In this document: in pieces, positions 1-64,000 of the stretch
Position numbering within the stretch: the first letter of the stretch is position 1
Layout of the letters: every line of letters starts with the position of its first letter
DNA from: Paracoccaceae bacterium
Lineage (GTDB): Bacteria > Pseudomonadota > Alphaproteobacteria > Rhodobacterales > Rhodobacteraceae
Length of the DNA: 64,000 bases
Assembly (NCBI GenBank): GCA_016124615.1
Contig: WGNF01000006.1
Location: 62,001 to 126,000, forward strand
Direction of reading: 5' to 3'
Translations under genes and position numbers: made by a program
Notes under the pieces: model-generated
Database searches by the model: none
What the model saw: the letters and a program-made list of their open reading frames with translations, nothing else
What the model was told of the DNA's origin: nothing

Positions 1-430
1 GCCGCGGCCCAAGCCAGGCCAGAGCCACCCCGCCACCCGCAGCTTTCAGGCGATCCGCATCGCCGTGAATGCCGAGTTTGACGAGCTGGTGAACGGGCTT
101 GAAGCGGCGGAACGTGCGCTGAAGCCGGGCGGGCGGCTGGCGGTGGTCACCTTCCACTCGCTGGAGGACCGCATCGTCAAGCGGTTCCTGCAACTTCGTT
201 CCGGGCGCGAGGCGAATGCCAACCGCTATGCGCCGGAAAAGCCGGTGACCGATGCGCCGTTCCGCCTGCTGACGCGTCAGGCGGTGGCGCCGGATGATGA
301 AGAGATGGCGGCGAACCCGCGCGCAAGATCGGCCAAGCTGCGTGCCGCCGCGCGGACCGACGCCCCCGCCGGTCCGGTGGACCGCTCGACGATCGGCCTG
401 CCCATGCTCGATGCGAAAGGACGGCCCTGA
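1..430 (+). CDS. rsmH: 16S rRNA (cytosine1402-N4)-methyltransferase RsmH, 3' part
   Basis: This is the C-terminal 142 codons of RsmH (MraW), open from base 2 at the window edge. RsmH N4-methylates C1402 in the decoding centre of 16S rRNA using S-adenosylmethionine. The visible part begins just before the conserved [15 protein letters not shown] segment and contains [23 protein letters not shown], both typical of this family. The start codon and the SAM-binding half lie upstream of the window. The stop is one base before the ftsL start, as in most dcw clusters, which supports the identification. Identity is secure; only the 5' end is missing. Confidence 0.95.
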
Positions 431-431
431 G

Positions 432-818
432 ATGCGCCCGCTGCTTTATGTCCTGTCTGCCGTGGCCGTGATGGGCCTCGCGTTCTGGGCCTACCGGCAG
501 AACTACGCCACGCAGGACTCGCTCAAAGAGGTCGCGCGCCTTCAACGCGAGATCGGGGCGCTGCACGAGGCGCTGGGGATGCAACAGGCCGAATGGGCCT
601 ATGAAAACCGGCCCGCGCGCCTGCGCGAACTGACGCTGCTGAACTTCGACAAGCTCAACCTGCTGCCAATGACGCCAGAGCAGTTCGGCGCAGTCGGCGA
701 GGTGGCCATGCCGCAGCCGGTGGCGGCGTCCGCGCCGATGCAGATCACCCAGCCGGTCGAAACCGCAGCAACGCTGAAGCCGAAACCGAAGCCCGCGCAG
801 AAGGGGACCACGCCATGA
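432..818 (+). CDS. ftsL: Cell division protein FtsL-like
   Basis: A 128-residue bitopic membrane protein. Residues about 3-20 form one transmembrane helix, followed by a heptad-like coiled coil (residues about 25-60) and a Pro/Lys-rich tail. This is the FtsL architecture: with FtsB and FtsQ it forms the subcomplex that activates FtsW/FtsI at the septum. Sequence conservation in FtsL is low, so the call rests on size, topology and position between rsmH and ftsI. The chosen ATG is one base after the rsmH stop; a longer frame upstream overlaps rsmH and is not needed. The 3' end overlaps ftsI by 4 bases (ATGA), implying coupled translation. Confidence 0.85.
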   Translation: MRPLLYVLSAVAVMGLAFWAYRQNYATQDSLKEVARLQREIGALHEALGMQQAEWAYENRPARLRELTLLNFDKLNLLPMTPEQFGAVGEVAMPQPVAASAPMQITQPVETAATLKPKPKPAQKGTTP

Positions 819-2593
819 TCCGGACCCCGCTGCGACCGCTGGCCCGCATCCTGACGGCGCGCGCCAAGGGCGAGAATCCGGACGCGATCGAGCGCGAGAA
901 CATCCGCCTGCGGCACGAAGAGATGCGCGACACCTCGCGCGATCAGGCCGAGGGGCGGCTGTTGATGCTGGGGCTGTTCTTCTTCGCCGCCTTCACGCTG
1001 GTGGGCGCGCGGATGGGCCTGATGGCCGCCGCCCCGCCCAGCGAGCCGCAGGTTGCCGCGGTGGGCCCTTCGATCACCGCGCAGCGCGCCGACATCGTCG
1101 ACCGCAACGGCCGCGTGCTGGCCACCAACCTTGCCACCTATTCGCTTTACGCCCAGCCGCAGGACATGATCGACCCGATCAAGGCCGCAAAATCGCTGGT
1201 GAAAATCTTCCCCGACCTCGACGAGGCGCGGCTGGAGAAGGATTTTACCGGCGACCGCACCTTTGTCTGGATCAAGCGCACCCTGTCGCCCGAACAGATG
1301 CAGGCGGTGCATGACATCGGCGATCCGGGCTTGCTGTTCGGCCCGCGCGAGATGCGGCTTTACCCCAACGGGCGGCTGGCCGCGCATATTCTGGGCGGCG
1401 CGGGCTTTGGCCGCGAGGGCGTCGACTCGGCCGAGGTGATCGGCATCGCGGGGGTGGAAAAAGAATACGACAGCTGGCTGCGCGATCCTGCCAACGCCGG
1501 GCAGCCGCTGCAGCTGTCGATCGACCTGACGGTGCAGGCCGCAACGCGCGAAGTGCTGGATGCCGGGATGCACATGATGAACGCCAAGGGTGCCGCGGCG
1601 ATCCTGATGGACGCCCACACCGGCGAGATTTTGTCGATGGTCTCATTGCCCGACTTCGACCCCAACGACCGCCCGGCGCCGCTGGTGAAGGGCGACGCGG
1701 CCGACAGCCCGCTGTTCAACCGCGCGGTGCAGGGGCTTTACGAACTCGGGTCGACCTTCAAGATCTTCGACGTCGGGCAGGCGCTCGACCTTGGGCTGAT
1801 CACGCCCGACACGATCATCGACACCAAGCCGATCGTCTGGGGCAAATATACCCTGCACGATTTTCACAACTACGGCTCCAAGCTGTCGGTCAAGGACGTG
1901 ATCCGCGAAAGCTCCAACCTCGGCGCGGCGCGGATCGCGTTGCTGTTCGGCGGCGACAAGCAAAAGCCGTTCCTGAAATCGCTTGGCTTGCTGGATCCGA
2001 CCCCGGTGGAACTGGTCGAGGCGGGCGGCGCGCGGCCGCAATACCCCACCAACTGGTCCGACCTGTCGACCATGACGATCGCCTACGGCCACGGCATTTC
2101 GGTGTCGCCGCTGCACCTGTGCACGGCCTATGCCTCGATGCTGAACGGCGGCATCCGGGTCTATCCGACGCTGATCAAGACCGACCACCCCAAGATCGGC
2201 CCCCGCGTCGTTTCCGAGGCGACATCGGACAAGCTGCGCACCATGTTGCGCTATGTTGTCACCAGCGGCACCGCGTCCTATGGCGATGTTAAGGGCTATG
2301 ACGTCGGCGGCAAGACCGGCACGGCCGACAAGCCCGACCCGCAGGGGGGCTACTATACCGACAAAGTGATTTCGACTTTCGCATCGGTGTTTCCGGCGCA
2401 TGATCCGAAATACGTTCTGGTCGTCACGCTGGATGAACCCTCTGACAACACGGGCAAAGACCCCCGGCGCACCGCAGGCTATACCGCCGTGCCGGTGGCG
2501 GCAGAGATCATCCGTCGCGATGCGCCGCTGCTGGGCCTGCGCCCCGAGATTGTGCCCGATCCGCAGAATGCGATAACACTCGCGCGCAACTGA
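815..2593 (+). CDS. ftsI: Septal peptidoglycan transpeptidase FtsI (PBP3)
   Basis: A 592-residue class B penicillin-binding protein that cross-links septal peptidoglycan in the periplasm. There is a cytoplasmic N-terminus of about 48 residues and one membrane anchor (about 50-72). A pedestal/dimerisation domain follows, then the transpeptidase domain with all three catalytic motifs: S313-T-F-K316 (SxxK, acyl-serine nucleophile), S366-S-N368 (SxN) and K500-T-G502 (KTG). The start overlaps the ftsL stop (ATGA). The length matches alphaproteobacterial FtsI. It works with FtsW, encoded further along the same cluster. Confidence 0.97.
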   Translation: MIRTPLRPLARILTARAKGENPDAIERENIRLRHEEMRDTSRDQAEGRLLMLGLFFFAAFTLVGARMGLMAAAPPSEPQVAAVGPSITAQRADIVDRNGRVLATNLATYSLYAQPQDMIDPIKAAKSLVKIFPDLDEARLEKDFTGDRTFVWIKRTLSPEQMQAVHDIGDPGLLFGPREMRLYPNGRLAAHILGGAGFGREGVDSAEVIGIAGVEKEYDSWLRDPANAGQPLQLSIDLTVQAATREVLDAGMHMMNAKGAAAILMDAHTGEILSMVSLPDFDPNDRPAPLVKGDAADSPLFNRAVQGLYELGSTFKIFDVGQALDLGLITPDTIIDTKPIVWGKYTLHDFHNYGSKLSVKDVIRESSNLGAARIALLFGGDKQKPFLKSLGLLDPTPVELVEAGGARPQYPTNWSDLSTMTIAYGHGISVSPLHLCTAYASMLNGGIRVYPTLIKTDHPKIGPRVVSEATSDKLRTMLRYVVTSGTASYGDVKGYDVGGKTGTADKPDPQGGYYTDKVISTFASVFPAHDPKYVLVVTLDEPSDNTGKDPRRTAGYTAVPVAAEIIRRDAPLLGLRPEIVPDPQNAITLARN

Positions 2594-2608
2594 CGGGGTG
2601 GGTGGCGC

Positions 2609-4114
2609 TTGGAACATGAAAACGACAGGACGGGCGCGGGACGGCGGCTGACGCTGGCGGCCCTGGGCCTGACCGCGCGCGGCGGGCGCGATACGGCAGT
2701 CACCGGCCTAGCCGTCGACAGCCGCGAGGTGCGCGCCGGGATGCTGTTCGCCGCGCTGCCCGGCAGCACGGTGCACGGCGCGGCCTATGTCGCCACGGCG
2801 CTTGATCGTGGTGCCGCTGCCGTGCTGACCGATCCCGAGGGGGCGGCGCTGGCGGCAACGGCGCTGACCGGGTCCGATGCGGCGCTGGTGGTGGTTGAAG
2901 AGCCGCGCGCCGCGCTGGCGCAGGCGGCGGCGCTGTGGTTCGGCGCGCAGCCCGCGGTGATGGTTGCGGTGACCGGCACCAACGGCAAGACATCCGTCGC
3001 CACCTTCACCCGGCAAATCTGGACCGCGCTTGGCTATGCCGCGATCAATGTCGGCACGACCGGCATCGAGGGCGCGTGGGAGGCGCCGCTGCATCACACC
3101 ACGCCCGACCCGATCACCCTGCATCGCGCGCTGGCCGAAGCGGCGGCGGCAGGCGTGACGCATGCGGCGATGGAGGCTTCGTCGCACGGGCTGGACCAGC
3201 ACCGGCTGGACGGCGTGCGGCTGAAGGCGGCGGCATTCACGAATTTCACCCAGGACCACCTCGACTATCACAAGACCTTCGCCGCGTACTTCGCTGCAAA
3301 GGCTGGCCTTTTCACCCGCGTGCTGCCCGATGACGGCACCGTCGTGGTGAACCTGAACGACCCGAAAGGCGCCGAAATCGCCGAACTGGCGCGCGCGCGG
3401 GGGCAAAATGTGCTGCACGTCGGCCATGCCGAGGGCTGTGATCTGCAAATTCTTGGCCAACGCTTCGACGCGCAGGGGCAAGAGCTACGATTTGTCTGGA
3501 AAGGACAAGCCCGGCAGGTGCGGCTGTCCTTGATCGGCGGGTTTCAGGCCGAAAATGTACTAGCGGCAACGGGGCTTGCCATCGCCTCTGGCAGCCCGCC
3601 CGAGGCGGTGTTCGGGGTTCTCGACCGGCTTTCGACGGTGCGCGGCCGGATGCAGCTGGCGGCGACCCGGGCCAACGGGGCGGCGGTTTTTGTCGACTAC
3701 GCGCATACGCCGGATGCGGTGGAAACTGCGCTGAAGGCGCTGCGCCCGCATGTGCTGGGCCGCCTCGTCGTGGTCTTTGGCGCCGGTGGCGACCGCGACC
3801 GCACCAAACGCCCGCTGATGGGCGCAGCGGCAGCGGCCCATGCCGACGTGTTGATCGTGACCGACGACAACCCACGGTCGGAAGACCCGGCCAGCATCCG
3901 CGCCGCGATCCTCGCCGCCTGTCCCGGCGCTGCCGAGGTGGGCGACCGGGCCGAGGCGATCCTGCGCGGTGTCGCTGCGCTGGGGCCGGGCGACGCCTTG
4001 CTGATCGCCGGCAAAGGCCACGAAAGCGGGCAGACCGTGGGTGGCACGATCTATCCGTTTGATGACGTCGAGCAGGCCAGCCTTGCCGTCGCCGCGCTGG
4101 AGGGGCGGGCATGA
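2609..4114 (+). CDS. murE: UDP-MurNAc-L-Ala-D-Glu:meso-diaminopimelate ligase MurE
   Basis: MurE adds meso-diaminopimelate to UDP-MurNAc-L-Ala-D-Glu in the cytoplasm. The 501-residue protein has the Mur ligase ATP-binding loop TGTNGKT at residues 122-128 and the DNPR motif at about 420-423, which in this family selects meso-Dap over L-Lys. The N-terminal UDP-binding domain (about 1-100) carries the VDSREV motif. The start chosen is TTG, because the only nearby ATG (2616) is out of frame and the domain begins within about 15 residues; the ribosome site ahead of it is weak. The 3' end overlaps murF by 4 bases. Confidence 0.96.
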   Translation: MEHENDRTGAGRRLTLAALGLTARGGRDTAVTGLAVDSREVRAGMLFAALPGSTVHGAAYVATALDRGAAAVLTDPEGAALAATALTGSDAALVVVEEPRAALAQAAALWFGAQPAVMVAVTGTNGKTSVATFTRQIWTALGYAAINVGTTGIEGAWEAPLHHTTPDPITLHRALAEAAAAGVTHAAMEASSHGLDQHRLDGVRLKAAAFTNFTQDHLDYHKTFAAYFAAKAGLFTRVLPDDGTVVVNLNDPKGAEIAELARARGQNVLHVGHAEGCDLQILGQRFDAQGQELRFVWKGQARQVRLSLIGGFQAENVLAATGLAIASGSPPEAVFGVLDRLSTVRGRMQLAATRANGAAVFVDYAHTPDAVETALKALRPHVLGRLVVVFGAGGDRDRTKRPLMGAAAAAHADVLIVTDDNPRSEDPASIRAAILAACPGAAEVGDRAEAILRGVAALGPGDALLIAGKGHESGQTVGGTIYPFDDVEQASLAVAALEGRA

Positions 4115-5559
4115 CCGCGCTCTGGACCTCGGCCGAGGCCGCCGCCGCAACGGGGGGCCGGACCACGGCGGCGTTCGCTGCTTCCGGCGTTTCCATCGAC
4201 ACCCGGACGCTGGAGGAAGGCGATCTGTTCGTAGCCCTCACGGATGTGCGCGATGGTCATGATTTCGTGTCGCAGGCGCTGGCACAGGGCGCTGCCGCCG
4301 CGCTGGTCTCGCGTGTTCCTGAGGGCGTCGCGGCGGATGCGCCGTTGTTGATCGTGCCCGACGTGCTGGCCGCGCTGGGGGCTTTGGGCGCGGCGGCGCG
4401 GGCTCGCAGCGCGGCCAGGGTGGTGGCCGTCACCGGATCGGTCGGCAAAACCTCGACCAAAGAAATGCTGCGCGCCGTGCTGGGCGGGCAGGGCCGGGTG
4501 CATGCCGCCGAGGCAAGCTATAACAACCACTGGGGCGTGCCGCTGACGCTGGCGCGGATGCCGGTCGGCGCCGAATACGCGGTGATCGAGATCGGCATGA
4601 ACCATCCCGGCGAGATTGCCCCGCTGGCACGACTGGCGCGCCCGCACGTGGCGATGATCACGACGGTTGCCGCGGCACACCTTGAAGCCTTTGAAAACGT
4701 TGAAGGGATCGCACGGGAAAAGGCGCAGGTCATGGCCGGGCTGCAGCCGGGCGGGGTGGCCGTGCTGAACGCCGACCTGCCGGTGACGCCGATCCTGTTG
4801 GCCGCCGCCGAGGCTGCGAGGGCCCGGATCCTTACCTTCGGCGCCGCCGCGACCGCCGATTTCCGGCTGCGCGACGTGCAGGTCACGCGCGATACCACCG
4901 TGGTGCGGGCCGAGGCGGCGGGGTTGCCGCTGCTGTTCAAGGTCGGTTCGGCCGGCCGGCATTTTGCGATGAACGCGCTGGGTGTGATGGCGGTAGCCGA
5001 GGCGCTGGGGCTGGACCTTGGTCTGGCCGCGATCGACATCGGCCGCTGGCAGCCGCCCGAGGGGCGCGGCGCGCGCGAACGGATCGTGCTTGATCTGGTC
5101 AATGACGCGATGGCCTTCGACCTGATCGACGACGCATTCAACGCCAACCCGGCCTCGATGGCGGCGGCGCTGGACGTGCTGGTCGGGGCCGAGCCGACGC
5201 ACGGCATCGGGCGGGTGGCGGAAGGCCGCCGCATCGCCATTCTTGGCGACATGCTGGAACTCGGGCCTGACGAGCTGGCGCTGCACCGTGCCATTGCCGA
5301 CCATCCGGGGCTGCCGAAGATCGCGCAGATTCACTGTGTTGGCCCAAGGATGCGGGTGCTTTGGGATGCGCTGCCGCGCCGCCAGCGCGGGCTGTGGACC
5401 GAGACCGCCGCCGAAATGGTGGCCGAGGCCCGCCATCTGGCCGACGCAGGCGATGTTGTGCTGGTGAAGGGCTCGAAGGGGATCAAGGTCAGCCGTGTGG
5501 TTGACGCCCTGCGCAATTTGGGGCAAGCGGCCGCGACCGCACGCCGGAGGACGGAATAG
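4111..5559 (+). CDS. murF: UDP-MurNAc-tripeptide:D-Ala-D-Ala ligase MurF
   Basis: MurF completes the cytoplasmic pentapeptide precursor by adding D-Ala-D-Ala. The 482-residue protein shows the three Mur-ligase domains: an N-terminal binding domain with the SIDTRTLEEGDLFVAL segment, the central ATPase domain with TGSVGKT at residues 108-114 and EIGMNHPGEI, and a C-terminal domain containing AFNANPASM and LGDMLELG. ATG overlaps the murE stop, and the TAG stop directly abuts the mraY ATG, so murE-murF-mraY reads as one coupled block. Confidence 0.97.
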   Translation: MTALWTSAEAAAATGGRTTAAFAASGVSIDTRTLEEGDLFVALTDVRDGHDFVSQALAQGAAAALVSRVPEGVAADAPLLIVPDVLAALGALGAAARARSAARVVAVTGSVGKTSTKEMLRAVLGGQGRVHAAEASYNNHWGVPLTLARMPVGAEYAVIEIGMNHPGEIAPLARLARPHVAMITTVAAAHLEAFENVEGIAREKAQVMAGLQPGGVAVLNADLPVTPILLAAAEAARARILTFGAAATADFRLRDVQVTRDTTVVRAEAAGLPLLFKVGSAGRHFAMNALGVMAVAEALGLDLGLAAIDIGRWQPPEGRGARERIVLDLVNDAMAFDLIDDAFNANPASMAAALDVLVGAEPTHGIGRVAEGRRIAILGDMLELGPDELALHRAIADHPGLPKIAQIHCVGPRMRVLWDALPRRQRGLWTETAAEMVAEARHLADAGDVVLVKGSKGIKVSRVVDALRNLGQAAATARRRTE

Positions 5560-6642
5560 ATGCTGTATTGGCTGAGCCAATTTTCCGAGGGCGGGGGGCT
5601 GTTCAACCTGTTCCGCTACATCACGTTCCGCTCGGGCGGGGCCTTCTTCACGGCGCTGATCTTCGGCTTCGTCTTCGGGCGGCCGCTGATCGACTTTCTG
5701 CGCGCACGCCAGAAGAAGGGGCAACCGATCCGCAGCGACGGGCCGCAGACCCATTTCGTCAAGGCCGGCACGCCGACGATGGGCGGGGTGCTGATCCTTG
5801 GCGCGCTGGTGCTGTCGACGCTGCTCTGGGCGCGGCTGGACAATGTCTATGTCTGGCTGACGCTGTTCGTAACGCTGGGTTTCGGTCTGATCGGCTTTGC
5901 CGACGACTGGAAGAAGGTGACCAAGCAGAACACCAAGGGCGTGTCGAGCCGGGTGCGGTTCCTGCTGGGCCTGTTGATCGCTGCGATCGCGGCCTATGTC
6001 GCGACGCATGCGCAACCGGCTGAGCTGACCAATACGCTGGCCGTGCCGTTCTTCAAGAACGTCTTGATCCACATGGGGATTTTCTTCATCCCCTTCGCGA
6101 TGATCGTGATCGTCGGCGCCGCCAATGCGGTGAACCTTACCGACGGGCTGGATGGCCTTGCGATCATGCCGGTGATGATCGCCGCCGCCACGCTGGGCGT
6201 GATCGCCTATGTCGTCGGCCGGATCGACTATTCGGAATACCTCGACCTGCATTTCGTGCCGGGCACGGGTGAGTTGCTGATCTTCGTCTCGGCGCTGATC
6301 GGCGGCGGGCTGGGGTTCCTGTGGTACAACGCGCCACCGGCGGCGGTGTTCATGGGCGATACCGGGTCGCTGGCATTGGGCGGGGCGCTGGGCGTGATCG
6401 CCGTGGCGATCAAGCACGAGATCGTGCTGGCCATCGTCGGCGGGCTGTTCGTGGTCGAGGCGTTGTCGGTCATCATTCAGGTGCTTTACTTCAAGCGTAC
6501 CGGCAAACGCGTGTTCCTGATGGCGCCGATCCACCACCATTTCGAAAAGAAGGGCTGGGCCGAGCCGCAGATCGTGATCCGGTTCTGGATCATCTCGCTG
6601 ATCCTTGCGCTGATCGGCCTTGCGACCCTGAAGCTGCGCTAG
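5560..6642 (+). CDS. mraY: Phospho-MurNAc-pentapeptide translocase MraY
   Basis: An integral membrane enzyme of 360 residues with about ten predicted transmembrane segments. It transfers phospho-MurNAc-pentapeptide to undecaprenyl phosphate to make lipid I. Family signatures visible are the FADDWKK aspartate pair, [10 protein letters not shown], the [11 protein letters not shown] loop and the HHHFEKKGW histidine motif near the C-terminus. The length matches the family. The start codon immediately follows the murF stop. In related genomes murD normally follows directly; here the next 3.8 kb is accessory sequence. Confidence 0.97.
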
Positions 6643-6700
6643 CCCTGGATGGCGGCGGGCGGGGTGGTCCCGCCCGCGCCGGTGCCACGCCGGATCCTGA

Positions 6701-7951
6701 ATGACCGCAGACTGGCCCAGCCTTGGCATTGCCGCCCTTGCGACCGCTGGCGTGATCCTGCGGCCGTTCCGGATTCCGGAATATGCTTTCGCGCTGGCTG
6801 GCGCGGTTCTGCTGGTGGCGTTCGGGCTCATGCCCTGGCCGCTGGCGCTGGCGGCGGTGCACAAGGGGACGGATGTCTATCTTTTCCTGATCGGCATGAT
6901 GCTGCTGGCCGGGCTGGCCACGCGAGAGGGGTTGTTCGACTACCTCGCCGCGCTGGCGGTGCAGGATGCCAAGGGCTCGGCCCGCCGTCTCTTTGCCACC
7001 GTCTACGGCGTGGGCATCGTGGTGACGGTGTTCCTGTCGAATGACGCCACCGCCGTGGTGCTGACCCCGGCGGTCTACGCGGCGGCAAAACATGCGCGAG
7101 TCAACCCGCTGCCCTATCTGTTCGCCTGCGCCTTCATCGCCAACGCAGCAAGTTTCGTGCTGCCGATCTCCAACCCCGCCAACCTTGTGATCTACGGCGC
7201 GGCGATGCCGCCGCTGGGGCAGTGGCTGCGGCATCTTCTGCTGCCCTCGGTGGCGGCGATCGCGGCGACCTATCTGGCGCTGCGCTGGGCGTTGCGCCGC
7301 GCGCTTGACGCGGAACAGCCCGGCCCCGCCGATCTGCCGCATCTGAGCCACAGCGGCAGGCTTGTCGCCGGGGGGATCGTGCTGACGGCGCTGGTGCTGA
7401 TGACGGCCTCGGCGCTGGGGGCAGATCTTGGCGGGCCGACGCTGCTGTCGGGCTGTGCGGTCGTCCTTGGCGTGACGCTGCTGACCCGCGCGTCGCCCGT
7501 GCCGCTGTTGCGCCATGTATCCTGGGGGGTGCTGCCGCTGGTCGCCGGGCTTTTCGTGCTGGTCGGGGCGGTGTTTCGCACCGGCGCGCTGGGCACGATG
7601 ACCGCCTGGCTGCACATATCCGCGCAAACCGCGCCCAGCCAGACCGCGGCGATTGCAGGCGGGGCCATTGCGGTGGTGTCGAACCTGATGAACAACCTGC
7701 CCGCCGGGCTGATCGCGGCGACGGCGGGCCAGGCGACGCAGGTGCCGCCGCAGGTCACGAATGCGCTGCTGATCGGCGTCGATCTGGGGCCGAACCTGTC
7801 GGTGACCGGATCGCTGGCGACCATCCTGTGGCTGGTCGCGCTGCGGCGCGAAGGGCTGCACGTCAGCGCCGGGCAGTTCCTGCGTCTGGGCGCAATCGTG
7901 ATGCCGCCCGCGCTGTTGCTGGCGCTGGGGGCACTGTTGCTGCAACCGTAG
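6701..7951 (+). CDS. ArsB-type arsenite/anion permease
   Basis: A 416-residue, very hydrophobic polytopic membrane protein of the ArsB/ArsP-like ion transporter superfamily. Family-like segments are VFLSNDATAVVLTPAVYAA, LPISNPANLVIYG and DLGPNLSVTGSLATILW; the two half-repeats each carry an Asn-rich loop typical of ArsB. The likely role is efflux of arsenite or a related oxyanion at the inner membrane, but no arsR, arsC or arsA lies beside it, so substrate is inferred from family only. It sits 58 bases after mraY on the same strand and converges with the lectin gene, interrupting the usual mraY-murD order. Confidence 0.8.
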   Translation: MTADWPSLGIAALATAGVILRPFRIPEYAFALAGAVLLVAFGLMPWPLALAAVHKGTDVYLFLIGMMLLAGLATREGLFDYLAALAVQDAKGSARRLFATVYGVGIVVTVFLSNDATAVVLTPAVYAAAKHARVNPLPYLFACAFIANAASFVLPISNPANLVIYGAAMPPLGQWLRHLLLPSVAAIAATYLALRWALRRALDAEQPGPADLPHLSHSGRLVAGGIVLTALVLMTASALGADLGGPTLLSGCAVVLGVTLLTRASPVPLLRHVSWGVLPLVAGLFVLVGAVFRTGALGTMTAWLHISAQTAPSQTAAIAGGAIAVVSNLMNNLPAGLIAATAGQATQVPPQVTNALLIGVDLGPNLSVTGSLATILWLVALRREGLHVSAGQFLRLGAIVMPPALLLALGALLLQP

Positions 7952-7986
7952 TCGTGGGCGGCAGGGTCGGGCGACCGCCCTTCCAC

Positions 7987-9780
7987 TCAAAGCGGTTTGA
8001 TCGTCCAGGTCACCTCATAGATCGAATTCGCGCCGCAGCCGGTGGCCGAGTCGGTGCCTTGGTGGGTCGTCACCGTGGTGAAGGTCTTGGTGCCGCTGTC
8101 GGTCATCAGGAACAGGTCGCGCCCCATCATCGCGCGCATCTCCACCGCCACCAGACCGTCGCATTTGGCGAAGATGATGTCGTTGAGCTTGCCCAGCAGC
8201 CAGCCCTCGATCGCGCCCAGCACGCTGCCCAGAACCGGGATCGACACGCTGAGCGCACCGGTCAGCTTGGTTTCGACGAACTTCACCACGCCTTTGGCGA
8301 TATCTTCTTCCATCGAGGTGGTGCCGGCGCCGCCAAGCCCGTTGCCCGCGGCCTGCAACGAGGCGAGGATGGCCGACTGGTCGGCATGGCCGTTGTTGAC
8401 GACGATGTAGCTGAAGCTCATCGGCTCGGCGAGGTCGACCGCGATGTCGTCGAAATAAAGCAGGTTGGTCTGCGAGGTTTGCGGATGGGTGCCGCCGATG
8501 TCGCCGATCCATTGCACCACGGTGGCGTTGGGCAGATTGCCGGCCGACACCGTGGCGGAGGCCGCATCGGTGTCGGCGTTCAGCGACCGCGCCCGGTCGG
8601 CACGCACATAGTCGACTGACATCCGGTAACGCGAGGGCATGCGGAACTGCGCTCCGGCGGAAACCGTGCCCCAGATTGCACCGTTCCACGAAAGGATGCG
8701 CAGCCGCGCGTCGTCGGTCGGCACGTAGACGTCGATCTGGTTCGGTGCCGCGCTGACGGCGGTGGGCGACTCGGCCATCGGCGAGGTGGAACCGTAGTTC
8801 AGGATTTCCGGCACGGCCCAGATGTTGTTCTCGAACCAGTGGTGGTGCAGGTTGCCGTCGCTGCCCTTCAGGAACACGTCCAACCGCCCCGGCGCCCAGG
8901 TTACGGCGGCAGGCTCGCCGAAGTACGAACCGCCAAGCGATTCCCACTCGTTCCAGATCTGCCCGTCCCACCAGATGTGCCAGAGCGCCTTGTCGTTGAA
9001 CACGGCGAAGACGTCGATCCGGTCGGGACCCCAGCTGATCGCCACCGGTGGCGAGGCGAGTTGGCCGCCGTGGTTCTGCCAGCCGAACCAGCTGGTGCCG
9101 TCCGATTGGTTGCCGCGCAGGGTGAAGTCGGCGCCGCGCGCGAACACGTCAAGCTGGGTTGCACTGCGCGACACCATGCTGGCCGTGCTGGTGAAGGTGC
9201 CGCCAAGGCTTTCCCAGTTCGGGGTCCAGGTGTTGCCGCGCAGCGTCCGGGTGTAGAGCGCGTGATCCATCCCGACGCCGAACACGTCGATCCGCCCGCC
9301 GTCCCAGGCGATTGCCGCCGGGGCGCTGGTGAAGACGCCGCCAAGGCCCTGCCAGCCGGACAGATCATCGCTGTCATGGGTGCCGACGTAGCTTTTGTGA
9401 TACATCGCGTAGTCGCGCCCGAGGCCGAAGATATCAAGCCGCTGGGTCTGCACGAAGGCGCCGCCGTGCAGCACCCTGCTGGCTGCGGTCGCGGCAGGCG
9501 CCGCCCTGGCGGCGACGGATCCGGCGGCGGGGGCCGCTGGCGCAGGGGCCGGGCTGGCGCTAGTTTTCGCAACCGCCTGATCCGTGCCAAGGGTGGACAG
9601 GACCGGGTTGACCAGCACCGTCGAGGCCACGGCAACCGGCACCGAGGTGAAAGTGCCGCCAAGGCGCAGGTTGAAACCCAGACCCCGCGCAGGAGATGAT
9701 GCCATCATGCTGAAGTTCTGGTCGAGCCAGAAGGCATCACGCCGACCGGCAAGACCGGTGGTCACCGAAATTCCCTTCAT
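7987..9780 (-). CDS. PLL-type beta-propeller lectin-like protein with unknown C-terminal domain
   Basis: A 597-residue protein. Residues about 105-375 contain six repeats of about 45-48 residues with the pattern LGGxFTSxPAAIxW...RIDVFxxGxDxALYxxxxxxxxW. This is the blade signature of the Photorhabdus luminescens lectin (PLL) seven-bladed propellers, which bind fucose and related sugars. A seventh half-blade (LGGTFTSVPVAVAS) lies near residue 41, separated from the rest by an Ala/Pro-rich linker (about 70-105). Residues about 385-597 form a second domain with a Cys pair and a CGANSIYEVTW motif that I cannot name. There is no obvious signal peptide. An AAAGGAG ribosome site precedes the ATG. 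It is encoded antisense within the dcw cluster. Confidence 0.75.
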   Translation of the reverse strand: MKGISVTTGLAGRRDAFWLDQNFSMMASSPARGLGFNLRLGGTFTSVPVAVASTVLVNPVLSTLGTDQAVAKTSASPAPAPAAPAAGSVAARAAPAATAASRVLHGGAFVQTQRLDIFGLGRDYAMYHKSYVGTHDSDDLSGWQGLGGVFTSAPAAIAWDGGRIDVFGVGMDHALYTRTLRGNTWTPNWESLGGTFTSTASMVSRSATQLDVFARGADFTLRGNQSDGTSWFGWQNHGGQLASPPVAISWGPDRIDVFAVFNDKALWHIWWDGQIWNEWESLGGSYFGEPAAVTWAPGRLDVFLKGSDGNLHHHWFENNIWAVPEILNYGSTSPMAESPTAVSAAPNQIDVYVPTDDARLRILSWNGAIWGTVSAGAQFRMPSRYRMSVDYVRADRARSLNADTDAASATVSAGNLPNATVVQWIGDIGGTHPQTSQTNLLYFDDIAVDLAEPMSFSYIVVNNGHADQSAILASLQAAGNGLGGAGTTSMEEDIAKGVVKFVETKLTGALSVSIPVLGSVLGAIEGWLLGKLNDIIFAKCDGLVAVEMRAMMGRDLFLMTDSGTKTFTTVTTHQGTDSATGCGANSIYEVTWTIKPL

Positions 9781-10143
9781 CTTGTTTCTCCTTTAAAATT
9801 GAAGTTCAAAATGGTGACTCTCCCATAGCACGAAATCGCAATCCCGGCGCCGGCAGGGACGGCCCCGCGACTGCGGCTGGGCCATTTCTGGCCGAGCGGC
9901 GATCCGGCGGGGCGGCCGATAAGTCCAGCTTGCGGCCGAGAGGGGCGCAAGGTTTTGGAAAGGCGGGAAAACTGGCGTACCGATTGCACACCGATCTTGC
10001 ACCGATTTCGCACCGATGCTGACACCGTATTCGCGGCTGCGTGCGGGCGTGGCGAAATTGACCTGGATCATGGTGGCGCACCTGCGGCGAGCCCAGAATC
10101 CGGGTCCGCGCCAGGTGCGCCAAGGAGTCCTGAGGGGGGTGAG
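9781..10143. other. Intergenic region between divergent lectin and small secreted protein genes
   Basis: A 363-base stretch without a convincing gene. The left end carries the leader of the minus-strand lectin gene, including its AAAGGAG ribosome site. The AT-richer segment at about 9785-9830 is the likely lectin promoter region, though I could not fix -35/-10 elements. Bases 9979-10017 hold four phased ACCGAT repeats, listed separately. The right end carries a purine-rich ribosome site (GAGGGGGGTGAG) for the gene at 10144. Confidence 0.5.
9979..10022. repeat. Four tandem 11-bp ACCGAT repeats
   Basis: The hexamer ACCGAT occurs at 9979, 9990, 10001 and 10012, exactly 11 bases apart. The wider unit is ACCGATNNNGC. 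A spacing of one helical turn puts each copy on the same face of the DNA, as in arrays of transcription-factor half-sites. It lies between two divergently transcribed accessory genes. The repeat is seen directly; the regulatory role is inference. Confidence 0.6.
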
Positions 10144-10371
10144 ATGTTCCGCAAAGTTCAAACGATGGTGGCCGCGATGATCCTTGCTGCGGTGGCGGCG
10201 TCGACGCTGGCGCCGGGCGCCGCGCTGGCGAAGGCGAGTTGCACGGACTGGATGGATCAGGGCGATGGCACGTCATGGGCCGAGTGTGTCGGCGATGACG
10301 GCGTGCAGCATTGCTACGTCATCAACAACGCGCCGGGTTCGGTGGCCCGCGAGGTTTCCTGCAGCGGCTGA
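10144..10371 (+). CDS. Small secreted Cys-containing protein, unknown function
   Basis: A 75-residue protein with a clear Sec signal peptide: a short basic start, a hydrophobic run and a cleavage-like ALA-KA near residue 30. The mature part is about 45 residues with four cysteines (CTDW, AECV, HCYV, SCSG), enough for two disulfides in the periplasm. I do not recognise a family. The ATG is preceded by a strong purine-rich ribosome site (GAGGGGGGTGAG). It lies in the accessory block between mraY and murD, reading toward murD, which starts 112 bases downstream. Confidence 0.6.
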
Positions 10372-10483
10372 CGCGGCGCCATTCACCGAAGTTGACGCAA
10401 GAACCGGGTGCCGGGTCGCTGTTTGCTTGCGGAGGCGCACAACGGCGAGGCAATCTCGGCCCCGGTCAAGTTGGGGGCGACAG

Positions 10484-11887
10484 ATGATTCCGGTTCAGGG
10501 CTATGAGGGGCGCAAGGTTGCCGTGCTGGGGTTGGGCCGGTCCGGGTTGGCTGTCGCGCAGGCGCTGGCCGCGGGCGGGGCCGAGGCGCTTTTGTGGGAC
10601 GACAGCCCCGAGGCGCGCGCCAAGGCCGAACTGGCGGGGCTGCAGCTGACCGACCTGACGCGGGATCGGGCGCTGGACGGAGTGACGGCGCTGGTCGTTT
10701 CCCCCGGCATCCCGCATCTTTACCCCGCGCCGCACAAGATCATCGCCCGGGCGCTGGAGATCGGCGTGCCGGTCGATAATGACATCGGGCTGTTCTTTCG
10801 GTCCTGGGCCACCGCGGATTGGGACCGGTTCGAGCAGATGCCGAAGGTCGTGGCCGTCACCGGCTCGAACGGGAAATCGACCACCACGGCGCTGATCCAC
10901 CATATTCTGGAGGTTGCGGGGCGGCCGACGCAGATGGGCGGAAACATCGGGCGCGGGGTCTTCGACCTTGACCCGGCGGTGGATGGCGAGGTGGTGGTGC
11001 TGGAGTTGTCGTCGTACCAGACCGATCTGGCGCGCGCCCTGACCCCGGATGTGGCGGTGTTCACCAACCTCTCGCCCGACCATCTTGACCGGCACGGCGG
11101 CATCGGCGGCTATTTCGCGGCCAAGCGGCGGCTCTTTGCCGAAGGCGGCCCCGACCGCGCGGTGATCGGCGTCGACGAGGTGGAGGGGCGCTATCTGGCC
11201 AACCAGTTATCCGAAGGGGTGGCGGATGACCGGGTGATCCGGGTGTCGTCGGGGCAGAAGCTGGACGACGCGGGCTGGGCGGTCTTTGCGCGCAAGGGGT
11301 TTCTGGCCGAATGGCGGCGCGGCAAGCAGGTCGCATCCATCGACCTGCGCGCGGTGAAGGGGCTGCCGGGCGCCCACAACCACCAGAACGCCTGCGCGGC
11401 CTATGCGGCGGTGCGCACGCTGGGCCTTGCGCCGAAGCTGATCGAGGATGCGTTCCATTCGTTCGACGGTCTGCCGCACCGCAGCCAGATGGTGGGCGAA
11501 CGCGGCGGTGTGCGGTTCGTCAACGACTCCAAGGCGACCAACGTGGACAGCGCGGCCAAGGCATTGCAGGCCTTCCCGAAGATCCGCTGGATCGCCGGGG
11601 GCCTTGGCAAAGAGGGCGGTATCGCCGCGCTGGCGCCGTTCCTCGATTCGGTGGTGAAGGCCTACCTGATCGGCCATTCGGCGCGCGACTTCGCCCTGCA
11701 GATCGGCCAGACGCCGCACGAGATCTGCGAGACGATGGAACGCGCGGTGGCGCGGGCCGCGGAAGAGGCGCAGCCGGGCGAAACGGTATTGCTGGCCCCG
11801 GCGGCGGCGAGCTTTGACCAGTATCCGAACTTCGAAAAGCGGGGCGATGATTTCACCGCGCGGGTGAAGGCATTGATCGGGGGGTGA
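10484..11887 (+). CDS. murD: UDP-MurNAc-L-Ala:D-glutamate ligase MurD
   Basis: MurD adds D-glutamate to UDP-MurNAc-L-Ala. The 467-residue protein has an N-terminal Rossmann-like domain ([12 protein letters not shown]), VSPGIP, the ATP loop TGSNGKST near residues 126-133, the substrate loop [25 protein letters not shown] and a C-terminal domain with NDSKATN, all diagnostic. The ATG at 10484 is chosen because the conserved N-terminus begins within a few residues and TTGGGGGCG precedes it; a longer upstream frame overlaps the small secreted gene. It belongs to the dcw cluster but is separated from mraY by the accessory block. Confidence 0.96.
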
Positions 11888-11891
11888 GAGG

Positions 11892-12305
11892 GTGAGGCGA
11901 CTGGTTGTGATTGGCCTGACTGCGCTTGTTCTTGGCGTGATCCTTGGGTGGTCCTCGGAGCGCCAGATCGGCAATCTCTGGCGCATGATCTTCGGGCCGC
12001 CAATCTGGGTTACGGTCAGCCGATCCTGCAACGCTGGGCAGTCACACTGCATCTTCATCCGTCGCGAGATGCAGGAGACGCTCTACGCGGACGATCAGTT
12101 CTTTGTCTTCTGGTCACCCGAGGAAGCCACGCGAAACTTGCTGTCCTGGAGCAAGGGACATGGCCGCATTGAGTGCGATCCGGGCCTCGACCCCGAGATC
12201 AGTTGGCTCTCTCCGACAGAGGTTCGCCTTGCCCCCGGAGGGGTTATCGGCTGTCGCCTTCTTGGCGATGGTCCGAAGGGGATCACCGTCACGATCGCCC
12301 CTTAG
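11892..12305 (+). CDS. Small membrane-anchored protein between murD and ftsW, unknown
   Basis: A 137-residue protein with one N-terminal hydrophobic segment (about 4-20) that could be an anchor or an uncleaved signal, then a soluble region with four cysteines (SRSCNAGQSHC, IECD, IGCR). It starts with GTG four bases after the murD stop, so it is probably co-translated with murD. I do not recognise the family. Its codon use is visibly less GC-biased than its neighbours, which suggests recent acquisition. It is not part of the standard dcw gene set. Confidence 0.6.
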   Translation: MRRLVVIGLTALVLGVILGWSSERQIGNLWRMIFGPPIWVTVSRSCNAGQSHCIFIRREMQETLYADDQFFVFWSPEEATRNLLSWSKGHGRIECDPGLDPEISWLSPTEVRLAPGGVIGCRLLGDGPKGITVTIAP

Positions 12306-12417
12306 ACTCTGTTAGCCATGCGAAGGCTGCGGCTTTTCCCTAGCCATGTAGCGCCGTCTGGGATAATCTGGCCACGAGACCCGGAAAACCGGGCGCATCG
12401 AGGCAGAGCGGTATCAG

Positions 12418-13581
12418 ATGACGGAAATGGTGTTTGGCGCCGCGCCCGCGAGGGCAGGCGATCCTGTTCTTCCACGCTGGTGGCGCACGGTGGACCGCTG
12501 GTCGCTGGCCTGCATTTTGCTGCTGGTCGGGCTCGGGTTGCTGCTGGGTCTGGCCGCCTCGGTGCCGCTGGCCACCCGCAACGGATTGCCGCCGTTCCAC
12601 TATGTCGAGCGGCAGGCGATGTTCAGCGGTCTGGCGATGATCGCGATGTTCCTGACCTCGCTGATGTCGCCCGACATGGTGCGGCGGCTGGGGGTGCTGG
12701 GGTTCCTTCTGACCTTCGTGGCGCTGGCGCTGTTGCCGGTGCTGGGGTCGGATTTCGGCAAGGGCGCGGTGCGCTGGTACTCGCTGGGCTTCATCTCGGT
12801 GCAGCCGTCGGAGTTTCTCAAGCCGGGTTTTGTCGTCCTTTGCGCGTGGCTGATGGCCGCCAGCCAGGAAATCAACGGCCCGCCGGGCAAGGCGGCCTCG
12901 TTCGCGGTGGCAATCGTGGTGGTGGGTTTTCTGGCGATGCAGCCCGACTTCGGGCAGGCGGCGCTGGTGCTGTTCGCCTGGGGCGTGATCTACTTCGTCG
13001 CCGGGGCGCCGATCCTGTTGCTGGTGGGCGTGGCGGGGATGGTCGCCTCGGGCGGCATCGCGGCCTATACCTATTCTGACCACTTCGCCAAACGCATCGA
13101 CGGCTACATGAGCGCCGACATCGACCCGCGCACGCAGGTAGGTTACGCCGTGAACGCGATTCAAGAGGGCGGCTTCTTCGGCGTCGGCGTGGGCGAGGGG
13201 CAGGTGAAATGGCAGCTTCCCGATGCGCATACCGACTTCATCATCGCGGTCGCGGCCGAGGAATACGGCACGCTGATGGTGTTCTTCATCCTTGGTCTTT
13301 ACACCACCATCGTGGTGCGCTCATTGACCCGGCTGATGCGGGAACGTGACCCGTTCACCCGGCTGGCGGGTACCGGGCTGGCCTGCATCTTTGGCGTTCA
13401 GGCGCTGGTGAACACCTCGGTGGCGGTGCGGCTGCTGCCCGCCAAGGGGATGACGCTGCCCTTCGTCAGCTATGGCGGGTCGTCGCTGATCGCGACCGGC
13501 ATCACCGTGGGCATGCTGCTGGCGCTGACGCGCACCCGGCCGCAGGGCGACATCGGCGCCTTTTTCAAGCGGAGCCTCTGA
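12418..13581 (+). CDS. ftsW: Septal peptidoglycan glycosyltransferase FtsW
   Basis: A 387-residue SEDS-family membrane protein with about ten transmembrane segments that polymerises lipid II during septation together with FtsI. Conserved features include [19 protein letters not shown], the [10 protein letters not shown] segment, a large periplasmic loop with [15 protein letters not shown], and [15 protein letters not shown] near the C-terminus. The ATG gives the usual short cytoplasmic N-terminus. The stop shares one base with the murG ATG (TGATG), indicating coupled translation. Confidence 0.96.
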
Positions 13582-14693
13582 TGGCGGGCGGCGCGACATC
13601 CGGCCGTCTGCTGCTGATTGCGGCGGGCGGCACCGGCGGGCATATGTTCCCGGCGCAGGCTTTGGCCGAGGCGATGGTGCGGCGTGGCTGGCGGGTGCGG
13701 CTGTCGACCGATGCGCGCGGCGCACGTTACACCGGCGGCTTCCCGCATGTCGTGGAAGTGGTTCAGGTCGGTTCTGCCACCTTTGCGCGCGGCGGCGCGC
13801 TGGCCAAGGCGCTGGTGCCGGTCCGCATTGCGGGTGGCGTGCTGGCCGCGCTGCGGGCGATGCTGCGCGATCCGCCTGCGGTGGTGGTGGGCTTCGGCGG
13901 CTATCCGACGATCCCGGCGCTGACGGCCGCGGTGCTAAGCGGGCGACCGCGGATGATCCATGAACAGAACGGCTTGCTGGGCAAGGTGAACACCCGGTTC
14001 GCCAGCCGGGTGAACGCCATCGCCTGCGGCACATGGCCGACCGCGCTGCCCGAAGGCGTGACGGGCGAGCATACCGGCAACCCGGTGCGTGCGGCGGTGC
14101 TGGATCGCGCCGGGGCGGCCTATATCCCGCCCGGCGACTACCCGATGAGCCTTGTGGTGATCGGCGGCAGTCAGGGCGCGCGCATCCTTGCCGATGTTGT
14201 GCCCGCCGCCGTCGCCGCCCTGCCGGAAAGCCTGCGCGCCAACCTGCGCGTCGCGCAGCAGGCGCGCGACGAGGATATGGAACGGGTCACCGCCGCCTAT
14301 GCCGCCGCTGGCATCCGGGCCGAGGTGCAGCCCTTCTTCGCCGACATCCCCCGCCGCCTGTCCGAGGCGCAACTGGTCATCAGCCGTTCCGGCGCCTCGT
14401 CGGTGGCCGATATCAGCGTGATCGGGCGCCCCTCGATCCTGATCCCCTATGCCGCCGCGACCGGCGATCACCAGACCGCCAATGCGCGCGGGTTGGTGGA
14501 CGCGGGTGCGGCGATCCTGATCCCTGAATCCGCGCTCGACGCGGCCAGCCTTTCGGCGCAGATCGCGACCGTCCTCGGTAACCCGCAGGGTGCCGCGCGG
14601 ATGGCGGCGGGCGCGCTGTCCTGCGGCCGCCCCGATGCCACCGAACGGCTGGTGGACATGGTCGAGCGCCTTGCACAGAAAGCCCCTACATGA
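13581..14693 (+). CDS. murG: UDP-GlcNAc:lipid I N-acetylglucosaminyltransferase MurG
   Basis: MurG is the peripheral inner-membrane GT28 enzyme that converts lipid I to lipid II. The 370-residue protein starts with the donor-independent glycine loop [12 protein letters not shown] and contains [21 protein letters not shown], the GNPVR motif and the second glycine-rich loop VIGGSQGA. The UDP-GlcNAc-binding region ([10 protein letters not shown] and [14 protein letters not shown]) is intact. It is coupled to ftsW at its start and overlaps murC by 4 bases. Confidence 0.97.
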
Positions 14694-16105
14694 ACGCAGC
14701 GACCAAACTTCCGGGCGAGCTTGGCCCCATCCACTTCGTCGGCATCGGCGGCATCGGCATGTCCGGCATCGCCGAGGTGCTGATGACGCTGGGCTACCGC
14801 GTGCAAGGCTCGGACGCGCGCGCTTCGAAGATCACCGAACGGTTGGTGACGCTGGGCGCGGTCTTTTTCGAGGGGCAGGCCGCCGGGAACCTGGGCGAGG
14901 CGGCGGTTGTGGTGATCTCCTCCGCCATCAAGAAGGGCAACCCGGAACTGGAAGAGGCGCGGCGGCGCAAGCTGCCGGTGGTGCGTCGGGCCGAGATGCT
15001 GGCCGAACTGATGCGGCTGAAGTCGAACATCGCCATCGCCGGCACGCATGGCAAGACCACGACCACGACGATGGTGGCGACGCTCCTGGACAAGGGCGGG
15101 TTCGATCCGACCGTGATCAACGGCGGCATCATCCACGCCTATGGCTCCAACGCGCGCGCCGGGGCAGGCGAATGGATGGTGGTCGAGGCGGATGAGTCGG
15201 ATGGCAGCTTCAACCGCCTGCCCGCCACCATCGCCGTGGTGACCAACATCGACCCCGAGCATATGGAACACTGGCACAGCTTTGACGCGCTGCGGCAGGG
15301 GTTCACCGATTTCGTGTCGAACATCCCGTTCTACGGGCTCGCCGTCTGCTGCACCGACCACCCCGAGGTGCAGGCGCTGGTCGGTCGCGTCACCGATCGC
15401 CGTTTTGCCACCTTCGGCTTCAACGCGCAGGCCGACGTGCGGGCGCTGAACCTGCGGTACGAGAACGGCACCGCGCATTTCGACGTCGCCTTGCAGGGCG
15501 AGGGGCATGACGAAAACGGCCAGCCGAGCCTGATCGAGGGCTGCACCCTGCCGATGCCGGGCGATCACAACGTGTCGAACGCGCTGGGTGCCATCGCCGT
15601 GGCCCGCCATCTGGGCATGAAGCGGGACGAGATCCGCGAGGCTCTGGCGGCATTCGGCGGCGTCAACCGGCGCTTTACCAAGGTGGCCGAGGTGAACGGC
15701 GTCACCATCATCGACGACTACGGCCACCATCCGGTCGAGATTGCGGCGGTGCTGAAGGCAGCGCGGCAGGCGACCAAGGGTCGGGTCATCGCGGTGCACC
15801 AGCCGCACCGTTATACCCGGCTCCATAACCTCTTCGAAGAGTTCTGCACCTGCTTCAACGAGGCCGACGTGGTCGCCATCGCCGAAGTCTATGCGGCCGG
15901 CGAAGACCCCATACCGGGCGCCAGCCGCGATGACCTTGTGGCCGGGCTGATCGCCCACGGCCACCGCCACGCCCGTGCCATTCTGGATGAAAGCGACCTC
16001 GCCCGGTTGGTGAAGGAACAGGCGCGGCCGGGCGACATGGTGGTCTGCCTCGGTGCCGGGTCGATCTCGACCTGGGCCAACGCGCTGCCGGGGCGGCTGA
16101 AATGA
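14690..16105 (+). CDS. murC: UDP-MurNAc:L-alanine ligase MurC
   Basis: MurC performs the first amino-acid addition to UDP-MurNAc. The 471-residue protein has the N-terminal [17 protein letters not shown] Rossmann motif, the ATP loop GTHGKTTTT beginning at residue 118, [18 protein letters not shown], the GVNRRF segment and [10 protein letters not shown]. The ATG overlaps the murG stop and the end overlaps the first DUF2484 gene, both as ATGA junctions. Confidence 0.97.
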
Positions 16106-16374
16106 CGGTGCTGCCCGCCCTTGTCGCCATCCTGTGGGTCTTCGCCGCGACCGGCACGGCCCTGCTGCCGATGCGGCGGCAGATGCTGCCGGGGCTGACG
16201 CTGCTGATTTCGGCGCCGGTACTGATGGTGTGGATCGGTTATGCCTACGGGCCCTGGTTCGCGGTCGTGGCGCTTTTCGCATTCCTCTCGATGTTCCGCC
16301 GCCCGCTTTACTACCTTACCCGCCGCGCGCTGGGCCTGCCGGTCGAACGGCCGCCGGGCCGGGAGGGGCGCTGA
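16102..16374 (+). CDS. DUF2484 family small membrane protein (copy 1)
   Basis: A 90-residue protein with about three transmembrane segments and a basic C-terminal tail. It matches the DUF2484 type seen beside murB in Rhodobacteraceae cell-wall clusters; family assignment is from memory of sequence style and location. It is joined to murC by ATGA and to the next gene by TGATG. The [22 protein letters not shown] segment aligns with [22 protein letters not shown] in the adjacent gene, so the two are paralogues. No biochemical function is known to me; the position suggests an envelope role. Confidence 0.75.
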
Positions 16375-16625
16375 TGGTGTCGCTTACCCTCGTCTGCATC
16401 TGGGTCGTGGTCGCCTCCGGCATCGCGATGAGTTCGGGCCGCTGGCACTGGCCCGCGGCCTATGGGCTGATCGCGGTCGGCATTCCGCTTCTGGGTTACG
16501 TCACCTATCAGAACGGCCCGTTGATCGGCCTTTTCGTGCTGGCAGGCGGCGTGTCGATGCTGCGCTGGCCGGTGCGGTTCTTTGGCCGCTGGGTGCTGCG
16601 GCAGGTGCGGGGGCGGGCGGAATGA
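16374..16625 (+). CDS. DUF2484 family small membrane protein (copy 2)
   Basis: An 83-residue protein with about three transmembrane helices. It contains the family-like stretch [20 protein letters not shown] followed by QNGP and SMLRWPVRF. It shares a stop/start TGATG with the first copy and an ATGA with murB, so murC, both DUF2484 genes and murB form one uninterrupted translational chain. Copy 2 looks closer to the family pattern I know than copy 1. Its function is unknown. Confidence 0.75.
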
Positions 16626-17551
16626 CGCTGCCGCCGGTCCGCGGCACCCTCACGCCCGACCGCCCGCTGGCCGACCTGACTTGGCTGCGCGTCGGTGGTC
16701 CGGCGGACTGGCTGTTCCAACCTGCCGACCTTGAAGACCTTTGCGCGTTCCTGAAGGCGCTTGATCCAGAAGTGCCAGTCTTCCCGATGGGGGTCGGCTC
16801 GAACCTGATCGTGCGGGATGGCGGGTTGCATGCGGTGGTGATCCGGCTGGGGCGGGGGTTCAACGCCGTCAGCGTCGAGGGCACCCGTGTTACCGCCGGG
16901 GCCGCCGCACTGGATGCTCAGGTGGCCCGGAAAGCGGCCGAGGCAGGGGTGGACCTGACGTTCCTGCGCACCATTCCCGGCTCGATCGGCGGCGCGGTGC
17001 GGATGAATGCCGGGTGCTACGGGTCTTATGTGGCGGATCACTGCACCAGCGTGACCGCCGTCACCCGGCAGGGTGAGGTAGTGACACTTACCCCGGCCGA
17101 GATGGGGTTCGCCTACCGCCAAAGCGCGCTGCCCGAGGGCTGGGTGATCGTCGGGGCCAGCTTCGAAGGCCCGCACGGCGATCCGGCCATGCTGGACGCG
17201 GTGATGGCCGAGCAGATGGCGCGGCGCGATGCAAGCCAGCCGGTGAAGGACCGCAGCGCCGGATCGACCTTCCGAAACCCGGCCGGGTTTTCCTCGACCG
17301 GGCGCGCCGATGACACGCATGAGTTGAAGGCCTGGGCGCTGATCGACAAGGCGGGGCTGCGCGGCGCCCGGCGGGGCGGCGCGCAAATGTCGCCGAAACA
17401 TCCGAATTTTCTGATCAATACCGGTGGCGCCACGGCCGCAGACCTCGAAGGACTTGGCGAGGAGGTCCGAAAAAGGGTTTTCCAAGACTCGGGTCTGTTG
17501 CTACAGTGGGAGATCATGAGGGTCGGCGAACCGGCCCCTGAAAACGAATAA
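16622..17551 (+). CDS. murB: UDP-N-acetylenolpyruvoylglucosamine reductase MurB
   Basis: MurB is the FAD/NADPH enzyme that forms UDP-MurNAc. The 309-residue protein contains the FAD-binding [14 protein letters not shown] and [11 protein letters not shown] segments, [18 protein letters not shown], and the catalytic serine region [11 protein letters not shown]. The C-terminal [16 protein letters not shown] is typical of the type IIa-like short enzyme. The ATG overlaps the upstream stop (ATGA); a longer open frame runs back through the two small genes but lacks homology there. Confidence 0.96.
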
Positions 17552-17581
17552 GAACGGGCACGAAGCCCGGATGAGGCACAA

Positions 17582-18505
17582 GTGGCGGGCATGTCGAGCA
17601 GGGCAGCCTTCCGTGTCGCGGTATTGATGGGGGGGCCTTCCGCCGAGCGGGAGGTGTCACTCGTCACAGGGCGCGAATGCGCCATCGCGCTTCGGAAGGC
17701 CGGATATGATGCGATCGAACTGGACGCGGGTCCGGATCTGGTCGCACGTCTGGCTGAAATCTCTCCGGATGTCTGCTTCAACGCGCTGCACGGCCGCTGG
17801 GGCGAGGATGGCTGCGTGCAGGGCCTGCTGGAATGGCTGCGGCTTCCCTACACGCATTCCGGCGTGCTGGCCTCGGCGCTGGCGATGGACAAGACGCGCA
17901 GCAAGGCGGCGTTTCGCGCCGCTGGCCTGCCGGTGGCGGAAAGTGTGATCGCCAGCAAGGCCGAGGTCGAGCGCCATCACGTGATGGCGCCGCCCTATGT
18001 GGTGAAGCCGAACAGCGAAGGGTCTTCGGTCGGGGTCTACCTCGTGCCGGAAGGTGCCAACGCGCCGCCAAAGCTTGGCCCCGAGATGCCCGAGCATGTG
18101 ATGGTCGAGGCCTATGTGCCGGGGCGCGAGTTGACGGTGACGGTGATGGATGGGCGGGCGTTGACCGTGACCGACATCATTGCGCCGGGCTGGTACGACT
18201 ACCACGCCAAATATGCCCCCGGAGGCTCGCGCCATGTGGTGCCGGCGGATCTTCCGGCCGAGATTTTCGCCGCCTGCCTCGACTATGCCGCCCGCGCGCA
18301 TGACTGCCTTGGCTGCCGGGGCGTCAGCCGGTCCGACCTGCGCTGGGACGAGGCGAAGGGGCTGGACGGCCTGATCCTGCTGGAGACCAACACCCAACCC
18401 GGCATGACGCCGACCTCGCTTTCGCCCGAGCAGGCGCAGCATATCGGAATGTCCTTCCCCGACTTCTGCCGCTGGATCGTGGAGGACGCATCATGCAACC
18501 GGTGA
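17582..18505 (+). CDS. ddl: D-alanine:D-alanine ligase
   Basis: Ddl makes the D-Ala-D-Ala dipeptide used by MurF. The 307-residue ATP-grasp protein has the N-terminal [14 protein letters not shown] motif, [27 protein letters not shown] for ATP binding, and the metal/substrate motif [20 protein letters not shown]. The chosen start is GTG with GAGG five bases upstream; an ATG three codons later is possible. It overlaps ftsQ by 13 bases. Confidence 0.95.
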
Positions 18506-19374
18506 ACGTGTTCCGTCGCGATCCTGCGCCCAGCCGGATGGCCTACCGGATGCAGCGGCTTTGGCTGACGCCCCTGTTCCGCGTCTTCTTGCGCCACATC
18601 CTGCCGGCCCTGATCGTCGTGCTGGTCTTCGCGGTCTACTTCGGCAGTGCGCAGCGCCGCGCCGCGCTGGTGACCCAGTTCGACACCCTGCGCACCGAGA
18701 TCGAGCACCGGCCCGAGTTCATGGTGTCGATGATGTCGATCGAGGGCGCCTCGCCCGCGCTGGGCGATGCGGTGCGTGCGATGCTGGCGATCAAGTTTCC
18801 GCAAAGTTCGTTCGACATCGACCTGGAGGCGACGCGGGCCAAGATCGAGGCGCTGGACGCCGTCGCCTCGGCCGATCTGCGGGTCGTGCCGGGCGGCGTG
18901 TTGCAGGTGACGATCCGCGAGCGTGAGGCGGCGATGGTCTGGCGCACCCGTGACGGGCTGGTGTTGCTGGACCCGACAGGGCACCGGGTGGCGGAACTGA
19001 CCGACCGGGCGGCGCGGGCCGAATTGCCGCTGATCGCGGGCGACGGGGCCGATCAGGCGGTGCCCGAGGCGCAGGCGATCCTTGCGGCGGCGGGGCCGCT
19101 GGCGACGCGCATCCGCGGCCTTGTGCGGATCGGCGACCGGCGGTGGGACGTGATGCTGGATCGCGACCAGACCATCCTGCTGCCCGAAACCGATCCGGTG
19201 ACGGCGTTCGAGCGGGTGATCGCGCTTGACCAGTCGCAGGGCCTGCTGGCCCACGACATCGTCGCCGTCGACATGCGCCTGCCCGATCGCCCGGTGCTGC
19301 GCCTTTCCGCCGATGCCTTTGCGGCCCGCCAGAAGGCCTTTGGACTCAAGCCGACAGGAGCCGTCAGCAAATGA
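18493..19374 (+). CDS. ftsQ: Cell division protein FtsQ
   Basis: A 293-residue bitopic protein. Its cytoplasmic N-terminus of about 35 residues is followed by one membrane helix (about 35-52), a POTRA-like domain (about 75-145, including [13 protein letters not shown] and [10 protein letters not shown]) and a beta domain ending with [13 protein letters not shown]. FtsQ links FtsL/FtsB and FtsA functions at the division site. It overlaps ddl and shares an ATGA with ftsA, the canonical ddl-ftsQ-ftsA-ftsZ order. Confidence 0.94.
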
Positions 19375-20705
19375 CCGACCTCTATCAATCCCAGCGGGCC
19401 ATGCGGAACATGCGTCGTGCCGCCATGCAGCGGGGCGTGATCGCGATCCTTGACATCGGCACCTTCAAGATTGCCTGCCTCGTGCTGCGCTTCGACGGGC
19501 CGGGGCGCCTGGGCGAACAGGACAGCGTCGGCCCGATGGCGGGGCAGTCGAGCTTTCGCGTCATCGGCGCGGCCACCACCCGCTCGCGCGGGGTGCGGTT
19601 CGGCGAGATCGACGCGATGCCGGAAACCGAGCGGGCGGTGCGCACCGCGGTGCAGGCGGCGCAGAAGATGGCGAACGTCCGGGTGGACCATGTCATCGCC
19701 TGCTTTGCCGGGGCGCGGCCGCGGTCTTACGGGCTGGTCGGCGAATGTCAGGTGCAGGACCGCGTGGTGAGCGAACAGGATGTGGCGCGGGCGCTGTCGG
19801 CCTGCGACGTGCCCGACATCGGCGAGGGGCGCGAGGTGCTGCATGCCCATCCGGTCAACTTTGCGCTGGATTACCGCACCGGTCTGGGCGATCCGCGCGG
19901 GCAGGTCGGTGCCCGGCTGGCCTGCGACATGCACATGCTGTCGGTCGACGCGGCGGCGGTGCAGACGCTCTTGCTCTGCATCAACCGCTGCGATCTGGAG
20001 GTCGCGGGCATCGCCTCGTCCGCCTATGTCGGCGGCATCGCGAGCCTGGTCGAGGACGAACAGGAACTGGGCGCGGCCTGCATCGACATGGGCGGCGGAT
20101 CCACCGGGCTGTCGGTCTTCATCAAGAAGCACATGATCTATGCCGAGTCGGTCCGGATCGGCGGCGACCATGTCACCTCGGACATATCGAAGGGCCTGCA
20201 GGTGCCCCTGAGCACGGCCGAGCGGATCAAGACCCGCCACGGCGGCGTGCACGCGACCGGCATGGACGACCGCGAGATGATCGAGATCGGCGGCGACAGC
20301 GGCGACTGGGACAAGGACCGCCGGTCCGTCAGCCGCGCCGAACTGATCGGCATCATGCGGCCACGGGTCGAGGAAATCCTTGAAGAGGTGCGCGCACAGC
20401 TTGACGCCGCCGGGTTCGACAGCCTGCCCAGCCAGCAGATCGTGCTGACCGGCGGCGGCAGCCAGATCCCCGGCCTTGACGGGTTGGCGGCCAAGATCCT
20501 CGGTCAGCGCGTCCGCCTTGGTCGCCCGCTCAGGGTGCAGGGCCTGCCGCAGGCCGCCACCGGCCCGGCGTTTTCCGGGGCGGTCGGGCTTTGCCTCTTT
20601 GCCGCGCATCCGCAGGATGAGTGGTGGGATTTCGACATTCCGGCCGATCGCTATCCCGCGCGTTCGCTGAAACGAGCCGTCAAATGGTTCAAGGACAACT
20701 GGTGA
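19371..20705 (+). CDS. ftsA: Cell division actin homologue FtsA
   Basis: A 444-residue actin-like ATPase that tethers FtsZ to the membrane. The N-terminal phosphate loop IAILDIGTFKIACLVLRF, the CIDMGGGSTGLSVF loop and the LTGGGSQIPGL segment mark the actin fold, and subdomain 1C lies between (about 100-180). The C-terminus ends in a basic, amphipathic stretch (SLKRAVKWFKDNW) that fits the membrane-targeting helix. The N-terminus has about 23 extra basic residues before the fold, as in other alphaproteobacteria. Confidence 0.96.
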   Translation: MTDLYQSQRAMRNMRRAAMQRGVIAILDIGTFKIACLVLRFDGPGRLGEQDSVGPMAGQSSFRVIGAATTRSRGVRFGEIDAMPETERAVRTAVQAAQKMANVRVDHVIACFAGARPRSYGLVGECQVQDRVVSEQDVARALSACDVPDIGEGREVLHAHPVNFALDYRTGLGDPRGQVGARLACDMHMLSVDAAAVQTLLLCINRCDLEVAGIASSAYVGGIASLVEDEQELGAACIDMGGGSTGLSVFIKKHMIYAESVRIGGDHVTSDISKGLQVPLSTAERIKTRHGGVHATGMDDREMIEIGGDSGDWDKDRRSVSRAELIGIMRPRVEEILEEVRAQLDAAGFDSLPSQQIVLTGGGSQIPGLDGLAAKILGQRVRLGRPLRVQGLPQAATGPAFSGAVGLCLFAAHPQDEWWDFDIPADRYPARSLKRAVKWFKDNW

Positions 20706-20881
20706 CCACCACAGGATGACGTAATGGCAAAATCCCGCTGGTCTGGTGTTGGGCGTGGCCATATTTTGTGGCCCGGCGGCGTTTTTTTCGTGACCTCAGG
20801 GCCATCTCTGGGTAGACTCGGCCCAATGCGGGGGCATATCGGGCGGGACAGGCCGAACAACTTGGGCAGGCGGGCAAAGCA

Positions 20882-22558
20882 ATGACACTGAATTTGATGA
20901 TGAGTGACCGGGAAGAGCTGAAGCCGCGGATCACGGTGTTCGGCGTCGGCGGGGCGGGCGGCAACGCCGTCAACAACATGATCGACAAGAACCTGGAAGG
21001 CGTCGAGTTCGTCGCCGCCAACACCGACGCGCAAGCGCTTGCCCAAAGCAAGGCCAGCGCGAAGATCCAGATGGGTCTGCGGGCGACCGAGGGTCTTGGT
21101 GCGGGCGGCAAGCCCTCGGTGGGTGCGATGTCGGCGGAGGAAACCATCGAGGAGATCGTCGATCACCTCGCCGGGGCCCACATGTGCTTCATCACCGCGG
21201 GCATGGGCGGCGGAACCGGCACCGGCGCGGCGCCGATCATCGCGCAAGCCGCGCGTGAATTGGGCGTGCTCACGGTCGGCGTGGTCACCAAGCCTTTCCA
21301 GTTCGAGGGCGCCAAGCGGATGCGCCAGGCCGAGGAAGGCGTTGACGCCCTTCAGAAGGTGGTCGACACCCTCATCATCATCCCGAACCAGAACCTGTTC
21401 CGGCTGGCCAACGAAAAGACCACCTTCACCGAAGCCTTCGCGCTGGCCGATGATGTGCTCTACCAGGGCGTCAAGGGCGTGACCGACCTGATGGTGCGCC
21501 CCGGCCTGATCAACCTCGACTTCGCCGACGTGCGCGCGGTGATGGACGAGATGGGCAAGGCGATGATGGGCACCGGCGAGGCCAGCGGCGAAGACCGCGC
21601 AGTGCAGGCCGCCGAAAAGGCGATTGCCAACCCGCTGCTGGATGAAATCAGCCTGCATGGCGCCCGTGGCGTGCTGATCAACATCACCGGCGGTTATGAC
21701 CTGACGCTGTTCGAACTCGACGAGGCCGCGAACATCATCCGCGAAAAGGTCGATCCCGACGCCAACATCATCGTCGGCTCGACGCTCGACACCTCGATGG
21801 AAGGCATGATCCGCGTGTCGGTCGTGGCAACCGGCATCGACGCGACCACGGTGAAGGCCGATATGCCGGTGCCGCGTCGCCGGATGGCGGAACCGCTGGC
21901 CCACACGCCCACACCCGCGCCGCGCTATGAGGCGCCGAAGTCGCAGCCGCAGGTGGCCGCGCAGGCCCCCGCGCCGCAGCCGCAGCAACAGCGCCCGCAA
22001 TACGCCCCGGCCGCTGCCGAGCCGTCGCTGTTCCAACTGCCCGAGTCCGAACTGACGGATGAGCAGGAGGATGACGGCGCCGCCTATGCGCCCGCGAAGT
22101 CTGCCGATGATCTGCCGCCGCCCGCCTACCGCCCGGCTGCCGAACCGCGTCAGCGCGTCGAGGCCCGCAAACCGGATGAGGACGCCGCCAGCTTTGTCGC
22201 GCCGCGCGCCCGCCCGGCCGGTTCGCCCTCGCCAGAGGCGATGGCGCGCCTTGCCGCCGCGGTCAATCGTGCCCCGGCCCGCCCGGCACCCGCCGGACCG
22301 GCGACCACCGCCGCGGCCCGCCCGGCGGCCCCGGCACAACCGCGTGCCACCGCGGCCGACAAGCCGCGCTTTGGCATCAACTCTCTGATCAACCGGATGA
22401 CCGGGCATGCCGCCGAAGGGCAGCAACCCGAGCGTGCCACGGCCACAGCACCGGCCCGCACGCAACCGCCGGTGACCGCCTACGACGACGAGCAAGACGC
22501 CGACCCCGAGCAGGACCGCATCGAGATTCCCGCCTTCCTTCGCCGGCAGGCTAACTGA
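20882..22558 (+). CDS. ftsZ: Cell division GTPase FtsZ
   Basis: The tubulin homologue that forms the Z-ring. The 558-residue protein has the GTPase domain with [10 protein letters not shown] and the tubulin signature GGGTGTG at residues 109-115, the T7 synergy loop in [11 protein letters not shown], and a C-terminal tail ending [12 protein letters not shown] that binds FtsA. The linker (about 335-540) is unusually long and rich in Ala, Pro and Gln, typical of alphaproteobacterial FtsZ. A 176-base gap from ftsA leaves room for its own promoter, and a strong terminator follows. Confidence 0.97.
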
Positions 22559-22580
22559 ACACGGTCACAACTTCTTAAAC

Positions 22581-22611
22581 CGGGCTGGAGAAATCCAGCC
22601 CGTTTTCTTTT
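22581..22611 (+). terminator. Rho-independent terminator after ftsZ
   Basis: A perfect 9-bp stem (CGGGCTGGA / TCCAGCCCG) with a GAAA tetraloop is followed directly by TTTTCTTTT. It lies 22 bases after the ftsZ stop. It closes the dcw transcription unit and isolates lpxC, which then needs its own promoter. Confidence 0.9.
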
Positions 22612-22628
22612 GTTAACAATGCGTTAAC
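22612..22628. promoter_or_regulatory. CtrA-type box upstream of lpxC
   Basis: The sequence GTTAAC-AATGC-GTTAAC contains an exact TTAA-N7-TTAA (TTAA at 22613 and 22624). This is the consensus recognised by the alphaproteobacterial cell-cycle/motility regulator CtrA. It sits just after the ftsZ terminator and about 150 bases before the lpxC start, so it may control lpxC-bamD-recN. A short inverted repeat (GTGCCG-CGAAT-CGGCAC, 22629-22645) follows. Binding is inferred from the motif only. Confidence 0.55.
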
Positions 22629-22774
22629 GTGCCGCGAATCGGCACTCGGCATGATCCCGCCAAGGCATGAAGGGTCTGTTACATCTCGTTGCAAAGAGTG
22701 AATTGAGCTTCGCGGGCGTCGCGCATAAGCCACAATTGCGGCATTGCGAATGCCTCGTTCCGGGAAAGACGACC

Positions 22775-23695
22775 GTGCAGAATGCGATAAAATCTCCGAT
22801 CAGCTTTACGGGCGTCGGCCTTCATACCGGCGCGCCCGTGCGCATGACCGTGCGCCCGGCCTCGGCGGATTACGGCATCTGGTTCAAGCGCACCGACCTG
22901 ATCAGCGGCGACCCGATGGTTCCCGCCATCTGGAGCGCGGTGGTCCCCTCGCGTCTGTGCACGCTGGTGGCGAACGCCTCAGGCACCTCGGTCTCGACCA
23001 TCGAACACATCATGGCGGCGCTCGCGGGCTGCGGCATTCACAATGCGCTGATCGAGATCGACGGGCCGGAAGTGCCGATCCTCGACGGCTCGGCCATGCC
23101 CTTCGTCGAAGGCATTCTGGCGCGCGGCGTGCGGATGCTGGCGGTTCCGGTCCGGGCCTTCCGCGTGCTCGGGCCTGTCGAGGTGCGCGAGGGCGAGTCG
23201 GTGGCACGGCTGGACCCCGCCACCACGCTGGAAATCGACTTCCGCATCGACTTTGCCGATCGCGCCATCGGGCGGCAGGCGAAGGCGCTGAACATGGCGA
23301 ACGGCGCCTTTGTGCGCGAGCTTTGCGCCAGCCGCACGTTCTGCCGCCAGTCCGATGTCGACGCGATGCGGGCGAACGGCCTTGCGCTGGGTGGCACGCT
23401 GGATAACGCGGTGGTCGTCGACGGCGATATCGTGCTCAGCCCCGGCGGCTTCCGGCAGGCCGATGAGGCGGTGCGCCACAAGATGCTCGACGCATTGGGC
23501 GACCTTGCGCTGGCCGGGGCGCCGATCCTTGGCCGCTACACCGGCATCCGGGCTGGCCATGCGCTGACAAACCGCCTGTTGCGCAAGCTTTTCGCCGATC
23601 CCGAAGCCTATCGGCTGACCGAAGTCGCGCCTGACGAGCGCGCGACGCTGCCCGGCATCGGCGTGCACCGTGCCGACCTTCCGGCCTGGTCCTGA
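22775..23695 (+). CDS. lpxC: UDP-3-O-acyl-N-acetylglucosamine deacetylase LpxC
   Basis: LpxC is the zinc deacetylase that commits UDP-GlcNAc to lipid A synthesis. From the GTG at 22775 the protein has 306 residues, the family's usual length, and begins directly with SPISFTGVGLHTGAPV. Zinc and catalytic motifs are intact: EHIMAALAGCGIHNALIEIDG, the ILDGSAMPFVE segment, RHKMLDALGDL and GHALTNRLL. An upstream in-frame ATG at 22667 would add 36 residues without homology, so I prefer the GTG, which has a GGGAAAG-like ribosome site. Transcription probably starts near the CtrA-like box. Confidence 0.93.
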   Translation: MQNAIKSPISFTGVGLHTGAPVRMTVRPASADYGIWFKRTDLISGDPMVPAIWSAVVPSRLCTLVANASGTSVSTIEHIMAALAGCGIHNALIEIDGPEVPILDGSAMPFVEGILARGVRMLAVPVRAFRVLGPVEVREGESVARLDPATTLEIDFRIDFADRAIGRQAKALNMANGAFVRELCASRTFCRQSDVDAMRANGLALGGTLDNAVVVDGDIVLSPGGFRQADEAVRHKMLDALGDLALAGAPILGRYTGIRAGHALTNRLLRKLFADPEAYRLTEVAPDERATLPGIGVHRADLPAWS

Positions 23696-23815
23696 CCCCC
23701 GTCGCAAAGGGTCCAAAGGCGTTTTGCGCCCCGGATTTTTCTGTGCTAGGACACGGGCAGGCATGGGCGGGGGACACCGTCCGATCGTGCAAGAACGCGG
23801 TGGGGTAGGCAGATC

Positions 23816-24658
23816 ATGGCAGGCGACAGGTCAACGGCGGCGCTGCTCGGAACACTTGCGCTTGTCGTCTTTGTGGCTGGCTGCGGGCCGCGCAAGCCCA
23901 AGACGGTTCCGACGGACGATCTGACGGCCGCGCAAATCTACAAGCGCGCCGAGTACGAGTTGGAAACCAAGAAAGACGCCAAGGCCGCCGCCAAGGACTT
24001 TGGCGAGGTGCAGCGGCTTTATCCCTATTCCGACTGGGCCAAGCGCGCGCTGATCATGGAGGCTTTCGCCGACCATTCGGCGCGTAAATACGAAGACAGC
24101 CGCGCCGCTGCGCAACGCTTCCTCGATTTCTACCCGGCCGACGCGGATGCGCCCTATGCGCAATACCTGCTGGCGCTGTCGTATTACGATCAGATCGACG
24201 CCGTGGGCCGCGATCAGGGCGTGACCTTCCAGGCGCTGCAAGCGTTGCGCCAGGTGATCGAGCGTTATCCCGACAGCGACTATGCCCGCTCGGCGATCCT
24301 CAAGTTCGACCTTGCCTTTGACCACCTCGCCGCGAAAGAGATGGAAATCGGGCGCTACTACCTGAAACACGGCGACTATGCTGCGGCGATCAATCGCTTC
24401 CGCGTGGTGGTGGAACAGTACCAGACCACGACCTACACGCCCGAGGCGCTGGAACGGTTGGTGGAATGCTACCTGTCGCTGGGGCTGACCGACGATGCGC
24501 AGACGGCGGGGGCGATCCTTGGCCACAACTTCCAGTCCAGCCCATTCTATCAGGATGCCTTCGTGCGCCTGAAGCACAAGGGCCTCGCGCCCGAGGTGAA
24601 GGGGCAGGGCTGGCTGCGCAACGTGTTCAACCGCCCGCCGAAGAGCACGAACCCGTAA
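23816..24658 (+). CDS. bamD: Outer membrane assembly lipoprotein BamD
   Basis: A 280-residue lipoprotein with signal peptide and lipobox VAGC (lipidated Cys23). The mature protein is built of tetratricopeptide-like repeats (segments around 40-75, 78-115, 130-165, 170-205 and 210-245) in the YfiO pattern. BamD is the essential helical partner of BamA in outer-membrane protein insertion. It follows lpxC by about 120 bases and precedes recN by 16, an arrangement common in alphaproteobacteria. Confidence 0.93.
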   Translation: MAGDRSTAALLGTLALVVFVAGCGPRKPKTVPTDDLTAAQIYKRAEYELETKKDAKAAAKDFGEVQRLYPYSDWAKRALIMEAFADHSARKYEDSRAAAQRFLDFYPADADAPYAQYLLALSYYDQIDAVGRDQGVTFQALQALRQVIERYPDSDYARSAILKFDLAFDHLAAKEMEIGRYYLKHGDYAAAINRFRVVVEQYQTTTYTPEALERLVECYLSLGLTDDAQTAGAILGHNFQSSPFYQDAFVRLKHKGLAPEVKGQGWLRNVFNRPPKSTNP

Positions 24659-24674
24659 GGCGGGGCCGACGGCC

Positions 24675-26324
24675 ATGCTCCGCAGCCTCGATATCCGCGA
24701 CCTTCTGATCATCGACCGGCTGGACCTGACGTTCCAGCCGGGGCTGAACGTGCTGACCGGCGAAACCGGGGCGGGCAAGTCGATCCTGCTTGACGCCCTG
24801 GGCTTTGCGCTGGGCTGGCGCGGGCGGGCCGAGCTGGTGCGCGCGGGCGCCGCGCAGGGCGAGGTGACGGCGATCTTCGATCTGGCACCCGGCCACCCGG
24901 CGCGCTCCGTGCTGGCCGAGGCCGGATTGTCGGCCGAGGACGAGTTGATCCTGCGCCGCGTCAACGCTGCCGACGGGCGCAAGACCGCCTGGGTGAACGA
25001 CCGGCGCACGAGCGGCGAGGTGCTGCGGGCGCTGTCGGATACGCTGGTGGAACTGCATGGTCAGCAGGACGATCGCGGCTTGCTGAACCCGCGCGGCCAT
25101 CGCGACATTCTGGATGCCTTCGCCGGGGCCGCCCCGCTGCTGGCCGAAACCCGCGCCCGCTGGCGCGACCTTGCCGCCGCGCGCAAGGCACAGGGCGCGG
25201 CCGAGGCGGCGCTGGCCGCCGTGCGCGCCGAAGAGGATTATCTGCGCCATGCCGTCGGCGAACTGGACCGCCTCGCCCCGCAGCCGGGGGAAGAGGCCGA
25301 TCTGGATGCCCGCCGCCGCCTGATGCAGGGCGCGGCGCGGATTCGCGAAGATATCGCCCGCGCTGGCACCGCGCTGGGGCCGCAGGGGGTCGAGGGGCTG
25401 GTGAGCGACGCCACCCGCTGGCTGGGCGGTGCCGCCGACCGGGCCGACGGGCGGCTTGATGCCGCACTCGCCGCGCTGGAACGGTTGGCGCTGGAACTGG
25501 GCGAGGCGCAGCAGGGGGTCGAGGACTGCCTTGCCGCGCTCGATTTCAACCCGTCCGATCTGGAAGCGGCAGAGGAGCGGCTGTTCGCCATCCGCGCGCT
25601 GGCCCGCAAGCACGGCTGCCTGCCCGACGATCTGGCGGCCTTCGCCGACCGGCTGCGCGAAAAGCTGGCGGCGCTTGACGGCGGCGCAAAAAACCTGTCG
25701 CGGCTCGCGTCTGATGTGACCGCTGCGACGGCGGCCCATGCCGCCGCCTGTGCCGCCCTGACCGCCGCACGCCGGGCAGCTGCGGCAGAGCTTGACGCCG
25801 CGATGGCCGCCGAACTGCCGCCGCTGAAGCTGGAACGCGCGACCTTCCGCACCGATATCACGCCCGCCGAGCCGGGCCCCGAGGGCGCCGATGCGGTGGC
25901 CTTTACCGTCGCCACCAACCCCGGCGCGCCGCCCGGCCCGCTGGACCGCATCGCCTCGGGCGGCGAGCTTTCGCGCTTTCTGCTGGCGCTGAAGGTCTGC
26001 CTGACGCGGGGCGAGGTGCCGGTGACGATGATCTTCGACGAGATCGACCGCGGCGTGGGCGGCGCCACCGCCGACGCCGTGGGCCGCCGCCTGCGTGCGC
26101 TGTCGGACGAGGCGCAGGTGCTGGTCGTCACCCACTCGCCGCAGGTCGCGGCCCGGGGCGCGCATCACTGGCGGGTGGAAAAGCGGGTGGCGGACGGGGT
26201 GACCACCTCGGTCGTCACGCCGCTGGACCGGGCCGAGCGGGTCGATGAAATCGCCCGGATGCTGGCCGGTGACACCATCACCGAAGCCGCCCGCGCCGCG
26301 GCCCGCGCCCTGCTGAAAGGCTGA
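24675..26324 (+). CDS. recN: DNA repair ATPase RecN
   Basis: RecN is an SMC-like protein acting early in double-strand break repair. The 549-residue protein has the Walker A motif GETGAGKS at residues 29-36, a central coiled-coil region rich in Ala, Glu and Arg (about 150-365), and a C-terminal ATPase half with the signature IASGGELSRFLLALK, Walker B VTMIFDEIDRGVGG and VTHSPQVAARG. Its length and motif order match the family. It is probably transcribed with bamD. Confidence 0.96.
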   Translation: MLRSLDIRDLLIIDRLDLTFQPGLNVLTGETGAGKSILLDALGFALGWRGRAELVRAGAAQGEVTAIFDLAPGHPARSVLAEAGLSAEDELILRRVNAADGRKTAWVNDRRTSGEVLRALSDTLVELHGQQDDRGLLNPRGHRDILDAFAGAAPLLAETRARWRDLAAARKAQGAAEAALAAVRAEEDYLRHAVGELDRLAPQPGEEADLDARRRLMQGAARIREDIARAGTALGPQGVEGLVSDATRWLGGAADRADGRLDAALAALERLALELGEAQQGVEDCLAALDFNPSDLEAAEERLFAIRALARKHGCLPDDLAAFADRLREKLAALDGGAKNLSRLASDVTAATAAHAAACAALTAARRAAAAELDAAMAAELPPLKLERATFRTDITPAEPGPEGADAVAFTVATNPGAPPGPLDRIASGGELSRFLLALKVCLTRGEVPVTMIFDEIDRGVGGATADAVGRRLRALSDEAQVLVVTHSPQVAARGAHHWRVEKRVADGVTTSVVTPLDRAERVDEIARMLAGDTITEAARAAARALLKG

Positions 26325-26404
26325 CGGGGCGCCTTGCAAGGCCATTGAACGGCCCTCGCCGCCGTGAGAGCATCGCCCCGTGTCGCGGTGCGGGGGGACT
26401 CGGG

Positions 26405-26818
26405 GTGCGGGCAACTGGAATAGCGGGCGCCGTCGCTTTGGCCGTGCTGGTGGCGATGCCACAGGGCGCCGCCGCTACCGCATGCAATCAGGAAATCGTG
26501 GTGCCGATCCACTTTGCGCGCGGCGCGCAATGCTGGCGCTTTTCCGGCGTGGCAACCACCTTCACCGGTGCGTTCGGCGCGGGCCAGCATGTCGTCGCCC
26601 GTGCCGTCGGGCAGGAATATTTCTCGGACGGCAACCGGACCACGATGCAGATCGCGCCTTGGCAGATATGGCTCAGCGGCCCCGGTGGCTATTCGGCCGC
26701 GGACGACGGCAACGGTCGGCTCGACGTCTACCTTGGGGCGGGCGGCACCTACAGCTTTCAGATCGGGCCCTGTGCCGTCTGGGGCAATCAGGGAACGATC
26801 GAGATCTGCGCGCAGTAA
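26405..26818 (+). CDS. Secreted protein of unknown function
   Basis: A 137-residue protein with an N-terminal signal peptide (hydrophobic AVALAVLVAM, cleavage near AAATA) and about 113 mature residues containing four cysteines (ACNQ, QCWR, GPCAV, EICAQ). The composition is Gly/Ala/aromatic-rich and suggests a small beta-fold. The GTG start has GGGGGGA seven bases upstream; an earlier TTG at 26345 would break the signal-peptide pattern. It lies 80 bases after recN. I do not recognise a family. Confidence 0.55.
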   Translation: MRATGIAGAVALAVLVAMPQGAAATACNQEIVVPIHFARGAQCWRFSGVATTFTGAFGAGQHVVARAVGQEYFSDGNRTTMQIAPWQIWLSGPGGYSAADDGNGRLDVYLGAGGTYSFQIGPCAVWGNQGTIEICAQ

Positions 26819-26937
26819 GCGGCCTCACAAGGGCGATTTTCCGACTCGGTCCGTTCTGTTAGCATTCCCTACGGTCGGCGCGGGAAGCACCGGTTTTCGG
26901 GGCGGCGTCGGGTGTTTTTTCGATGGAGAGCCTTTAG

Positions 26938-27471
26938 ATGACAATCGACGTTTTCGCCGCCGGTACCGGCGACTTTCATACCCACTTCGTTCAGGTCACC
27001 AGCAGCGATGTCTACAACGTCGCCGAACTGCTGAGTACGCTGCAAAGCCCGCCCAAGAGCGTGGGCGAGTACGTCAAGGGCAAGGTCAAGGATAAGGTGA
27101 AGGACAAGGTCTTTCCCGCCAACATGCAGAACGCGATGGACCGTTACGGCAACATCGAGTCGCTCTGGCTGCTGGACGAGGCGATCCAGTTCGCGCTGCT
27201 CGACACCACCCCGATCATCCTGAGCGTGTCGATGTTTCAGGAACACGTCCTTTGGCCCACCACGGGCGCGAACGTCCTGATGACGCTGTCGGCCGACGAT
27301 GATGCCCCGACGCGGGACGTCCTCAAACGGATCACGCCGGGCCTCGACAACACCGACATGAAGCAGTTCACCACGCTGCTGGCGCTGGCCAAGGTGTTCG
27401 GCGGCTTTTCCAACAGCGGCGGCTACGGCAAGGACGGCAACGCCCGGCTGAACATCGTCCTGACGAACTGA
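26938..27471 (+). CDS. Cytosolic protein of unknown function
   Basis: A 177-residue soluble protein without signal or membrane segments. It opens with MTIDVFAAGTGDFHTHFVQV, has a Lys/Val-rich tract (GKVKDKVKDKV, about residues 47-57), and ends in a Gly/Asn-rich segment. A GGAGAG ribosome site precedes the ATG. It ends five bases before the convergent pepN stop. I cannot assign a family; the beta-rich N-terminus and repeat-like KDKV tract are the only notable features. Confidence 0.5.
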   Translation: MTIDVFAAGTGDFHTHFVQVTSSDVYNVAELLSTLQSPPKSVGEYVKGKVKDKVKDKVFPANMQNAMDRYGNIESLWLLDEAIQFALLDTTPIILSVSMFQEHVLWPTTGANVLMTLSADDDAPTRDVLKRITPGLDNTDMKQFTTLLALAKVFGGFSNSGGYGKDGNARLNIVLTN

Positions 27472-27476
27472 CGGGC

Positions 27477-30047
27477 TCAGCCCCCGGCGCCCAGCATCCG
27501 CGCCGCCATCTCGGCCAGATCCCGGCTCAGGCCGGGGGTCGCGAGTATGCGCGACAACTCGGCCCGGATCATTCCCTGCCGGTCGGCGTCGTAGCATGCC
27601 CAAGTCTCGAACGCGGTCGACATCCGCGCCGCCGTTTGCGGGTTCACCGGGTCAAGCCGGATCAGCCAGTCGGCCAGCAGCCGATAGGCCGCCCCATCCG
27701 CATGGTGAAACCCGGCATGGTTGCCCGCCAGCGCGCCCAGCACCGCGCGAAAACGGTTGGGGGTCTTCCAGTCGAACTCCGGATGGCGGGTCAGCTCTTC
27801 GGCAAGGGCCACCATCCGGTCGGGGGCGGCCTCGATCACCTGCAAGGTGAACCACTTGTCCATCACCAGCCGATCCTGCGCCCATTGCCGGGCGAAGCTG
27901 GCAAGTTCGGGCTCGCCCGCGCCGATCATCAGCAGGCAACCCAGCGCACCCAGTTGCTCGGTCATGTTGGTGGCCTCGGCGAACTGCTTTCGCGCGCGGG
28001 TGCCGTGGTCGAGCCGTGTGAGATAGCCAAGCGCCTGCAACCGCAGGGCCCGCGCCCCGGCGCCCCGCGCATCGGGCGTGTAGGGGCCGGGCACCGCCAT
28101 CGCGGCGTGAAGGCTGGCAAGGGGGTCGCGCAGATGTTCGGCCACGGTGGTCGCCAGCCGGTCGCGCGCGGTGCGGATCGCGGCCGGGTCGGGGGTGCGC
28201 CCGGCGGCATGCAGCGTTTGCGCCATGTCGTCTTCCGAGGGCAGCCGCAGCGCGTAGGCGCGAAACGCCGGGTCCAGGCTTTCGTCGCGCGCCACGCGGG
28301 CGAGCGCGTCGAGGTAGGCGGGGCCGGGGGCCGCATTGTCGGTGATCATGCGCGTCAGCACGTCCTTGGCCAGGCTGCGCCCGGCCTCCCATTTGTTGAA
28401 CGGGTCGGTGTCATGCGCCAGCAGGAAGGCCCGTTCCTCGGGCGTGGTGGCGCGGTCCAGCGTCACCGGCGCTGAAAAGTCGCGCAGGATCGAGGGCACC
28501 GGACGGCTGGCGAGGCCGTCGAAGCTGAAGCTTTGCGTGGCCTCGGTCATCTCCAGTACCGTGGTCGGCAGCACCTCGTCGCCGTTGGGGTTCAACAGGC
28601 CGACCGCGATCGGGATCACCCGTGGCGGTTTCTCGGGCTGGCCGGGCGTGGGCGGGGTGGCCTGCGTGAAGGTCAGCGTATAGCGCCCGTCGGCCCAATC
28701 CTCGGCCACCGAAAGCCGGGGCGTGCCCGCGTCGGTGTACCAGCGCTTGAACTGGGTCAGATCGCGCCCGGTCGCATCCTCGAACACCGTCAGCCAGGCT
28801 TCGATCGTTGCGGCCTGGCCATCGTGCCGCGCGAAGTAAAGGTCCAGCGCCTTGCGGTAGTCGTCGTCGCCCACCAACCGCTTCAGCATCCCGATCACCT
28901 CGGCGCCCTTTTCATAGACGGTCGCGGTGTAGAAGTTGTTGATCTCGACGTAGTGATCGGGGCGCACCGGATGCGTCAGCGGCCCGCCATCCTCGCGGAA
29001 CTGGCGCGCGCGCAGCGTCAGCACGTCCTCGATCCGCTTCACCGCCGCCGATCGCATGTCTGAGGAAAACTGCTGATCGCGGAACACGGTCAGCCCTTCC
29101 TTCAGGCACAGCTGGAACCAGTCGCGGCAGGTGATGCGGTTGCCGGTCCAGTTATGGAAATACTCGTGCGCGATGATGGTTTCGATCCGGGCAAAGTCGT
29201 CGTCGGTCGCCGTCTCTGGCAGGGCCAGAACGTAACGAGAGTTGAAGATGTTCAACCCCTTGTTTTCCATCGCGCCCATATTGAAGTCGTCAACGGCGAC
29301 AATGTTGAAAATGTCCAGGTCATATTCACGCCCGTAGGTGTCTTCATCCCATTTCATCGCGCGTTTCAGGGCGCCCATCGCATAGTCGCATTTGCCCTCG
29401 TCACCCCGGCGGACCCAGATGTTCAACTCGACCGGGCGCCCGGACCGGGTGCGAAAGAAATCGGTATGGGCAACCAGTTCGCCCGCCACCAGTGCAAAAA
29501 GGTAGGACGGCTTCGGCCAGGGGTCGTGCCATTCGGCAAAGCCGGGGCCGGCCTCGGTCGGGTCGCCGTTCGACAGCAAAACCGGCAGATCGCTTTCAAT
29601 CCGCACGGTGAAGGGAGCCATCACATCGGGGCGGTCGGGGTAAAAGGTGATCTTGCGAAAGCCTTCCGCCTCGCATTGGGTGCAATACATGCCCTTCGAC
29701 ATGTAAAGCCCTTCCAGCGCCGTGTTGGTCTCGGGCGAGATTTCCACCTCGGCCTGCCACAGGAACCCGCCTTCTGGCAGCCACGCCGCCGGAACCGTCA
29801 GGCCGCGGTCGTCGGGTGTCAGGTCCAGCGCGACCCCGTCGATGGTGGCCGAGATCAGCCGCAGTTGCTCGCCGTCCAGCCGCAGGTCGTGGCGGCCCGG
29901 CCGCGCCGGGTTGGGCACGAAACGGATTTCCGACGTCACCCGGGTTGCGCGCGGGGCCAGCCGGAAGGTCAGCGACACATGTTCCACCAGATGTGCGGGG
30001 GCCGCGTAGTCGGACAGGTGCACGGTCTCTTGGCTGGCGTCGGTCAT
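27477..30047 (-). CDS. pepN: Aminopeptidase N (M1 family)
   Basis: A cytoplasmic zinc aminopeptidase of the E. coli PepN type, 856 residues from the ATG at 30047. That start has AAAGGAGAT a few bases upstream and begins the conserved N-terminal domain, whereas the frame extends 18 codons further without homology. The exopeptidase motif GAMENKG, the zinc site HEYFHNW with the downstream Glu in KEGLTVFRDQQF, and the large helical C-terminal domain are all present. It releases N-terminal residues from peptides. Confidence 0.96.
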   Translation of the reverse strand: MTDASQETVHLSDYAAPAHLVEHVSLTFRLAPRATRVTSEIRFVPNPARPGRHDLRLDGEQLRLISATIDGVALDLTPDDRGLTVPAAWLPEGGFLWQAEVEISPETNTALEGLYMSKGMYCTQCEAEGFRKITFYPDRPDVMAPFTVRIESDLPVLLSNGDPTEAGPGFAEWHDPWPKPSYLFALVAGELVAHTDFFRTRSGRPVELNIWVRRGDEGKCDYAMGALKRAMKWDEDTYGREYDLDIFNIVAVDDFNMGAMENKGLNIFNSRYVLALPETATDDDFARIETIIAHEYFHNWTGNRITCRDWFQLCLKEGLTVFRDQQFSSDMRSAAVKRIEDVLTLRARQFREDGGPLTHPVRPDHYVEINNFYTATVYEKGAEVIGMLKRLVGDDDYRKALDLYFARHDGQAATIEAWLTVFEDATGRDLTQFKRWYTDAGTPRLSVAEDWADGRYTLTFTQATPPTPGQPEKPPRVIPIAVGLLNPNGDEVLPTTVLEMTEATQSFSFDGLASRPVPSILRDFSAPVTLDRATTPEERAFLLAHDTDPFNKWEAGRSLAKDVLTRMITDNAAPGPAYLDALARVARDESLDPAFRAYALRLPSEDDMAQTLHAAGRTPDPAAIRTARDRLATTVAEHLRDPLASLHAAMAVPGPYTPDARGAGARALRLQALGYLTRLDHGTRARKQFAEATNMTEQLGALGCLLMIGAGEPELASFARQWAQDRLVMDKWFTLQVIEAAPDRMVALAEELTRHPEFDWKTPNRFRAVLGALAGNHAGFHHADGAAYRLLADWLIRLDPVNPQTAARMSTAFETWACYDADRQGMIRAELSRILATPGLSRDLAEMAARMLGAGG

Positions 30048-30145
30048 CGCGATCTCCTTTGCGGCTTGGGAAAGCTGTAGCCAATCGCGGGGCAGGTGCA
30101 AGGCGGGGGTTTACGAATCCCGTGCATGCGCTACAGCTGTGTTCC

Positions 30146-31576
30146 ATGAATGTTCTCGTTTGGTTCAAGCGCGATCTGCGGGTGGAGGATCACCCCGCGC
30201 TGGCCCTCGCGGCCGGGCTGGGGGCGGTTTTGCCGCTGTACATCGTCGAGCCCGACCATTGGCGCCAGCCCGACACCGCCACCCGGCAGTGGGAGTTCAT
30301 CGCCGAAAGCCTGGGCGATTTGCGCGGGGCGCTGGCGGGCCTTGGCGCGCCTTTGGTGGTGCGGGTGGGCACGGCGGTCAGCGTGCTGGAAAAGCTGTGC
30401 AAGGCGCATGCGATCACGCGGATCCTGTCGCACGAGGAAACCGGCAACCTGTGGAGCTTTGCGCGCGACCGGGCGGTGGCCGACTGGGCGCGCCGCGCCG
30501 GGATCGACTGGACGGAACTGCCGCAGCAAGGCGTAAGGCGGCGCGGCCCCGCACGAGCCGCGTTCCTCGCGCAAGGGCCGGTGCCCGCGCCTGCCGCGCT
30601 GACGCCGCTGGGCGGGGTAGAGCCGGGGCTGATCCCCACCGCCCGCGCGCTGCGGCTGGCCGAGGATCGCTGCCCGCACCGGCAGGCGGGCGGGCGGGTG
30701 CAGGGGCTGGCGCTGCTCGACTCGTTCCTGGCCGTCCGCGGCCGCCCCTACCGCGCCGCACTATCGTCACCCGTCACCGGCGAGCGTGGCTGTTCGCGCC
30801 TCTCGCCCCATTTCGCCCACGGCACGCTGTCGGGGCGTGAAGTGGCGGCCGCTGTCGAGGCGCGCCTTGCCGCACGCCCCGGCGCGGGCTGGGGTGGCAG
30901 CCTTGCGGCCTTCCGCGCGCGCCTTTCCCAGCGCGACCACTTGCTGCAGGTGCTGGAGGATCGGCCGGAGGTGGAGACCGCCTGCCTGAACCCGATGCAC
31001 GCCCATCTGCGCCCGCGCGACGCCGACGCGACGCGGCTGGCGGCCTGGGCTGTCGGCGAGACCGGGTTTCCCTTCGTTGACGCCTGCCTGCGCTATCTGC
31101 GCGCTACCGGCTGGCTGAACGCCCGGGCGCGCGGCATGGTGATGTCGGTAGCCACGCAGCACCTCTGGCTCGACTGGCGCGACGCCGGTTTGCCGCTGGC
31201 GCGGATGTTCACCGACTACGAACCCGGCATCCACTGGCCGCAGACGCAGCTGCAGGCGGGCACCTTGGGCATCGACGGGGCCCGCATCGTCAACCCGGTG
31301 AAAGAGGGGCAGGATCACGATCCGACCGGCGCCTTCACCCGCCGCTGGGTGCCGGAACTGGCCGAGGTGCCCGACCTGTTCCTGCAACAGCCGTGGCGCT
31401 GGCCGGGCTCGCAGGGGTTTCTGGGGCGGAAATATCCCGAGCCATTGGTCGACCTTGCCGCCGCCGCCCGCGCGGCGCGGGCGACGGTTCAGGCTGTGCG
31501 ACGGGATGCGGCCGACCCGCCGCGCCCGCCACGGGCCAAGCCGGCGGTGCCGGGGCAGCTGAGCCTCGGGTTCTGA
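30146..31576 (+). CDS. Deoxyribodipyrimidine photolyase / cryptochrome family protein
   Basis: A 476-residue flavoprotein. The N-terminal antenna domain starts VLVWFKRDLRVEDHPAL, and the C-terminal FAD-binding domain contains SRLSPHFAHGTLSGREV, GFPFVDACLRYLRATGWLNARARGMVMS and QLQAGTLGIDGARIVNPVKEGQDHDP, all typical of photolyases. The likely role is light-driven repair of pyrimidine dimers, but the antenna and photolyase class cannot be fixed by eye. The start ATG at 30146 is 98 bases from the divergent pepN start; the longer upstream frame is antisense to pepN. Confidence 0.88.
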   Translation: MNVLVWFKRDLRVEDHPALALAAGLGAVLPLYIVEPDHWRQPDTATRQWEFIAESLGDLRGALAGLGAPLVVRVGTAVSVLEKLCKAHAITRILSHEETGNLWSFARDRAVADWARRAGIDWTELPQQGVRRRGPARAAFLAQGPVPAPAALTPLGGVEPGLIPTARALRLAEDRCPHRQAGGRVQGLALLDSFLAVRGRPYRAALSSPVTGERGCSRLSPHFAHGTLSGREVAAAVEARLAARPGAGWGGSLAAFRARLSQRDHLLQVLEDRPEVETACLNPMHAHLRPRDADATRLAAWAVGETGFPFVDACLRYLRATGWLNARARGMVMSVATQHLWLDWRDAGLPLARMFTDYEPGIHWPQTQLQAGTLGIDGARIVNPVKEGQDHDPTGAFTRRWVPELAEVPDLFLQQPWRWPGSQGFLGRKYPEPLVDLAAAARAARATVQAVRRDAADPPRPPRAKPAVPGQLSLGF

Positions 31577-32053
31577 TCAGGCGCCGTCGAGGAAGGTGGC
31601 GAGGCAGGCCAGCGTCGAGGCCAGACCCTCGCGGGCGCGAAAGCGTTCCATGTCGAGCAAGGTTGCCGGGCTGTCGAAGCGGCTGTGCATCTCGACCCGG
31701 CTGCCGGTCCCGGTCGCGCTGAAGCGGGCGCGGGCGCCAAAGCAGACCATGCCCGCCCCATCGTCGTCGATGACATAGTCGATCTGCGCCTGCGGGATCA
31801 TCGCCAGATAGCGAACGCGGTTTTCGTACCGCGTGCCATCGGGCCCGACCATCGTGAACCGCCACTGGCCGCCGTGGCGCAGGTCGATCTCTTTTGTCTC
31901 GCAGTGAAAGCCCTTGGGCCCCCACCACAGCGGCAGCTGCGCCGGATCGGTCCACGCGGCCCAAAGCCGGGGCAGCGGCGCGGCGAGGTCGCGCGTGGCC
32001 AGCAGGTCGCGGCTGGCGTCGAAGGCGTCGGGGATTTCGGGCAGCCCGGTCAC
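31577..32053 (-). CDS. SRPBCC / AHSA1-domain protein (copy A)
   Basis: A 158-residue START-like protein with the AHSA1 pattern AAPLPRLWAAWTDPAQLPLWWGP near the N-terminus and a C-terminal helix. Such proteins bind hydrophobic ligands or act as stress-related partners; no ligand can be read from the sequence. The GTG start overlaps the upstream SRPBCC stop (GTGA). It is the last gene of an ArsR-SRPBCC-SRPBCC operon. Confidence 0.85.
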   Translation of the reverse strand: MTGLPEIPDAFDASRDLLATRDLAAPLPRLWAAWTDPAQLPLWWGPKGFHCETKEIDLRHGGQWRFTMVGPDGTRYENRVRYLAMIPQAQIDYVIDDDGAGMVCFGARARFSATGTGSRVEMHSRFDSPATLLDMERFRAREGLASTLACLATFLDGA

Positions 32054-32505
32054 AGCGTCGCCGCCAGCGCTTCGAGTTGATCGGCGGCGATGCCCCAGCC
32101 CTGGCTGAACCCCATCGCGGCGTGCTTTTCGGCGGTTTCCGTATTCCGGTGGCGGGCCAGCACGGAATATTCGGTGCCCTCGGGGTGGTCGCGGAAGGTC
32201 AGGATCGCGGTAAAGCCCAGGCCGGGCGCCGCAGCCGGGCGATAGTTGGACAGAAGGATGTCGGTGAAGACCAGCTTTTCACCCGGCATCACCTCCAGAA
32301 AGCTGCCGTCGTTGGGGTAAAGCGCGCCTTCGACATTCATCATGGTGAAGAAACGGCCGCCGGGGCGCAGGTCAATCTCGGTCTCGGTGACGAAATGCGG
32401 TTTGGGGCAGAACCATTGCTTCAGCAACTCTGGCTCGGTCCAGCAGCGCCAGACCAGCGCGCGCGGCGCCTTGAGGATGCGGTGCAGGGTCAGGTCAGTG
32501 CTCAT
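32050..32505 (-). CDS. SRPBCC / AHSA1-domain protein (copy B)
   Basis: A 151-residue START-like protein whose N-terminus (RILKAPRALVWRCWTEPELLKQWFCPKP) follows the AHSA1 helix-grip pattern, with the helix FSQGWGIAADQLEAL at the C-terminus. It is clearly related to the next gene but diverged. It overlaps the ArsR-type regulator by 11 bases, so its expression is tied to that repressor. The function is unknown beyond family level. Confidence 0.87.
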   Translation of the reverse strand: MSTDLTLHRILKAPRALVWRCWTEPELLKQWFCPKPHFVTETEIDLRPGGRFFTMMNVEGALYPNDGSFLEVMPGEKLVFTDILLSNYRPAAAPGLGFTAILTFRDHPEGTEYSVLARHRNTETAEKHAAMGFSQGWGIAADQLEALAATL

Positions 32506-32842
32506 CGGGGGCTCCTTGGGTCAGGGTGGCAAGATGCGCCTCCAGCCGGTCCAGCCGTGCCTCCCACACCTGGCGCTGTTGGGATAGCCAGTCGGTGGCG
32601 GGGGCCAGCTGCTGCGGCAGGGCGCGGCAGGTGCGGGTGCGGCCGGTCTTTTCGCTGGCGATCAGGCCGGCATCTTCCAGCACCGCAAGATGGCGCAGCA
32701 CGGTCGGCAGGGCGAGGCCGGTCGGCGCGGCAAGGTCGCTGACGGCGGCGGGGCCCCGCATCAGGCGTTCCAGCATGTCGCGGCGGGTCGTGTCACCCAG
32801 CGCGTGGAAGAGGGTCGAGAGTGAGGGATCATGCTTAGTCAT
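32495..32842 (-). CDS. ArsR-family transcriptional regulator
   Basis: A 115-residue winged-helix repressor. LFHALGDTTRRDMLERLMRGPAAVSDLA and LPTVLRHLAVLEDAGLIASEKTGRTRTCRA give helices 2-5 and the wing of an ArsR/SdpR-type protein. No metal-binding CxC motif is seen, so it is unlikely to be a metal sensor. The ATG at 32842 is used because the domain begins there; the upstream extension covers operator DNA. Two CTTAG-N8-CTAA sites flank the start, indicating autoregulation of this three-gene operon. Confidence 0.88.
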   Translation of the reverse strand: MTKHDPSLSTLFHALGDTTRRDMLERLMRGPAAVSDLAAPTGLALPTVLRHLAVLEDAGLIASEKTGRTRTCRALPQQLAPATDWLSQQRQVWEARLDRLEAHLATLTQGAPDEH

Positions 32843-32903
32843 GTAGCTAAGTATTGCGGACCAGCGCGAGTCGGGCAAGCGAATACTTAGCTGATGTGCT
32901 AAA
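32834..32903. promoter_or_regulatory. Paired ArsR-type operators
   Basis: Two sites share the pattern CTTAG-N8-CTAA: 32834-32851 (overlapping the ArsR start codon) and 32886-32903. Their left edges are 52 bases apart, about five helical turns. The inner halves form a perfect 11-bp inverted repeat (AGCTAAGTATT at 32845, AATACTTAGCT at 32882). This symmetry, upstream of an ArsR-family gene, is what an autorepressor operator looks like. The protein-DNA match is inferred. Confidence 0.7.
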
Positions 32904-32955
32904 TGTTGCCGCCGCGCATTCTTCTGACTCGGCGAAAGCAATTTCACGCGGGATT

Positions 32956-32972
32956 GGTCATTTCGGTTGACC
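32956..32972. promoter_or_regulatory. Inverted repeat upstream of malate synthase
   Basis: GGTCA-N7-TGACC lies about 90 bases before the glcB start, overlapping a TTGACC that could be a -35 element. It may be an operator or part of the glcB promoter. No regulator gene for glycolate/glyoxylate use is visible nearby, so this is tentative. Confidence 0.3.
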
Positions 32973-33061
32973 GCCTTTGTTGCCTATCGGAAACTTTTTC
33001 CCTAATGGTGTGCAATGGCATACCGGGCGCGTCGCGCCTTGCGGAGACGGGAGCAAACGAC

Positions 33062-35221
33062 ATGACGGAACGTGTTGAGAAACAAGGGCTTCAGGTCGAT
33101 GCGCGACTGGCCGACTTCATCGACTCGCAGGCCTTGCCGGGCACCGGTGTCAGCACCGAGGCATTCTGGGGCGGGCTGTCGGCGCTGATCCACGAACTGG
33201 GGCCGAAGAACCGGGCGCTGCTGGCCAAGCGCGATTGGTTCCAGACCCAGATCGACGCCTGGCACCGGGCGCGTAAGGGCCAGCCGCAGGATCAGGCCGC
33301 CTATATCGGCTTTCTGCGCGAGATCGGCTATCTGGTGCCCGAGGGGCCGGATTTCACCATCGACACAGCCAACACCGACCCGGAATTCGCTTCCATCCCC
33401 GGCCCGCAACTGGTCGTGCCGGTGATGAACGCGCGCTATGCGCTGAACGCGGCGAACGCGCGCTGGGGCTCGCTCTACGACGCGCTTTACGGCACCGATG
33501 CGATGGGCGACCTGCCCGCGGGCGGCGGCTTCGACCCCGCGCGGGGCGCGCGGGTGATCGCCTGGGGCCGGGCGTTTCTGGATGACGTGGTGCCGCTGGC
33601 GGCGGGCAGCCATGCCGATGTGACGGGCTACCGCGTCGAGGCGGGCGCGCTGGTCCCGGCGCTGCGCGATCCGGCGATGTTCGTGGGCTACGCGGGCATA
33701 CCCGCGGCGCCGACCGCCATCGTGCTGAAGCAGAACCACCTGCACGTCGTCCTCGACATCAAGGCCGATCATCCGGTCGGCCGGATCGACCGCGCCCATG
33801 TCGCCGATATCCGGCTGGAGGCTGCGATTTCCTCGATCATGGATTGCGAGGATTCGGTGGCCGCGGTCGATGGCGAGGACAAGGTGGTGGCCTATGCCAA
33901 CTGGCTGGGCCTGATGAAGGGCGACCTGTCGGAAAGCCTGACCAAGAACGGCCGGATGATCGTGCGCGAACTGGCGCCCGACCTGACCTTTACCGCCGCA
34001 GCGGGCGGAGCCCTGACGCTGAAGGGCCGCGCGCTGATGCTGGTGCGCAACGTGGGCCACCTGATGACCAATCCCGCCATCCTCGACCGGGATGGGCTGG
34101 AGGCGGGCGAGGGGCTGATGGATGCGTTCTGCACCACGCTGTGCGCGATGCACGACCTGCAAAAGACCGCCGGGCCACGCAATTCCGTCACCGGGTCGGT
34201 CTATGTCGTGAAGCCGAAGATGCACGGGCCGGACGAGGTGGCCTTTGCCGACGAGATGTTCAGCCGGGTCGAGGCCGCGCTGGGGCTGCCGCGGTATACC
34301 GTGAAGCTGGGCATCATGGATGAAGAGCGGCGCACCAGTGCTAACCTGAAGGAATGCATCCGCGCCGCGAAGCATCGGGTGGCCTTCATCAACACCGGCT
34401 TCCTTGACCGCACTGGCGACGAGATCCACACCTCGATGGAAGCCGGGCCGATGGTGCGCAAGGGCGACATGAAGGCCAGCGCCTGGATCAAGGCTTATGA
34501 GGATCGCAACGTCGATATCGGCCTGGCCTGCGGGCTTTCCGGCGTGGCGCAGATCGGCAAGGGAATGTGGGCGATGCCCGACCTGATGGCCGACATGCTG
34601 CGCCAGAAGATTGCCCACCCGATGGCGGGCGCCAATTGCGCCTGGGTGCCTTCGCCAACCGCTGCCACGCTGCACGCAACGCATTACCACCGCGTCGATG
34701 TCTTTGCCCGGCAGGCCGAGATTGCCAGGGGCGGGCCACGCGGCACGCTGGAAGACCTGCTGACGGTGCCGGTCGCCGACGGCGTGAACTGGAACGCCGA
34801 CGAGCTGCAATCCGAGATCGAGAACAACGCGCAGGGCATTCTGGGCTATGTCGTGCGCTGGGTCGATCAGGGGGTGGGCTGTTCCAAGGTGCCCGATATC
34901 CACGATGTCGGCCTGATGGAAGACCGCGCGACCTGCCGCATCTCCAGCCAGGCGCTGGCGAACTGGCTGCATCACGGCGTGGTCTCGCAGGATCAGGTGA
35001 TGGCGGCGATGCGCAAGATGGCCGCCGTGGTGGACCGCCAGAACGAGGGTGACGCGGCCTATACGCCGATGGCGCCCGACTTTGACGGCATCGCCTTTCA
35101 GGCCGCCTGCGATCTGGTCTTCAAGGGCCGCATCCAGCCCTCGGGCTATACCGAGCCGGTGCTGCACGCCCGCCGCCTGCAACTGAAAGCGACCCGTACC
35201 CCGCAAGTAACGAACGGCTGA
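33062..35221 (+). CDS. glcB: Malate synthase G
   Basis: Malate synthase G condenses glyoxylate with acetyl-CoA to give malate. The 719-residue length matches isoform G (about 720) rather than the shorter isoform A. Conserved segments include [19 protein letters not shown] with the catalytic acidic region, [48 protein letters not shown] and [17 protein letters not shown]. The ATG at 33062 has GGGAG upstream; an in-frame extension to 32903 would run through the ArsR operator. It probably forms an operon with the GlcG-like gene 11 bases downstream. Confidence 0.96.
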
Positions 35222-35232
35222 GGAGGCCCGCC

Positions 35233-35655
35233 ATGATCACGCTGAAGAAAGCCCGCAGCATCATCAAGTCCGCGCTCGCCAAGGGCGCCGAACTGGGAAT
35301 GAAACCGCTTTCAGTCGTCGTGCTGGACGCGGGCGGCCATGCCATCGCCTTCGAGCGGTCCGATGGCGCCAGCCCTGGGCGGTTCGACATCGCGCGCGGC
35401 AAGGCCTATGGCTGCGTCATGCTCGGGCTGGGCGGCCGCGCGATCCACGGCCGCAGCCAGACCACGCCCGGCTTTATCGACGCGCTGAACGGGGTTTACG
35501 GCGGCAAGTTCGTGCCGGTTCCGGGCGGCGTTCTGGTGCGTGACGGGCGCGGCAACGTGCTCGGCGCGGTCGGCGTCACCGGCGACAGCTCGGACAATGA
35601 CGCCATCGCCGCCTGCGCGGGCATCGAGGCGGCGGGGTTCACCGCCGAAGCCTGA
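35233..35655 (+). CDS. GlcG/HbpS-family protein
   Basis: A 140-residue protein of the GlcG/HbpS (heme-degrading/heme-binding-like) family. Typical segments are LSVVVLDAGGHAIAFERSDGAS, RFDIARGKAYG and FVPVPGGVLVRDGRGNVLGAVGVTGDSSDNDAIAACAGI. A GGAGG ribosome site precedes the ATG. In E. coli glcG sits in the glycolate operon with glcB; the same pairing here suggests a link to glyoxylate metabolism, though the biochemical role of GlcG is unclear. Confidence 0.87.
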   Translation: MITLKKARSIIKSALAKGAELGMKPLSVVVLDAGGHAIAFERSDGASPGRFDIARGKAYGCVMLGLGGRAIHGRSQTTPGFIDALNGVYGGKFVPVPGGVLVRDGRGNVLGAVGVTGDSSDNDAIAACAGIEAAGFTAEA

Positions 35656-35671
35656 GCCCCATCACGCGTTC

Positions 35672-35694
35672 GTGGCCCGCCGCTGCCGGGCCAC
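35672..35694 (+). terminator. Possible terminator hairpin after the GlcG-like gene
   Basis: A perfect 8-bp stem (GTGGCCCG / CGGGCCAC) with a 7-base loop begins 16 bases after the stop of the GlcG-like gene. It lacks an immediate T-run, so intrinsic termination is uncertain; high-GC genomes often have such hairpins. Confidence 0.4.
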
Positions 35695-35814
35695 CGATGA
35701 AAACCGCACAATTTTGCGACAGTTGCAGCGCTGAACAGCCGTTGTGCGGCTTTGCCCCCTCGACCCGTGCCACCGACCCGCCTATCTTTTCTTCATCACA
35801 GCGGGGTAAGAACC

Positions 35815-36594
35815 ATGACGCGGCCCGTCGTCGGCATCATCGGAAACGTCAATCTGCCAACCGAGCCCTATCGGGCGCATCTGAGCGGGATCATGAACAG
35901 TCACGCGGTGGCCGATGTTGCGGGCTGCCTGCCGCTGATCGTTCCGGCCGATCCGCATTTCGTGACCGTCGCGGAACTGATGGACCGCTGCGACGGCTTC
36001 CTGCTGACCGGCGGGCGGCCGAACGTCCACCCCTCGGAATATGGCGAGGAAGAGACCGAGGCGCATGGCACCTTCGACCGCTGCCGCGATGCAATCACCC
36101 TGCCTCTGATCCGCGCCTGCGTCGAGCGTGGCCAGCCGTTCCTTGGCGTCTGCCGCGGCTTTCAGGAGGTGAACGTGGCGATGGGCGGCACGCTCTGGCC
36201 CGAGATTCGCGACCTGCCGGGCCGGATGAACCACCGCATGCCACCCGACGGCACGCTGGAGGAGAAATTCGCCCTGCGCCACATGGTCAGCTTCACCCCC
36301 GGCGGCGTCTTCGCGCGGCTGATGGGCGCCGACGCGGTGATGACCAATTCCTTGCACGGGCAGGGCATCAAGACGCCCGGTTGCCGCATCGTCATCGACG
36401 GCACCGCCCCCGACGGCACGCCCGAGGCGATCTATGTGAAGGATGCGCCGGGCTTTACTCTCTCGGTGCAATGGCACCCCGAGTACAATGCCGGCATCGA
36501 CCCGGTCTCGCGCCCGCTGTTTCACGCCTTCGGCGATGCCGTCCGCGCCTGGGCCGGGCGCGGCATGGCGGAACCGGCGCGGCTCAGGGCCTGA
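35815..36594 (+). CDS. Class I glutamine amidotransferase-like gamma-glutamyl hydrolase (peptidase C26)
   Basis: A 259-residue protein of the PuuD-like family, which cleaves gamma-glutamyl amide bonds such as gamma-glutamyl-GABA. The nucleophile elbow GVCRGFQEVNVAMGG and the His/Glu pair QWHPEYN are present, as is the N-terminal GIIGNVNLPTEPY segment. The ATG at 35815 fits the conserved start. No other putrescine-pathway gene is near, so the true substrate is unknown. It converges with kynU. Confidence 0.87.
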   Translation: MTRPVVGIIGNVNLPTEPYRAHLSGIMNSHAVADVAGCLPLIVPADPHFVTVAELMDRCDGFLLTGGRPNVHPSEYGEEETEAHGTFDRCRDAITLPLIRACVERGQPFLGVCRGFQEVNVAMGGTLWPEIRDLPGRMNHRMPPDGTLEEKFALRHMVSFTPGGVFARLMGADAVMTNSLHGQGIKTPGCRIVIDGTAPDGTPEAIYVKDAPGFTLSVQWHPEYNAGIDPVSRPLFHAFGDAVRAWAGRGMAEPARLRA

Positions 36595-36623
36595 CCCTGC
36601 CGCAACCACAATCGTGGCAAGAC

Positions 36624-36690
36624 GGGGGGCTGTCTGCCCCCCGGCGCCTGCGGCGCTGCCCCCGAGGATATTTTCACCAATGCGAAAGGG
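36624..36690. repeat. Rhodobacteraceae-type intergenic palindromic element
   Basis: Between the convergent hydrolase and kynU genes lies GGGGGGC-TGTCT-GCCCCCC (36624-36642), a near-palindrome GGCGCC-TGC-GGCGCT (36643-36657), then CCCCCGAGGATATTTTC. From memory, elements ending in CCCCCGAGGATATTTT are frequent between genes in this family of bacteria. The hairpin followed by a short T-tract may act as a bidirectional terminator. Only this one copy is in the window. Confidence 0.5.
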
Positions 36691-36699
36691 CAGGCGGGA

Positions 36700-37893
36700 T
36701 CAGGTGACGCGGGCGCGCACCTTGTATTGCGGCTGGTCCCAGAGCGCGTTGGTCATCACCTCGGCGAGGATCGCCGCTGCGCCATCCACCTCGGCCTCGC
36801 CGATGTAAAGCGGGGTGACGCCGAAGCGCAGGATGTCGGGGGCGCGGAAATCGCCGATTACGCCGCGTTCGATCAGCGCCTGCATGATCGCGTAGCCCTC
36901 GGGGTGGCGGAAGCTGACCTGACTGCCCCGCGTTGCGGGGTCGCGCGGGCTGGCCAGCGTCAGGCTGGGGCAGGCGGTCTCGACCCGTGCGATGAAACGT
37001 TCGGTCAGCGCGATCGAGCGCGCGCGCACCTCGGCCATGTCGGCCAGATCCCAGATGTCCATCGCCGCTTCCAGTGCGGCGAGTTGCAGGATCGGCGGGG
37101 TGCCGACGCGCATCCGCTCGATCCCGCGACCGGGGCGGTAGGCGAGGTCGAAGGCGAAGGGCGCCTCGTGGCCCAGCCAGCCCGACAGGGCGGGGCGCGC
37201 CACTTCGGCGTGGCGGGGGGCGACGTAGATGAAGGCCGGGCCGCCGGGGCCAGCGTTCAGGTATTTGTAGCTGCAGCCGACGGCGAAGTCGGCCTTGCAC
37301 CCGGCAAGGTCCACCGGCAGCGCGCCCGCCGAATGCGCCAGATCCCAAACCGCGAGCGCGCCCACGGCATGGGCCTTTTCGGTCAGCCGCTTCATGTCGT
37401 GCTTGCGGCCGGTGCGATAGTCGACCTCGGTGATCATCGTCACCGCGACGGTTTCGTCGATATTCGCCTCGACCTCTTCCGGCGCCACGGTCTTCAGCGC
37501 GTAGCCATTGCCCAGCGTGCGCACGAGACCATCGGCCATGTAGAGGTCGGACGGGAAGTTGCCGGTATCCGACAGGATCACCTTGCGGCCGGGGTTCATT
37601 TCCAGTGCCGAGGCGAGCGCCTGATAGACCTTGATCGACAGCGTATCGCCCAGCACCACCGTGCCCGGTTCGGCCCCGATCAGCCGCCCGACACGGGCGC
37701 CAAGCCGGGCGGGCAGGTCCATCCACCCGGCCTTGTTCCAGCCGGTGATCAGCATTTCGCCCCATTCGGCCTCGATGGTGCGGGCCACCCGCGCGGCGGC
37801 GGCCTTCGGCAGCGGCCCCAGCGAGTTGCCGTCGAGGTAGATCACCCCCTCGGGCAGATGGAACATGGCTTTGGTTGCGGCGAAATCGGTCAT
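36700..37893 (-). CDS. kynU: Kynureninase
   Basis: Kynureninase is a PLP enzyme that cleaves kynurenine to anthranilate and alanine in tryptophan catabolism. The 397-residue protein shows YLDGNSLGPLP, WGEMLITGWNKAGW, the substrate-binding SDTGNFPSDLY, WDLAHSAGALPVDL, the PLP-lysine motif GCSYKYLNAGPGG and ERMRVGTPPILQL. The ATG at 37893 has AAGGGAG upstream, and the domain starts there. kynA and kynB are not in the window. Confidence 0.95.
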   Translation of the reverse strand: MTDFAATKAMFHLPEGVIYLDGNSLGPLPKAAAARVARTIEAEWGEMLITGWNKAGWMDLPARLGARVGRLIGAEPGTVVLGDTLSIKVYQALASALEMNPGRKVILSDTGNFPSDLYMADGLVRTLGNGYALKTVAPEEVEANIDETVAVTMITEVDYRTGRKHDMKRLTEKAHAVGALAVWDLAHSAGALPVDLAGCKADFAVGCSYKYLNAGPGGPAFIYVAPRHAEVARPALSGWLGHEAPFAFDLAYRPGRGIERMRVGTPPILQLAALEAAMDIWDLADMAEVRARSIALTERFIARVETACPSLTLASPRDPATRGSQVSFRHPEGYAIMQALIERGVIGDFRAPDILRFGVTPLYIGEAEVDGAAAILAEVMTNALWDQPQYKVRARVT

Positions 37894-37984
37894 CGGCGGG
37901 TCTCCCTTGGCGGCAGAAAGCACAGCCGGACAGGGTGGAGTCAAGCCCGGTGCGAAATTATTTTAGGCTTGAAGCATCTGGCCC

Positions 37985-38740
37985 TCAGGCCTGCCCGCCC
38001 GCGATCTCGATCGCTTGGCCGTTCACGCTTTCCGCGCCCGGTTCGCACAGCCAGAGCGCGGCGGCCGCCACCTCGGCCGGGTCGATCAGGCGGCCGTGGC
38101 GGTTTGCGCTGATCATCAGGTCGCGCGCCTCGTCGGGGCTGATCCCGGCGCGCTCGGCGATCGACTCGCTGTTGCGCAGCACGATGTCGGTGTCGGTATA
38201 GCCGGGGCAGAGCGCGTTGAAGGTGATACCGGTGCCAAGGTAATCCTCGCTCATCGCGCGGATCAGCCCGATGACGCCATGCTTGGATGCGGTATAGGCC
38301 GGGGCGCCCTTCAGCCCGCGTAACCCGGCGACGGATGACACCGCGATGACCCGGCCCCAGCCTTCGGCGCGCATCCCATGCAGGCAGTCGCGGATGGTCA
38401 GGAACGCGCCGTCGAGGTTGGTCGCCATGATCCGGCGCCAGAAGCTCAGCTCGGTCTTGTGCAGGGCGCGGCCTTCGGCGACGCCGGCATTGGCGACGCA
38501 GATGGTGATTGGCCCCAGCTTGCGGGTGGCCTGCTGGATCGCGTTGCTGATCGAGGCTTCCACGGTCACATCCATCATCACCGGGTTCAGGCCGTGGATG
38601 TCGCCTGCCTGCTCCAGCACGTTGTCGCGCCGTCCGGTGATGGTGACCTGCGCGCCAGCACCGGCCAGCGCCTGTGCGATGGCCAGCCCAATGCCCGTGC
38701 CGCCACCGGTGACCAGCGCGTGCCTGCCCTCAAGGCTCAT
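37985..38740 (-). CDS. Short-chain dehydrogenase/reductase
   Basis: A 251-residue classical SDR. The cofactor motif VTGGGTGIGLAIA is at residues 10-22, NAGVAEG is in the NAG position, and the catalytic Ser and YTASK follow (VSSVAGLRGLKGAPAYTASK). The overall pattern resembles 3-hydroxybutyrate or 3-oxoacyl reductases, but the substrate is not determined by sequence. It lies upstream of kynU on the same strand, 91 bases apart, so co-transcription is possible. Confidence 0.88.
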   Translation of the reverse strand: MSLEGRHALVTGGGTGIGLAIAQALAGAGAQVTITGRRDNVLEQAGDIHGLNPVMMDVTVEASISNAIQQATRKLGPITICVANAGVAEGRALHKTELSFWRRIMATNLDGAFLTIRDCLHGMRAEGWGRVIAVSSVAGLRGLKGAPAYTASKHGVIGLIRAMSEDYLGTGITFNALCPGYTDTDIVLRNSESIAERAGISPDEARDLMISANRHGRLIDPAEVAAAALWLCEPGAESVNGQAIEIAGGQA

Positions 38741-38814
38741 TTCCCGTATCCCTCCCCACGCCTCGCCCCGACGTTAGCCGTTTGTTCCGGCACGTCAACG
38801 CCTTCCGATGGCGG

Positions 38815-40140
38815 TCAGGGGTGCCAGCCATCGGTCAGCGTGTTCAGGAAAGCCACAATGTCATCGACCTCGGCATCGGTCAGCGCGGGCGGGTCGCCCG
38901 GATGGCGGTCGAGCGGCGCATCCACCCGGTCGATATTGCCGCGATAGGCGGCGGGCAGGTCGTTGTAGGCCAGCACGGTGCCATCGGCCGCCTTGGGATA
39001 GATGCGGTCGGACTGGGTGTCGCGCAGCACGTAGAACCGCACGGTATCGGCCAGTTTGGTATAGACCCCGTTGTGAAAGAACACCGATCGCGTCGCAACA
39101 TTGCGCAGCGTCGGCGTCTTGAACAGGCCGCAGTTGACCGCCAGCGTCGCATCGGTGCGCAGCGGCCCGCAGAGGCCGAGGTCATGATAGGCCGGGTCGG
39201 CATTGGCCGGGATCGCGGGGTTGCGCGGCACCGCCAGCGCCTCGAACTCGAAATCGGTGAACAGCGGCGGCTTGCCGGTCGCGTCGGGCTTGTCGAGGTG
39301 GCAGGCGGCGCAGTTTCCCTTTTTCGGGTCTTCGAACAGCTTCAGCCCCTGCGCCTCTTGCGCGCTTAGCGTGGCCTTGCCCGCAAGGTAGGCATCGTAT
39401 TTCGACGAGAATGGGTGGAACGACGGGTCTTCGACCTGAAAGCGGGCCAGCGCATAGGCGGCTTCGTCCACCGTCATGCGGTCGTCGCTCAGGATCTGGT
39501 CGCCGAACAACTGGCCCAGCGGCTTGCCATAGCTGGCGCGGATGCGGGTGGCCAGCGCGGGAATGTCGGTGTTGGCCATTTCGAACGAGGCCAGCAGCGG
39601 GCCCGAGGCCTGATCCTGCAGGGTTTGCGAACGCCCGTCCCAGAACATGCCGCCACGGGCGACCATGTTGCCCGAGGTGTTGCCGGTCTTCGCGGTCGTG
39701 GGGGCCTGATTGGCGGCGACCAGCTTGGCCATCGCACTGGTGGCCGAAAACGGCACCACGTCGGAGGTTTCGGCCACCTGCATCGGGATCGCCTCGGCCG
39801 CCTCGCTGGTGGCATTCTCGGGGCCGATCGTGAAGGTCGGCGTCAGCGACTTGTAGGCGAGCGAGGGCACGGTGCGAAAGCCGGGCTGGTCCATGCCGGG
39901 GCCGCCCTGTTCCACCACGATACCGGGCTCCGGGCCGTAGTGGTTCGCGGGGGTGTGGCAGAAGGCGCAGGACATCGCGCCCGAGGCCGAAAGCGAGGCA
40001 TCGAAGAACATCTGCTTGCCGAGCGTGGCGACCGCGCTCAGATCGTCGGCCGCCGAGACGGAGGCCGCCCCGGCAAGGATGATCCCCGCCAGGGCGATGG
40101 TGCGGCGGCCGTTCACCGAAAGACCGCCGCGCCGCATCAC
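38815..40140 (-). CDS. Diheme cytochrome c peroxidase family protein (MauG/CCP-like)
   Basis: A 441-residue periplasmic protein with a signal peptide ending near SVSA at residue 30. It has two c-type heme motifs, C58-A-F-C61-H62 and C277-A-A-C280-H281, as in bacterial diheme peroxidases. Segments FRTVPSLAYKSLTP, FWDGRSQTL, TPTLRNVATRSVFFHNGVY and PALTDAEVDDIVAFLNTL are typical of the family. It could reduce peroxide or carry out MauG-like oxidation. The start overlaps the stop of the preceding phosphoesterase gene (ATGA), an unusual close coupling. Confidence 0.88.
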   Translation of the reverse strand: MMRRGGLSVNGRRTIALAGIILAGAASVSAADDLSAVATLGKQMFFDASLSASGAMSCAFCHTPANHYGPEPGIVVEQGGPGMDQPGFRTVPSLAYKSLTPTFTIGPENATSEAAEAIPMQVAETSDVVPFSATSAMAKLVAANQAPTTAKTGNTSGNMVARGGMFWDGRSQTLQDQASGPLLASFEMANTDIPALATRIRASYGKPLGQLFGDQILSDDRMTVDEAAYALARFQVEDPSFHPFSSKYDAYLAGKATLSAQEAQGLKLFEDPKKGNCAACHLDKPDATGKPPLFTDFEFEALAVPRNPAIPANADPAYHDLGLCGPLRTDATLAVNCGLFKTPTLRNVATRSVFFHNGVYTKLADTVRFYVLRDTQSDRIYPKAADGTVLAYNDLPAAYRGNIDRVDAPLDRHPGDPPALTDAEVDDIVAFLNTLTDGWHP

Positions 40141-41753
40141 TTCACTGCGCCGGTGGTGGTGTCCAGCATCAGCATCGAGGTTTGCGGATGGGCCCAGTCG
40201 AACATGCCGTCGATCGAACCGGCGATCGCGTCGAACGAGCCCTGGCCCAGGCGTTGCCCGCCCAGCCAGTTATCCTCGACAAAGCGCATCACGCTGGATT
40301 GGTCGGTCAGGGTGTGATCGACGTAGTTCACCTTGGCGTAGGGCGAGACAACCAGGAACGGCATCCGCGTGCCATAGCCGCAGCGGCCCTGCACCGGCTG
40401 GCCGAAGACGCCCGGCAGCGGGGTGCCGGTGCCGCAGGCGTCGCCGTTCAGCACGTCGTAACCCTTCACCGGGATGTTCGACGGGTTCACGATCGCATGG
40501 GCGTGGTCGTACCAGCCGTCCGAGTCGTCATAGGCGATGACGATCGCGGTATCTTTCCAGAACGGGGAGGCTTGCAGGGTGTTCACCGCCTTGGTGATGA
40601 ATTCCTGCTCGTCCAGCGGGTCGGAGTAACCGGCGTGGCCGTCCTGATAGGCCGGGGCCTTCAGGTAGCTGACGGCGGGCAGGTTGCCAGCCGCAAGCGC
40701 AGCGTAGAAGTCGGTCATGTCGTACTGGTGGTTCGCGCCACCGTCGGCCGAGGTGCCGATCGCGGCCACCGAGGACGGCCGGATATGGGTCGGGTTCGCG
40801 GTCGAGGGGTAGTACTGGAACGGCTGGTGGTGCGGGATGTAGTCGCCCGACTTCACGTTGATCAGCGCCGAGGTGGTGGTGCGGCCGCAGCCGGTCGAGC
40901 CGTCGGCGTTGGTCGCGGTCAGGTCGAACCCGCCCTCGAAAAAGCCCCAGGTGATGCCCTTGGCGTTCAGCATGTCGCCGATGTTCTTGCCCACCATCAG
41001 ACCGGTCGGGTATTTCGGGTTCGAGCAGACGTCGAAGGTCGGGTCCAGATCCGAGATCATGGTCCAGTTGCCGTTGCCGTCGGGAACGACGCGGCCGCCG
41101 TCATAGGTGCCGTCTTTTTCCAGCTTGTAGCCGGGGGGCAGCGCCATGCCGTTGGTCTGGCCCGAGATCAAGTTGATCGCACCGGGGGTCGAGGGGCCGA
41201 AGTTGGTCGAGTAGCTGGCGTCGTTCATCGCGTAGTGCTGGGCGTAGTTCCAGAGCGCGGTGACGGTGTTGCCGTCATAGTAGCCCATCACCTGGCCCTT
41301 GGTGCCGAAGGCGCCCGCGGCGTCCTTGGTGCCTTTCCCGGTCATCTTCGGGAACAGGTCCATCTTGAAGTTGTCATAGGCCGCCTGTTCGGCGGTATAG
41401 CCGTGGTTCTGGTCGGCGGTCCCGGCTTGCGTGCGGTCCAGCCGGAACGGGCCCGAGGCATCCGCGCCATTGTCGGCGCCCGCGTTCGGGTTCTTTTCCA
41501 GCAGGTTGGCATGGGCCAGCGTGTCGATGTCGGTCGGCGTGTCGGCGGCGGCGGTGAACGCAGGCTCACCCGACGGGTTGGCGGCCTTCGGGTAGGTGCC
41601 GAAGTAATGGTCGAACGACACGTTTTCCTGGAAGATCACCACGAGGTGCTTGATCGGCGTGGCGGTATTGGTAGCGGTGTCGGCCTGGGCCTGGACGGCC
41701 AGCAGCGCAAGAACGCTGCATGCCGCCAGCGGCGCGCGGAGAGCGGTTCGCAT
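40137..41753 (-). CDS. Secreted phosphoesterase (acid phosphatase AcpA / phospholipase C family)
   Basis: A 538-residue exported hydrolase. From the ATG at 41753 (GAGGAG eight bases upstream) it has a signal peptide (LAACSVLALLAVQAQA) and then the hallmark KHLVVIFQENVSFDHYFGTYP. Further conserved parts are NFGPSTPGAINLISGQTNG, DIGDMLNAKGITWGFFEGG-like, VIAYDDSDGWYDH, and RMPFLVVSPYAKVNYVDHTLTDQSSVMRFVEDNW. The family includes AcpA acid phosphatases and non-hemolytic phospholipases C, so the substrate is a phosphomonoester or phospholipid. It is coupled to the diheme peroxidase gene. Confidence 0.88.
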   Translation of the reverse strand: MRTALRAPLAACSVLALLAVQAQADTATNTATPIKHLVVIFQENVSFDHYFGTYPKAANPSGEPAFTAAADTPTDIDTLAHANLLEKNPNAGADNGADASGPFRLDRTQAGTADQNHGYTAEQAAYDNFKMDLFPKMTGKGTKDAAGAFGTKGQVMGYYDGNTVTALWNYAQHYAMNDASYSTNFGPSTPGAINLISGQTNGMALPPGYKLEKDGTYDGGRVVPDGNGNWTMISDLDPTFDVCSNPKYPTGLMVGKNIGDMLNAKGITWGFFEGGFDLTATNADGSTGCGRTTTSALINVKSGDYIPHHQPFQYYPSTANPTHIRPSSVAAIGTSADGGANHQYDMTDFYAALAAGNLPAVSYLKAPAYQDGHAGYSDPLDEQEFITKAVNTLQASPFWKDTAIVIAYDDSDGWYDHAHAIVNPSNIPVKGYDVLNGDACGTGTPLPGVFGQPVQGRCGYGTRMPFLVVSPYAKVNYVDHTLTDQSSVMRFVEDNWLGGQRLGQGSFDAIAGSIDGMFDWAHPQTSMLMLDTTTGAVK

Positions 41754-41860
41754 CGGGAAGACTCCTCGGGGTTGGCTACGGTTCACCTAGCGGACGTGCC
41801 AAAGGAGTGTGACAGAGCGGTGAACCCCGCCACTCACGATCTCGTGAGCCGCCGGTTCTC

Positions 41861-42511
41861 TCAGGGATCCTGCTCGACCGGGTGTTTGCGCGGCACCGGC
41901 ACCGGGGCGGGCGCCGGCTCGGGGGCGTCGCCGGGGGCTTCGGCCCCGGCCGTCGCCTCGGGCTGGCCAAGGTCGTAGGTGACCAGCCCCAGCTGGCGCG
42001 CGGCGCCCAGCGACAGGATCTCGCTGTCCAGCCCTTCCGCGGCCTGATAGCGGCGCAACGCGGCCCGCGTCGGCGCATCCATCGTGCCGGTCAGCGGCCC
42101 GTGATAGTAACCCCGCGCCACCAGCGCGCGTTGCAGGGTGCCGATGAATTCGGGCGTCATCACCTCGGGGCAGGGGCTGCGGAACCAGACCTGCTGGCGG
42201 TCCTGCACGATCTTCTGCCGCGTCACCGTCTGGTAGACCGCGGGCACCGCCGGATGGCCCGCCGTTGCCGGTTGTCCCGGCGTCAGCAGGTCATGCTCGG
42301 TATCCGTCTCGAACACCGCTGGCGTCACCGCATCGGCCCAGCACGCGCCCGGCTTCGACGACGGCGGCGTCGCCGCGTTCGAGTGGATCAGCTCGCCCGC
42401 CAGCGACGAAGGGCCAAGCGCGCCGGACTTCATCAACGGGTCGCCGACCGTGGTCGTATCGCAACCAGCCAGCGCCAGCGCCAGCCCGAGAGGAACAAGA
42501 AGGCGGATCAT
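41861..42511 (-). CDS. Lipoprotein with peptidoglycan-binding domain
   Basis: A 216-residue lipoprotein with lipobox LAGC (Cys17). The middle (about 115-160) contains the peptidoglycan-binding-1 helix pattern TLQRALVARGYYHGPLTGTMDAPTRAALRRYQAAEGL. The tail is Pro/Ala/Glu-rich. A periplasmic or outer-membrane role at the cell wall is likely. It is on the same strand as the phosphoesterase but 107 bases upstream, so probably a separate unit. Confidence 0.83.
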   Translation of the reverse strand: MIRLLVPLGLALALAGCDTTTVGDPLMKSGALGPSSLAGELIHSNAATPPSSKPGACWADAVTPAVFETDTEHDLLTPGQPATAGHPAVPAVYQTVTRQKIVQDRQQVWFRSPCPEVMTPEFIGTLQRALVARGYYHGPLTGTMDAPTRAALRRYQAAEGLDSEILSLGAARQLGLVTYDLGQPEATAGAEAPGDAPEPAPAPVPVPRKHPVEQDP

Positions 42512-42770
42512 GCGGCGCGGAACTCCTGCCCGGTTTTCGGCACGTTAGCGGGTTCGCCCGGTTCGCGAAAGGGTCACGGCGGGAGGGGCGGGCTGGGTAG
42601 TGGGTGAGGCCAGCGGCCGGGCGAACATGGGAGGAAATGCAGAGATGCAGGAAATGCAAACCTCGTGGTGCCTTCACGGCACGTCCCGCTTTGAGTGCGT
42701 TCACGATCTTTGCCCTGCCCCGGCAAAAACGTCGGCAGCGGAAGCCGGTGGTCTGCCCAAGCTACCGCGA

Positions 42771-43919
42771 TCAGCGAGCCTTGAGCTTCCGCAGGAGCAG
42801 CGCGCCGAGGCGGTCCTTGTGCGGCGAAAGCTCGGTGTCGATGGCGGCGGCCTCAGTTTCGTCGAGCATCACCTTCGGCGCCATCTCCGGCAGCTTGTTC
42901 AGAAAGGCCTTTCGCGCGACGGTCGGGGGGTGGCTGCTCTTGCGCGAGGCCCGTTCTTGCTCTGCCGTGCGACGATGCGCTTCGGCCCGTTCCGGTGGTG
43001 CGTTGTGCAGTTCCGCCGCGACGTGATCGAAGATCCAGCCTCCGTCCGGCCGGTTCTGGTTTCCAATCCAAAGCACCGCACGTTCGGTTTCCGGCGAGAG
43101 GATCAAAGCATCCATCAACCGCAAAGTGGCGGTCTGGCCAGCGATGCCCGCCGATTGCGCATCGGCCAGATATTCCGCCATTTGCGAATGGAACATCATC
43201 GTCCAGTGCAAGGCCGTCCAGATGCCGTGTAGCAGGAAGACGGCACCCGCGAGTGCGGCTGACACGATGAGGTCGGGAAGCTGGCGACGCGAATACGGGT
43301 TCCGAACCCCGTCCACCATAAGCCAGTCGCCCCAGCGGGCGAGCGTCACTTTCCCGTAGCGCAGGAAAGTTCCGCGCTCGGGGTCACGGCTGACGAAATG
43401 CCCCGTTTCATGTGCCAGCACCGCGATCCGTTGCGGACTGTCCAAGGTCGCCCAAAGGGTCAGACCGATGCCGAGCAGCCGTTTCTTGCGACTGAAAAAC
43501 GGTCGAAAAGTCGCAGCGTAGGCGTTGTAGCTATCGTCGAGGCGGACAACATCCGCGCGCGGGGCGTTCATAGCATCGGCAATGCGATCCAGCAGCGCGA
43601 ACAGGTGGGGCAGATCCTCGCGGCACAGCGTTTCCTTCGGCATCCGGGCGCGGCGAGGGAAGAGCACCCAGCCGAGGGCAACGAAGCCCAGCCCTAGCGC
43701 GGTACCGAGAATTCCTGGATAGGAGATCGAGACCAGATAGACGCCAGCAAGCGCAGTCAGCACCGGTGTTGCGAGGATCAGGGCAACGATCACACGCGCA
43801 ACGATCAGCGACGGCCGCGGCGGCAGCTTTCCGGTGGACAAGGTCCGCTCGGCATATTGCCGGGCGCGCACCGCGAGCCGATCATCTATCCACATACCCA
43901 GTGGGCGTCTTTCTCGCAT
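42771..43919 (-). CDS. M48-family zinc metallopeptidase
   Basis: A 382-residue membrane peptidase. Two hydrophobic segments lie at about 38-60 and 68-88, the zinc motif H170-E-T-G-H174 falls in AVLAHETGHFVSRDP, another hydrophobic segment lies at about 200-225, and the third ligand is probably the Glu in MAEYLADAQSAG. This is the HtpX/BlaR-like M48 layout. The C-terminal 80 residues are charged. The substrate is unknown. It has no close co-oriented partner, with 195 bases to the sulfotransferase and about 260 to the lipoprotein. Confidence 0.82.
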   Translation of the reverse strand: MRERRPLGMWIDDRLAVRARQYAERTLSTGKLPPRPSLIVARVIVALILATPVLTALAGVYLVSISYPGILGTALGLGFVALGWVLFPRRARMPKETLCREDLPHLFALLDRIADAMNAPRADVVRLDDSYNAYAATFRPFFSRKKRLLGIGLTLWATLDSPQRIAVLAHETGHFVSRDPERGTFLRYGKVTLARWGDWLMVDGVRNPYSRRQLPDLIVSAALAGAVFLLHGIWTALHWTMMFHSQMAEYLADAQSAGIAGQTATLRLMDALILSPETERAVLWIGNQNRPDGGWIFDHVAAELHNAPPERAEAHRRTAEQERASRKSSHPPTVARKAFLNKLPEMAPKVMLDETEAAAIDTELSPHKDRLGALLLRKLKAR

Positions 43920-44114
43920 GCCGCCGTTCCCGCTCGGTGGTCGCTTTCAGGCTTGTTTCATGAGTCGCCTTTGGCGCTTACGCTCCATTTCACTTTCGGA
44001 GGCATCACCGGCGACCCTGAAGCCAATTGGCCACAGGTCTCCGGCGGCGCGGAGGTCAGTGATCGAAGGGCGGATCACGTCGCTCAGGCTATCTTCACTT
44101 CCCGAGCCCGCCCC

Positions 44115-44726
44115 TCAGCTCCGCCCATCCCGCTCAACCCGCGCGTGGAACTCGGCCGCGGTGTTGCCGTGCGGATAGGGCATATCCGGGACCGGGACGC
44201 CCAGATGGGCGCAGAGCGGCGCCCAGCCGTCGCCCAGCCGGTGCACCAGAAGCCGACCCGGTGGCACTTCGGCCAGCACGGCATCGACATTCGCCCGGTA
44301 GAGCGCGAGGGCGTGATCGCGGTCGCCCATCCGGCCGTCGAAGATCTGCCGCTCGATCAGCGCTTTGCCGACCGAGGCCGGATCGTCGCTCGTGCTGATC
44401 CCCTTCAGGATCGTCCGGGAAAAACTGTCCCACCAGCTTTCGGGCGTGCGCCAGGTCAGGATCACCTTCGCCTCGGGGTAGATCTCGATCAGCTCGCGCC
44501 AGTAGGCGGCCGTGGGCCAGTCGACGCAGGCGGCATAGCCTTCGAGCAGGCTGGACCAGTCGCGCGGCCCGCCCGCCACCATCGCCCGCCAGCGCGCCTT
44601 CTGTTCGGGGTTGCCGATCACCTCGTACATGTGGTGGCAGGGCCCGAAGCCGAGAAGGCCAAGGGCCTCGCGCATCGAATCTGTGCCGGTCCGTCCGAAT
44701 CCCGTGCCGATTACCTTCAGTGTCAT
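44115..44726 (-). CDS. Sulfotransferase family protein
   Basis: A 203-residue PAPS-dependent sulfotransferase-like protein. VIGTGFGRTGTDSMREALGLLG is the 5'-phosphosulfate loop pattern, WPTAAYWRELIEIYPEAKVILTWRTPESWWDSF contains the Arg/Ser 3'-phosphate region, and a C-terminal YPHGNTAAEFHARV closes the fold. It resembles the small bacterial/fungal-like sulfotransferase group; the acceptor is unknown. A GAGGGAGG ribosome site precedes the ATG. Confidence 0.83.
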   Translation of the reverse strand: MTLKVIGTGFGRTGTDSMREALGLLGFGPCHHMYEVIGNPEQKARWRAMVAGGPRDWSSLLEGYAACVDWPTAAYWRELIEIYPEAKVILTWRTPESWWDSFSRTILKGISTSDDPASVGKALIERQIFDGRMGDRDHALALYRANVDAVLAEVPPGRLLVHRLGDGWAPLCAHLGVPVPDMPYPHGNTAAEFHARVERDGRS

Positions 44727-44812
44727 CTGCGCCTCCCTCTGGTTTCGTCACGCTGCCTGTTGCGGCGCCCAAACGCAACAGGGGGGTGGAAGCCTTGTCA
44801 AGGCTGCGCTAG

Positions 44813-45169
<357 letters not shown>

Positions 45170-45340
45170 CGCGCCGCGCCGCCGATCGGAAACTCGCGCC
45201 CGTCTCTGTGCCGCGCGGGCTTCGCCTTTGGCCGGTTTGCTGTCGTTTCGAGACTGGCGGCCTTGCGTCGCGCGGGCCAATCATGCCCGCGACCCCAGAC
45301 CCGGACCCGTTGGCCGGGACCGGAACGCAAAGGACTGCCG

Positions 45341-46225
45341 ATGACCGCCTTCGTCTTGACCGTCACCTGCCCCTCGCGCCGCGGGATCGTTGCCGCCATC
45401 TCGGGCTTCCTGAACGACGCCGGCTGCAACATCACCGACTCGGCGCAGTTCGATGACCTCGAAACCGGGAACTTCTTCACCCGCACCACTTTCGTCAGCG
45501 AAACCGGCGCCACGCTGGATCAGTTGATCGAGACCTTCGGCCCGATCGCGGCACCGTTCGGGATGGACTGGGCGATCCACGATGCTGCGCGGCGGGTCAA
45601 GGTGGTGCTGATGGTGTCGAACTTCGGCCATTGCCTGAATGACCTGCTGTATCGCTGGCGCATCGGGGCGTTGCCGATCGACATCGTCGCGGTGGTGTCA
45701 AACCACCTGACCTATCAGAAGGTGGTGGTGAACCACGATCTGCCGTTCCACCTGATCAAGGTCACCAAAGACAACAAGGCCGACGCCGAGGCCCGCCTGC
45801 TGGCGCTGGTCGAGGATACCGGGGCAGAACTGGTCGTGCTGGCGCGCTACATGCAGGTGCTGTCGGATGCGCTGTGCACGAAGATGTCGGGGCGGATCAT
45901 CAACATCCACCACTCGTTCCTGCCCAGCTTCAAGGGGGCCAACCCTTACAAGCAGGCCTACCAGCGCGGCGTAAAGCTGATCGGCGCCACGGCGCATTAC
46001 GTGACCGCCGATCTGGACGAGGGCCCGATCATCGAGCAGGACACCGTGCGCATCACCCATGCACAATCGCCCGACGACTATGTCAGCCTTGGCCGCGACG
46101 TCGAGGCGGCGGTGCTCAGCCGCGCCATCCACGCCCATATCCACCACCGCGTCTTTCTGAACGGCAACAAGACGGTGGTGTTCCCGGCCAGCCCCGGCAG
46201 CTACGCAAGCGAGCGGATGGGCTGA
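45341..46225 (+). CDS. purU: Formyltetrahydrofolate deformylase
   Basis: PurU hydrolyses 10-formyl-tetrahydrofolate to formate and tetrahydrofolate. The 294-residue protein has an N-terminal ACT domain (about 1-80: VTCPSRRGIVAAISGFLNDAGCNI) and a formyltransferase-like C-terminal domain with KVVVNHDLPFHLI, NIHHSFLPSFKGANPYKQAYQRGVKLIGATAHYVT and LDEGPIIEQD, including the catalytic Asn-His-Asp positions. The ATG at 45341 starts exactly at the ACT domain. It may balance the folate pool fed by sarcosine oxidase. Confidence 0.95.
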   Translation: MTAFVLTVTCPSRRGIVAAISGFLNDAGCNITDSAQFDDLETGNFFTRTTFVSETGATLDQLIETFGPIAAPFGMDWAIHDAARRVKVVLMVSNFGHCLNDLLYRWRIGALPIDIVAVVSNHLTYQKVVVNHDLPFHLIKVTKDNKADAEARLLALVEDTGAELVVLARYMQVLSDALCTKMSGRIINIHHSFLPSFKGANPYKQAYQRGVKLIGATAHYVTADLDEGPIIEQDTVRITHAQSPDDYVSLGRDVEAAVLSRAIHAHIHHRVFLNGNKTVVFPASPGSYASERMG

Positions 46226-46409
46226 GCGGCGCCCCGGCGCCAGGGCAGGGTCTTGCAAAGGTCTTGGTTTCCGGCGCCCGCGCCAGTATAGGCTCGCCCC
46301 TGTCGATCCGGGGCATCGCTCGTTGCATGGATGCACTCAAAGATCGACGCGAGGGGGCCGAAATGGGCGCACTCGCCAAGGTGCCGCAACGCGAGACTGA
46401 AGCAAAGTC

Positions 46410-47393
46410 GTGAGATACCAAGCCCACAGACTCTCCGTCGCCCCGATGATGGATTGGACCGACCGGCACTGCCGCGTGTTTCATCGCACGCTCAGCCGCG
46501 AGGCGTTGCTTTATACCGAGATGGTCACATCGGCCGCGATCGTTCATGGCGACCGGGCGCGGCTGCTGGATTTTGACGCGGCCGAGCATCCGGTGGCTCT
46601 GCAACTTGGCGGGTCGGATCCGGCGGAACTGGCTGCGGCGGCGCGTATCGCCGCCGACTGGGGCTATGTCGAGGTCAACCTGAACTGCGGTTGCCCGTCC
46701 GACCGGGTGCAGTCGGGCTGCTTCGGCGCCGTGCTGATGCAGCAGCCCGCGCTGGTGGCGGATTGCGTGGCGGCGATGATCGCGGCCAGCCCGGTCGAGG
46801 TGACGGTGAAATGCCGGATCGGCGTGGATGATCAGGCGCCCGAAGAGGCGCTGCCCGCGTTTCTGGAAACCGTCGCGGCGGCCGGGGTGCGGCGCTTCAC
46901 CATCCACGCCCGCAAGGCCTGGCTTCAGGGCCTGTCGCCCAAGGAAAACCGTGAGGTTCCGCCGCTCGACTATCCGCTGGTGCTGGCGATGAAGCGGACG
47001 TTTCCGGGGCTCGATCTGTCGATCAACGGCGGCATCGCCTCGCTGGACGCGGTCGAGGGGTTTCTGGCCGACGGGCTTGATGGGGTGATGATCGGCCGCG
47101 CCGCTTATCACGATCCTGCCGCCATCCTTCTGGACGCCGACCGCCGCATCTTCGGCGTGCCGCACGGCCTCAGCGCGCCGGAGGCGGTCGAGGCGATGCG
47201 GCCCTACATCGCCCGTCACCTGGCACAGGGCGGCCGTCTGCACCAGATCACGCGCCACATGCTGGGGCTGTTCCACGGTCAGCCCGGCGCCCGGCTCTGG
47301 CGTCGTCTGCTGTCGGAACAGGCCAACCGCCCCGGCGCGGGGTTCGACGTGCTCGATGCCGCGCTGGCCGAGGTCTGCCGCGCCGCCGCCTGA
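46410..47393 (+). CDS. dusA: tRNA-dihydrouridine synthase A
   Basis: An FMN enzyme of 327 residues that reduces uridine to dihydrouridine in tRNA D-loops. DusA features are LSVAPMMDWTDRHCR, YTEMVTS, ALQLGGSDPAEL, EVNLNCGCPSDRVQSGCFGAVLM with the active-site Cys95, VKCRIGVDD, TIHARKAWLQGLSPKENR and the FMN-phosphate motif INGGI...DGVMIGRAAY. The start is a GTG at 46410, because the fold begins at the next few residues. Confidence 0.94.
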   Translation: MRYQAHRLSVAPMMDWTDRHCRVFHRTLSREALLYTEMVTSAAIVHGDRARLLDFDAAEHPVALQLGGSDPAELAAAARIAADWGYVEVNLNCGCPSDRVQSGCFGAVLMQQPALVADCVAAMIAASPVEVTVKCRIGVDDQAPEEALPAFLETVAAAGVRRFTIHARKAWLQGLSPKENREVPPLDYPLVLAMKRTFPGLDLSINGGIASLDAVEGFLADGLDGVMIGRAAYHDPAAILLDADRRIFGVPHGLSAPEAVEAMRPYIARHLAQGGRLHQITRHMLGLFHGQPGARLWRRLLSEQANRPGAGFDVLDAALAEVCRAAA

Positions 47394-47471
47394 CCTTCGG
47401 CCCTCTCGCGCTTTGTTTTCCCGAAATCACGACTGCGTGATAGGATGAATGCATTTCGATGGGAGTGATTC

Positions 47472-48125
47472 ATGGGCGAATACATCAAGCCGGGCATCCG
47501 GGCGTCTTACGTCTATCAGGACAACGTGCTCATGTGCTGGGCCGGGGTCGGGTTGACCATGTGGCGGTCACGGCACGGCAAGGGCGGGCCGGGCCATTCA
47601 CTCGACGAGCTTTTCGCCCGGCAGGGCGGCGGGCGCTACCTGCAGATCCTGAACTACATCGCACTGCTGAACGAGGAACTGGGCGGCGGCATGGACCTGT
47701 CGCGGCTGCCCACTGCCGAGGCGACGGTGCGCGGCCAGCACCCTGAATTCCGCAATGTGCCCTCGGGCCTGCCCGATACCTGGGCCGACGGGTTCTTCAC
47801 CTGGCTCGGTTGCCGCAGTGACCCGCTGGATGCCACGGTGTCTGCCAGCGACCTGAAGGCGATGATCCGCAACAACGGGCCGATCGCGATCTTCACCCGC
47901 AATCCGGGCCACCTGCAGATCCTTGTCGGCTATTGGGAGGCCGCGGGCCACGAAGACAAGCCGCAGGTGATCCTGTTCAACCCGGAACGCTACATTCTTG
48001 AGATGGAGCGGCGGAACGACCCCAGCCTCGACCCCAGCGTCGTGCGCGAGGACCGGCTGCTGTGGGAACACTGGCAGGCCTATTACTGCGGCAATCTGGT
48101 GGACGGAAAGGGCTGGCACTACTAG
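47472..48125 (+). CDS. Putative papain-like cysteine protease
   Basis: A 217-residue soluble protein. Gln16, Cys22 (QDNVLMCWAG), His147 (GPIAIFTRNPGHLQILVGYW) and Asn170 (LFNPER) are arranged like the oxyanion Gln, nucleophile, His and Asn of papain-like peptidases (C39/C70-like bacterial group). There is no signal peptide. GGGAG precedes the ATG. The family call rests on the order of residues, not on overall similarity that I can measure, so a non-peptidase member of the fold remains possible. Confidence 0.6.
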   Translation: MGEYIKPGIRASYVYQDNVLMCWAGVGLTMWRSRHGKGGPGHSLDELFARQGGGRYLQILNYIALLNEELGGGMDLSRLPTAEATVRGQHPEFRNVPSGLPDTWADGFFTWLGCRSDPLDATVSASDLKAMIRNNGPIAIFTRNPGHLQILVGYWEAAGHEDKPQVILFNPERYILEMERRNDPSLDPSVVREDRLLWEHWQAYYCGNLVDGKGWHY

Positions 48126-48134
48126 CCCGCCCGC

Positions 48135-49307
48135 CTAGTCCCGCGCCAACCGCGACAGCGCGAACGCCAGCACCCCGCAGACTGCGATCGCGGCCAGCAT
48201 CGGCAGGGCGGTGCCGTCAAAGAACGGCGCCGTCAGCGCGATCATCGCGCCGCCCGCCAGCATCTGCAGCGTGCCGCCCAGCGACGAGGCCATCCCCGCC
48301 ACGTCGCCATGCGTGTCAAGCGCCATCACCATCGTGGTCGGAATGACGAGGCCAAGAAAGGCGTTGGCAATGAACAGCCCCGCCATCACCACCCACAGCG
48401 TCGCGCCGCCCGCCGCCGCCACAGCCAGCAGCACCAGCGTCGAAAGCGCGAAGCCCGCCGTTGCCACCGCCACCACGCGCGGCGCGCCGAAGTGCAGCCC
48501 AAGCCCGGCGGCCAGCTGCGAGCTGGCAAAGAAGCCGATCGCATTCGCTGCAAAGGCGAGCGAAAATTCGGTCGGCGACAGGCCAAAGCTGCCGGTGTAG
48601 ACGAAAGCCGCGGAGGCGATGAAGACGAAGAAGCTTGCCATGCCGAAGCCGCCGGTGAAGGTCAGCGTCAGAAACGCGCGGTCGGTCAGAAGCCGCGCGG
48701 CCGCCGCCCACATCGCGGCCGGGTCGGCCCTGACCCTGCGCCCCGGTGGCAAGGTCTCGGGCAGCGCGAAGCCGACCAGCAGCAGGCTTAACGCCGCCGC
48801 GCCGCAGAGCACGCCGAAGATCGCCCGCCAGCCTGCCACGGCGATCAGGCCCGACCCCGCCAGCGGCGCCAGCATCGGCGAGATCGAGATCACCAGCATG
48901 ATGGCCGCCATCAGCCGCGTTGCCTCGGGCCCGGTGTGCAAGTCGCGGATCACCGCGCGCGGCACCACCATGACCGCCGCACCGCCCAGCCCCTGCACGA
49001 ACCGCCCCGCCGTCAGCCAGCCGATCGACGGCGCCAGCGCGCAGGCGACCGACCCGGCGATGAAGATCGCGAGCCCCACATACAGCGGCAACTTGCGCCC
49101 GGCCTGATCGGCCCAGGGGCCATAGATCAGCTGCGCCACCCCGAAGGCGAGGAAATAGGCGGTGATCGTGTCCTGCGTCGCCGCCACCGGCGCGCCGAGG
49201 CTGGCACCGATCGCGGGCATTGCGGGCAGATACATGTCGATCGCGAACGGGCCGACGCAGGACATCAACCCGAGGATCAGCGCGGTCTTCAGGCGAGAGT
49301 CGGTCAT
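48135..49307 (-). CDS. MFS multidrug efflux transporter, Bcr/CflA type
   Basis: A 390-residue major facilitator with twelve predicted transmembrane helices. The drug:H+ antiporter 12-TM subgroup features FAIDMYLPAMPAI in helix 1, the loop GPWADQAGRKLPLYVGL (motif A), and GRFVQGLGGAAVMVVPRAVIRD are present, placing it with Bcr/CflA proteins. The exported substrate is unknown. It ends 10 bases from the convergent protease gene. Confidence 0.9.
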   Translation of the reverse strand: MTDSRLKTALILGLMSCVGPFAIDMYLPAMPAIGASLGAPVAATQDTITAYFLAFGVAQLIYGPWADQAGRKLPLYVGLAIFIAGSVACALAPSIGWLTAGRFVQGLGGAAVMVVPRAVIRDLHTGPEATRLMAAIMLVISISPMLAPLAGSGLIAVAGWRAIFGVLCGAAALSLLLVGFALPETLPPGRRVRADPAAMWAAAARLLTDRAFLTLTFTGGFGMASFFVFIASAAFVYTGSFGLSPTEFSLAFAANAIGFFASSQLAAGLGLHFGAPRVVAVATAGFALSTLVLLAVAAAGGATLWVVMAGLFIANAFLGLVIPTTMVMALDTHGDVAGMASSLGGTLQMLAGGAMIALTAPFFDGTALPMLAAIAVCGVLAFALSRLARD

Positions 49308-49480
49308 CGGGGGGAATCCGGCGTTGCGGGAATGGCCCGGTTCTATCCACCCCGCCCGCCGCTGGCGAGGCGTAAAGCGACATCCATGCCATAGGATGAC
49401 GCGCGCCGACCGCCGCTCGCTCTGGCGCGCGGCCGCATCGCGCGCTATGTGCGAGGCGACACATCAAGAAAGGGCCCCCG

Positions 49481-50299
49481 ATGCCGGATTTCGCGACGCT
49501 GCTGCCGATGATCGTGCTTTTGGTGGTGATCGGCGGCTTGGCCGGGGTGCTGGCGGGCCTGCTGGGGGTCGGCGGCGGCATCGTGCTGGTGCCCGCGTTC
49601 TTCTACGCCTTCGGCTCGCTCGGCTTTGGCGGCCCGCACCTGATGCAGGTTTGTGTCGCAACCTCGCTTGCCACGATCATGGTCACCTCGGGGCGCTCGG
49701 TGCTGGCGCACAATCGCAAGGGCGCAGTGGACTGGGGCATCCTGAAGGGCTTCGGCCCCGGCATCGTCGTCGGCTCGCTGCTGGGGTCCATCGCGGTGTC
49801 GCATCTGCACACGCTGACGCTGCAGATCATCTTCGGCTGCCTCGCGCTGGTGGTGTCGCTCTACCTCGGCCTTGGCCGGGTCGAATGGCGGCTGGGCGAC
49901 GCGATGCCCACCGGCGCGCTGCGGCTGGCAATCTCGCCTCTGGTCGGGTTCCTCTCGGTCCTGATGGGGATCGGCGGCGGTTCGTTCGGCGTGCCGCTGA
50001 TGACGCTGTTCTCGACCCCGATCCACCGCGCGGTGGCAACGGCGGCGGGCTTCGGGATGCTGATTGCGGTGCCCTCGGTCATCACCTTCCTGTTTTCCGG
50101 CATTCCCGACGCCCCGCCCTATACGCTGGGGCTGATCAACATCCCGGCGTTCCTTTTGATCATCGCGATGACGCTGACCACCACGCCCTGGGGCGTGAAG
50201 CTGGCCCATGCGATGGACCCCAAGCCGCTGCGCCGGGTGTTCGCGGTCTTCCTTGGCATCGTCGCGCTGAACATGCTGCGCAAGGCGGCCGGATGGTAG
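49481..50299 (+). CDS. TauE/SafE-family anion permease
   Basis: A 272-residue membrane protein with eight or so transmembrane segments in two inverted repeats, each with a glycine-rich motif (GLAGVLAGLLGVGGGIVLVP and SVLMGIGGGSFGVPLM). This is the TauE/SafE signature; members move sulfite, sulfoacetate or related organosulfonate breakdown products. It overlaps the next gene by 7 bases, hinting at a joint function with the Fe/2OG-oxygenase-like protein. Confidence 0.9.
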   Translation: MPDFATLLPMIVLLVVIGGLAGVLAGLLGVGGGIVLVPAFFYAFGSLGFGGPHLMQVCVATSLATIMVTSGRSVLAHNRKGAVDWGILKGFGPGIVVGSLLGSIAVSHLHTLTLQIIFGCLALVVSLYLGLGRVEWRLGDAMPTGALRLAISPLVGFLSVLMGIGGGSFGVPLMTLFSTPIHRAVATAAGFGMLIAVPSVITFLFSGIPDAPPYTLGLINIPAFLLIIAMTLTTTPWGVKLAHAMDPKPLRRVFAVFLGIVALNMLRKAAGW

Positions 50300-51084
50300 G
50301 GCAGGGGTTCTTTGCCACCGGCTGGGTCCGCTTCGGCCCCGACCCGGTGGTGAAGGATTGGGTGGCCCATGCCCGCCCCGCCGCCCTTGAGGCTTTGACA
50401 GCAGTCGAGAATGCACATTGGTGGCGTTGCGGTGGTACCTGGTTTGCCGGGGTCAACGTGCTGGCAAACGATGCGGCGGGCCGGATCGGTGGCGGGCCAC
50501 CGCTGGGCGGTGCAGCGGTGGATTTCGTCGCCGACGCGCTGGGGCTGTCGCTGCCGCTGGATCCAGGGCAACTGTCGGTTACCCGCCCCGGCTATCCGCA
50601 GCCGTCGGAGGATGAGAGTGCCGCCGCCGCCCGCTATCGCCGCGACCGCGACGCGGCGCATGTCGACGGCCTGTTGCCGATCGGCCCGGACCGTCGCCGG
50701 ATGATCCGCGAGCCGCATGGGTTCATCCTTGGCCTGCCGGTCACCGAAAGCAGCGCCGACGCCGCCCCGCTGGTGGTCTGGGAAGGCAGCCATCAGATCA
50801 TGCGACGCGCCTTCGCCGCGGCGCTGCACGGGCACCCGCCCGAGGATTGGCCCGACATCGACGTGACCGAAGCCTATCATGCCGCCCGCCGCGAGGTCTT
50901 CGCCACCTGCCGCCGCGTGGCGATCCCGGCCCGCCCGGGCGAGGCGACGGTGATCCACCGCCTTGCCCTGCATGGCGTCGCATCCTGGGCCGAGGGCGCC
51001 ACCGCCGACCCGGCGGGCCGCGCGATCGTCTATTTCCGCCCCGAACTGCCCGGCGGTATCGCCGACTGGCTCGCCGCGCCCTAA
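50293..51084 (+). CDS. Phytanoyl-CoA dioxygenase-like Fe(II)/2-oxoglutarate protein
   Basis: A 263-residue protein. H123-V-D125 in RDAAHVDGLLPI gives the HxD half of an Fe(II) facial triad, and the distal His is H222 or H227 in ATVIHRLALHGVASW. Arg243 or Arg249 after it could bind the 2-oxoglutarate carboxylate. This is the PhyH-like cupin layout, but I cannot verify a named subfamily. The ATG overlaps the TauE stop by 7 bases. Its TAA overlaps the TAG of the convergent flavoprotein gene (CTAA). Confidence 0.65.
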   Translation: MVGQGFFATGWVRFGPDPVVKDWVAHARPAALEALTAVENAHWWRCGGTWFAGVNVLANDAAGRIGGGPPLGGAAVDFVADALGLSLPLDPGQLSVTRPGYPQPSEDESAAAARYRRDRDAAHVDGLLPIGPDRRRMIREPHGFILGLPVTESSADAAPLVVWEGSHQIMRRAFAAALHGHPPEDWPDIDVTEAYHAARREVFATCRRVAIPARPGEATVIHRLALHGVASWAEGATADPAGRAIVYFRPELPGGIADWLAAP

Positions 51085-52640
51085 GCCCGGTGGCTGGCCG
51101 TGCGCAGCGCCGCCCGCGCGGCGACCGCCCCCATGCCCATCGCACCGGTGTAGCCGCCCATCCCGGCCCAGGCCGAGGCGAGCCAGAGCCCCGGAACCGA
51201 GGTTCGCGCGGTCATCTGCGGCACCGACAACAGGCCGCGCGGCACCTCGGGGTCGAAGCCCAGCACGGCGCCGCCCGGCGTGCCCAGCCGGTCGCGTAGC
51301 GTGCGCGCCGTCGCCATGTCGGCGCTGACGACCGCCGCCGCAAAGCCCGGCCATTCGGCGTCGAGCCGGGCGGTGACGGCCGCCACCCAGGCCGCCTTGC
51401 GGGCGGCATAGTCGGCGTCGGACAGCCCGTCCCAGTTTTCCAGCCGGTCGATGGCGGTCGCACAAACCGGCGCCGGTTGGCCCGTCGCCAGACCGCTGTC
51501 AACATGGCCGTAGTCGACCACGGCCAGCGGCGGCAGCCGGTCGCCCGGCATCGCGGCAGTCAACCCACCAACGGCCTTGAAATCCGCCAGAGTCTCCATC
51601 CACTCGGGCAGGATCTGGGTGGAATAGGCGGTCAGCCCGATCTCGGCCGCGGGCCGGTTCAGCGCATAGCTGATCGTGAAGGCGGAAACCGAGGGCCGAC
51701 GCCCGGCGAAGGGTTCCATGAATGCGGCGCGGATCGGCGTGGCCAGCATCGCGGCGACATGTTCCGGCGCGGCGTTCGCGAAAATCACCGGCGCGTGCAC
51801 CTCGGACAGGGTGCCATCGGGGCCGGTCACCTGCACCCCGTTCGCGCGCCCCTGGGGGTCGGTCAGCACGCGCGTGACGCTGTGCCCGGTCAGCGCGGTG
51901 CCGCCCTCTTCGCGCACAATCCGCACGAGGTTCTCGACCAGCCAGCCAGAGCCGCCCTTGATGTAATAGGCGCCGCTGTGCAGATAACCGCCCTGCGCCA
52001 CCGCGTAGGCCAGCCACCACAGCCGGTCGGGGTTTTCGGAATAATAGCCAAGGTTCGCCGCCATCACGAGTTTCAGCACTTCATGCGCGCCGAAGTGGCG
52101 CTGCATCACCTCGGACAGCGTCGAGCCCATGTCGCGCACCAGCGCCCAGAGGTCGAGCGGCAGATCGGCGGCGCGACCCAGCCACCATTGGCCATCGTGA
52201 TGCTCGCTGAACGCCGCCAGTGCCTCTTGGCTGCGGCCGATCTGGGTCAGAAAGCCGTGGATCGCGGCATGGTCGGCGGGAAACCGTTCGGCCAGCGCGG
52301 CCTCGACCTTGTCCAGCCCATGCGGCAACCGCAAGGGCGTGCCCAGCAGGGGCGAGCGGACTTCTTGAAAGATCTCGATGGGGACCAGTTCCACAACGTC
52401 GTCCAGCCCCAGCGCGCGAAAGACCGCCGCCTTTGGGTCGCCCGGCGCGCCCAGGGGCGTGGTCTCGTGCAACGACGCCTCGAACAACCGGCCGCCGCGT
52501 TCATAGGTGCCCGCGGCGCCGCCAAAGGCTTCGTTTCGTTCGAGGACGAGAACGTCATGCCCGGCGCGGGCAAAAAGCGCCCCTGCCGTCAGGCCACCCA
52601 GACCCGAACCGATGACGATGGCATCGTAGTTTTGTTTCAT
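51081..52640 (-). CDS. FAD-dependent oxidoreductase, CrtI/carotenoid-isomerase-like
   Basis: A 519-residue flavoprotein with the Rossmann motif VIGSGLGGLTAGALFARAGHDVLVLERN, the GGAAGTYERGG segment after it, and a C-terminal second FAD-contact SVPGLWLASAWAGMGGYTGAMG. This is the phytoene desaturase/CRTISO/all-trans-retinol saturase architecture. No other carotenoid gene is nearby, so a carotenoid substrate is only one option. An AGGAGGAG ribosome site lies before the ATG. It converges on, and overlaps by 4 bases, the Fe/2OG gene. Confidence 0.8.
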   Translation of the reverse strand: MKQNYDAIVIGSGLGGLTAGALFARAGHDVLVLERNEAFGGAAGTYERGGRLFEASLHETTPLGAPGDPKAAVFRALGLDDVVELVPIEIFQEVRSPLLGTPLRLPHGLDKVEAALAERFPADHAAIHGFLTQIGRSQEALAAFSEHHDGQWWLGRAADLPLDLWALVRDMGSTLSEVMQRHFGAHEVLKLVMAANLGYYSENPDRLWWLAYAVAQGGYLHSGAYYIKGGSGWLVENLVRIVREEGGTALTGHSVTRVLTDPQGRANGVQVTGPDGTLSEVHAPVIFANAAPEHVAAMLATPIRAAFMEPFAGRRPSVSAFTISYALNRPAAEIGLTAYSTQILPEWMETLADFKAVGGLTAAMPGDRLPPLAVVDYGHVDSGLATGQPAPVCATAIDRLENWDGLSDADYAARKAAWVAAVTARLDAEWPGFAAAVVSADMATARTLRDRLGTPGGAVLGFDPEVPRGLLSVPQMTARTSVPGLWLASAWAGMGGYTGAMGMGAVAARAALRTASHRA

Positions 52641-52712
52641 GGCGACTCCTCCTGTCTGCAGGAAGGGTGCCAGCGGTAACCGAGTCGCGCCTTGATCTGA
52701 CGCAGACGGGGG

Positions 52713-52958
52713 TCAGCGTTCCAGCCGCGCCGCGCGGCCGCCGCGGCGCTTCTGCAACAGCGGTGCGCGGGCGGGCAGTTCGGCCATCACCGCGCGGCGG
52801 GCCTCGGGCGTCATCTTCGACCATGCCGCGATCTCGTCGATGCTGCGCAGGCAGCCGACGCACAGCCGCGCCTCGGGATGCACGACGCAAACCTTGACGC
52901 AGGGGCTTTCGATCTCGTCACGCTGCCACAGGTCGTCGTTCACTTGCCGCTTTCCCAT
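52713..52958 (-). CDS. DUF1289 family protein
   Basis: An 81-residue protein with the DUF1289 pattern SPCVKVCVVHPEARLCVGCLRSIDEIAAW, whose four cysteines suggest a metal site. The C-terminus is Arg-rich. It starts inside the last codons of ruvX (19-base overlap), so it is translated from the same message as ccmI-ruvX. Function is unknown. Confidence 0.87.
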   Translation of the reverse strand: MGKRQVNDDLWQRDEIESPCVKVCVVHPEARLCVGCLRSIDEIAAWSKMTPEARRAVMAELPARAPLLQKRRGGRAARLER

Positions 52959-53425
52959 CTGAGGTGCTGCATGCGGTCCAGCACACCTTGCAGGATATAG
53001 CCCGCGGCGACGTGGTCGATCACCTCTTTGCGACGCTTGCGCGACGTATCCGCCTCCAGCAGCGCGCGTTCGGCGGCAACGGTCGAGAGCCGTTCATCCC
53101 AGAAGCCGATCGGCAACTCGGTCAGGCGCGACAGGTTGCGGGCGAAGGCGCGGGTGGATTGGCAGCGCGCGCCTTCCGAGCCGTCCATGTTGCGCGGCAG
53201 CCCAAGGATCAGGCCGCCCAGTTCGCGCGCCTTGGCGATGGCCAGCAGGGCCGCCGCATCCTCGGTGAACTTGCTGCGGCGGATGGTTTCGCTTGGGGTC
53301 GCGACCGACCAGAGCCGGTCCGAGATCGCGACGCCGATGGTCTTTTCGCCAAGGTCGAGCCCGGCGAGCGCCCGCATCGGGGGCAGCACGGCGGCGAAAT
53401 CCTCGATGGTTTCGAACACGCTCAC
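52940..53425 (-). CDS. ruvX: Holliday junction resolvase-like protein RuvX (YqgF)
   Basis: A 161-residue RNase H-fold protein. LAGLDLGEKTIGVAISD carries the first catalytic Asp, GLILGLPRNMDGSEGARCQSTRAFA the middle motif, PIGFWDERLSTVAAERALLEAD the second acidic site and DHVAAGYILQGVLD the last. YqgF proteins act in 16S rRNA 5' processing and are annotated as putative resolvases. Its ATG overlaps the ccmI stop. Confidence 0.93.
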   Translation of the reverse strand: MSVFETIEDFAAVLPPMRALAGLDLGEKTIGVAISDRLWSVATPSETIRRSKFTEDAAALLAIAKARELGGLILGLPRNMDGSEGARCQSTRAFARNLSRLTELPIGFWDERLSTVAAERALLEADTSRKRRKEVIDHVAAGYILQGVLDRMQHLRWESGK

Positions 53426-54939
53426 CCGGCCACCCCGGCCTTTTCGGCGGCGGCGCGGACAAGGCCAAGGTCGGCGTCATGCCCGGCAAAGACGCCCTGC
53501 GCCTTGGTCCAGATGTCGCGCGCCTGATCGGTCTGGCCCAGCACGCCATAGGCGGTGATCAACTGCGCCCATTGCGCGGGGGTGCCGCCCTGGGTCTGCA
53601 GCTGCTCGGCCAGCTTCGTCACCATACCCTGGATCATCGCTTGCCGGTCGGCGGGCGCCATCTGCCCGGCGGCCTGCATGTCGCCGGCCGTCGGCCCGGC
53701 GGTGCCGTCCCCGCCCAAGCCCGGCGCCGGGGCCGCTGCCGCTGCCTGCACCTTGGCCAGATCGTCGGGCGCATCGGCAAAGGCGGCGCTCGCCTTGGCC
53801 AGCGCCGCCTGCTGCTTTGCGGTTTCGCCCAGCACGCCATAGGCGCGGATCAGTTTCGCCCAGTCGTCGGCGTTGCCGCCCTGCCCGTCAAGCCGGGCGG
53901 CGAGTTGTTCGACCATGCCGCGGATCATCTGCTGGCGCGCTTCCGGCGTCATCTGTGCCGCGGCCTGCATGTCGCCCGCCGTGGGCCCCGCCGCGCCCGG
54001 CGCTGGCGGCGCGCTGTAGTTGATGCCGGCCAGTTGCGCGACCTCGTCGATCTGCGCCCGGATCGGTGGGATCCACGGCGCCGTTTCGGGGCCCGCTGCC
54101 AACAGCGGCGCCCAGTAGTGGAACGCCACATCGGGCCGCCCGGTCTGCGCGAACATCAGCCCGGTGTAATAGCGCGCGGTGCCGTTCTTCGGGTCCAGCG
54201 ACAGCGCCATCGCCAGCGGCTTGTCGGCATCCGGCGAGACATAGCCGTTGGTCGCCAGGATCATCAGCCCGGCCTGCGAGACATAGTCCTCGGCCCGCGC
54301 GGTGCTGCCCTCGATCCGGATCACCTGCGCCTGCGCCTTCCAGGCCGCCGCGTAATTGCCCAGCTTCGCCTCGTTCTGCGCCAGCAACTGTTCGCCGCGC
54401 AGATCGTCGGGCCGTGCCGCCACGGCGGCGCGCAGCTTGGTCATCAGGTCAAGGAAGTTCGGATCGGCGTTCGGGGCCGGGGCGGGTGGCATCTTCGCCT
54501 CTGCCTCTGCCTGCGAGGGGCGCGCGTCGCGCATCCGCTGCGCCTCGGCAAAGCGCTCGGTGTTCGGCAGGTCCGGATAGCCGGGCGCGCCAATGCGGTC
54601 GTAAAGCCACAGCGCGCCAAGGCCGACCACCACCATCGCCACCGCCGCCGCCCGGCTTGCCGCCCGCGGTGCCCGCACCACCGGCGCGCTGCCCGCCAGC
54701 GCGCGGTCTGCATCCAGCACCCGGCGCGCCACTTCGGTGCGCAGCCGCCCGGCCTCGTCGGCGCCAAGGATGCCGCGGGTCAGGTCGCGGTCGACCTCGC
54801 TCAACTGGTCGCGGTAGACCTGCAGATCATAGCCCGCCGCCGGTTCCGCATCGCGCCCGCTGCGCAGCGCCAGCAGCATCAGTGCGATCACCACCGCCGT
54901 CATGCCGCCGGCCGCGATCCAGAACTCCCAGTCGATCAT
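53422..54939 (-). CDS. ccmI: Cytochrome c biogenesis protein CcmI
   Basis: CcmI chaperones apocytochrome c to the heme ligation complex. The 505-residue protein has two membrane helices (about 5-22 and 95-115) around a cytoplasmic loop (LQVYRDQLSEVDRDLTRGIL), then a periplasmic TPR region with ARYYTGLMFAQTGRPDVAFHYW. The C-terminus holds two tandem modules of about 84 residues (about 318-401 and 415-498), each beginning GPTAGDMQAA. AAGGAGA precedes the ATG at 54939; an upstream extension lacks homology. Confidence 0.9.
   Translation of the reverse strand: MIDWEFWIAAGGMTAVVIALMLLALRSGRDAEPAAGYDLQVYRDQLSEVDRDLTRGILGADEAGRLRTEVARRVLDADRALAGSAPVVRAPRAASRAAAVAMVVVGLGALWLYDRIGAPGYPDLPNTERFAEAQRMRDARPSQAEAEAKMPPAPAPNADPNFLDLMTKLRAAVAARPDDLRGEQLLAQNEAKLGNYAAAWKAQAQVIRIEGSTARAEDYVSQAGLMILATNGYVSPDADKPLAMALSLDPKNGTARYYTGLMFAQTGRPDVAFHYWAPLLAAGPETAPWIPPIRAQIDEVAQLAGINYSAPPAPGAAGPTAGDMQAAAQMTPEARQQMIRGMVEQLAARLDGQGGNADDWAKLIRAYGVLGETAKQQAALAKASAAFADAPDDLAKVQAAAAAPAPGLGGDGTAGPTAGDMQAAGQMAPADRQAMIQGMVTKLAEQLQTQGGTPAQWAQLITAYGVLGQTDQARDIWTKAQGVFAGHDADLGLVRAAAEKAGVAG
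53440..53990 (-). repeat. Internal tandem duplication in ccmI
   Basis: The two modules GPTAGDMQAAAQMTPEARQQ... and GPTAGDMQAAGQMAPADRQA... align along their whole length. They share MIRGMV/MIQGMV, LAARL/LAEQL, a GGN/GGT turn, DWAKLIRAYGVLGET / QWAQLITAYGVLGQT and a final AAA. Each is a TPR-like hairpin pair. The duplication adds about 85 residues to this CcmI compared with the single-module form I expect in the family. Confidence 0.7.
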
Positions 54940-55062
54940 CGGCTTCTCCTTGTGCGCCTTCCATGTAAGGTGAATTGGCCAGCCGAAAAAGGCCCAATCG
55001 CCCCGTGGCACCGGCGCAGGGCAGGGCGGCGTGTCGCAGGGCGATGTCGCATTCTTCCCCGA

Positions 55063-55090
55063 TTGTGCCGCTGGCAGGTGCGGGTATAAA
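55063..55090 (+). promoter_or_regulatory. Possible sox operon promoter
   Basis: TTGTGC at 55063 and TATAAA at 55085 are separated by 16 bases and lie 68 bases before the soxB start, between the divergent ccmI and soxB genes. The match to sigma-70 hexamers is moderate (4/6 and 5/6). It is the best promoter-like sequence in that gap. Confidence 0.35.
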
Positions 55091-55157
55091 GCAGTCCCGT
55101 TCCAGAACCGCATGCAGGGGCCGCGCGCTCCGGGGGCCAGGGGGAATCGATCCACCG

Positions 55158-56405
55158 ATGAAACGCTACTCCGTCTTTGCCATCGCCCGCGAGGCGCTGC
55201 GCTTCCATCAGGGGTGGGAGCGTGCCTGGCGCTCGCCCACGCCGAAAGCCGCCTATGACGTGGTGATCGTCGGCGCCGGGGGGCATGGCCTTGCCACCGC
55301 CTACTACCTTGGCAAGAACTTCGGCATCACCAACGTGGCGGTGATCGAGAAGGGCTGGCTGGGCGGCGGCAACACCGGGCGCAACACCACCATCATCCGC
55401 TCGAATTACCTGCAAGACCCCTCGGCCGCGATCTACGAAAAGGCCCGCAGCCTGTACGAGACGCTGAGCCAGGATCTGAACTATAACGTCATGTTCAGCC
55501 CCCGCGGCCTTCTGATGCTGGCGCAGACCCACCATGAGGTGCGCGGCTACCTGCGCACCGTGCACGCCAACACCCTGCAAGGGGTGGCGACCGAGTGGAT
55601 CGAGCCTGCCAAGGTCAAGGAACTGGTGCCGATCATCAACATCGACGGCCCGCGCTACCCGGTGCTGGGCGCGCTGTATCAGGCGCGCGGCGGCACCGCG
55701 CGGCACGATGCGGTGGCCTGGGGCTATGCCCGCGCCTGTTCCGCGATGGGGATGGACATCATCCAGCAATGCGAGGTGACGGGCGTCCGGTCAGAGGGCG
55801 GGAACGTCACCGGGGTGGAGACCACCAAGGGCTTCATCGGCTGTAAAAAGATGGGCATCGTCGTCGCCGGACACTCGGGCCAGGTCGCCGAAATGGCCGG
55901 GTTCCGCCTGCCGGTCGAGGCGGTGGCGCTGCAGGCGCTCGTTTCCGAACCCATCAAGCCCTGCATGGACGTGGTGGTGATGGCCAACACCGTGCACGGC
56001 TACATGTCGCAATCCGACAAGGGCGAGATGGTGATCGGCGGCGGCACCGACGGGTTCAACAACTTCACCCAGCGCGGCAGCTTCCAGCATATCGAGGAAA
56101 CCCTGCGGGCGCTGGTCGAGACCTTTCCGATGATTTCGCGGCTCAAGATGCTGCGGCAATGGGGCGGCATCGTCGACATGACCGGCGACCGCTCGCCGAT
56201 CCTGTCGAAAACCCCGCTGGGCAATTGCTTCATCAACTGCGGCTGGGGCACCGGCGGCTTCAAGGCGATCCCCGGCTCCGGCTGGGCGATGGCGGAACTG
56301 ATGGCCAAGGGCGAGCCGGGCCCGCTGGCCGCCGCCTTCGGGATGGAGCGGTTCCGCGAGGGCCGGTTCATTGATGAGAGCGTCGCGGCGGGGGTGGCGC
56401 ACTGA
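55158..56405 (+). CDS. soxB: Sarcosine oxidase subunit beta
   Basis: SoxB is the catalytic flavin subunit of heterotetrameric sarcosine oxidase. The 415-residue protein has the FAD motif VVIVGAGGHGLATAYYLG, the NTGRNTTIIRSNYLQD loop, the His in GGTARHDAVAWG that in this family binds FMN covalently, and QWGGIVDMTGDRSPILSKTP...GWGTGGFKA at the C-terminus. The ATG at 55158 fits the family length. Downstream order should be soxD, but an insertion of about 1.5 kb intervenes. Confidence 0.95.
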   Translation: MKRYSVFAIAREALRFHQGWERAWRSPTPKAAYDVVIVGAGGHGLATAYYLGKNFGITNVAVIEKGWLGGGNTGRNTTIIRSNYLQDPSAAIYEKARSLYETLSQDLNYNVMFSPRGLLMLAQTHHEVRGYLRTVHANTLQGVATEWIEPAKVKELVPIINIDGPRYPVLGALYQARGGTARHDAVAWGYARACSAMGMDIIQQCEVTGVRSEGGNVTGVETTKGFIGCKKMGIVVAGHSGQVAEMAGFRLPVEAVALQALVSEPIKPCMDVVVMANTVHGYMSQSDKGEMVIGGGTDGFNNFTQRGSFQHIEETLRALVETFPMISRLKMLRQWGGIVDMTGDRSPILSKTPLGNCFINCGWGTGGFKAIPGSGWAMAELMAKGEPGPLAAAFGMERFREGRFIDESVAAGVAH

Positions 56406-56410
56406 TGGGG

Positions 56411-56899
56411 TTATTTCCAAAACCTAAACCCACCGAGATAATTCGTCCCGGTGTTGGGTGCGATACCGAGCGGTCCCAGAAGGCCATTGGTAAGCATGTT
56501 GCCTGCCGGGGTCTTGGGATAAGCACCCAAAGATTCCGCTATCTGCGCAAGAGCATTCTGATGCTTGTTGAGGGGGGGGAAGTACGCCCGGATCAAATCG
56601 GTCTCAATATCCCGCCGTTCGGATTCGCTCGTAACGAGCTTTGCCCCGACCGCATTGACACCAAGCGCTTTCGCCTCGTCCCACTTTTCGCCCGGCTGCC
56701 GATGCTCGCCCATCCGTCGCTGAAGTGCATTGGCCTTCCCAACGTAAAGAACTTTGAAGTCAGTAAACTGAGGCCAAGGAACGGCGAGAAACGCGTAGAC
56801 GGCTCCGACCTCATTGAAATCAATACCGGCAGAAAAGACGTCGAACGAGTACTCACGGCCACTAGCACCAGAGAGTTTTGCGGAGAAGAGTTTAGACAT
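56411..56899 (-). CDS. GIY-YIG domain protein inserted in the sox operon
   Basis: A 162-residue protein read antisense to soxB-soxD. Residues 30-115 show the GIY-YIG nuclease fold markers: Y35 in GAVYAFLAV, Y52 in VLYVGKANALQRRM, Arg61/62, E99 in ERRDIETDLIRAY and N111 in PPLNKH. All expected catalytic positions are filled. The C-terminal 50 residues are unassigned. Base composition is less GC-rich than the flanking sox genes. Its end lies 5 bases past the soxB stop, so it abuts it tail-to-tail. It may be a solitary GIY-YIG mobile gene or a defence/repair nuclease. Confidence 0.7.
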   Translation of the reverse strand: MSKLFSAKLSGASGREYSFDVFSAGIDFNEVGAVYAFLAVPWPQFTDFKVLYVGKANALQRRMGEHRQPGEKWDEAKALGVNAVGAKLVTSESERRDIETDLIRAYFPPLNKHQNALAQIAESLGAYPKTPAGNMLTNGLLGPLGIAPNTGTNYLGGFRFWK

Positions 56900-56932
56900 G
56901 GTTTCAGGCTCCAGAAGTTCGCATTTCGTTCC

Positions 56933-56986
56933 ACTCTAGCACAGCTTGCGCAAAAATCAACATTTTGTGCCTATGGTAGTTACCAT
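56933..56986 (-). promoter_or_regulatory. Possible promoter and operator of the GIY-YIG gene
   Basis: On the minus strand TTGATT (56955-56960) and TAGAGT (56933-56938) are 16 bases apart, each a 4/6 match to sigma-70 hexamers, upstream of the gene start at 56899. Just upstream is the inverted repeat ATGGTA-GT-TACCAT (56973-56986, plus-strand reading), a candidate operator. The region is AT-rich for this genome. Confidence 0.35.
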
Positions 56987-57006
56987 CAAGATAGGTGGTG
57001 TGCATC

Positions 57007-57144
57007 ATGCTGACCCTCACCAGCCACTCCCCTCGCGTTAAAGCCAAGGAAACCGAGCTTTCCCCCGCCAACGCAGCGCAATTGACGCGCTTCCACGAGG
57101 GCAGGTTCATCAGCGAAAGCGCCGCCACGAGGGGGACGCACTGA
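57007..57144 (+). pseudogene. soxD::soxB fusion remnant
   Basis: A 45-codon open frame. Its first about 20 codons (MLTLTSHSPRVKAKETELSP) align with the start of soxD (MLTLTCPYCGVKAEETELAP), and its last 18 (RFHEGRFISESAATRGTH, then TGATG) align with the end of soxB (RFREGRFIDESVAAGVAH). The two metal-binding cysteines of SoxD are lost. The best explanation is an old tandem soxB-soxD duplication collapsed by an internal deletion from soxD1 into the end of soxB2. It is probably not functional, though the frame is intact. Confidence 0.8.
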
Positions 57145-57430
57145 TGATAGCCGATGCCCTTCAAGGGGTGACCCTGCCGGGACGGCTTCAGTCGCCGCGC
57201 CGGTCGTGGGCGTCGTCGATGAAGCCCGCCCGCTATGACATTGAGCGTTGCGGTGGAATCCCGGTGGATTTTGGCCGTTCTGGGCGCTCGCGGCTGAAAT
57301 GGGCCGACTTTGGCGCATCGCCGCGCGTCATTCCCGCGGCTTTCCGCCCGCGGATCGCCGGACCGGCGACCAACCCTGTCGGCGGGGCCGGGCTGTACCT
57401 ACCTTTCTGTAATCGAAAGGAGGATACACC

Positions 57431-57784
57431 ATGTATCAGCACTCTTCGGACAAACCCGACACCCATCAACACCCGCGCCCGGCCTATGGTCGGCCGGGTG
57501 GGGGCGGGGTCTGGTGGCTCATCGGCGCTGTCGTCGTGCTGCTGCTTCTGGGCGTCGTCATCTTCGGCACCCCGAGCAGTACCGTGCCCAACGGCGGATC
57601 GGTCGGCACACCGCCACCCGCGGCTCTGGCACCCGCAGCACCTGCGCCGGCCACTGGCGCCAACACCGGCGCAACGGGCAGCAGCCCCAGCACACCGGCA
57701 CCCGCAGCCAATCCGCCGGCGGCACCCGCGCCTGGCACTGGTGCTGGCACCGGGGCAACGGGCTCAGGCGCATCCGGCAACTGA
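57431..57784 (+). CDS. Small membrane protein with Pro/Ala/Gly-rich tail
   Basis: A 117-residue protein. The cytoplasmic-type start (about 28 residues, His/Pro-rich) is followed by one transmembrane helix (WWLIGAVVVLLLLGVVIF, about 28-45), then a low-complexity Ala/Pro/Gly/Thr tail with repeated GATGS and TGAG units. A perfect AAGGAGG ribosome site lies before the ATG. I recognise no family. It lies inside the insertion between soxB and soxD. Confidence 0.6.
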   Translation: MYQHSSDKPDTHQHPRPAYGRPGGGGVWWLIGAVVVLLLLGVVIFGTPSSTVPNGGSVGTPPPAALAPAAPAPATGANTGATGSSPSTPAPAANPPAAPAPGTGAGTGATGSGASGN

Positions 57785-57805
57785 GTTCCACGACCTTCCC
57801 CTCCT

Positions 57806-57831
57806 GGGCGGGCGCCGCATGGCGCCCGCCC
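57806..57831 (+). terminator. Strong hairpin before soxD
   Basis: A perfect 11-bp stem (GGGCGGGCGCC / GGCGCCCGCCC) with a GCAT loop, 22 bases after the small membrane protein stop and 58 before soxD. There is only a short T tract after it. It may terminate the inserted gene, in which case soxDAG need read-through or their own promoter. Confidence 0.5.
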
Positions 57832-57889
57832 TTCGCATGCGCCGCTGCAACCCCGACGATGTTCCGCCCCAGAAGAACGGTCTCTTGTC

Positions 57890-58213
57890 ATGCTGACCCT
57901 TACCTGCCCCTACTGCGGCGTCAAAGCCGAGGAAACCGAGCTTGCCCCCGGCTACGAGGCGCATCTGAAACGCTTCGGCGCGGGATCGTCGGATGACGAT
58001 TTCGAGGGCTACATGTTCGCGCGCAAGAACCCCAAGGGCGTGCATTTCGAACGCTGGCGCCATGCCTATGGCTGCGGCAAGTGGTTCCTTGCGGCGCGCG
58101 ATACGGCAACGCTGGAGGTGTTCGGCACCTATCCGGCGCAATCCAAGGAACCCCCGGCCGACCTGATCGCAAAGATCAAGGCGAAGCGGCCGGGGTGGGA
58201 GGGCTACAAATGA
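57890..58213 (+). CDS. soxD: Sarcosine oxidase subunit delta
   Basis: SoxD is the small zinc-binding subunit of tetrameric sarcosine oxidase. The 107-residue protein has C6-PY-C9 near the start and the HAYGCGKWF segment carrying the remaining His/Cys ligands. ARDTATLEVFGTY is also typical. The stop overlaps the soxA ATG (ATGA). A diverged copy of its N-terminus is the first half of the remnant at 57007. Confidence 0.93.
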   Translation: MLTLTCPYCGVKAEETELAPGYEAHLKRFGAGSSDDDFEGYMFARKNPKGVHFERWRHAYGCGKWFLAARDTATLEVFGTYPAQSKEPPADLIAKIKAKRPGWEGYK

Positions 58214-61200
58214 GCACGCGTCTGGCCCAGGGTGGCCGCCTGATCGACCGCGCCAAATCGGTTGAATTCTCTTTCAACGGCAACCGCTTGCGCGGCTTCG
58301 CCGGGGATACGCTGGCGGCGGGGCTCTTGGCCAACGACCAGATGCTGGTCGGCCGCAGCTTCAAGTACCACCGCCCGCGCGGCGTGGTCGCCTCTGGCGC
58401 CGAAGAGCCGAACGCGCTGGTCAACCTTGGTCAGGGTGGCCGGTTCGAGCCGAACCAGCGCACCACCACGACCGAGCTGTTTGACGGGCTTTATGCGACC
58501 TCGCAGAACCACTGGCCCAGCCTTGAGTTCGATGTCGGCGTGCTGAACAACTACGCCGCCCGGATGCTGCCCGGCGGCTTCTACTACAAGACCTTCATGT
58601 ACCCGCGCGCGGCGTGGAAACACCTGTTCGAGCCGATCGTGCGGCAGTCGGCGGGGCTTGGCAAAGTGCCGCAAGATCCCGACGCAGACCGTTATGAATA
58701 CACCTATTTCTTCACCGACGTGCTGGTGGTCGGCGGCGGCATCGCCGGGCTTCAGGCCGCCGTTGCCGCGGCAGGTGCCGGGGCCCGCGTGATGCTGGTC
58801 GAGCAGACCGCCCACTGGGGCGGTCGCGCCCCGGTCGATGGCATCACGGTCGATGGCAAGCTTGCCGAAGACTGGATCAACGACACCGTCGAAACTCTTG
58901 GCGCGATGGCAAATGTCACGCTGCGGCTGCGCTGCATGGCGGCCGGGGTCTATGACCACGGCTATGTGCTGGCGGATGAGAAGCTGGCCGACCACACCCC
59001 CGGCGACGGGCGGCCCCGGCACCGGCTGTGGCGCATCCGCGCCCGGCGTATCGTGACGGCGACCGGCGCGATCGAACGCCCGCTGTCCTTCGCGGGCAAC
59101 GACATTCCCGGCGTGATGCTGGCCGGGGCGGTGCGCGACTACGTGGTGAACTTCGCTGTCTCGCCCGGCGATCGCACCGTGGTGGTGACCAACAACGACG
59201 ACGCCTACCGCACCGCGCTGGCGCTGAAAGCAGCGGGGCTGGCGGTGCCGGTCATCATCGACGCCCGCCCAGAGGCGAGTGGCGCGTTGCCGCAACAGGC
59301 GCGCGCGGCGGGGATCCGGGTGGAAACCGGCAAGGCCATCGCCAAGGTCAAGGGCGGCAAGCGCGTCACCGGCGTGGCGCTGTGCCTGCAGGCGGGCGAG
59401 GGCGCCGTGATCGAAGAGATCGCCTGCGACGCGGTCGCCATGTCGGGCGGCTGGTCGCCGGTGGTTCACCTCTGGAGCCATTGCGGCGGCAAGCTGATCT
59501 GGGACGAGGCGAACGCCTGCTTCCGCCCCGACGCCACCCGCCCGCCGACCGGCGATGACGGCGCGGGCTTTGTGATCGCGGCGGGGGCGGCCAATGGCGC
59601 CGGTCTTGCCGGGGGCGCGCTGGCCGATGCCGATGCGGCGGGCCGCACCGCCGCCTCGCAAGCCGGGGCAACCGGGGCTTCGGCGCCGTGCCCGGTGGCC
59701 GAAGCCGCCGCCGAGGCGCCGATGGCGCCGGTCTGGATGATGCCGCAGGGCGCCGGGCCGGAATTGCGGATGAAGATGTGGCTGGACTACCAGAACGACG
59801 TGAAGGTGTCCGACGTACAACTGGCCGCGCGCGAGGGCTATGAAAGCGTCGAGCATACCAAGCGCTATACCACGCTGGGGATGGCGACGGATCAAGGCAA
59901 GCTGAGCAACATCAACGGGCTGGCGGTGCTTGCGAATGCGCTGAACGCGCCCATTCCGGCGGTCGGCACCACCACCTTCCGCCCGCCCTATACGCCGGTG
60001 CCGCTGGGCGCGCTGGCGGGCGAGGCGCGCGGCGAGATCTTCCAGCCGCTGCGTCGCACGCCGCTGCACGAGTGGCACGAGGCCAACGGGGTGGAGTGGG
60101 AGCCGGTCGGCCTCTGGCGCCGCCCCTATGCGTTCAAGCGGCCGGGCGAGACGACCGAGCAAGCCGTGCACCGCGAAGTGCTGAACACGCGCGCGAATGT
60201 AGGGCTGCTGGATGCTTCGACGCTGGGCAAACTGGTGGTGAAGGGGGCCGACGCGGGCCGCTTCCTCGACATGCTCTACACTGGCGTGATGTCAACGTTG
60301 CCGGTGGGCAAGTGCCGCTATGGCCTGATGTGCAACGAAAACGGCTTCCTCAGCGACGACGGCGTGGTGGCGCGCATCAACGAGGACACCTGGCTTTGCC
60401 ACACCACGAGCGGAGGCGCCGATCGCATCCACGCCTGGATGGAGGACTGGCTGCAATGCGAGTGGTGGGACTGGCAGGTCTACACCGCCAACCTGACCGA
60501 GCAATTTGCGCAGATTGCCGTGGTCGGCCCGAACGCCCGCAAGGTGCTGGAAAAGCTGGGCGGGATGGACGTGTCGAAAGAAACGCTGCCGTTCATGCAA
60601 TGGGCCGATGGCACCTTGGGCGGGTTCCGCGCGCGGGTCTACCGGATCAGCTTTTCCGGCGAACTCAGCTACGAAATCGCGGTTCCGGCCTCTGAAGGCC
60701 GGGCGTTCTGGGATGCGGTGGTGAAGGCCGGGGCGGAATTCGGCGCGATGCCCTATGGCACCGAGGCGCTGCACATCATGCGGGCCGAAAAGGGCTTCAT
60801 CATGATCGGCGATGAAACCGACGGCACGGTGATCCCGCAAGACCTTGGGCTGAGCTGGGCGATTTCCAAGAAGAAAGCGGATTTCCTCGGCAAGCGTGGG
60901 CAGGAGCGGGTGCACATGACCGACCCCGAGCGCTGGAAGCTGGTCGGCCTTGAAACGCTTGACGGCTCGGTGATCCCCGATGGGGCCATCGCCGTAGCGC
61001 CGGGGGTCAACGCGAACGGCCAGCGCAACACCGAAGGGCGTGTGACATCAACCTATTATTCGCCGACGCTCAAGAAGGGTATCGCGATGGGGCTGGTGCG
61101 GCGCGGGCCGGATCGGATGGGGCAAACGGTGGAATTCCCGAAGATCGGTGGCGGTTCCGTCACCGCGAAGATCGTCGATCAGGTGTTCTTCGACAAGGAC

Positions 61201-61221
61201 GGAGAGAAGCAGAATGTCTGA
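58210..61221 (+). CDS. soxA: Sarcosine oxidase subunit alpha
   Basis: SoxA carries the NAD+ site, binds tetrahydrofolate and receives the one-carbon unit. The 1003-residue protein has an N-terminal ferredoxin-like SoxA domain (EFSFNGNRLRGFAGDTLAAGLLAND), a central Rossmann domain (VLVVGGGIAGLQAAVAAAGAG, about 176-196, and ATGAIERPL), and a C-terminal GcvT-like folate domain (about 615-1000, with SGELSYEIAVP and MRAEKGFIMIGDETDG). It overlaps soxG by 8 bases. Length matches the family. Confidence 0.96.
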   Translation: MSTRLAQGGRLIDRAKSVEFSFNGNRLRGFAGDTLAAGLLANDQMLVGRSFKYHRPRGVVASGAEEPNALVNLGQGGRFEPNQRTTTTELFDGLYATSQNHWPSLEFDVGVLNNYAARMLPGGFYYKTFMYPRAAWKHLFEPIVRQSAGLGKVPQDPDADRYEYTYFFTDVLVVGGGIAGLQAAVAAAGAGARVMLVEQTAHWGGRAPVDGITVDGKLAEDWINDTVETLGAMANVTLRLRCMAAGVYDHGYVLADEKLADHTPGDGRPRHRLWRIRARRIVTATGAIERPLSFAGNDIPGVMLAGAVRDYVVNFAVSPGDRTVVVTNNDDAYRTALALKAAGLAVPVIIDARPEASGALPQQARAAGIRVETGKAIAKVKGGKRVTGVALCLQAGEGAVIEEIACDAVAMSGGWSPVVHLWSHCGGKLIWDEANACFRPDATRPPTGDDGAGFVIAAGAANGAGLAGGALADADAAGRTAASQAGATGASAPCPVAEAAAEAPMAPVWMMPQGAGPELRMKMWLDYQNDVKVSDVQLAAREGYESVEHTKRYTTLGMATDQGKLSNINGLAVLANALNAPIPAVGTTTFRPPYTPVPLGALAGEARGEIFQPLRRTPLHEWHEANGVEWEPVGLWRRPYAFKRPGETTEQAVHREVLNTRANVGLLDASTLGKLVVKGADAGRFLDMLYTGVMSTLPVGKCRYGLMCNENGFLSDDGVVARINEDTWLCHTTSGGADRIHAWMEDWLQCEWWDWQVYTANLTEQFAQIAVVGPNARKVLEKLGGMDVSKETLPFMQWADGTLGGFRARVYRISFSGELSYEIAVPASEGRAFWDAVVKAGAEFGAMPYGTEALHIMRAEKGFIMIGDETDGTVIPQDLGLSWAISKKKADFLGKRGQERVHMTDPERWKLVGLETLDGSVIPDGAIAVAPGVNANGQRNTEGRVTSTYYSPTLKKGIAMGLVRRGPDRMGQTVEFPKIGGGSVTAKIVDQVFFDKDGEKQNV

Positions 61222-61792
61222 CATCGTCAGCGCCCTTGGCGGCGCCCGGTCCGAGGGCTTCGCGACCGTGGAAGAGATCGGCCCCGTCGGCATGATCACG
61301 CTGCGGGGGGCGCAGGACTCGGCCGCCCTGCAAGCGGCGGTAAAGGCGGCGGTGGGCGTCGGCCTTCCCGCAGCCCGGCGGATCGAACTGGACGCGGATC
61401 GCGGCGCGGGCTGGATGTCGCCCGACGAGTTGCTCTTGCTGCTGCCCTACGCGGCCGTTTCCGAAACGCTGGCCGCCCTGACGCAGGCGCTGTCGGGCGA
61501 ACATGCGCTGGCCGTCGATGTGTCGGACGCCCGCGCGGTGTTCCGCATCCGGGGGCCGCAGGCGCGCGAGGTGCTGATGAAGCTGTGCCCGGTGGACCTG
61601 TCGCCCGCCGCCTTCGCCCCCGGCGAGTTGCGCCGCACCCGCGCCGCACAGGTGGCCGCCGCCTTCTGGATCAGCGGGCCGGACGAGTTCACGCTGGTCT
61701 CGTTCCGCTCGGTCGGGCGGTATGTGTTTGACCTGCTTGCCAATGCAGCGGCGTCGGGCAGCGCGGTGGGAGTATACTCCGCGCCGACCTGA
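61214..61792 (+). CDS. soxG: Sarcosine oxidase subunit gamma
   Basis: A 192-residue protein of the SoxG type, a GcvT-like fold that stabilises the alpha-beta complex. Visible markers are AGWMSPDELLLLLP, VDVSDARAVFRIRGPQAREVLMKLCPVDLSP and WISGPDEFTLVSFRSVGRYVFDLL. The ATG overlaps the soxA stop. A small open frame begins at its TGATG end. Confidence 0.93.
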   Translation: MSDIVSALGGARSEGFATVEEIGPVGMITLRGAQDSAALQAAVKAAVGVGLPAARRIELDADRGAGWMSPDELLLLLPYAAVSETLAALTQALSGEHALAVDVSDARAVFRIRGPQAREVLMKLCPVDLSPAAFAPGELRRTRAAQVAAAFWISGPDEFTLVSFRSVGRYVFDLLANAAASGSAVGVYSAPT

Positions 61793-62016
61793 TGACGCCA
61801 ACGCTCGGCTCGGCAGGGCCGCCAGACGCATCGGATTTTCTCATGCAGGCCGTCATTTTCCGGGCGATGCGGTCGATGGCGGTATGGCACCCGATAGTGG
61901 GGGCTGCCGTGACGTGTGCCCGGTGCGGCGAGAACACGCAGCAGGCGAAGTTTCGCTTGCCGAACAACTTTCGGACCGATAGCGTTTTCGTGAAGCATAC
62001 GAGTCGGGGGCGTTGA
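61792..62016 (+). CDS. Possible small CxxC protein after soxG
   Basis: A 74-codon frame that starts at the soxG stop (TGATG), so it could be coupled to soxG. It contains CARCGENTQQAKFRLPNNF, a CxxC that might bind metal. There is no recognised family, and other frames are also open here, so it may not be a gene. The 227-base soxG-to-62020 gap otherwise shows nothing. Confidence 0.25.
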   Translation: MTPTLGSAGPPDASDFLMQAVIFRAMRSMAVWHPIVGAAVTCARCGENTQQAKFRLPNNFRTDSVFVKHTSRGR

Positions 62017-62019
62017 GTT

Positions 62020-62505
62020 TTGGTTGCCTATAGTCTTCCCCCGGCGATTCCGGCTGCCATCACGCAGTCGGCTGATATCGTCTCTGCGCGATCCTTTGGT
62101 CAGGTTTTTCGTGTCGCGGCACCGGTGTTCCCGACGCTGGGGGCGGACGATCGCACACTCGACTGCACGATGACCGAAGCGACGCCGACGGTGGCTACGC
62201 GGTTCGAGATCCGCTATTCGGCGGACGCGCAACGGGCCATGATCGGGCATTTCATTGTCTCGCCCCGGCAAAATGACATCATAGCTGCCAAAGTGCTGGA
62301 CAACACCCCGGACCGGCTGGAGCTTCAGTGGTCGGTGCCCGACGTTCTGTTGCAGACTTGGCCTTACGCGACCCGGCAAACCGTGGTCTATCGCGCGATC
62401 TATGTGTTCGACACGCAGTCGATCTTCATGCTTCAGGACTTTCCGGAAGGCTTGGTGACCATAACCGCCCCACAATCGAGAGGAACCTGCCGTGCCGTTC
62501 CGTGA
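62020..62505 (+). CDS. Tandem paralogue A, unknown function
   Basis: A 161-residue protein that shares a domain of about 125 residues with the next two genes: FPTLGADDRTLDC, a YSxxxxRAMIGHF segment, LELQWSVPDV, TVVYRAIYVF and a C-terminal SRGTC. The Cys after the acidic residue and the Cys of the last turn probably pair. It begins with TTG and lacks a clear signal peptide, unlike paralogue C. I do not recognise a named family. Confidence 0.55.
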   Translation: MVAYSLPPAIPAAITQSADIVSARSFGQVFRVAAPVFPTLGADDRTLDCTMTEATPTVATRFEIRYSADAQRAMIGHFIVSPRQNDIIAAKVLDNTPDRLELQWSVPDVLLQTWPYATRQTVVYRAIYVFDTQSIFMLQDFPEGLVTITAPQSRGTCRAVP

Positions 62506-62568
62506 TCCTTTGGCCGCAAGAGTCGGCACTGCACCGTGCGTTCGTTTCGGGGCGCTGAAGCCGTGGTG

Positions 62569-63039
62569 ATGGCGCTGCCGCCCCCCGTCGCAGTGATCCT
62601 GCTGCCGGTTGATCCGGATCGGGCCGCGGTCGGTGAGCTGATCCGTGTTGCGGCGACGCGGTTTCCCGCCCTCGGCCCGGATGACGTGACGCTGGACTGC
62701 AACGTGCCCCCGCGTGACCTGCTGATCGCACCGCATTTCCAGCTGCACTATTCGCTGGCCGCAACGCGCGCGATGGTCGGGCAGTTTCACGTTGCAGAAG
62801 GGCAGGCCGACCCGATCAACGCCAGGATCACCGATGCGTCGGCTGCGCATCTGCAACTGGAATGGAAGGTGCCGAACGTGAATGTGGATAGCTTCACCGC
62901 CCTCCCACCGCAGACAGTCCGCTATACAGCGACCTATGTCTTTGCCACGAAAAAGATAATCCTCGGCTGGGACAGCGGAAACATCTTGTATGACAAAGGC
63001 ATCCCCCAGACCGATGGGTCATGCGCGCCGACGCCCTGA
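62569..63039 (+). CDS. Tandem paralogue B, unknown function
   Basis: A 156-residue protein (start uncertain; in-frame GTG codons at 62536, 62563 and 62566 precede the ATG). It matches A over FPALGPDDVTLDC, HYSLAATRAMVGQFHVA, LQLEWKVPNV, TVRYTATYVFATKKIIL and a final DGSC. It has a weak hydrophobic start (PPPVAVILLPV) that may be a decayed or non-cleaved export signal. The distance to A's stop is about 63 bases. Confidence 0.55.
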   Translation: MALPPPVAVILLPVDPDRAAVGELIRVAATRFPALGPDDVTLDCNVPPRDLLIAPHFQLHYSLAATRAMVGQFHVAEGQADPINARITDASAAHLQLEWKVPNVNVDSFTALPPQTVRYTATYVFATKKIILGWDSGNILYDKGIPQTDGSCAPTP

Positions 63040-63105
63040 CGCCCGCGGCCCTTGTGCCCGATGCCGGGTCCCACGCTATTTCGTGACGTCAAAGGAGTAC
63101 CAACC

Positions 63106-63555
63106 ATGCGATTGTTTCTCTCGCTCGCCGCCGCGGGCCTCTTGCTGAGCGGTGCCAATGCTGCCGCCGCGACAGGCACGACCAAGTTCACCGTACCGCC
63201 TGGCGCCAAGTTCATCGACTGCAGGATCGCCGATCCGCAGGCATTCACCTCGAGCCGGATTGTTTTGCTTTATCAACCCGAACTGAAGGAGATGCACGTC
63301 ATCGACGGGGCGATCAACGAGGTTTACGCCCGTCCAATCGAAGTGGACGTGTCCGAGGACACGCCGCAACACGTCGTCATGAGCTGGGTGGTGAAGAACC
63401 TGCCGGGCCATACGAACAACGGTCAAACGGTCGCGGCAGACATCAAGTACAACGTGATCTACGTGAAGGCCTCGCAGAGCATCATCGTCGTGGCGCAGAT
63501 CCTGGCCTACGATAACCGACTCTATCAGAGCGCCGGCACCTGCACCGTGAAGTGA
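63106..63555 (+). CDS. Tandem paralogue C, secreted
   Basis: A 149-residue protein with a clear signal peptide (MRLFLSLAAAGLLLSGANAAAA) and an AAAGGAG ribosome site. The mature part shares the family pattern (GAKFIDCRI, IVLLYQPELKEMHVID, VVMSWVVKNL, ADIKYNVIYVKASQSIIVV, SAGTC) with A and B, and the two family cysteines are conserved. It is the only member with an evident export signal, which suggests the family works in the periplasm or outside the cell. Confidence 0.6.
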   Translation: MRLFLSLAAAGLLLSGANAAAATGTTKFTVPPGAKFIDCRIADPQAFTSSRIVLLYQPELKEMHVIDGAINEVYARPIEVDVSEDTPQHVVMSWVVKNLPGHTNNGQTVAADIKYNVIYVKASQSIIVVAQILAYDNRLYQSAGTCTVK

Positions 63556-63644
63556 GCTTGGTCGGGCCGCTTTCCCTTGACCTTCGGCGCCCGAGGGGCC
63601 TTATTCCCCCCACACGTTCACTCTCGCGCGAAAGGATTGCTCCG

Positions 63645-64000
63645 ATGGCATTCGAACTTCCCGATCTTCCCTATGCTCACGACGCGCTGGCTGCCTACGG
63701 CATGTCGAAAGAGACGCTGGAATACCACCATGACCTGCACCACAAGGCTTATGTCGACAACGGCAACAAGCTGATCGCGGGCACCGAGTGGGAAGGCAAG
63801 TCCGTGGAAGACATCGTCCGCGGCACCTATCAGGCGGGCGCCGTGGCGCAAAACGGCATCTTCAACAACGCCTCGCAGCACTGGAACCATGCCCAGTTCT
63901 GGGAAATGATGGCGCCGGGCGCCAAGGGCATGCCGGGCGAGCTGGAAAAGGCGATCACCGAGGCGTTCGGCTCGGTGCAGAAGTTCAAGGACGACTTCGC
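63645..64000 (+). CDS. sodB: Superoxide dismutase [Fe/Mn], 5' part
   Basis: The first 118 codons of an Fe-type superoxide dismutase, running off the window. FELPDLPYAHDALAAYGMSKETLEYHHDLHHKAYV holds the first metal His (His28), and FNNASQHWNHAQFW the second (His82). The AQNGIFNNASQ run is closer to Fe- than Mn-enzymes, but the metal is not certain by eye. The remaining Asp and His ligands are beyond base 64000. AAAGGAT precedes the ATG. Confidence 0.93.
   Translation, partial: MAFELPDLPYAHDALAAYGMSKETLEYHHDLHHKAYVDNGNKLIAGTEWEGKSVEDIVRGTYQAGAVAQNGIFNNASQHWNHAQFWEMMAPGAKGMPGELEKAITEAFGSVQKFKDDF

What the first reader, a model, noticed from the sequence alone, without database searches (positions are those of the whole stretch)
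56406..57889. A GIY-YIG gene and a soxD::soxB scar split the sarcosine oxidase operon
soxB and soxD are normally adjacent. Here 1.5 kb intervenes: an antisense GIY-YIG protein with all key residues (Y35, Y52, Arg61/62, E99, N111), then a 45-codon frame made of the start of soxD joined to the end of soxB, then a small membrane protein. The order soxB - soxD'::'soxB - soxD is exactly what a tandem soxB-soxD duplication followed by an internal deletion would leave. Tandem duplication and a GIY-YIG nuclease at the same site suggest that breakage at the soxB end drove both events. The nuclease may be a solitary mobile gene that targets the soxB 3' end, with the duplication as a repair product. Both links are inference.
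Basis: partly seen in the sequence, partly recalled or inferred. Interest (0 to 1): 0.72.

Follow-up and report, generated by a model that had tools for sequence, protein, structure and literature searches.

The report
Merged cargo insertions inside sarcosine-oxidase operon
The gap between two sarcosine-oxidase genes in this bacterium is a spot where related bacteria carry different small extra genes, and a 140-base hybrid scar there looks like the seam where two such versions were fused; the nuclease gene beside it looks like a passenger, not the cause.

Summary
Between soxB (ends 56405) and soxD (starts 57890) lie an antisense GIY-YIG gene, a soxD'::'soxB hybrid (57007-57146; 77% to soxD over 97 nt and to the soxB end over 60 nt, overlapping by 15 nt) and a small membrane-protein gene. 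Six of six congeners have only 76-94 nt there. The scar's differences show no codon bias.

This junction is an accessory-gene hotspot: 31 of 77 junctions exceed 150 nt, against 0 of 77 for soxD-soxA and 0 of 73 for soxA-soxG. Seven other genomes carry soxB-end and/or soxD-start remnants in the order soxB-X1-remnant-X2-soxD, none with this nuclease at the junction; X1 and X2 show no similarity in 8 of 8. Fusion of two junction versions, one end by homology and one at short homology, fits better than tandem duplication plus deletion. Solitary GIY-YIG relatives lie elsewhere in 7 of 9 genomes: a passenger. A like process is proposed for Vibrio cholerae T6SS immunity arrays; the metabolic-operon setting is what differs. 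Against: the window's soxD' is closest to its own soxD (by 3 sites), so a same-lineage event is possible.

The parts
55158..56405 (+). soxB, sarcosine oxidase beta subunit, 415 aa, intact
   Evidence: TIGR01373 E 1.2e-196; DAO domain
56411..56899 (-). X1: solitary GIY-YIG-domain gene, 162 aa, antisense to the operon; region G+C 0.53 against 0.67 for the window
   Evidence: AlphaFold model of modest confidence, UvrC GIY-YIG domains are the best Foldseek matches but with E >= 0.027
57007..57101 (+). soxD' remnant: start of soxD, 77% identical to 57890-57984
57087..57101 (+). join between the two remnants; soxD and soxB share short homology here (11 of 14 positions, counted by eye), and the join keeps the soxB frame
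   Evidence: overlap of the two alignments; frame
57087..57146 (+). 'soxB remnant: end of soxB including TGATG, 77% identical to 56348-56407
57147..57430 (+). spacer after the scar, no match in the other junctions held at that time
57431..57784 (+). X2: small membrane-protein gene, 117 aa, one hydrophobic stretch and an Ala/Pro/Gly-rich tail (by reading)
   Evidence: 99 nt inside it match the junction of another genus, L200 (73%, E 9e-10)
57890..58213 (+). soxD, sarcosine oxidase delta subunit, 107 aa, intact
   Evidence: PF04267 E 5.7e-26
58210..61221 (+). soxA, overlaps soxD by 4 nt; control junction
   Evidence: named from position and recall, not from a profile search
61214..61792 (+). soxG, overlaps soxA by 8 nt; control junction
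   Evidence: named from position and recall, not from a profile search

Best explanation
The soxB-soxD junction of Rhodobacteraceae is an accessory-gene locus: different lineages carry different 'junction alleles' (soxB-X-soxD) of one or two small genes between conserved flanks. The window holds two such alleles in tandem. Incoming DNA carrying soxB-GIY-soxD' (or 'soxB-mem-soxD) paired with the resident operon by homology at one end and was joined at the other end by illegitimate recombination at short homology between the start of soxD and the end of soxB (57087-57101). This left soxB-GIY-soxD'::'soxB-mem-soxD, keeping both cargo genes and an intact operon. The soxD'::'soxB piece is a seam that now decays without codon bias. 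The GIY-YIG gene is cargo. Shown: anatomy, hotspot, recurrence, dissimilar X1 and X2, decay pattern. Inferred: the intermolecular event, its direction, and the DNA vehicle (transformation or gene transfer agent).
For: Hotspot specific to this junction: gap >150 nt in 31 of 77 loci, against 0 of 77 (soxD-soxA) and 0 of 73 (soxA-soxG). Varied cargo there: two small membrane families (39 and 16 frames), TfoX_N-like (11), a TLQWG-like membrane family (8), FkbM-like (6). Same order soxB-X1-remnant-X2-soxD in 8 genomes: soxD'::'soxB fusions in window, L142, L170; soxB end only in L069 (=L145) and L143; soxD start only in L222, L303, L304. X1 and X2 show no nucleotide similarity beyond shuffles in 8 of 8; genes lie on both sides in 6 of 8 (L170 has only spacer as X2, L222 only 85 nt of spacer as X1). 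X alleles occur separately elsewhere: relatives of the second cargo of L143 lie in junctions L179 and L211 (in L179 starting at the soxB TGATG); a GIY relative lies in junction L144. In L142 the soxD' is foreign: 75/84 to other lineages against 65/84 to its own soxD, own rank 137 of 206. Break points differ between cases: the soxB part starts at different bases and the soxD part ends after about 71 to 131 nt. Scar decay in the window: differences by codon position 7,6,6 and 6,5,5, while for 5 of 6 congeners' soxD and 6 of 6 soxB ends most differences fall in the third position.
Against: In window, L170 and L304 the soxD' is closest to the genome's own soxD (66/85 vs 63/85; 114/131 vs 96; 71/71 vs 69), so the donor must be of the same lineage or the event was internal; in L222 and L303 own soxD ranks 2 and 4. 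No genome with the GIY allele alone was found in the window's genus (6 other genomes). The congeners have neither X1 nor X2, so two acquisitions, or one of a ready-made pair, are needed. Sliding comparison shows no tract bordering the insert: non-congeners score above congeners only at 55782-55989 in soxB and 58890-59189 in soxA. Short tblastx hits of 20-22 aa between X1 and X2 in window (E 0.001) and L303 (E 0.01), and the X1/X2 score of L142 (28) is close to its shuffle maximum (29). Three of the eight keep no recognisable soxB end and two no soxD start. The joins of all three soxD'::'soxB fusions are in frame (read), which 1 in 27 such sets would show by chance: the seam may once have been translated.
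Confidence: 0.6

Rival explanations
1. In-place tandem duplication with break points in the soxB end and soxD start (one step, no later deletion needed), followed by replacement or loss of cargo in each copy.
For: soxD' closest to own soxD in window, L170, L304; short homology at the join; junction L144 holds GIY plus a small membrane gene together, which two copies could have sorted by loss of one each.
Against: X1 and X2 show no similarity beyond shuffles in 8 of 8, although flank copies are still 97% (L069, 64/66) and 100% (L304, 71/71) identical; L142 soxD' is foreign to its own soxD.
Confidence: 0.25
2. One reading: the GIY-YIG gene is a solitary mobile gene that cuts the soxB 3' end, and the duplication is a repair product.
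For: GIY-YIG residues present in the window protein; a 36% relative sits at the same junction in G118.
Against: Seven other genomes have such remnants without a relative of this protein at the junction; the G118 copy has no remnant beside it and lacks Arg and Glu at the aligned positions; 7 of 9 solitary relatives are elsewhere; no Rfam match, so no known intron.
Confidence: 0.04
3. Site-specific cassette insertion with the soxB end as attachment site.
For: L069 has a clean repeat (64/66) of the soxB end around one gene; TGATG ends soxB in 145 of 206 junctions.
Against: The repeat begins at different bases in window, L069, L142, L143, L170; three cases repeat the soxD start instead; no recombinase recognised among the window's gap genes and no inverted repeats.
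Confidence: 0.05
4. Assembly artefact.
For: Some cases are metagenome bins (L069).
Against: Remnants are diverged (77%) from the intact copies in the window and recur in 8 genomes, among them G314, G372, G182 and G309 with 99-100% completeness and 20-30 contigs.
Confidence: 0.02

Closest known systems
Vibrio cholerae T6SS effector-immunity arrays (Kirchberger et al. 2017, PMC5361080; passages read)
   Same: Proposed process: an incoming module anchors by homology at one end, is joined illegitimately at the other, shifts resident genes downstream and can leave remnants (the 3' end of an effector); array members are of different origin rather than duplicates.
   Different: There the cargo is effector and immunity genes of a secretion cluster. 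Here it is unrelated small genes inside a metabolic operon, and remnants come from both flanking genes.
Homology-facilitated illegitimate recombination (PMC3240628, start of abstract in the listing; also described in PMC2884548, passages)
   Same: One homologous and one illegitimate end, used for integration of linear or foreign DNA.
   Different: Described there from experiments; here it is inferred from old natural seams.
Microdiversity / dimorphic loci (PMC2884548, passages)
   Same: Short variable segments between conserved flanks, attributed in part to illegitimate recombination assisted by homology.
   Different: The paper is on three other species; no seams made of both flanking genes appear in the passages read.
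GIY-YIG domain proteins (UvrC N-terminal domain as nearest solved relative)
   Same: Domain profile, model topology, motif residues.
   Different: Solitary 162-aa protein, no second domain recognised by Pfam, no intron found.

Membership tests
GIY-YIG domain superfamily | Profile match above curated cut-off | tested here: met
   PF20815 24.2 bits vs 22.4, over 34 residues only; PF01541 21.2 vs 22.6, just below
GIY-YIG domain superfamily | Catalytic residues (Tyr, Tyr, Arg, Glu, Asn; recalled motif) | tested here: met
   All in the window protein; Arg and Glu not at the aligned positions in L108 (G118) or L111
GIY-YIG domain superfamily | Fold | tested here: inconclusive
   Model mean pLDDT 64.6; UvrC GIY-YIG domains are the best six matches, but E 0.027-0.24 and TM 0.32-0.34 by query length
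GIY-YIG homing endonuclease | Resident of an intron/intein or of one target site | tested here: not met
   No Rfam match in 55100-58300; 7 of 9 solitary relatives have no soxB or soxD within the about 1.5 kb held on either side
GIY-YIG homing endonuclease | Cuts its empty site | not testable with these tools
   Needs an in vitro assay
Homology-facilitated illegitimate recombination product | Foreign or alternative segment between conserved flanks | tested here: met
   Different X in different lineages; congeners have 76-94 nt
Homology-facilitated illegitimate recombination product | Illegitimate end at short or no homology | tested here: met
   15-nt overlap of the soxD and soxB alignments at the window join; other joins at different bases
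Homology-facilitated illegitimate recombination product | Homologous end: imported tract in the anchor gene | tested here: inconclusive
   No tract bordering the insert in the window; foreign soxD' in L142 only
Tandem duplication then internal deletion | Same content on both sides of the scar | tested here: not met
   No similarity beyond shuffles in 8 of 8; later replacement of one copy is not excluded
Transposon, IS or integron cassette | Recombinase, terminal inverted repeats or fixed site | tested here: not met
   No recombinase among the window's gap genes scanned, no inverted repeats, break points vary. attC sites were not searched

The most novel reading that the evidence does not exclude
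The soxB-soxD junction of Rhodobacteraceae is a recombinase-free cassette locus inside a metabolic operon: single genes are swapped between species by recombination in the conserved sox flanks, a number of them start on the soxB TGATG and may be translated by coupling, and arrays grow when two alleles fuse, each fusion leaving a soxD'::'soxB seam, at first in frame so that translation runs on to the next gene, that dates and orients the event. Gene transfer agents or transformation would supply the DNA.
Probability: 0.35. Interest if true: 0.65.

Novelty: new variant of a known kind. Interest (0 to 1): 0.5.

Why it matters
Illegitimate capture of single genes is thought to shape bacterial genomes (PMC2884548, passages) but, in my view, seldom leaves so readable a trace. 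Here the seams are made of both conserved flanking genes, so order and break points, and once the foreign origin, can be read, and one locus gives several cases in one family. It also shows that a tidy operon can carry changing passenger genes, which matters for annotating genes by their neighbourhood. No paper on accessory genes at this junction showed up in the listings (sarcosine oxidase, Rhodobacteraceae, operon: 3 papers; soxBDAG, sarcosine oxidase: 13 papers, 10 listed), nor on such loci in general with the terms; these papers were not read, and most subscription papers are not in that library.

Tried and rejected
Scar as an att site: suggested by L069 and dropped because repeats start at different bases. 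GIY-YIG as driver: dropped (see verdict). Phage or plasmid origin: tblastn of the GIY protein and blastn of the whole gap found nothing in phages or plasmids, and one viral-contig scan with A1 found no relative among 25 pattern stretches. GIY in genome contigs: 48 pattern stretches, none a relative. Defence gene: only weak padloc hits, best E 0.0066. 45-codon frame as a present gene: rejected on its decay pattern; the frames of L142 and L170, in frame at the join, are shifted near the soxB end (read). Genus searches for close relatives of two cases: G314 had no congener held; G228 had four, and its soxD'-plus-spacer query mostly hit a dispersed repeat.

Dropped before counting: weak repeat flags with local scores 23-29 (L034, L037, L105; L037, L152, L219, L261) were taken as chance, against 50 or more for accepted soxB ends and 76 or more for accepted soxD starts. 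L085, L086, L088, L201 lacked one gene; no soxB was found in L310 and L314. L317 and L322 have a wrongly called soxB end but stay in the 206. L145 is the same junction as L069. G371 has two soxD hits on different contigs and is not a remnant case. Loci were chosen by similarity to the window's soxD or the L069 soxB end, and L303/L304 by a targeted search, so frequencies are not unbiased. In one search only two candidates per genome were scored and the list of places was cut; the window's own decayed remnant was not found, so counts of remnants are lower bounds.

Full report
WHAT IS THERE. soxB (55158-56405) and soxD (57890-58213) are intact and separated by 1484 nt. In order: an antisense GIY-YIG gene (56411-56899), a soxD'::'soxB hybrid (57007-57146), a 284-nt spacer, and a small membrane-protein gene (57431-57784). 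The hybrid is real: 97 nt at 77% to the start of soxD and 60 nt at 77% to the end of soxB, the two alignments overlapping at 57087-57101; local scores 80 and 50 against shuffle maxima of 27 and 28. The GIY region has G+C 0.53 against 0.67 for the window. No inverted repeats of 14 nt or more in 56250-58100, no Rfam match in 55100-58300.

CLOSE RELATIVES. All 7 genomes held of the genus have soxD. The six other than the window's have soxB-soxD gaps of 76, 76, 94, 88, 76 and 91 nt, no GIY match, and, for the stretch 56900-57860, only matches to soxD itself plus two short ones of 30-33 nt. The insert is therefore peculiar to the window's lineage among those held.

THE SCAR DECAYS. Against the window's own soxD the remnant has differences at codon positions 7, 6, 6 (29 codons, 3 synonymous and 12 non-synonymous changes); against its own soxB end 6, 5, 5 (20 codons, 5 and 8). 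In the same codons, five of the six congeners' soxD and six of six soxB ends show mostly third-position differences, such as 1, 1, 7 and 0, 0, 6; the exception is soxD of L009 with 4, 5, 5. So the remnant is not under the selection that keeps soxD or soxB. One fact cuts the other way: the joins of all three soxD'::'soxB fusions known here (window, L142, L170) keep the soxB frame (read), a 1 in 27 chance, and two of the three are shifted only near the end. A seam translated at first, so that ribosomes reach the TGATG before the next gene, would explain this; it is a guess.

A HOTSPOT, NOT A ONE-OFF. I collected junctions from a genome-contig scan (the best 80 of 485 soxD relatives) and from genome handles (120 loci; 20 more). 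After merging identical ones there are 206 distinct junctions with both genes; 74 have gaps of at most 150 nt and 126 of at least 250 nt. In the loci, soxB-soxD exceeds 150 nt in 31 of 77, soxD-soxA in 0 of 77 (-4 to 0 nt) and soxA-soxG in 0 of 73 (at most 46 nt). The cargo is varied: two families of small membrane proteins (39 and 16 frames), TfoX_N-like proteins (11; one member checked, PF04993 E 5.5e-14), a membrane family with a TLQWG-like motif (8), FkbM-like methyltransferases (6; a further one, from L303, PF05050 E 3.6e-15) and many singletons (Pfam). Frames were picked by length and codon-position G+C, so some are spurious.

THE SAME SEAM ELSEWHERE. Eight genomes have remnants of the flanking genes inside the gap, each in the order soxB-X1-remnant-X2-soxD. 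soxD'::'soxB hybrids: window; L142 (G314), which has one membrane gene before and another after the hybrid; L170 (G228), which has a 136-aa gene before it (X1 G+C 0.50) and a plain spacer after. soxB end only: L069 (Tabrizicola sp. RU_1_2), a 228-aa gene starting on the soxB TGATG, then 64 of 66 bases of the soxB end again, then a small membrane frame; L143 (G372), a membrane gene, a soxB end, then a 91-aa gene starting on its TGATG. soxD start only: L222 (G092), where X1 is only 85 nt of spacer, L303 (G309) and L304 (G182); in L304 the first 71 bases of soxD are repeated without a mismatch, followed by a 137-aa gene. The last two came from a search with the first 34 residues of soxD: 345 of 394 family genomes match, 6 have two matches, and one of these six (G371) has them on separate contigs. 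Among the eight only the window has a relative of this GIY-YIG protein at the junction.

WHY MERGER OF TWO ALLELES. In all eight, X1 and X2 show no nucleotide similarity beyond 50 shuffles, though L142 comes close (28 against a maximum of 29), and there are short tblastx hits (20-22 aa, E 0.001 and 0.01) in window and L303. Where flank copies are still 97-100% identical (L069, L304), a duplicated X should still be recognisable. X segments also occur alone at the junction in other lineages: relatives of the 91-aa gene of L143 lie in the junctions L179 and L211, the GIY relative in L144, and 99 nt of the window's membrane gene match L200. In L142 the soxD' is closer to other lineages (75/84) than to its own soxD (65/84, rank 137 of 206); at sites where its own soxD differs from six chosen lineages (among the best matches), the remnant agrees with the other lineage at 10-12 and with its own at 1-2. 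What speaks for a same-lineage event is that in window, L170 and L304 the soxD' is closest to the genome's own soxD; in the window by 3 sites of 85. So I read these as mergers with a donor of the same lineage, or possibly internal events; only L142 shows a clear foreign copy.

MECHANISM. One end by homology in soxB (or in soxD-soxA), the other by illegitimate joining between the start of one soxD and the end of the other soxB. The window's join has 11 of 14 matching positions between soxD and soxB (counted by eye). Break points vary, which speaks against a site-specific recombinase. I looked for an imported tract in the window and found none bordering the insert; non-congeners score above congeners only at 55782-55989 and 58890-59189. 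The short length of remnants could reflect loss of longer direct repeats and the need to keep the operon working; this is inference. Rhodobacteraceae gene transfer agents would be a natural vehicle (recalled, not tested).

THE GIY-YIG GENE. It belongs to a small family of solitary GIY-YIG proteins: with profile A1 (built from five members, so these match by construction), 9 of 394 family genomes have a match at E 1.6e-6 or better in a short open frame (85-174 aa); two sit at the sox junction (window, G118) and seven have no soxB or soxD within the about 1.5 kb held on either side. Most weaker matches lie in frames of about 620-720 aa, the size of UvrC (recalled). The G118 protein lacks the Arg and Glu at the aligned positions. 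Searches of phages, plasmids and viral contigs gave nothing. The AlphaFold model is of modest confidence and Foldseek ranks UvrC GIY-YIG domains first, though with E of 0.027 or more. I take the gene for cargo.

KNOWN PARALLELS. Kirchberger et al. (PMC5361080; [quoted passage not shown] Homology-facilitated illegitimate recombination is described in PMC3240628 (start of abstract in the listing) and PMC2884548 (passages). Merodiploids in pneumococcus (PMC3784515; passages) show that transformation can also make true tandem duplications, which is the main rival here.

VERDICT. The cause proposed is not supported. The better reading is a fused pair of junction alleles at a hotspot seen across the family, a new variant of a known process.

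Noticed in passing
L170:1214-1326 and dispersed copies in G228, G423, G425: The G+C-rich spacer before soxD in L170 contains a short repeat with many copies in these three congeneric genomes.
   Followed up: no
junctions L175, L185, L198, L205, L207, L223 and five more: TfoX_N-like proteins of about 110 aa recur in 11 junctions, often just before soxD; one was checked against Pfam.
   Followed up: partly
junctions L059, L067, L074, L094, L100, L236 and L303: FkbM-like methyltransferase genes between soxB and soxD; only the one of L303 was checked against Pfam.
   Followed up: partly
junctions L170, L186, L197, L200, L232, L243 and others: A family of small membrane proteins, several with a TLQWG-like motif near the C-terminus, recurs as cargo.
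   Followed up: no
206 distinct junctions: soxB ends in TGATG in 145 of 206, and several cargo genes start on that ATG, suggesting translational coupling.
   Followed up: partly
window 57087-57101, L142, L170: The joins of all three soxD'::'soxB fusions keep the soxB frame (read); unexplained.
   Followed up: no
window 56405-57013 (+) and 57144-57896 (+): Two long frames start on the TGATG of soxB and of the scar (202 and 250 aa); the first lies opposite the GIY-YIG gene, the second ends just inside the soxD start. Probably shadows.
   Followed up: no
window 57010-57027 and L144: An 18-nt identity, inverted, between the scar start and the gap of L144 (G118), by reading the start of its GIY-YIG gene (E 0.006); probably chance.
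   Followed up: no
G371: soxD-like matches on two different contigs, suggesting two sox operons.
   Followed up: no
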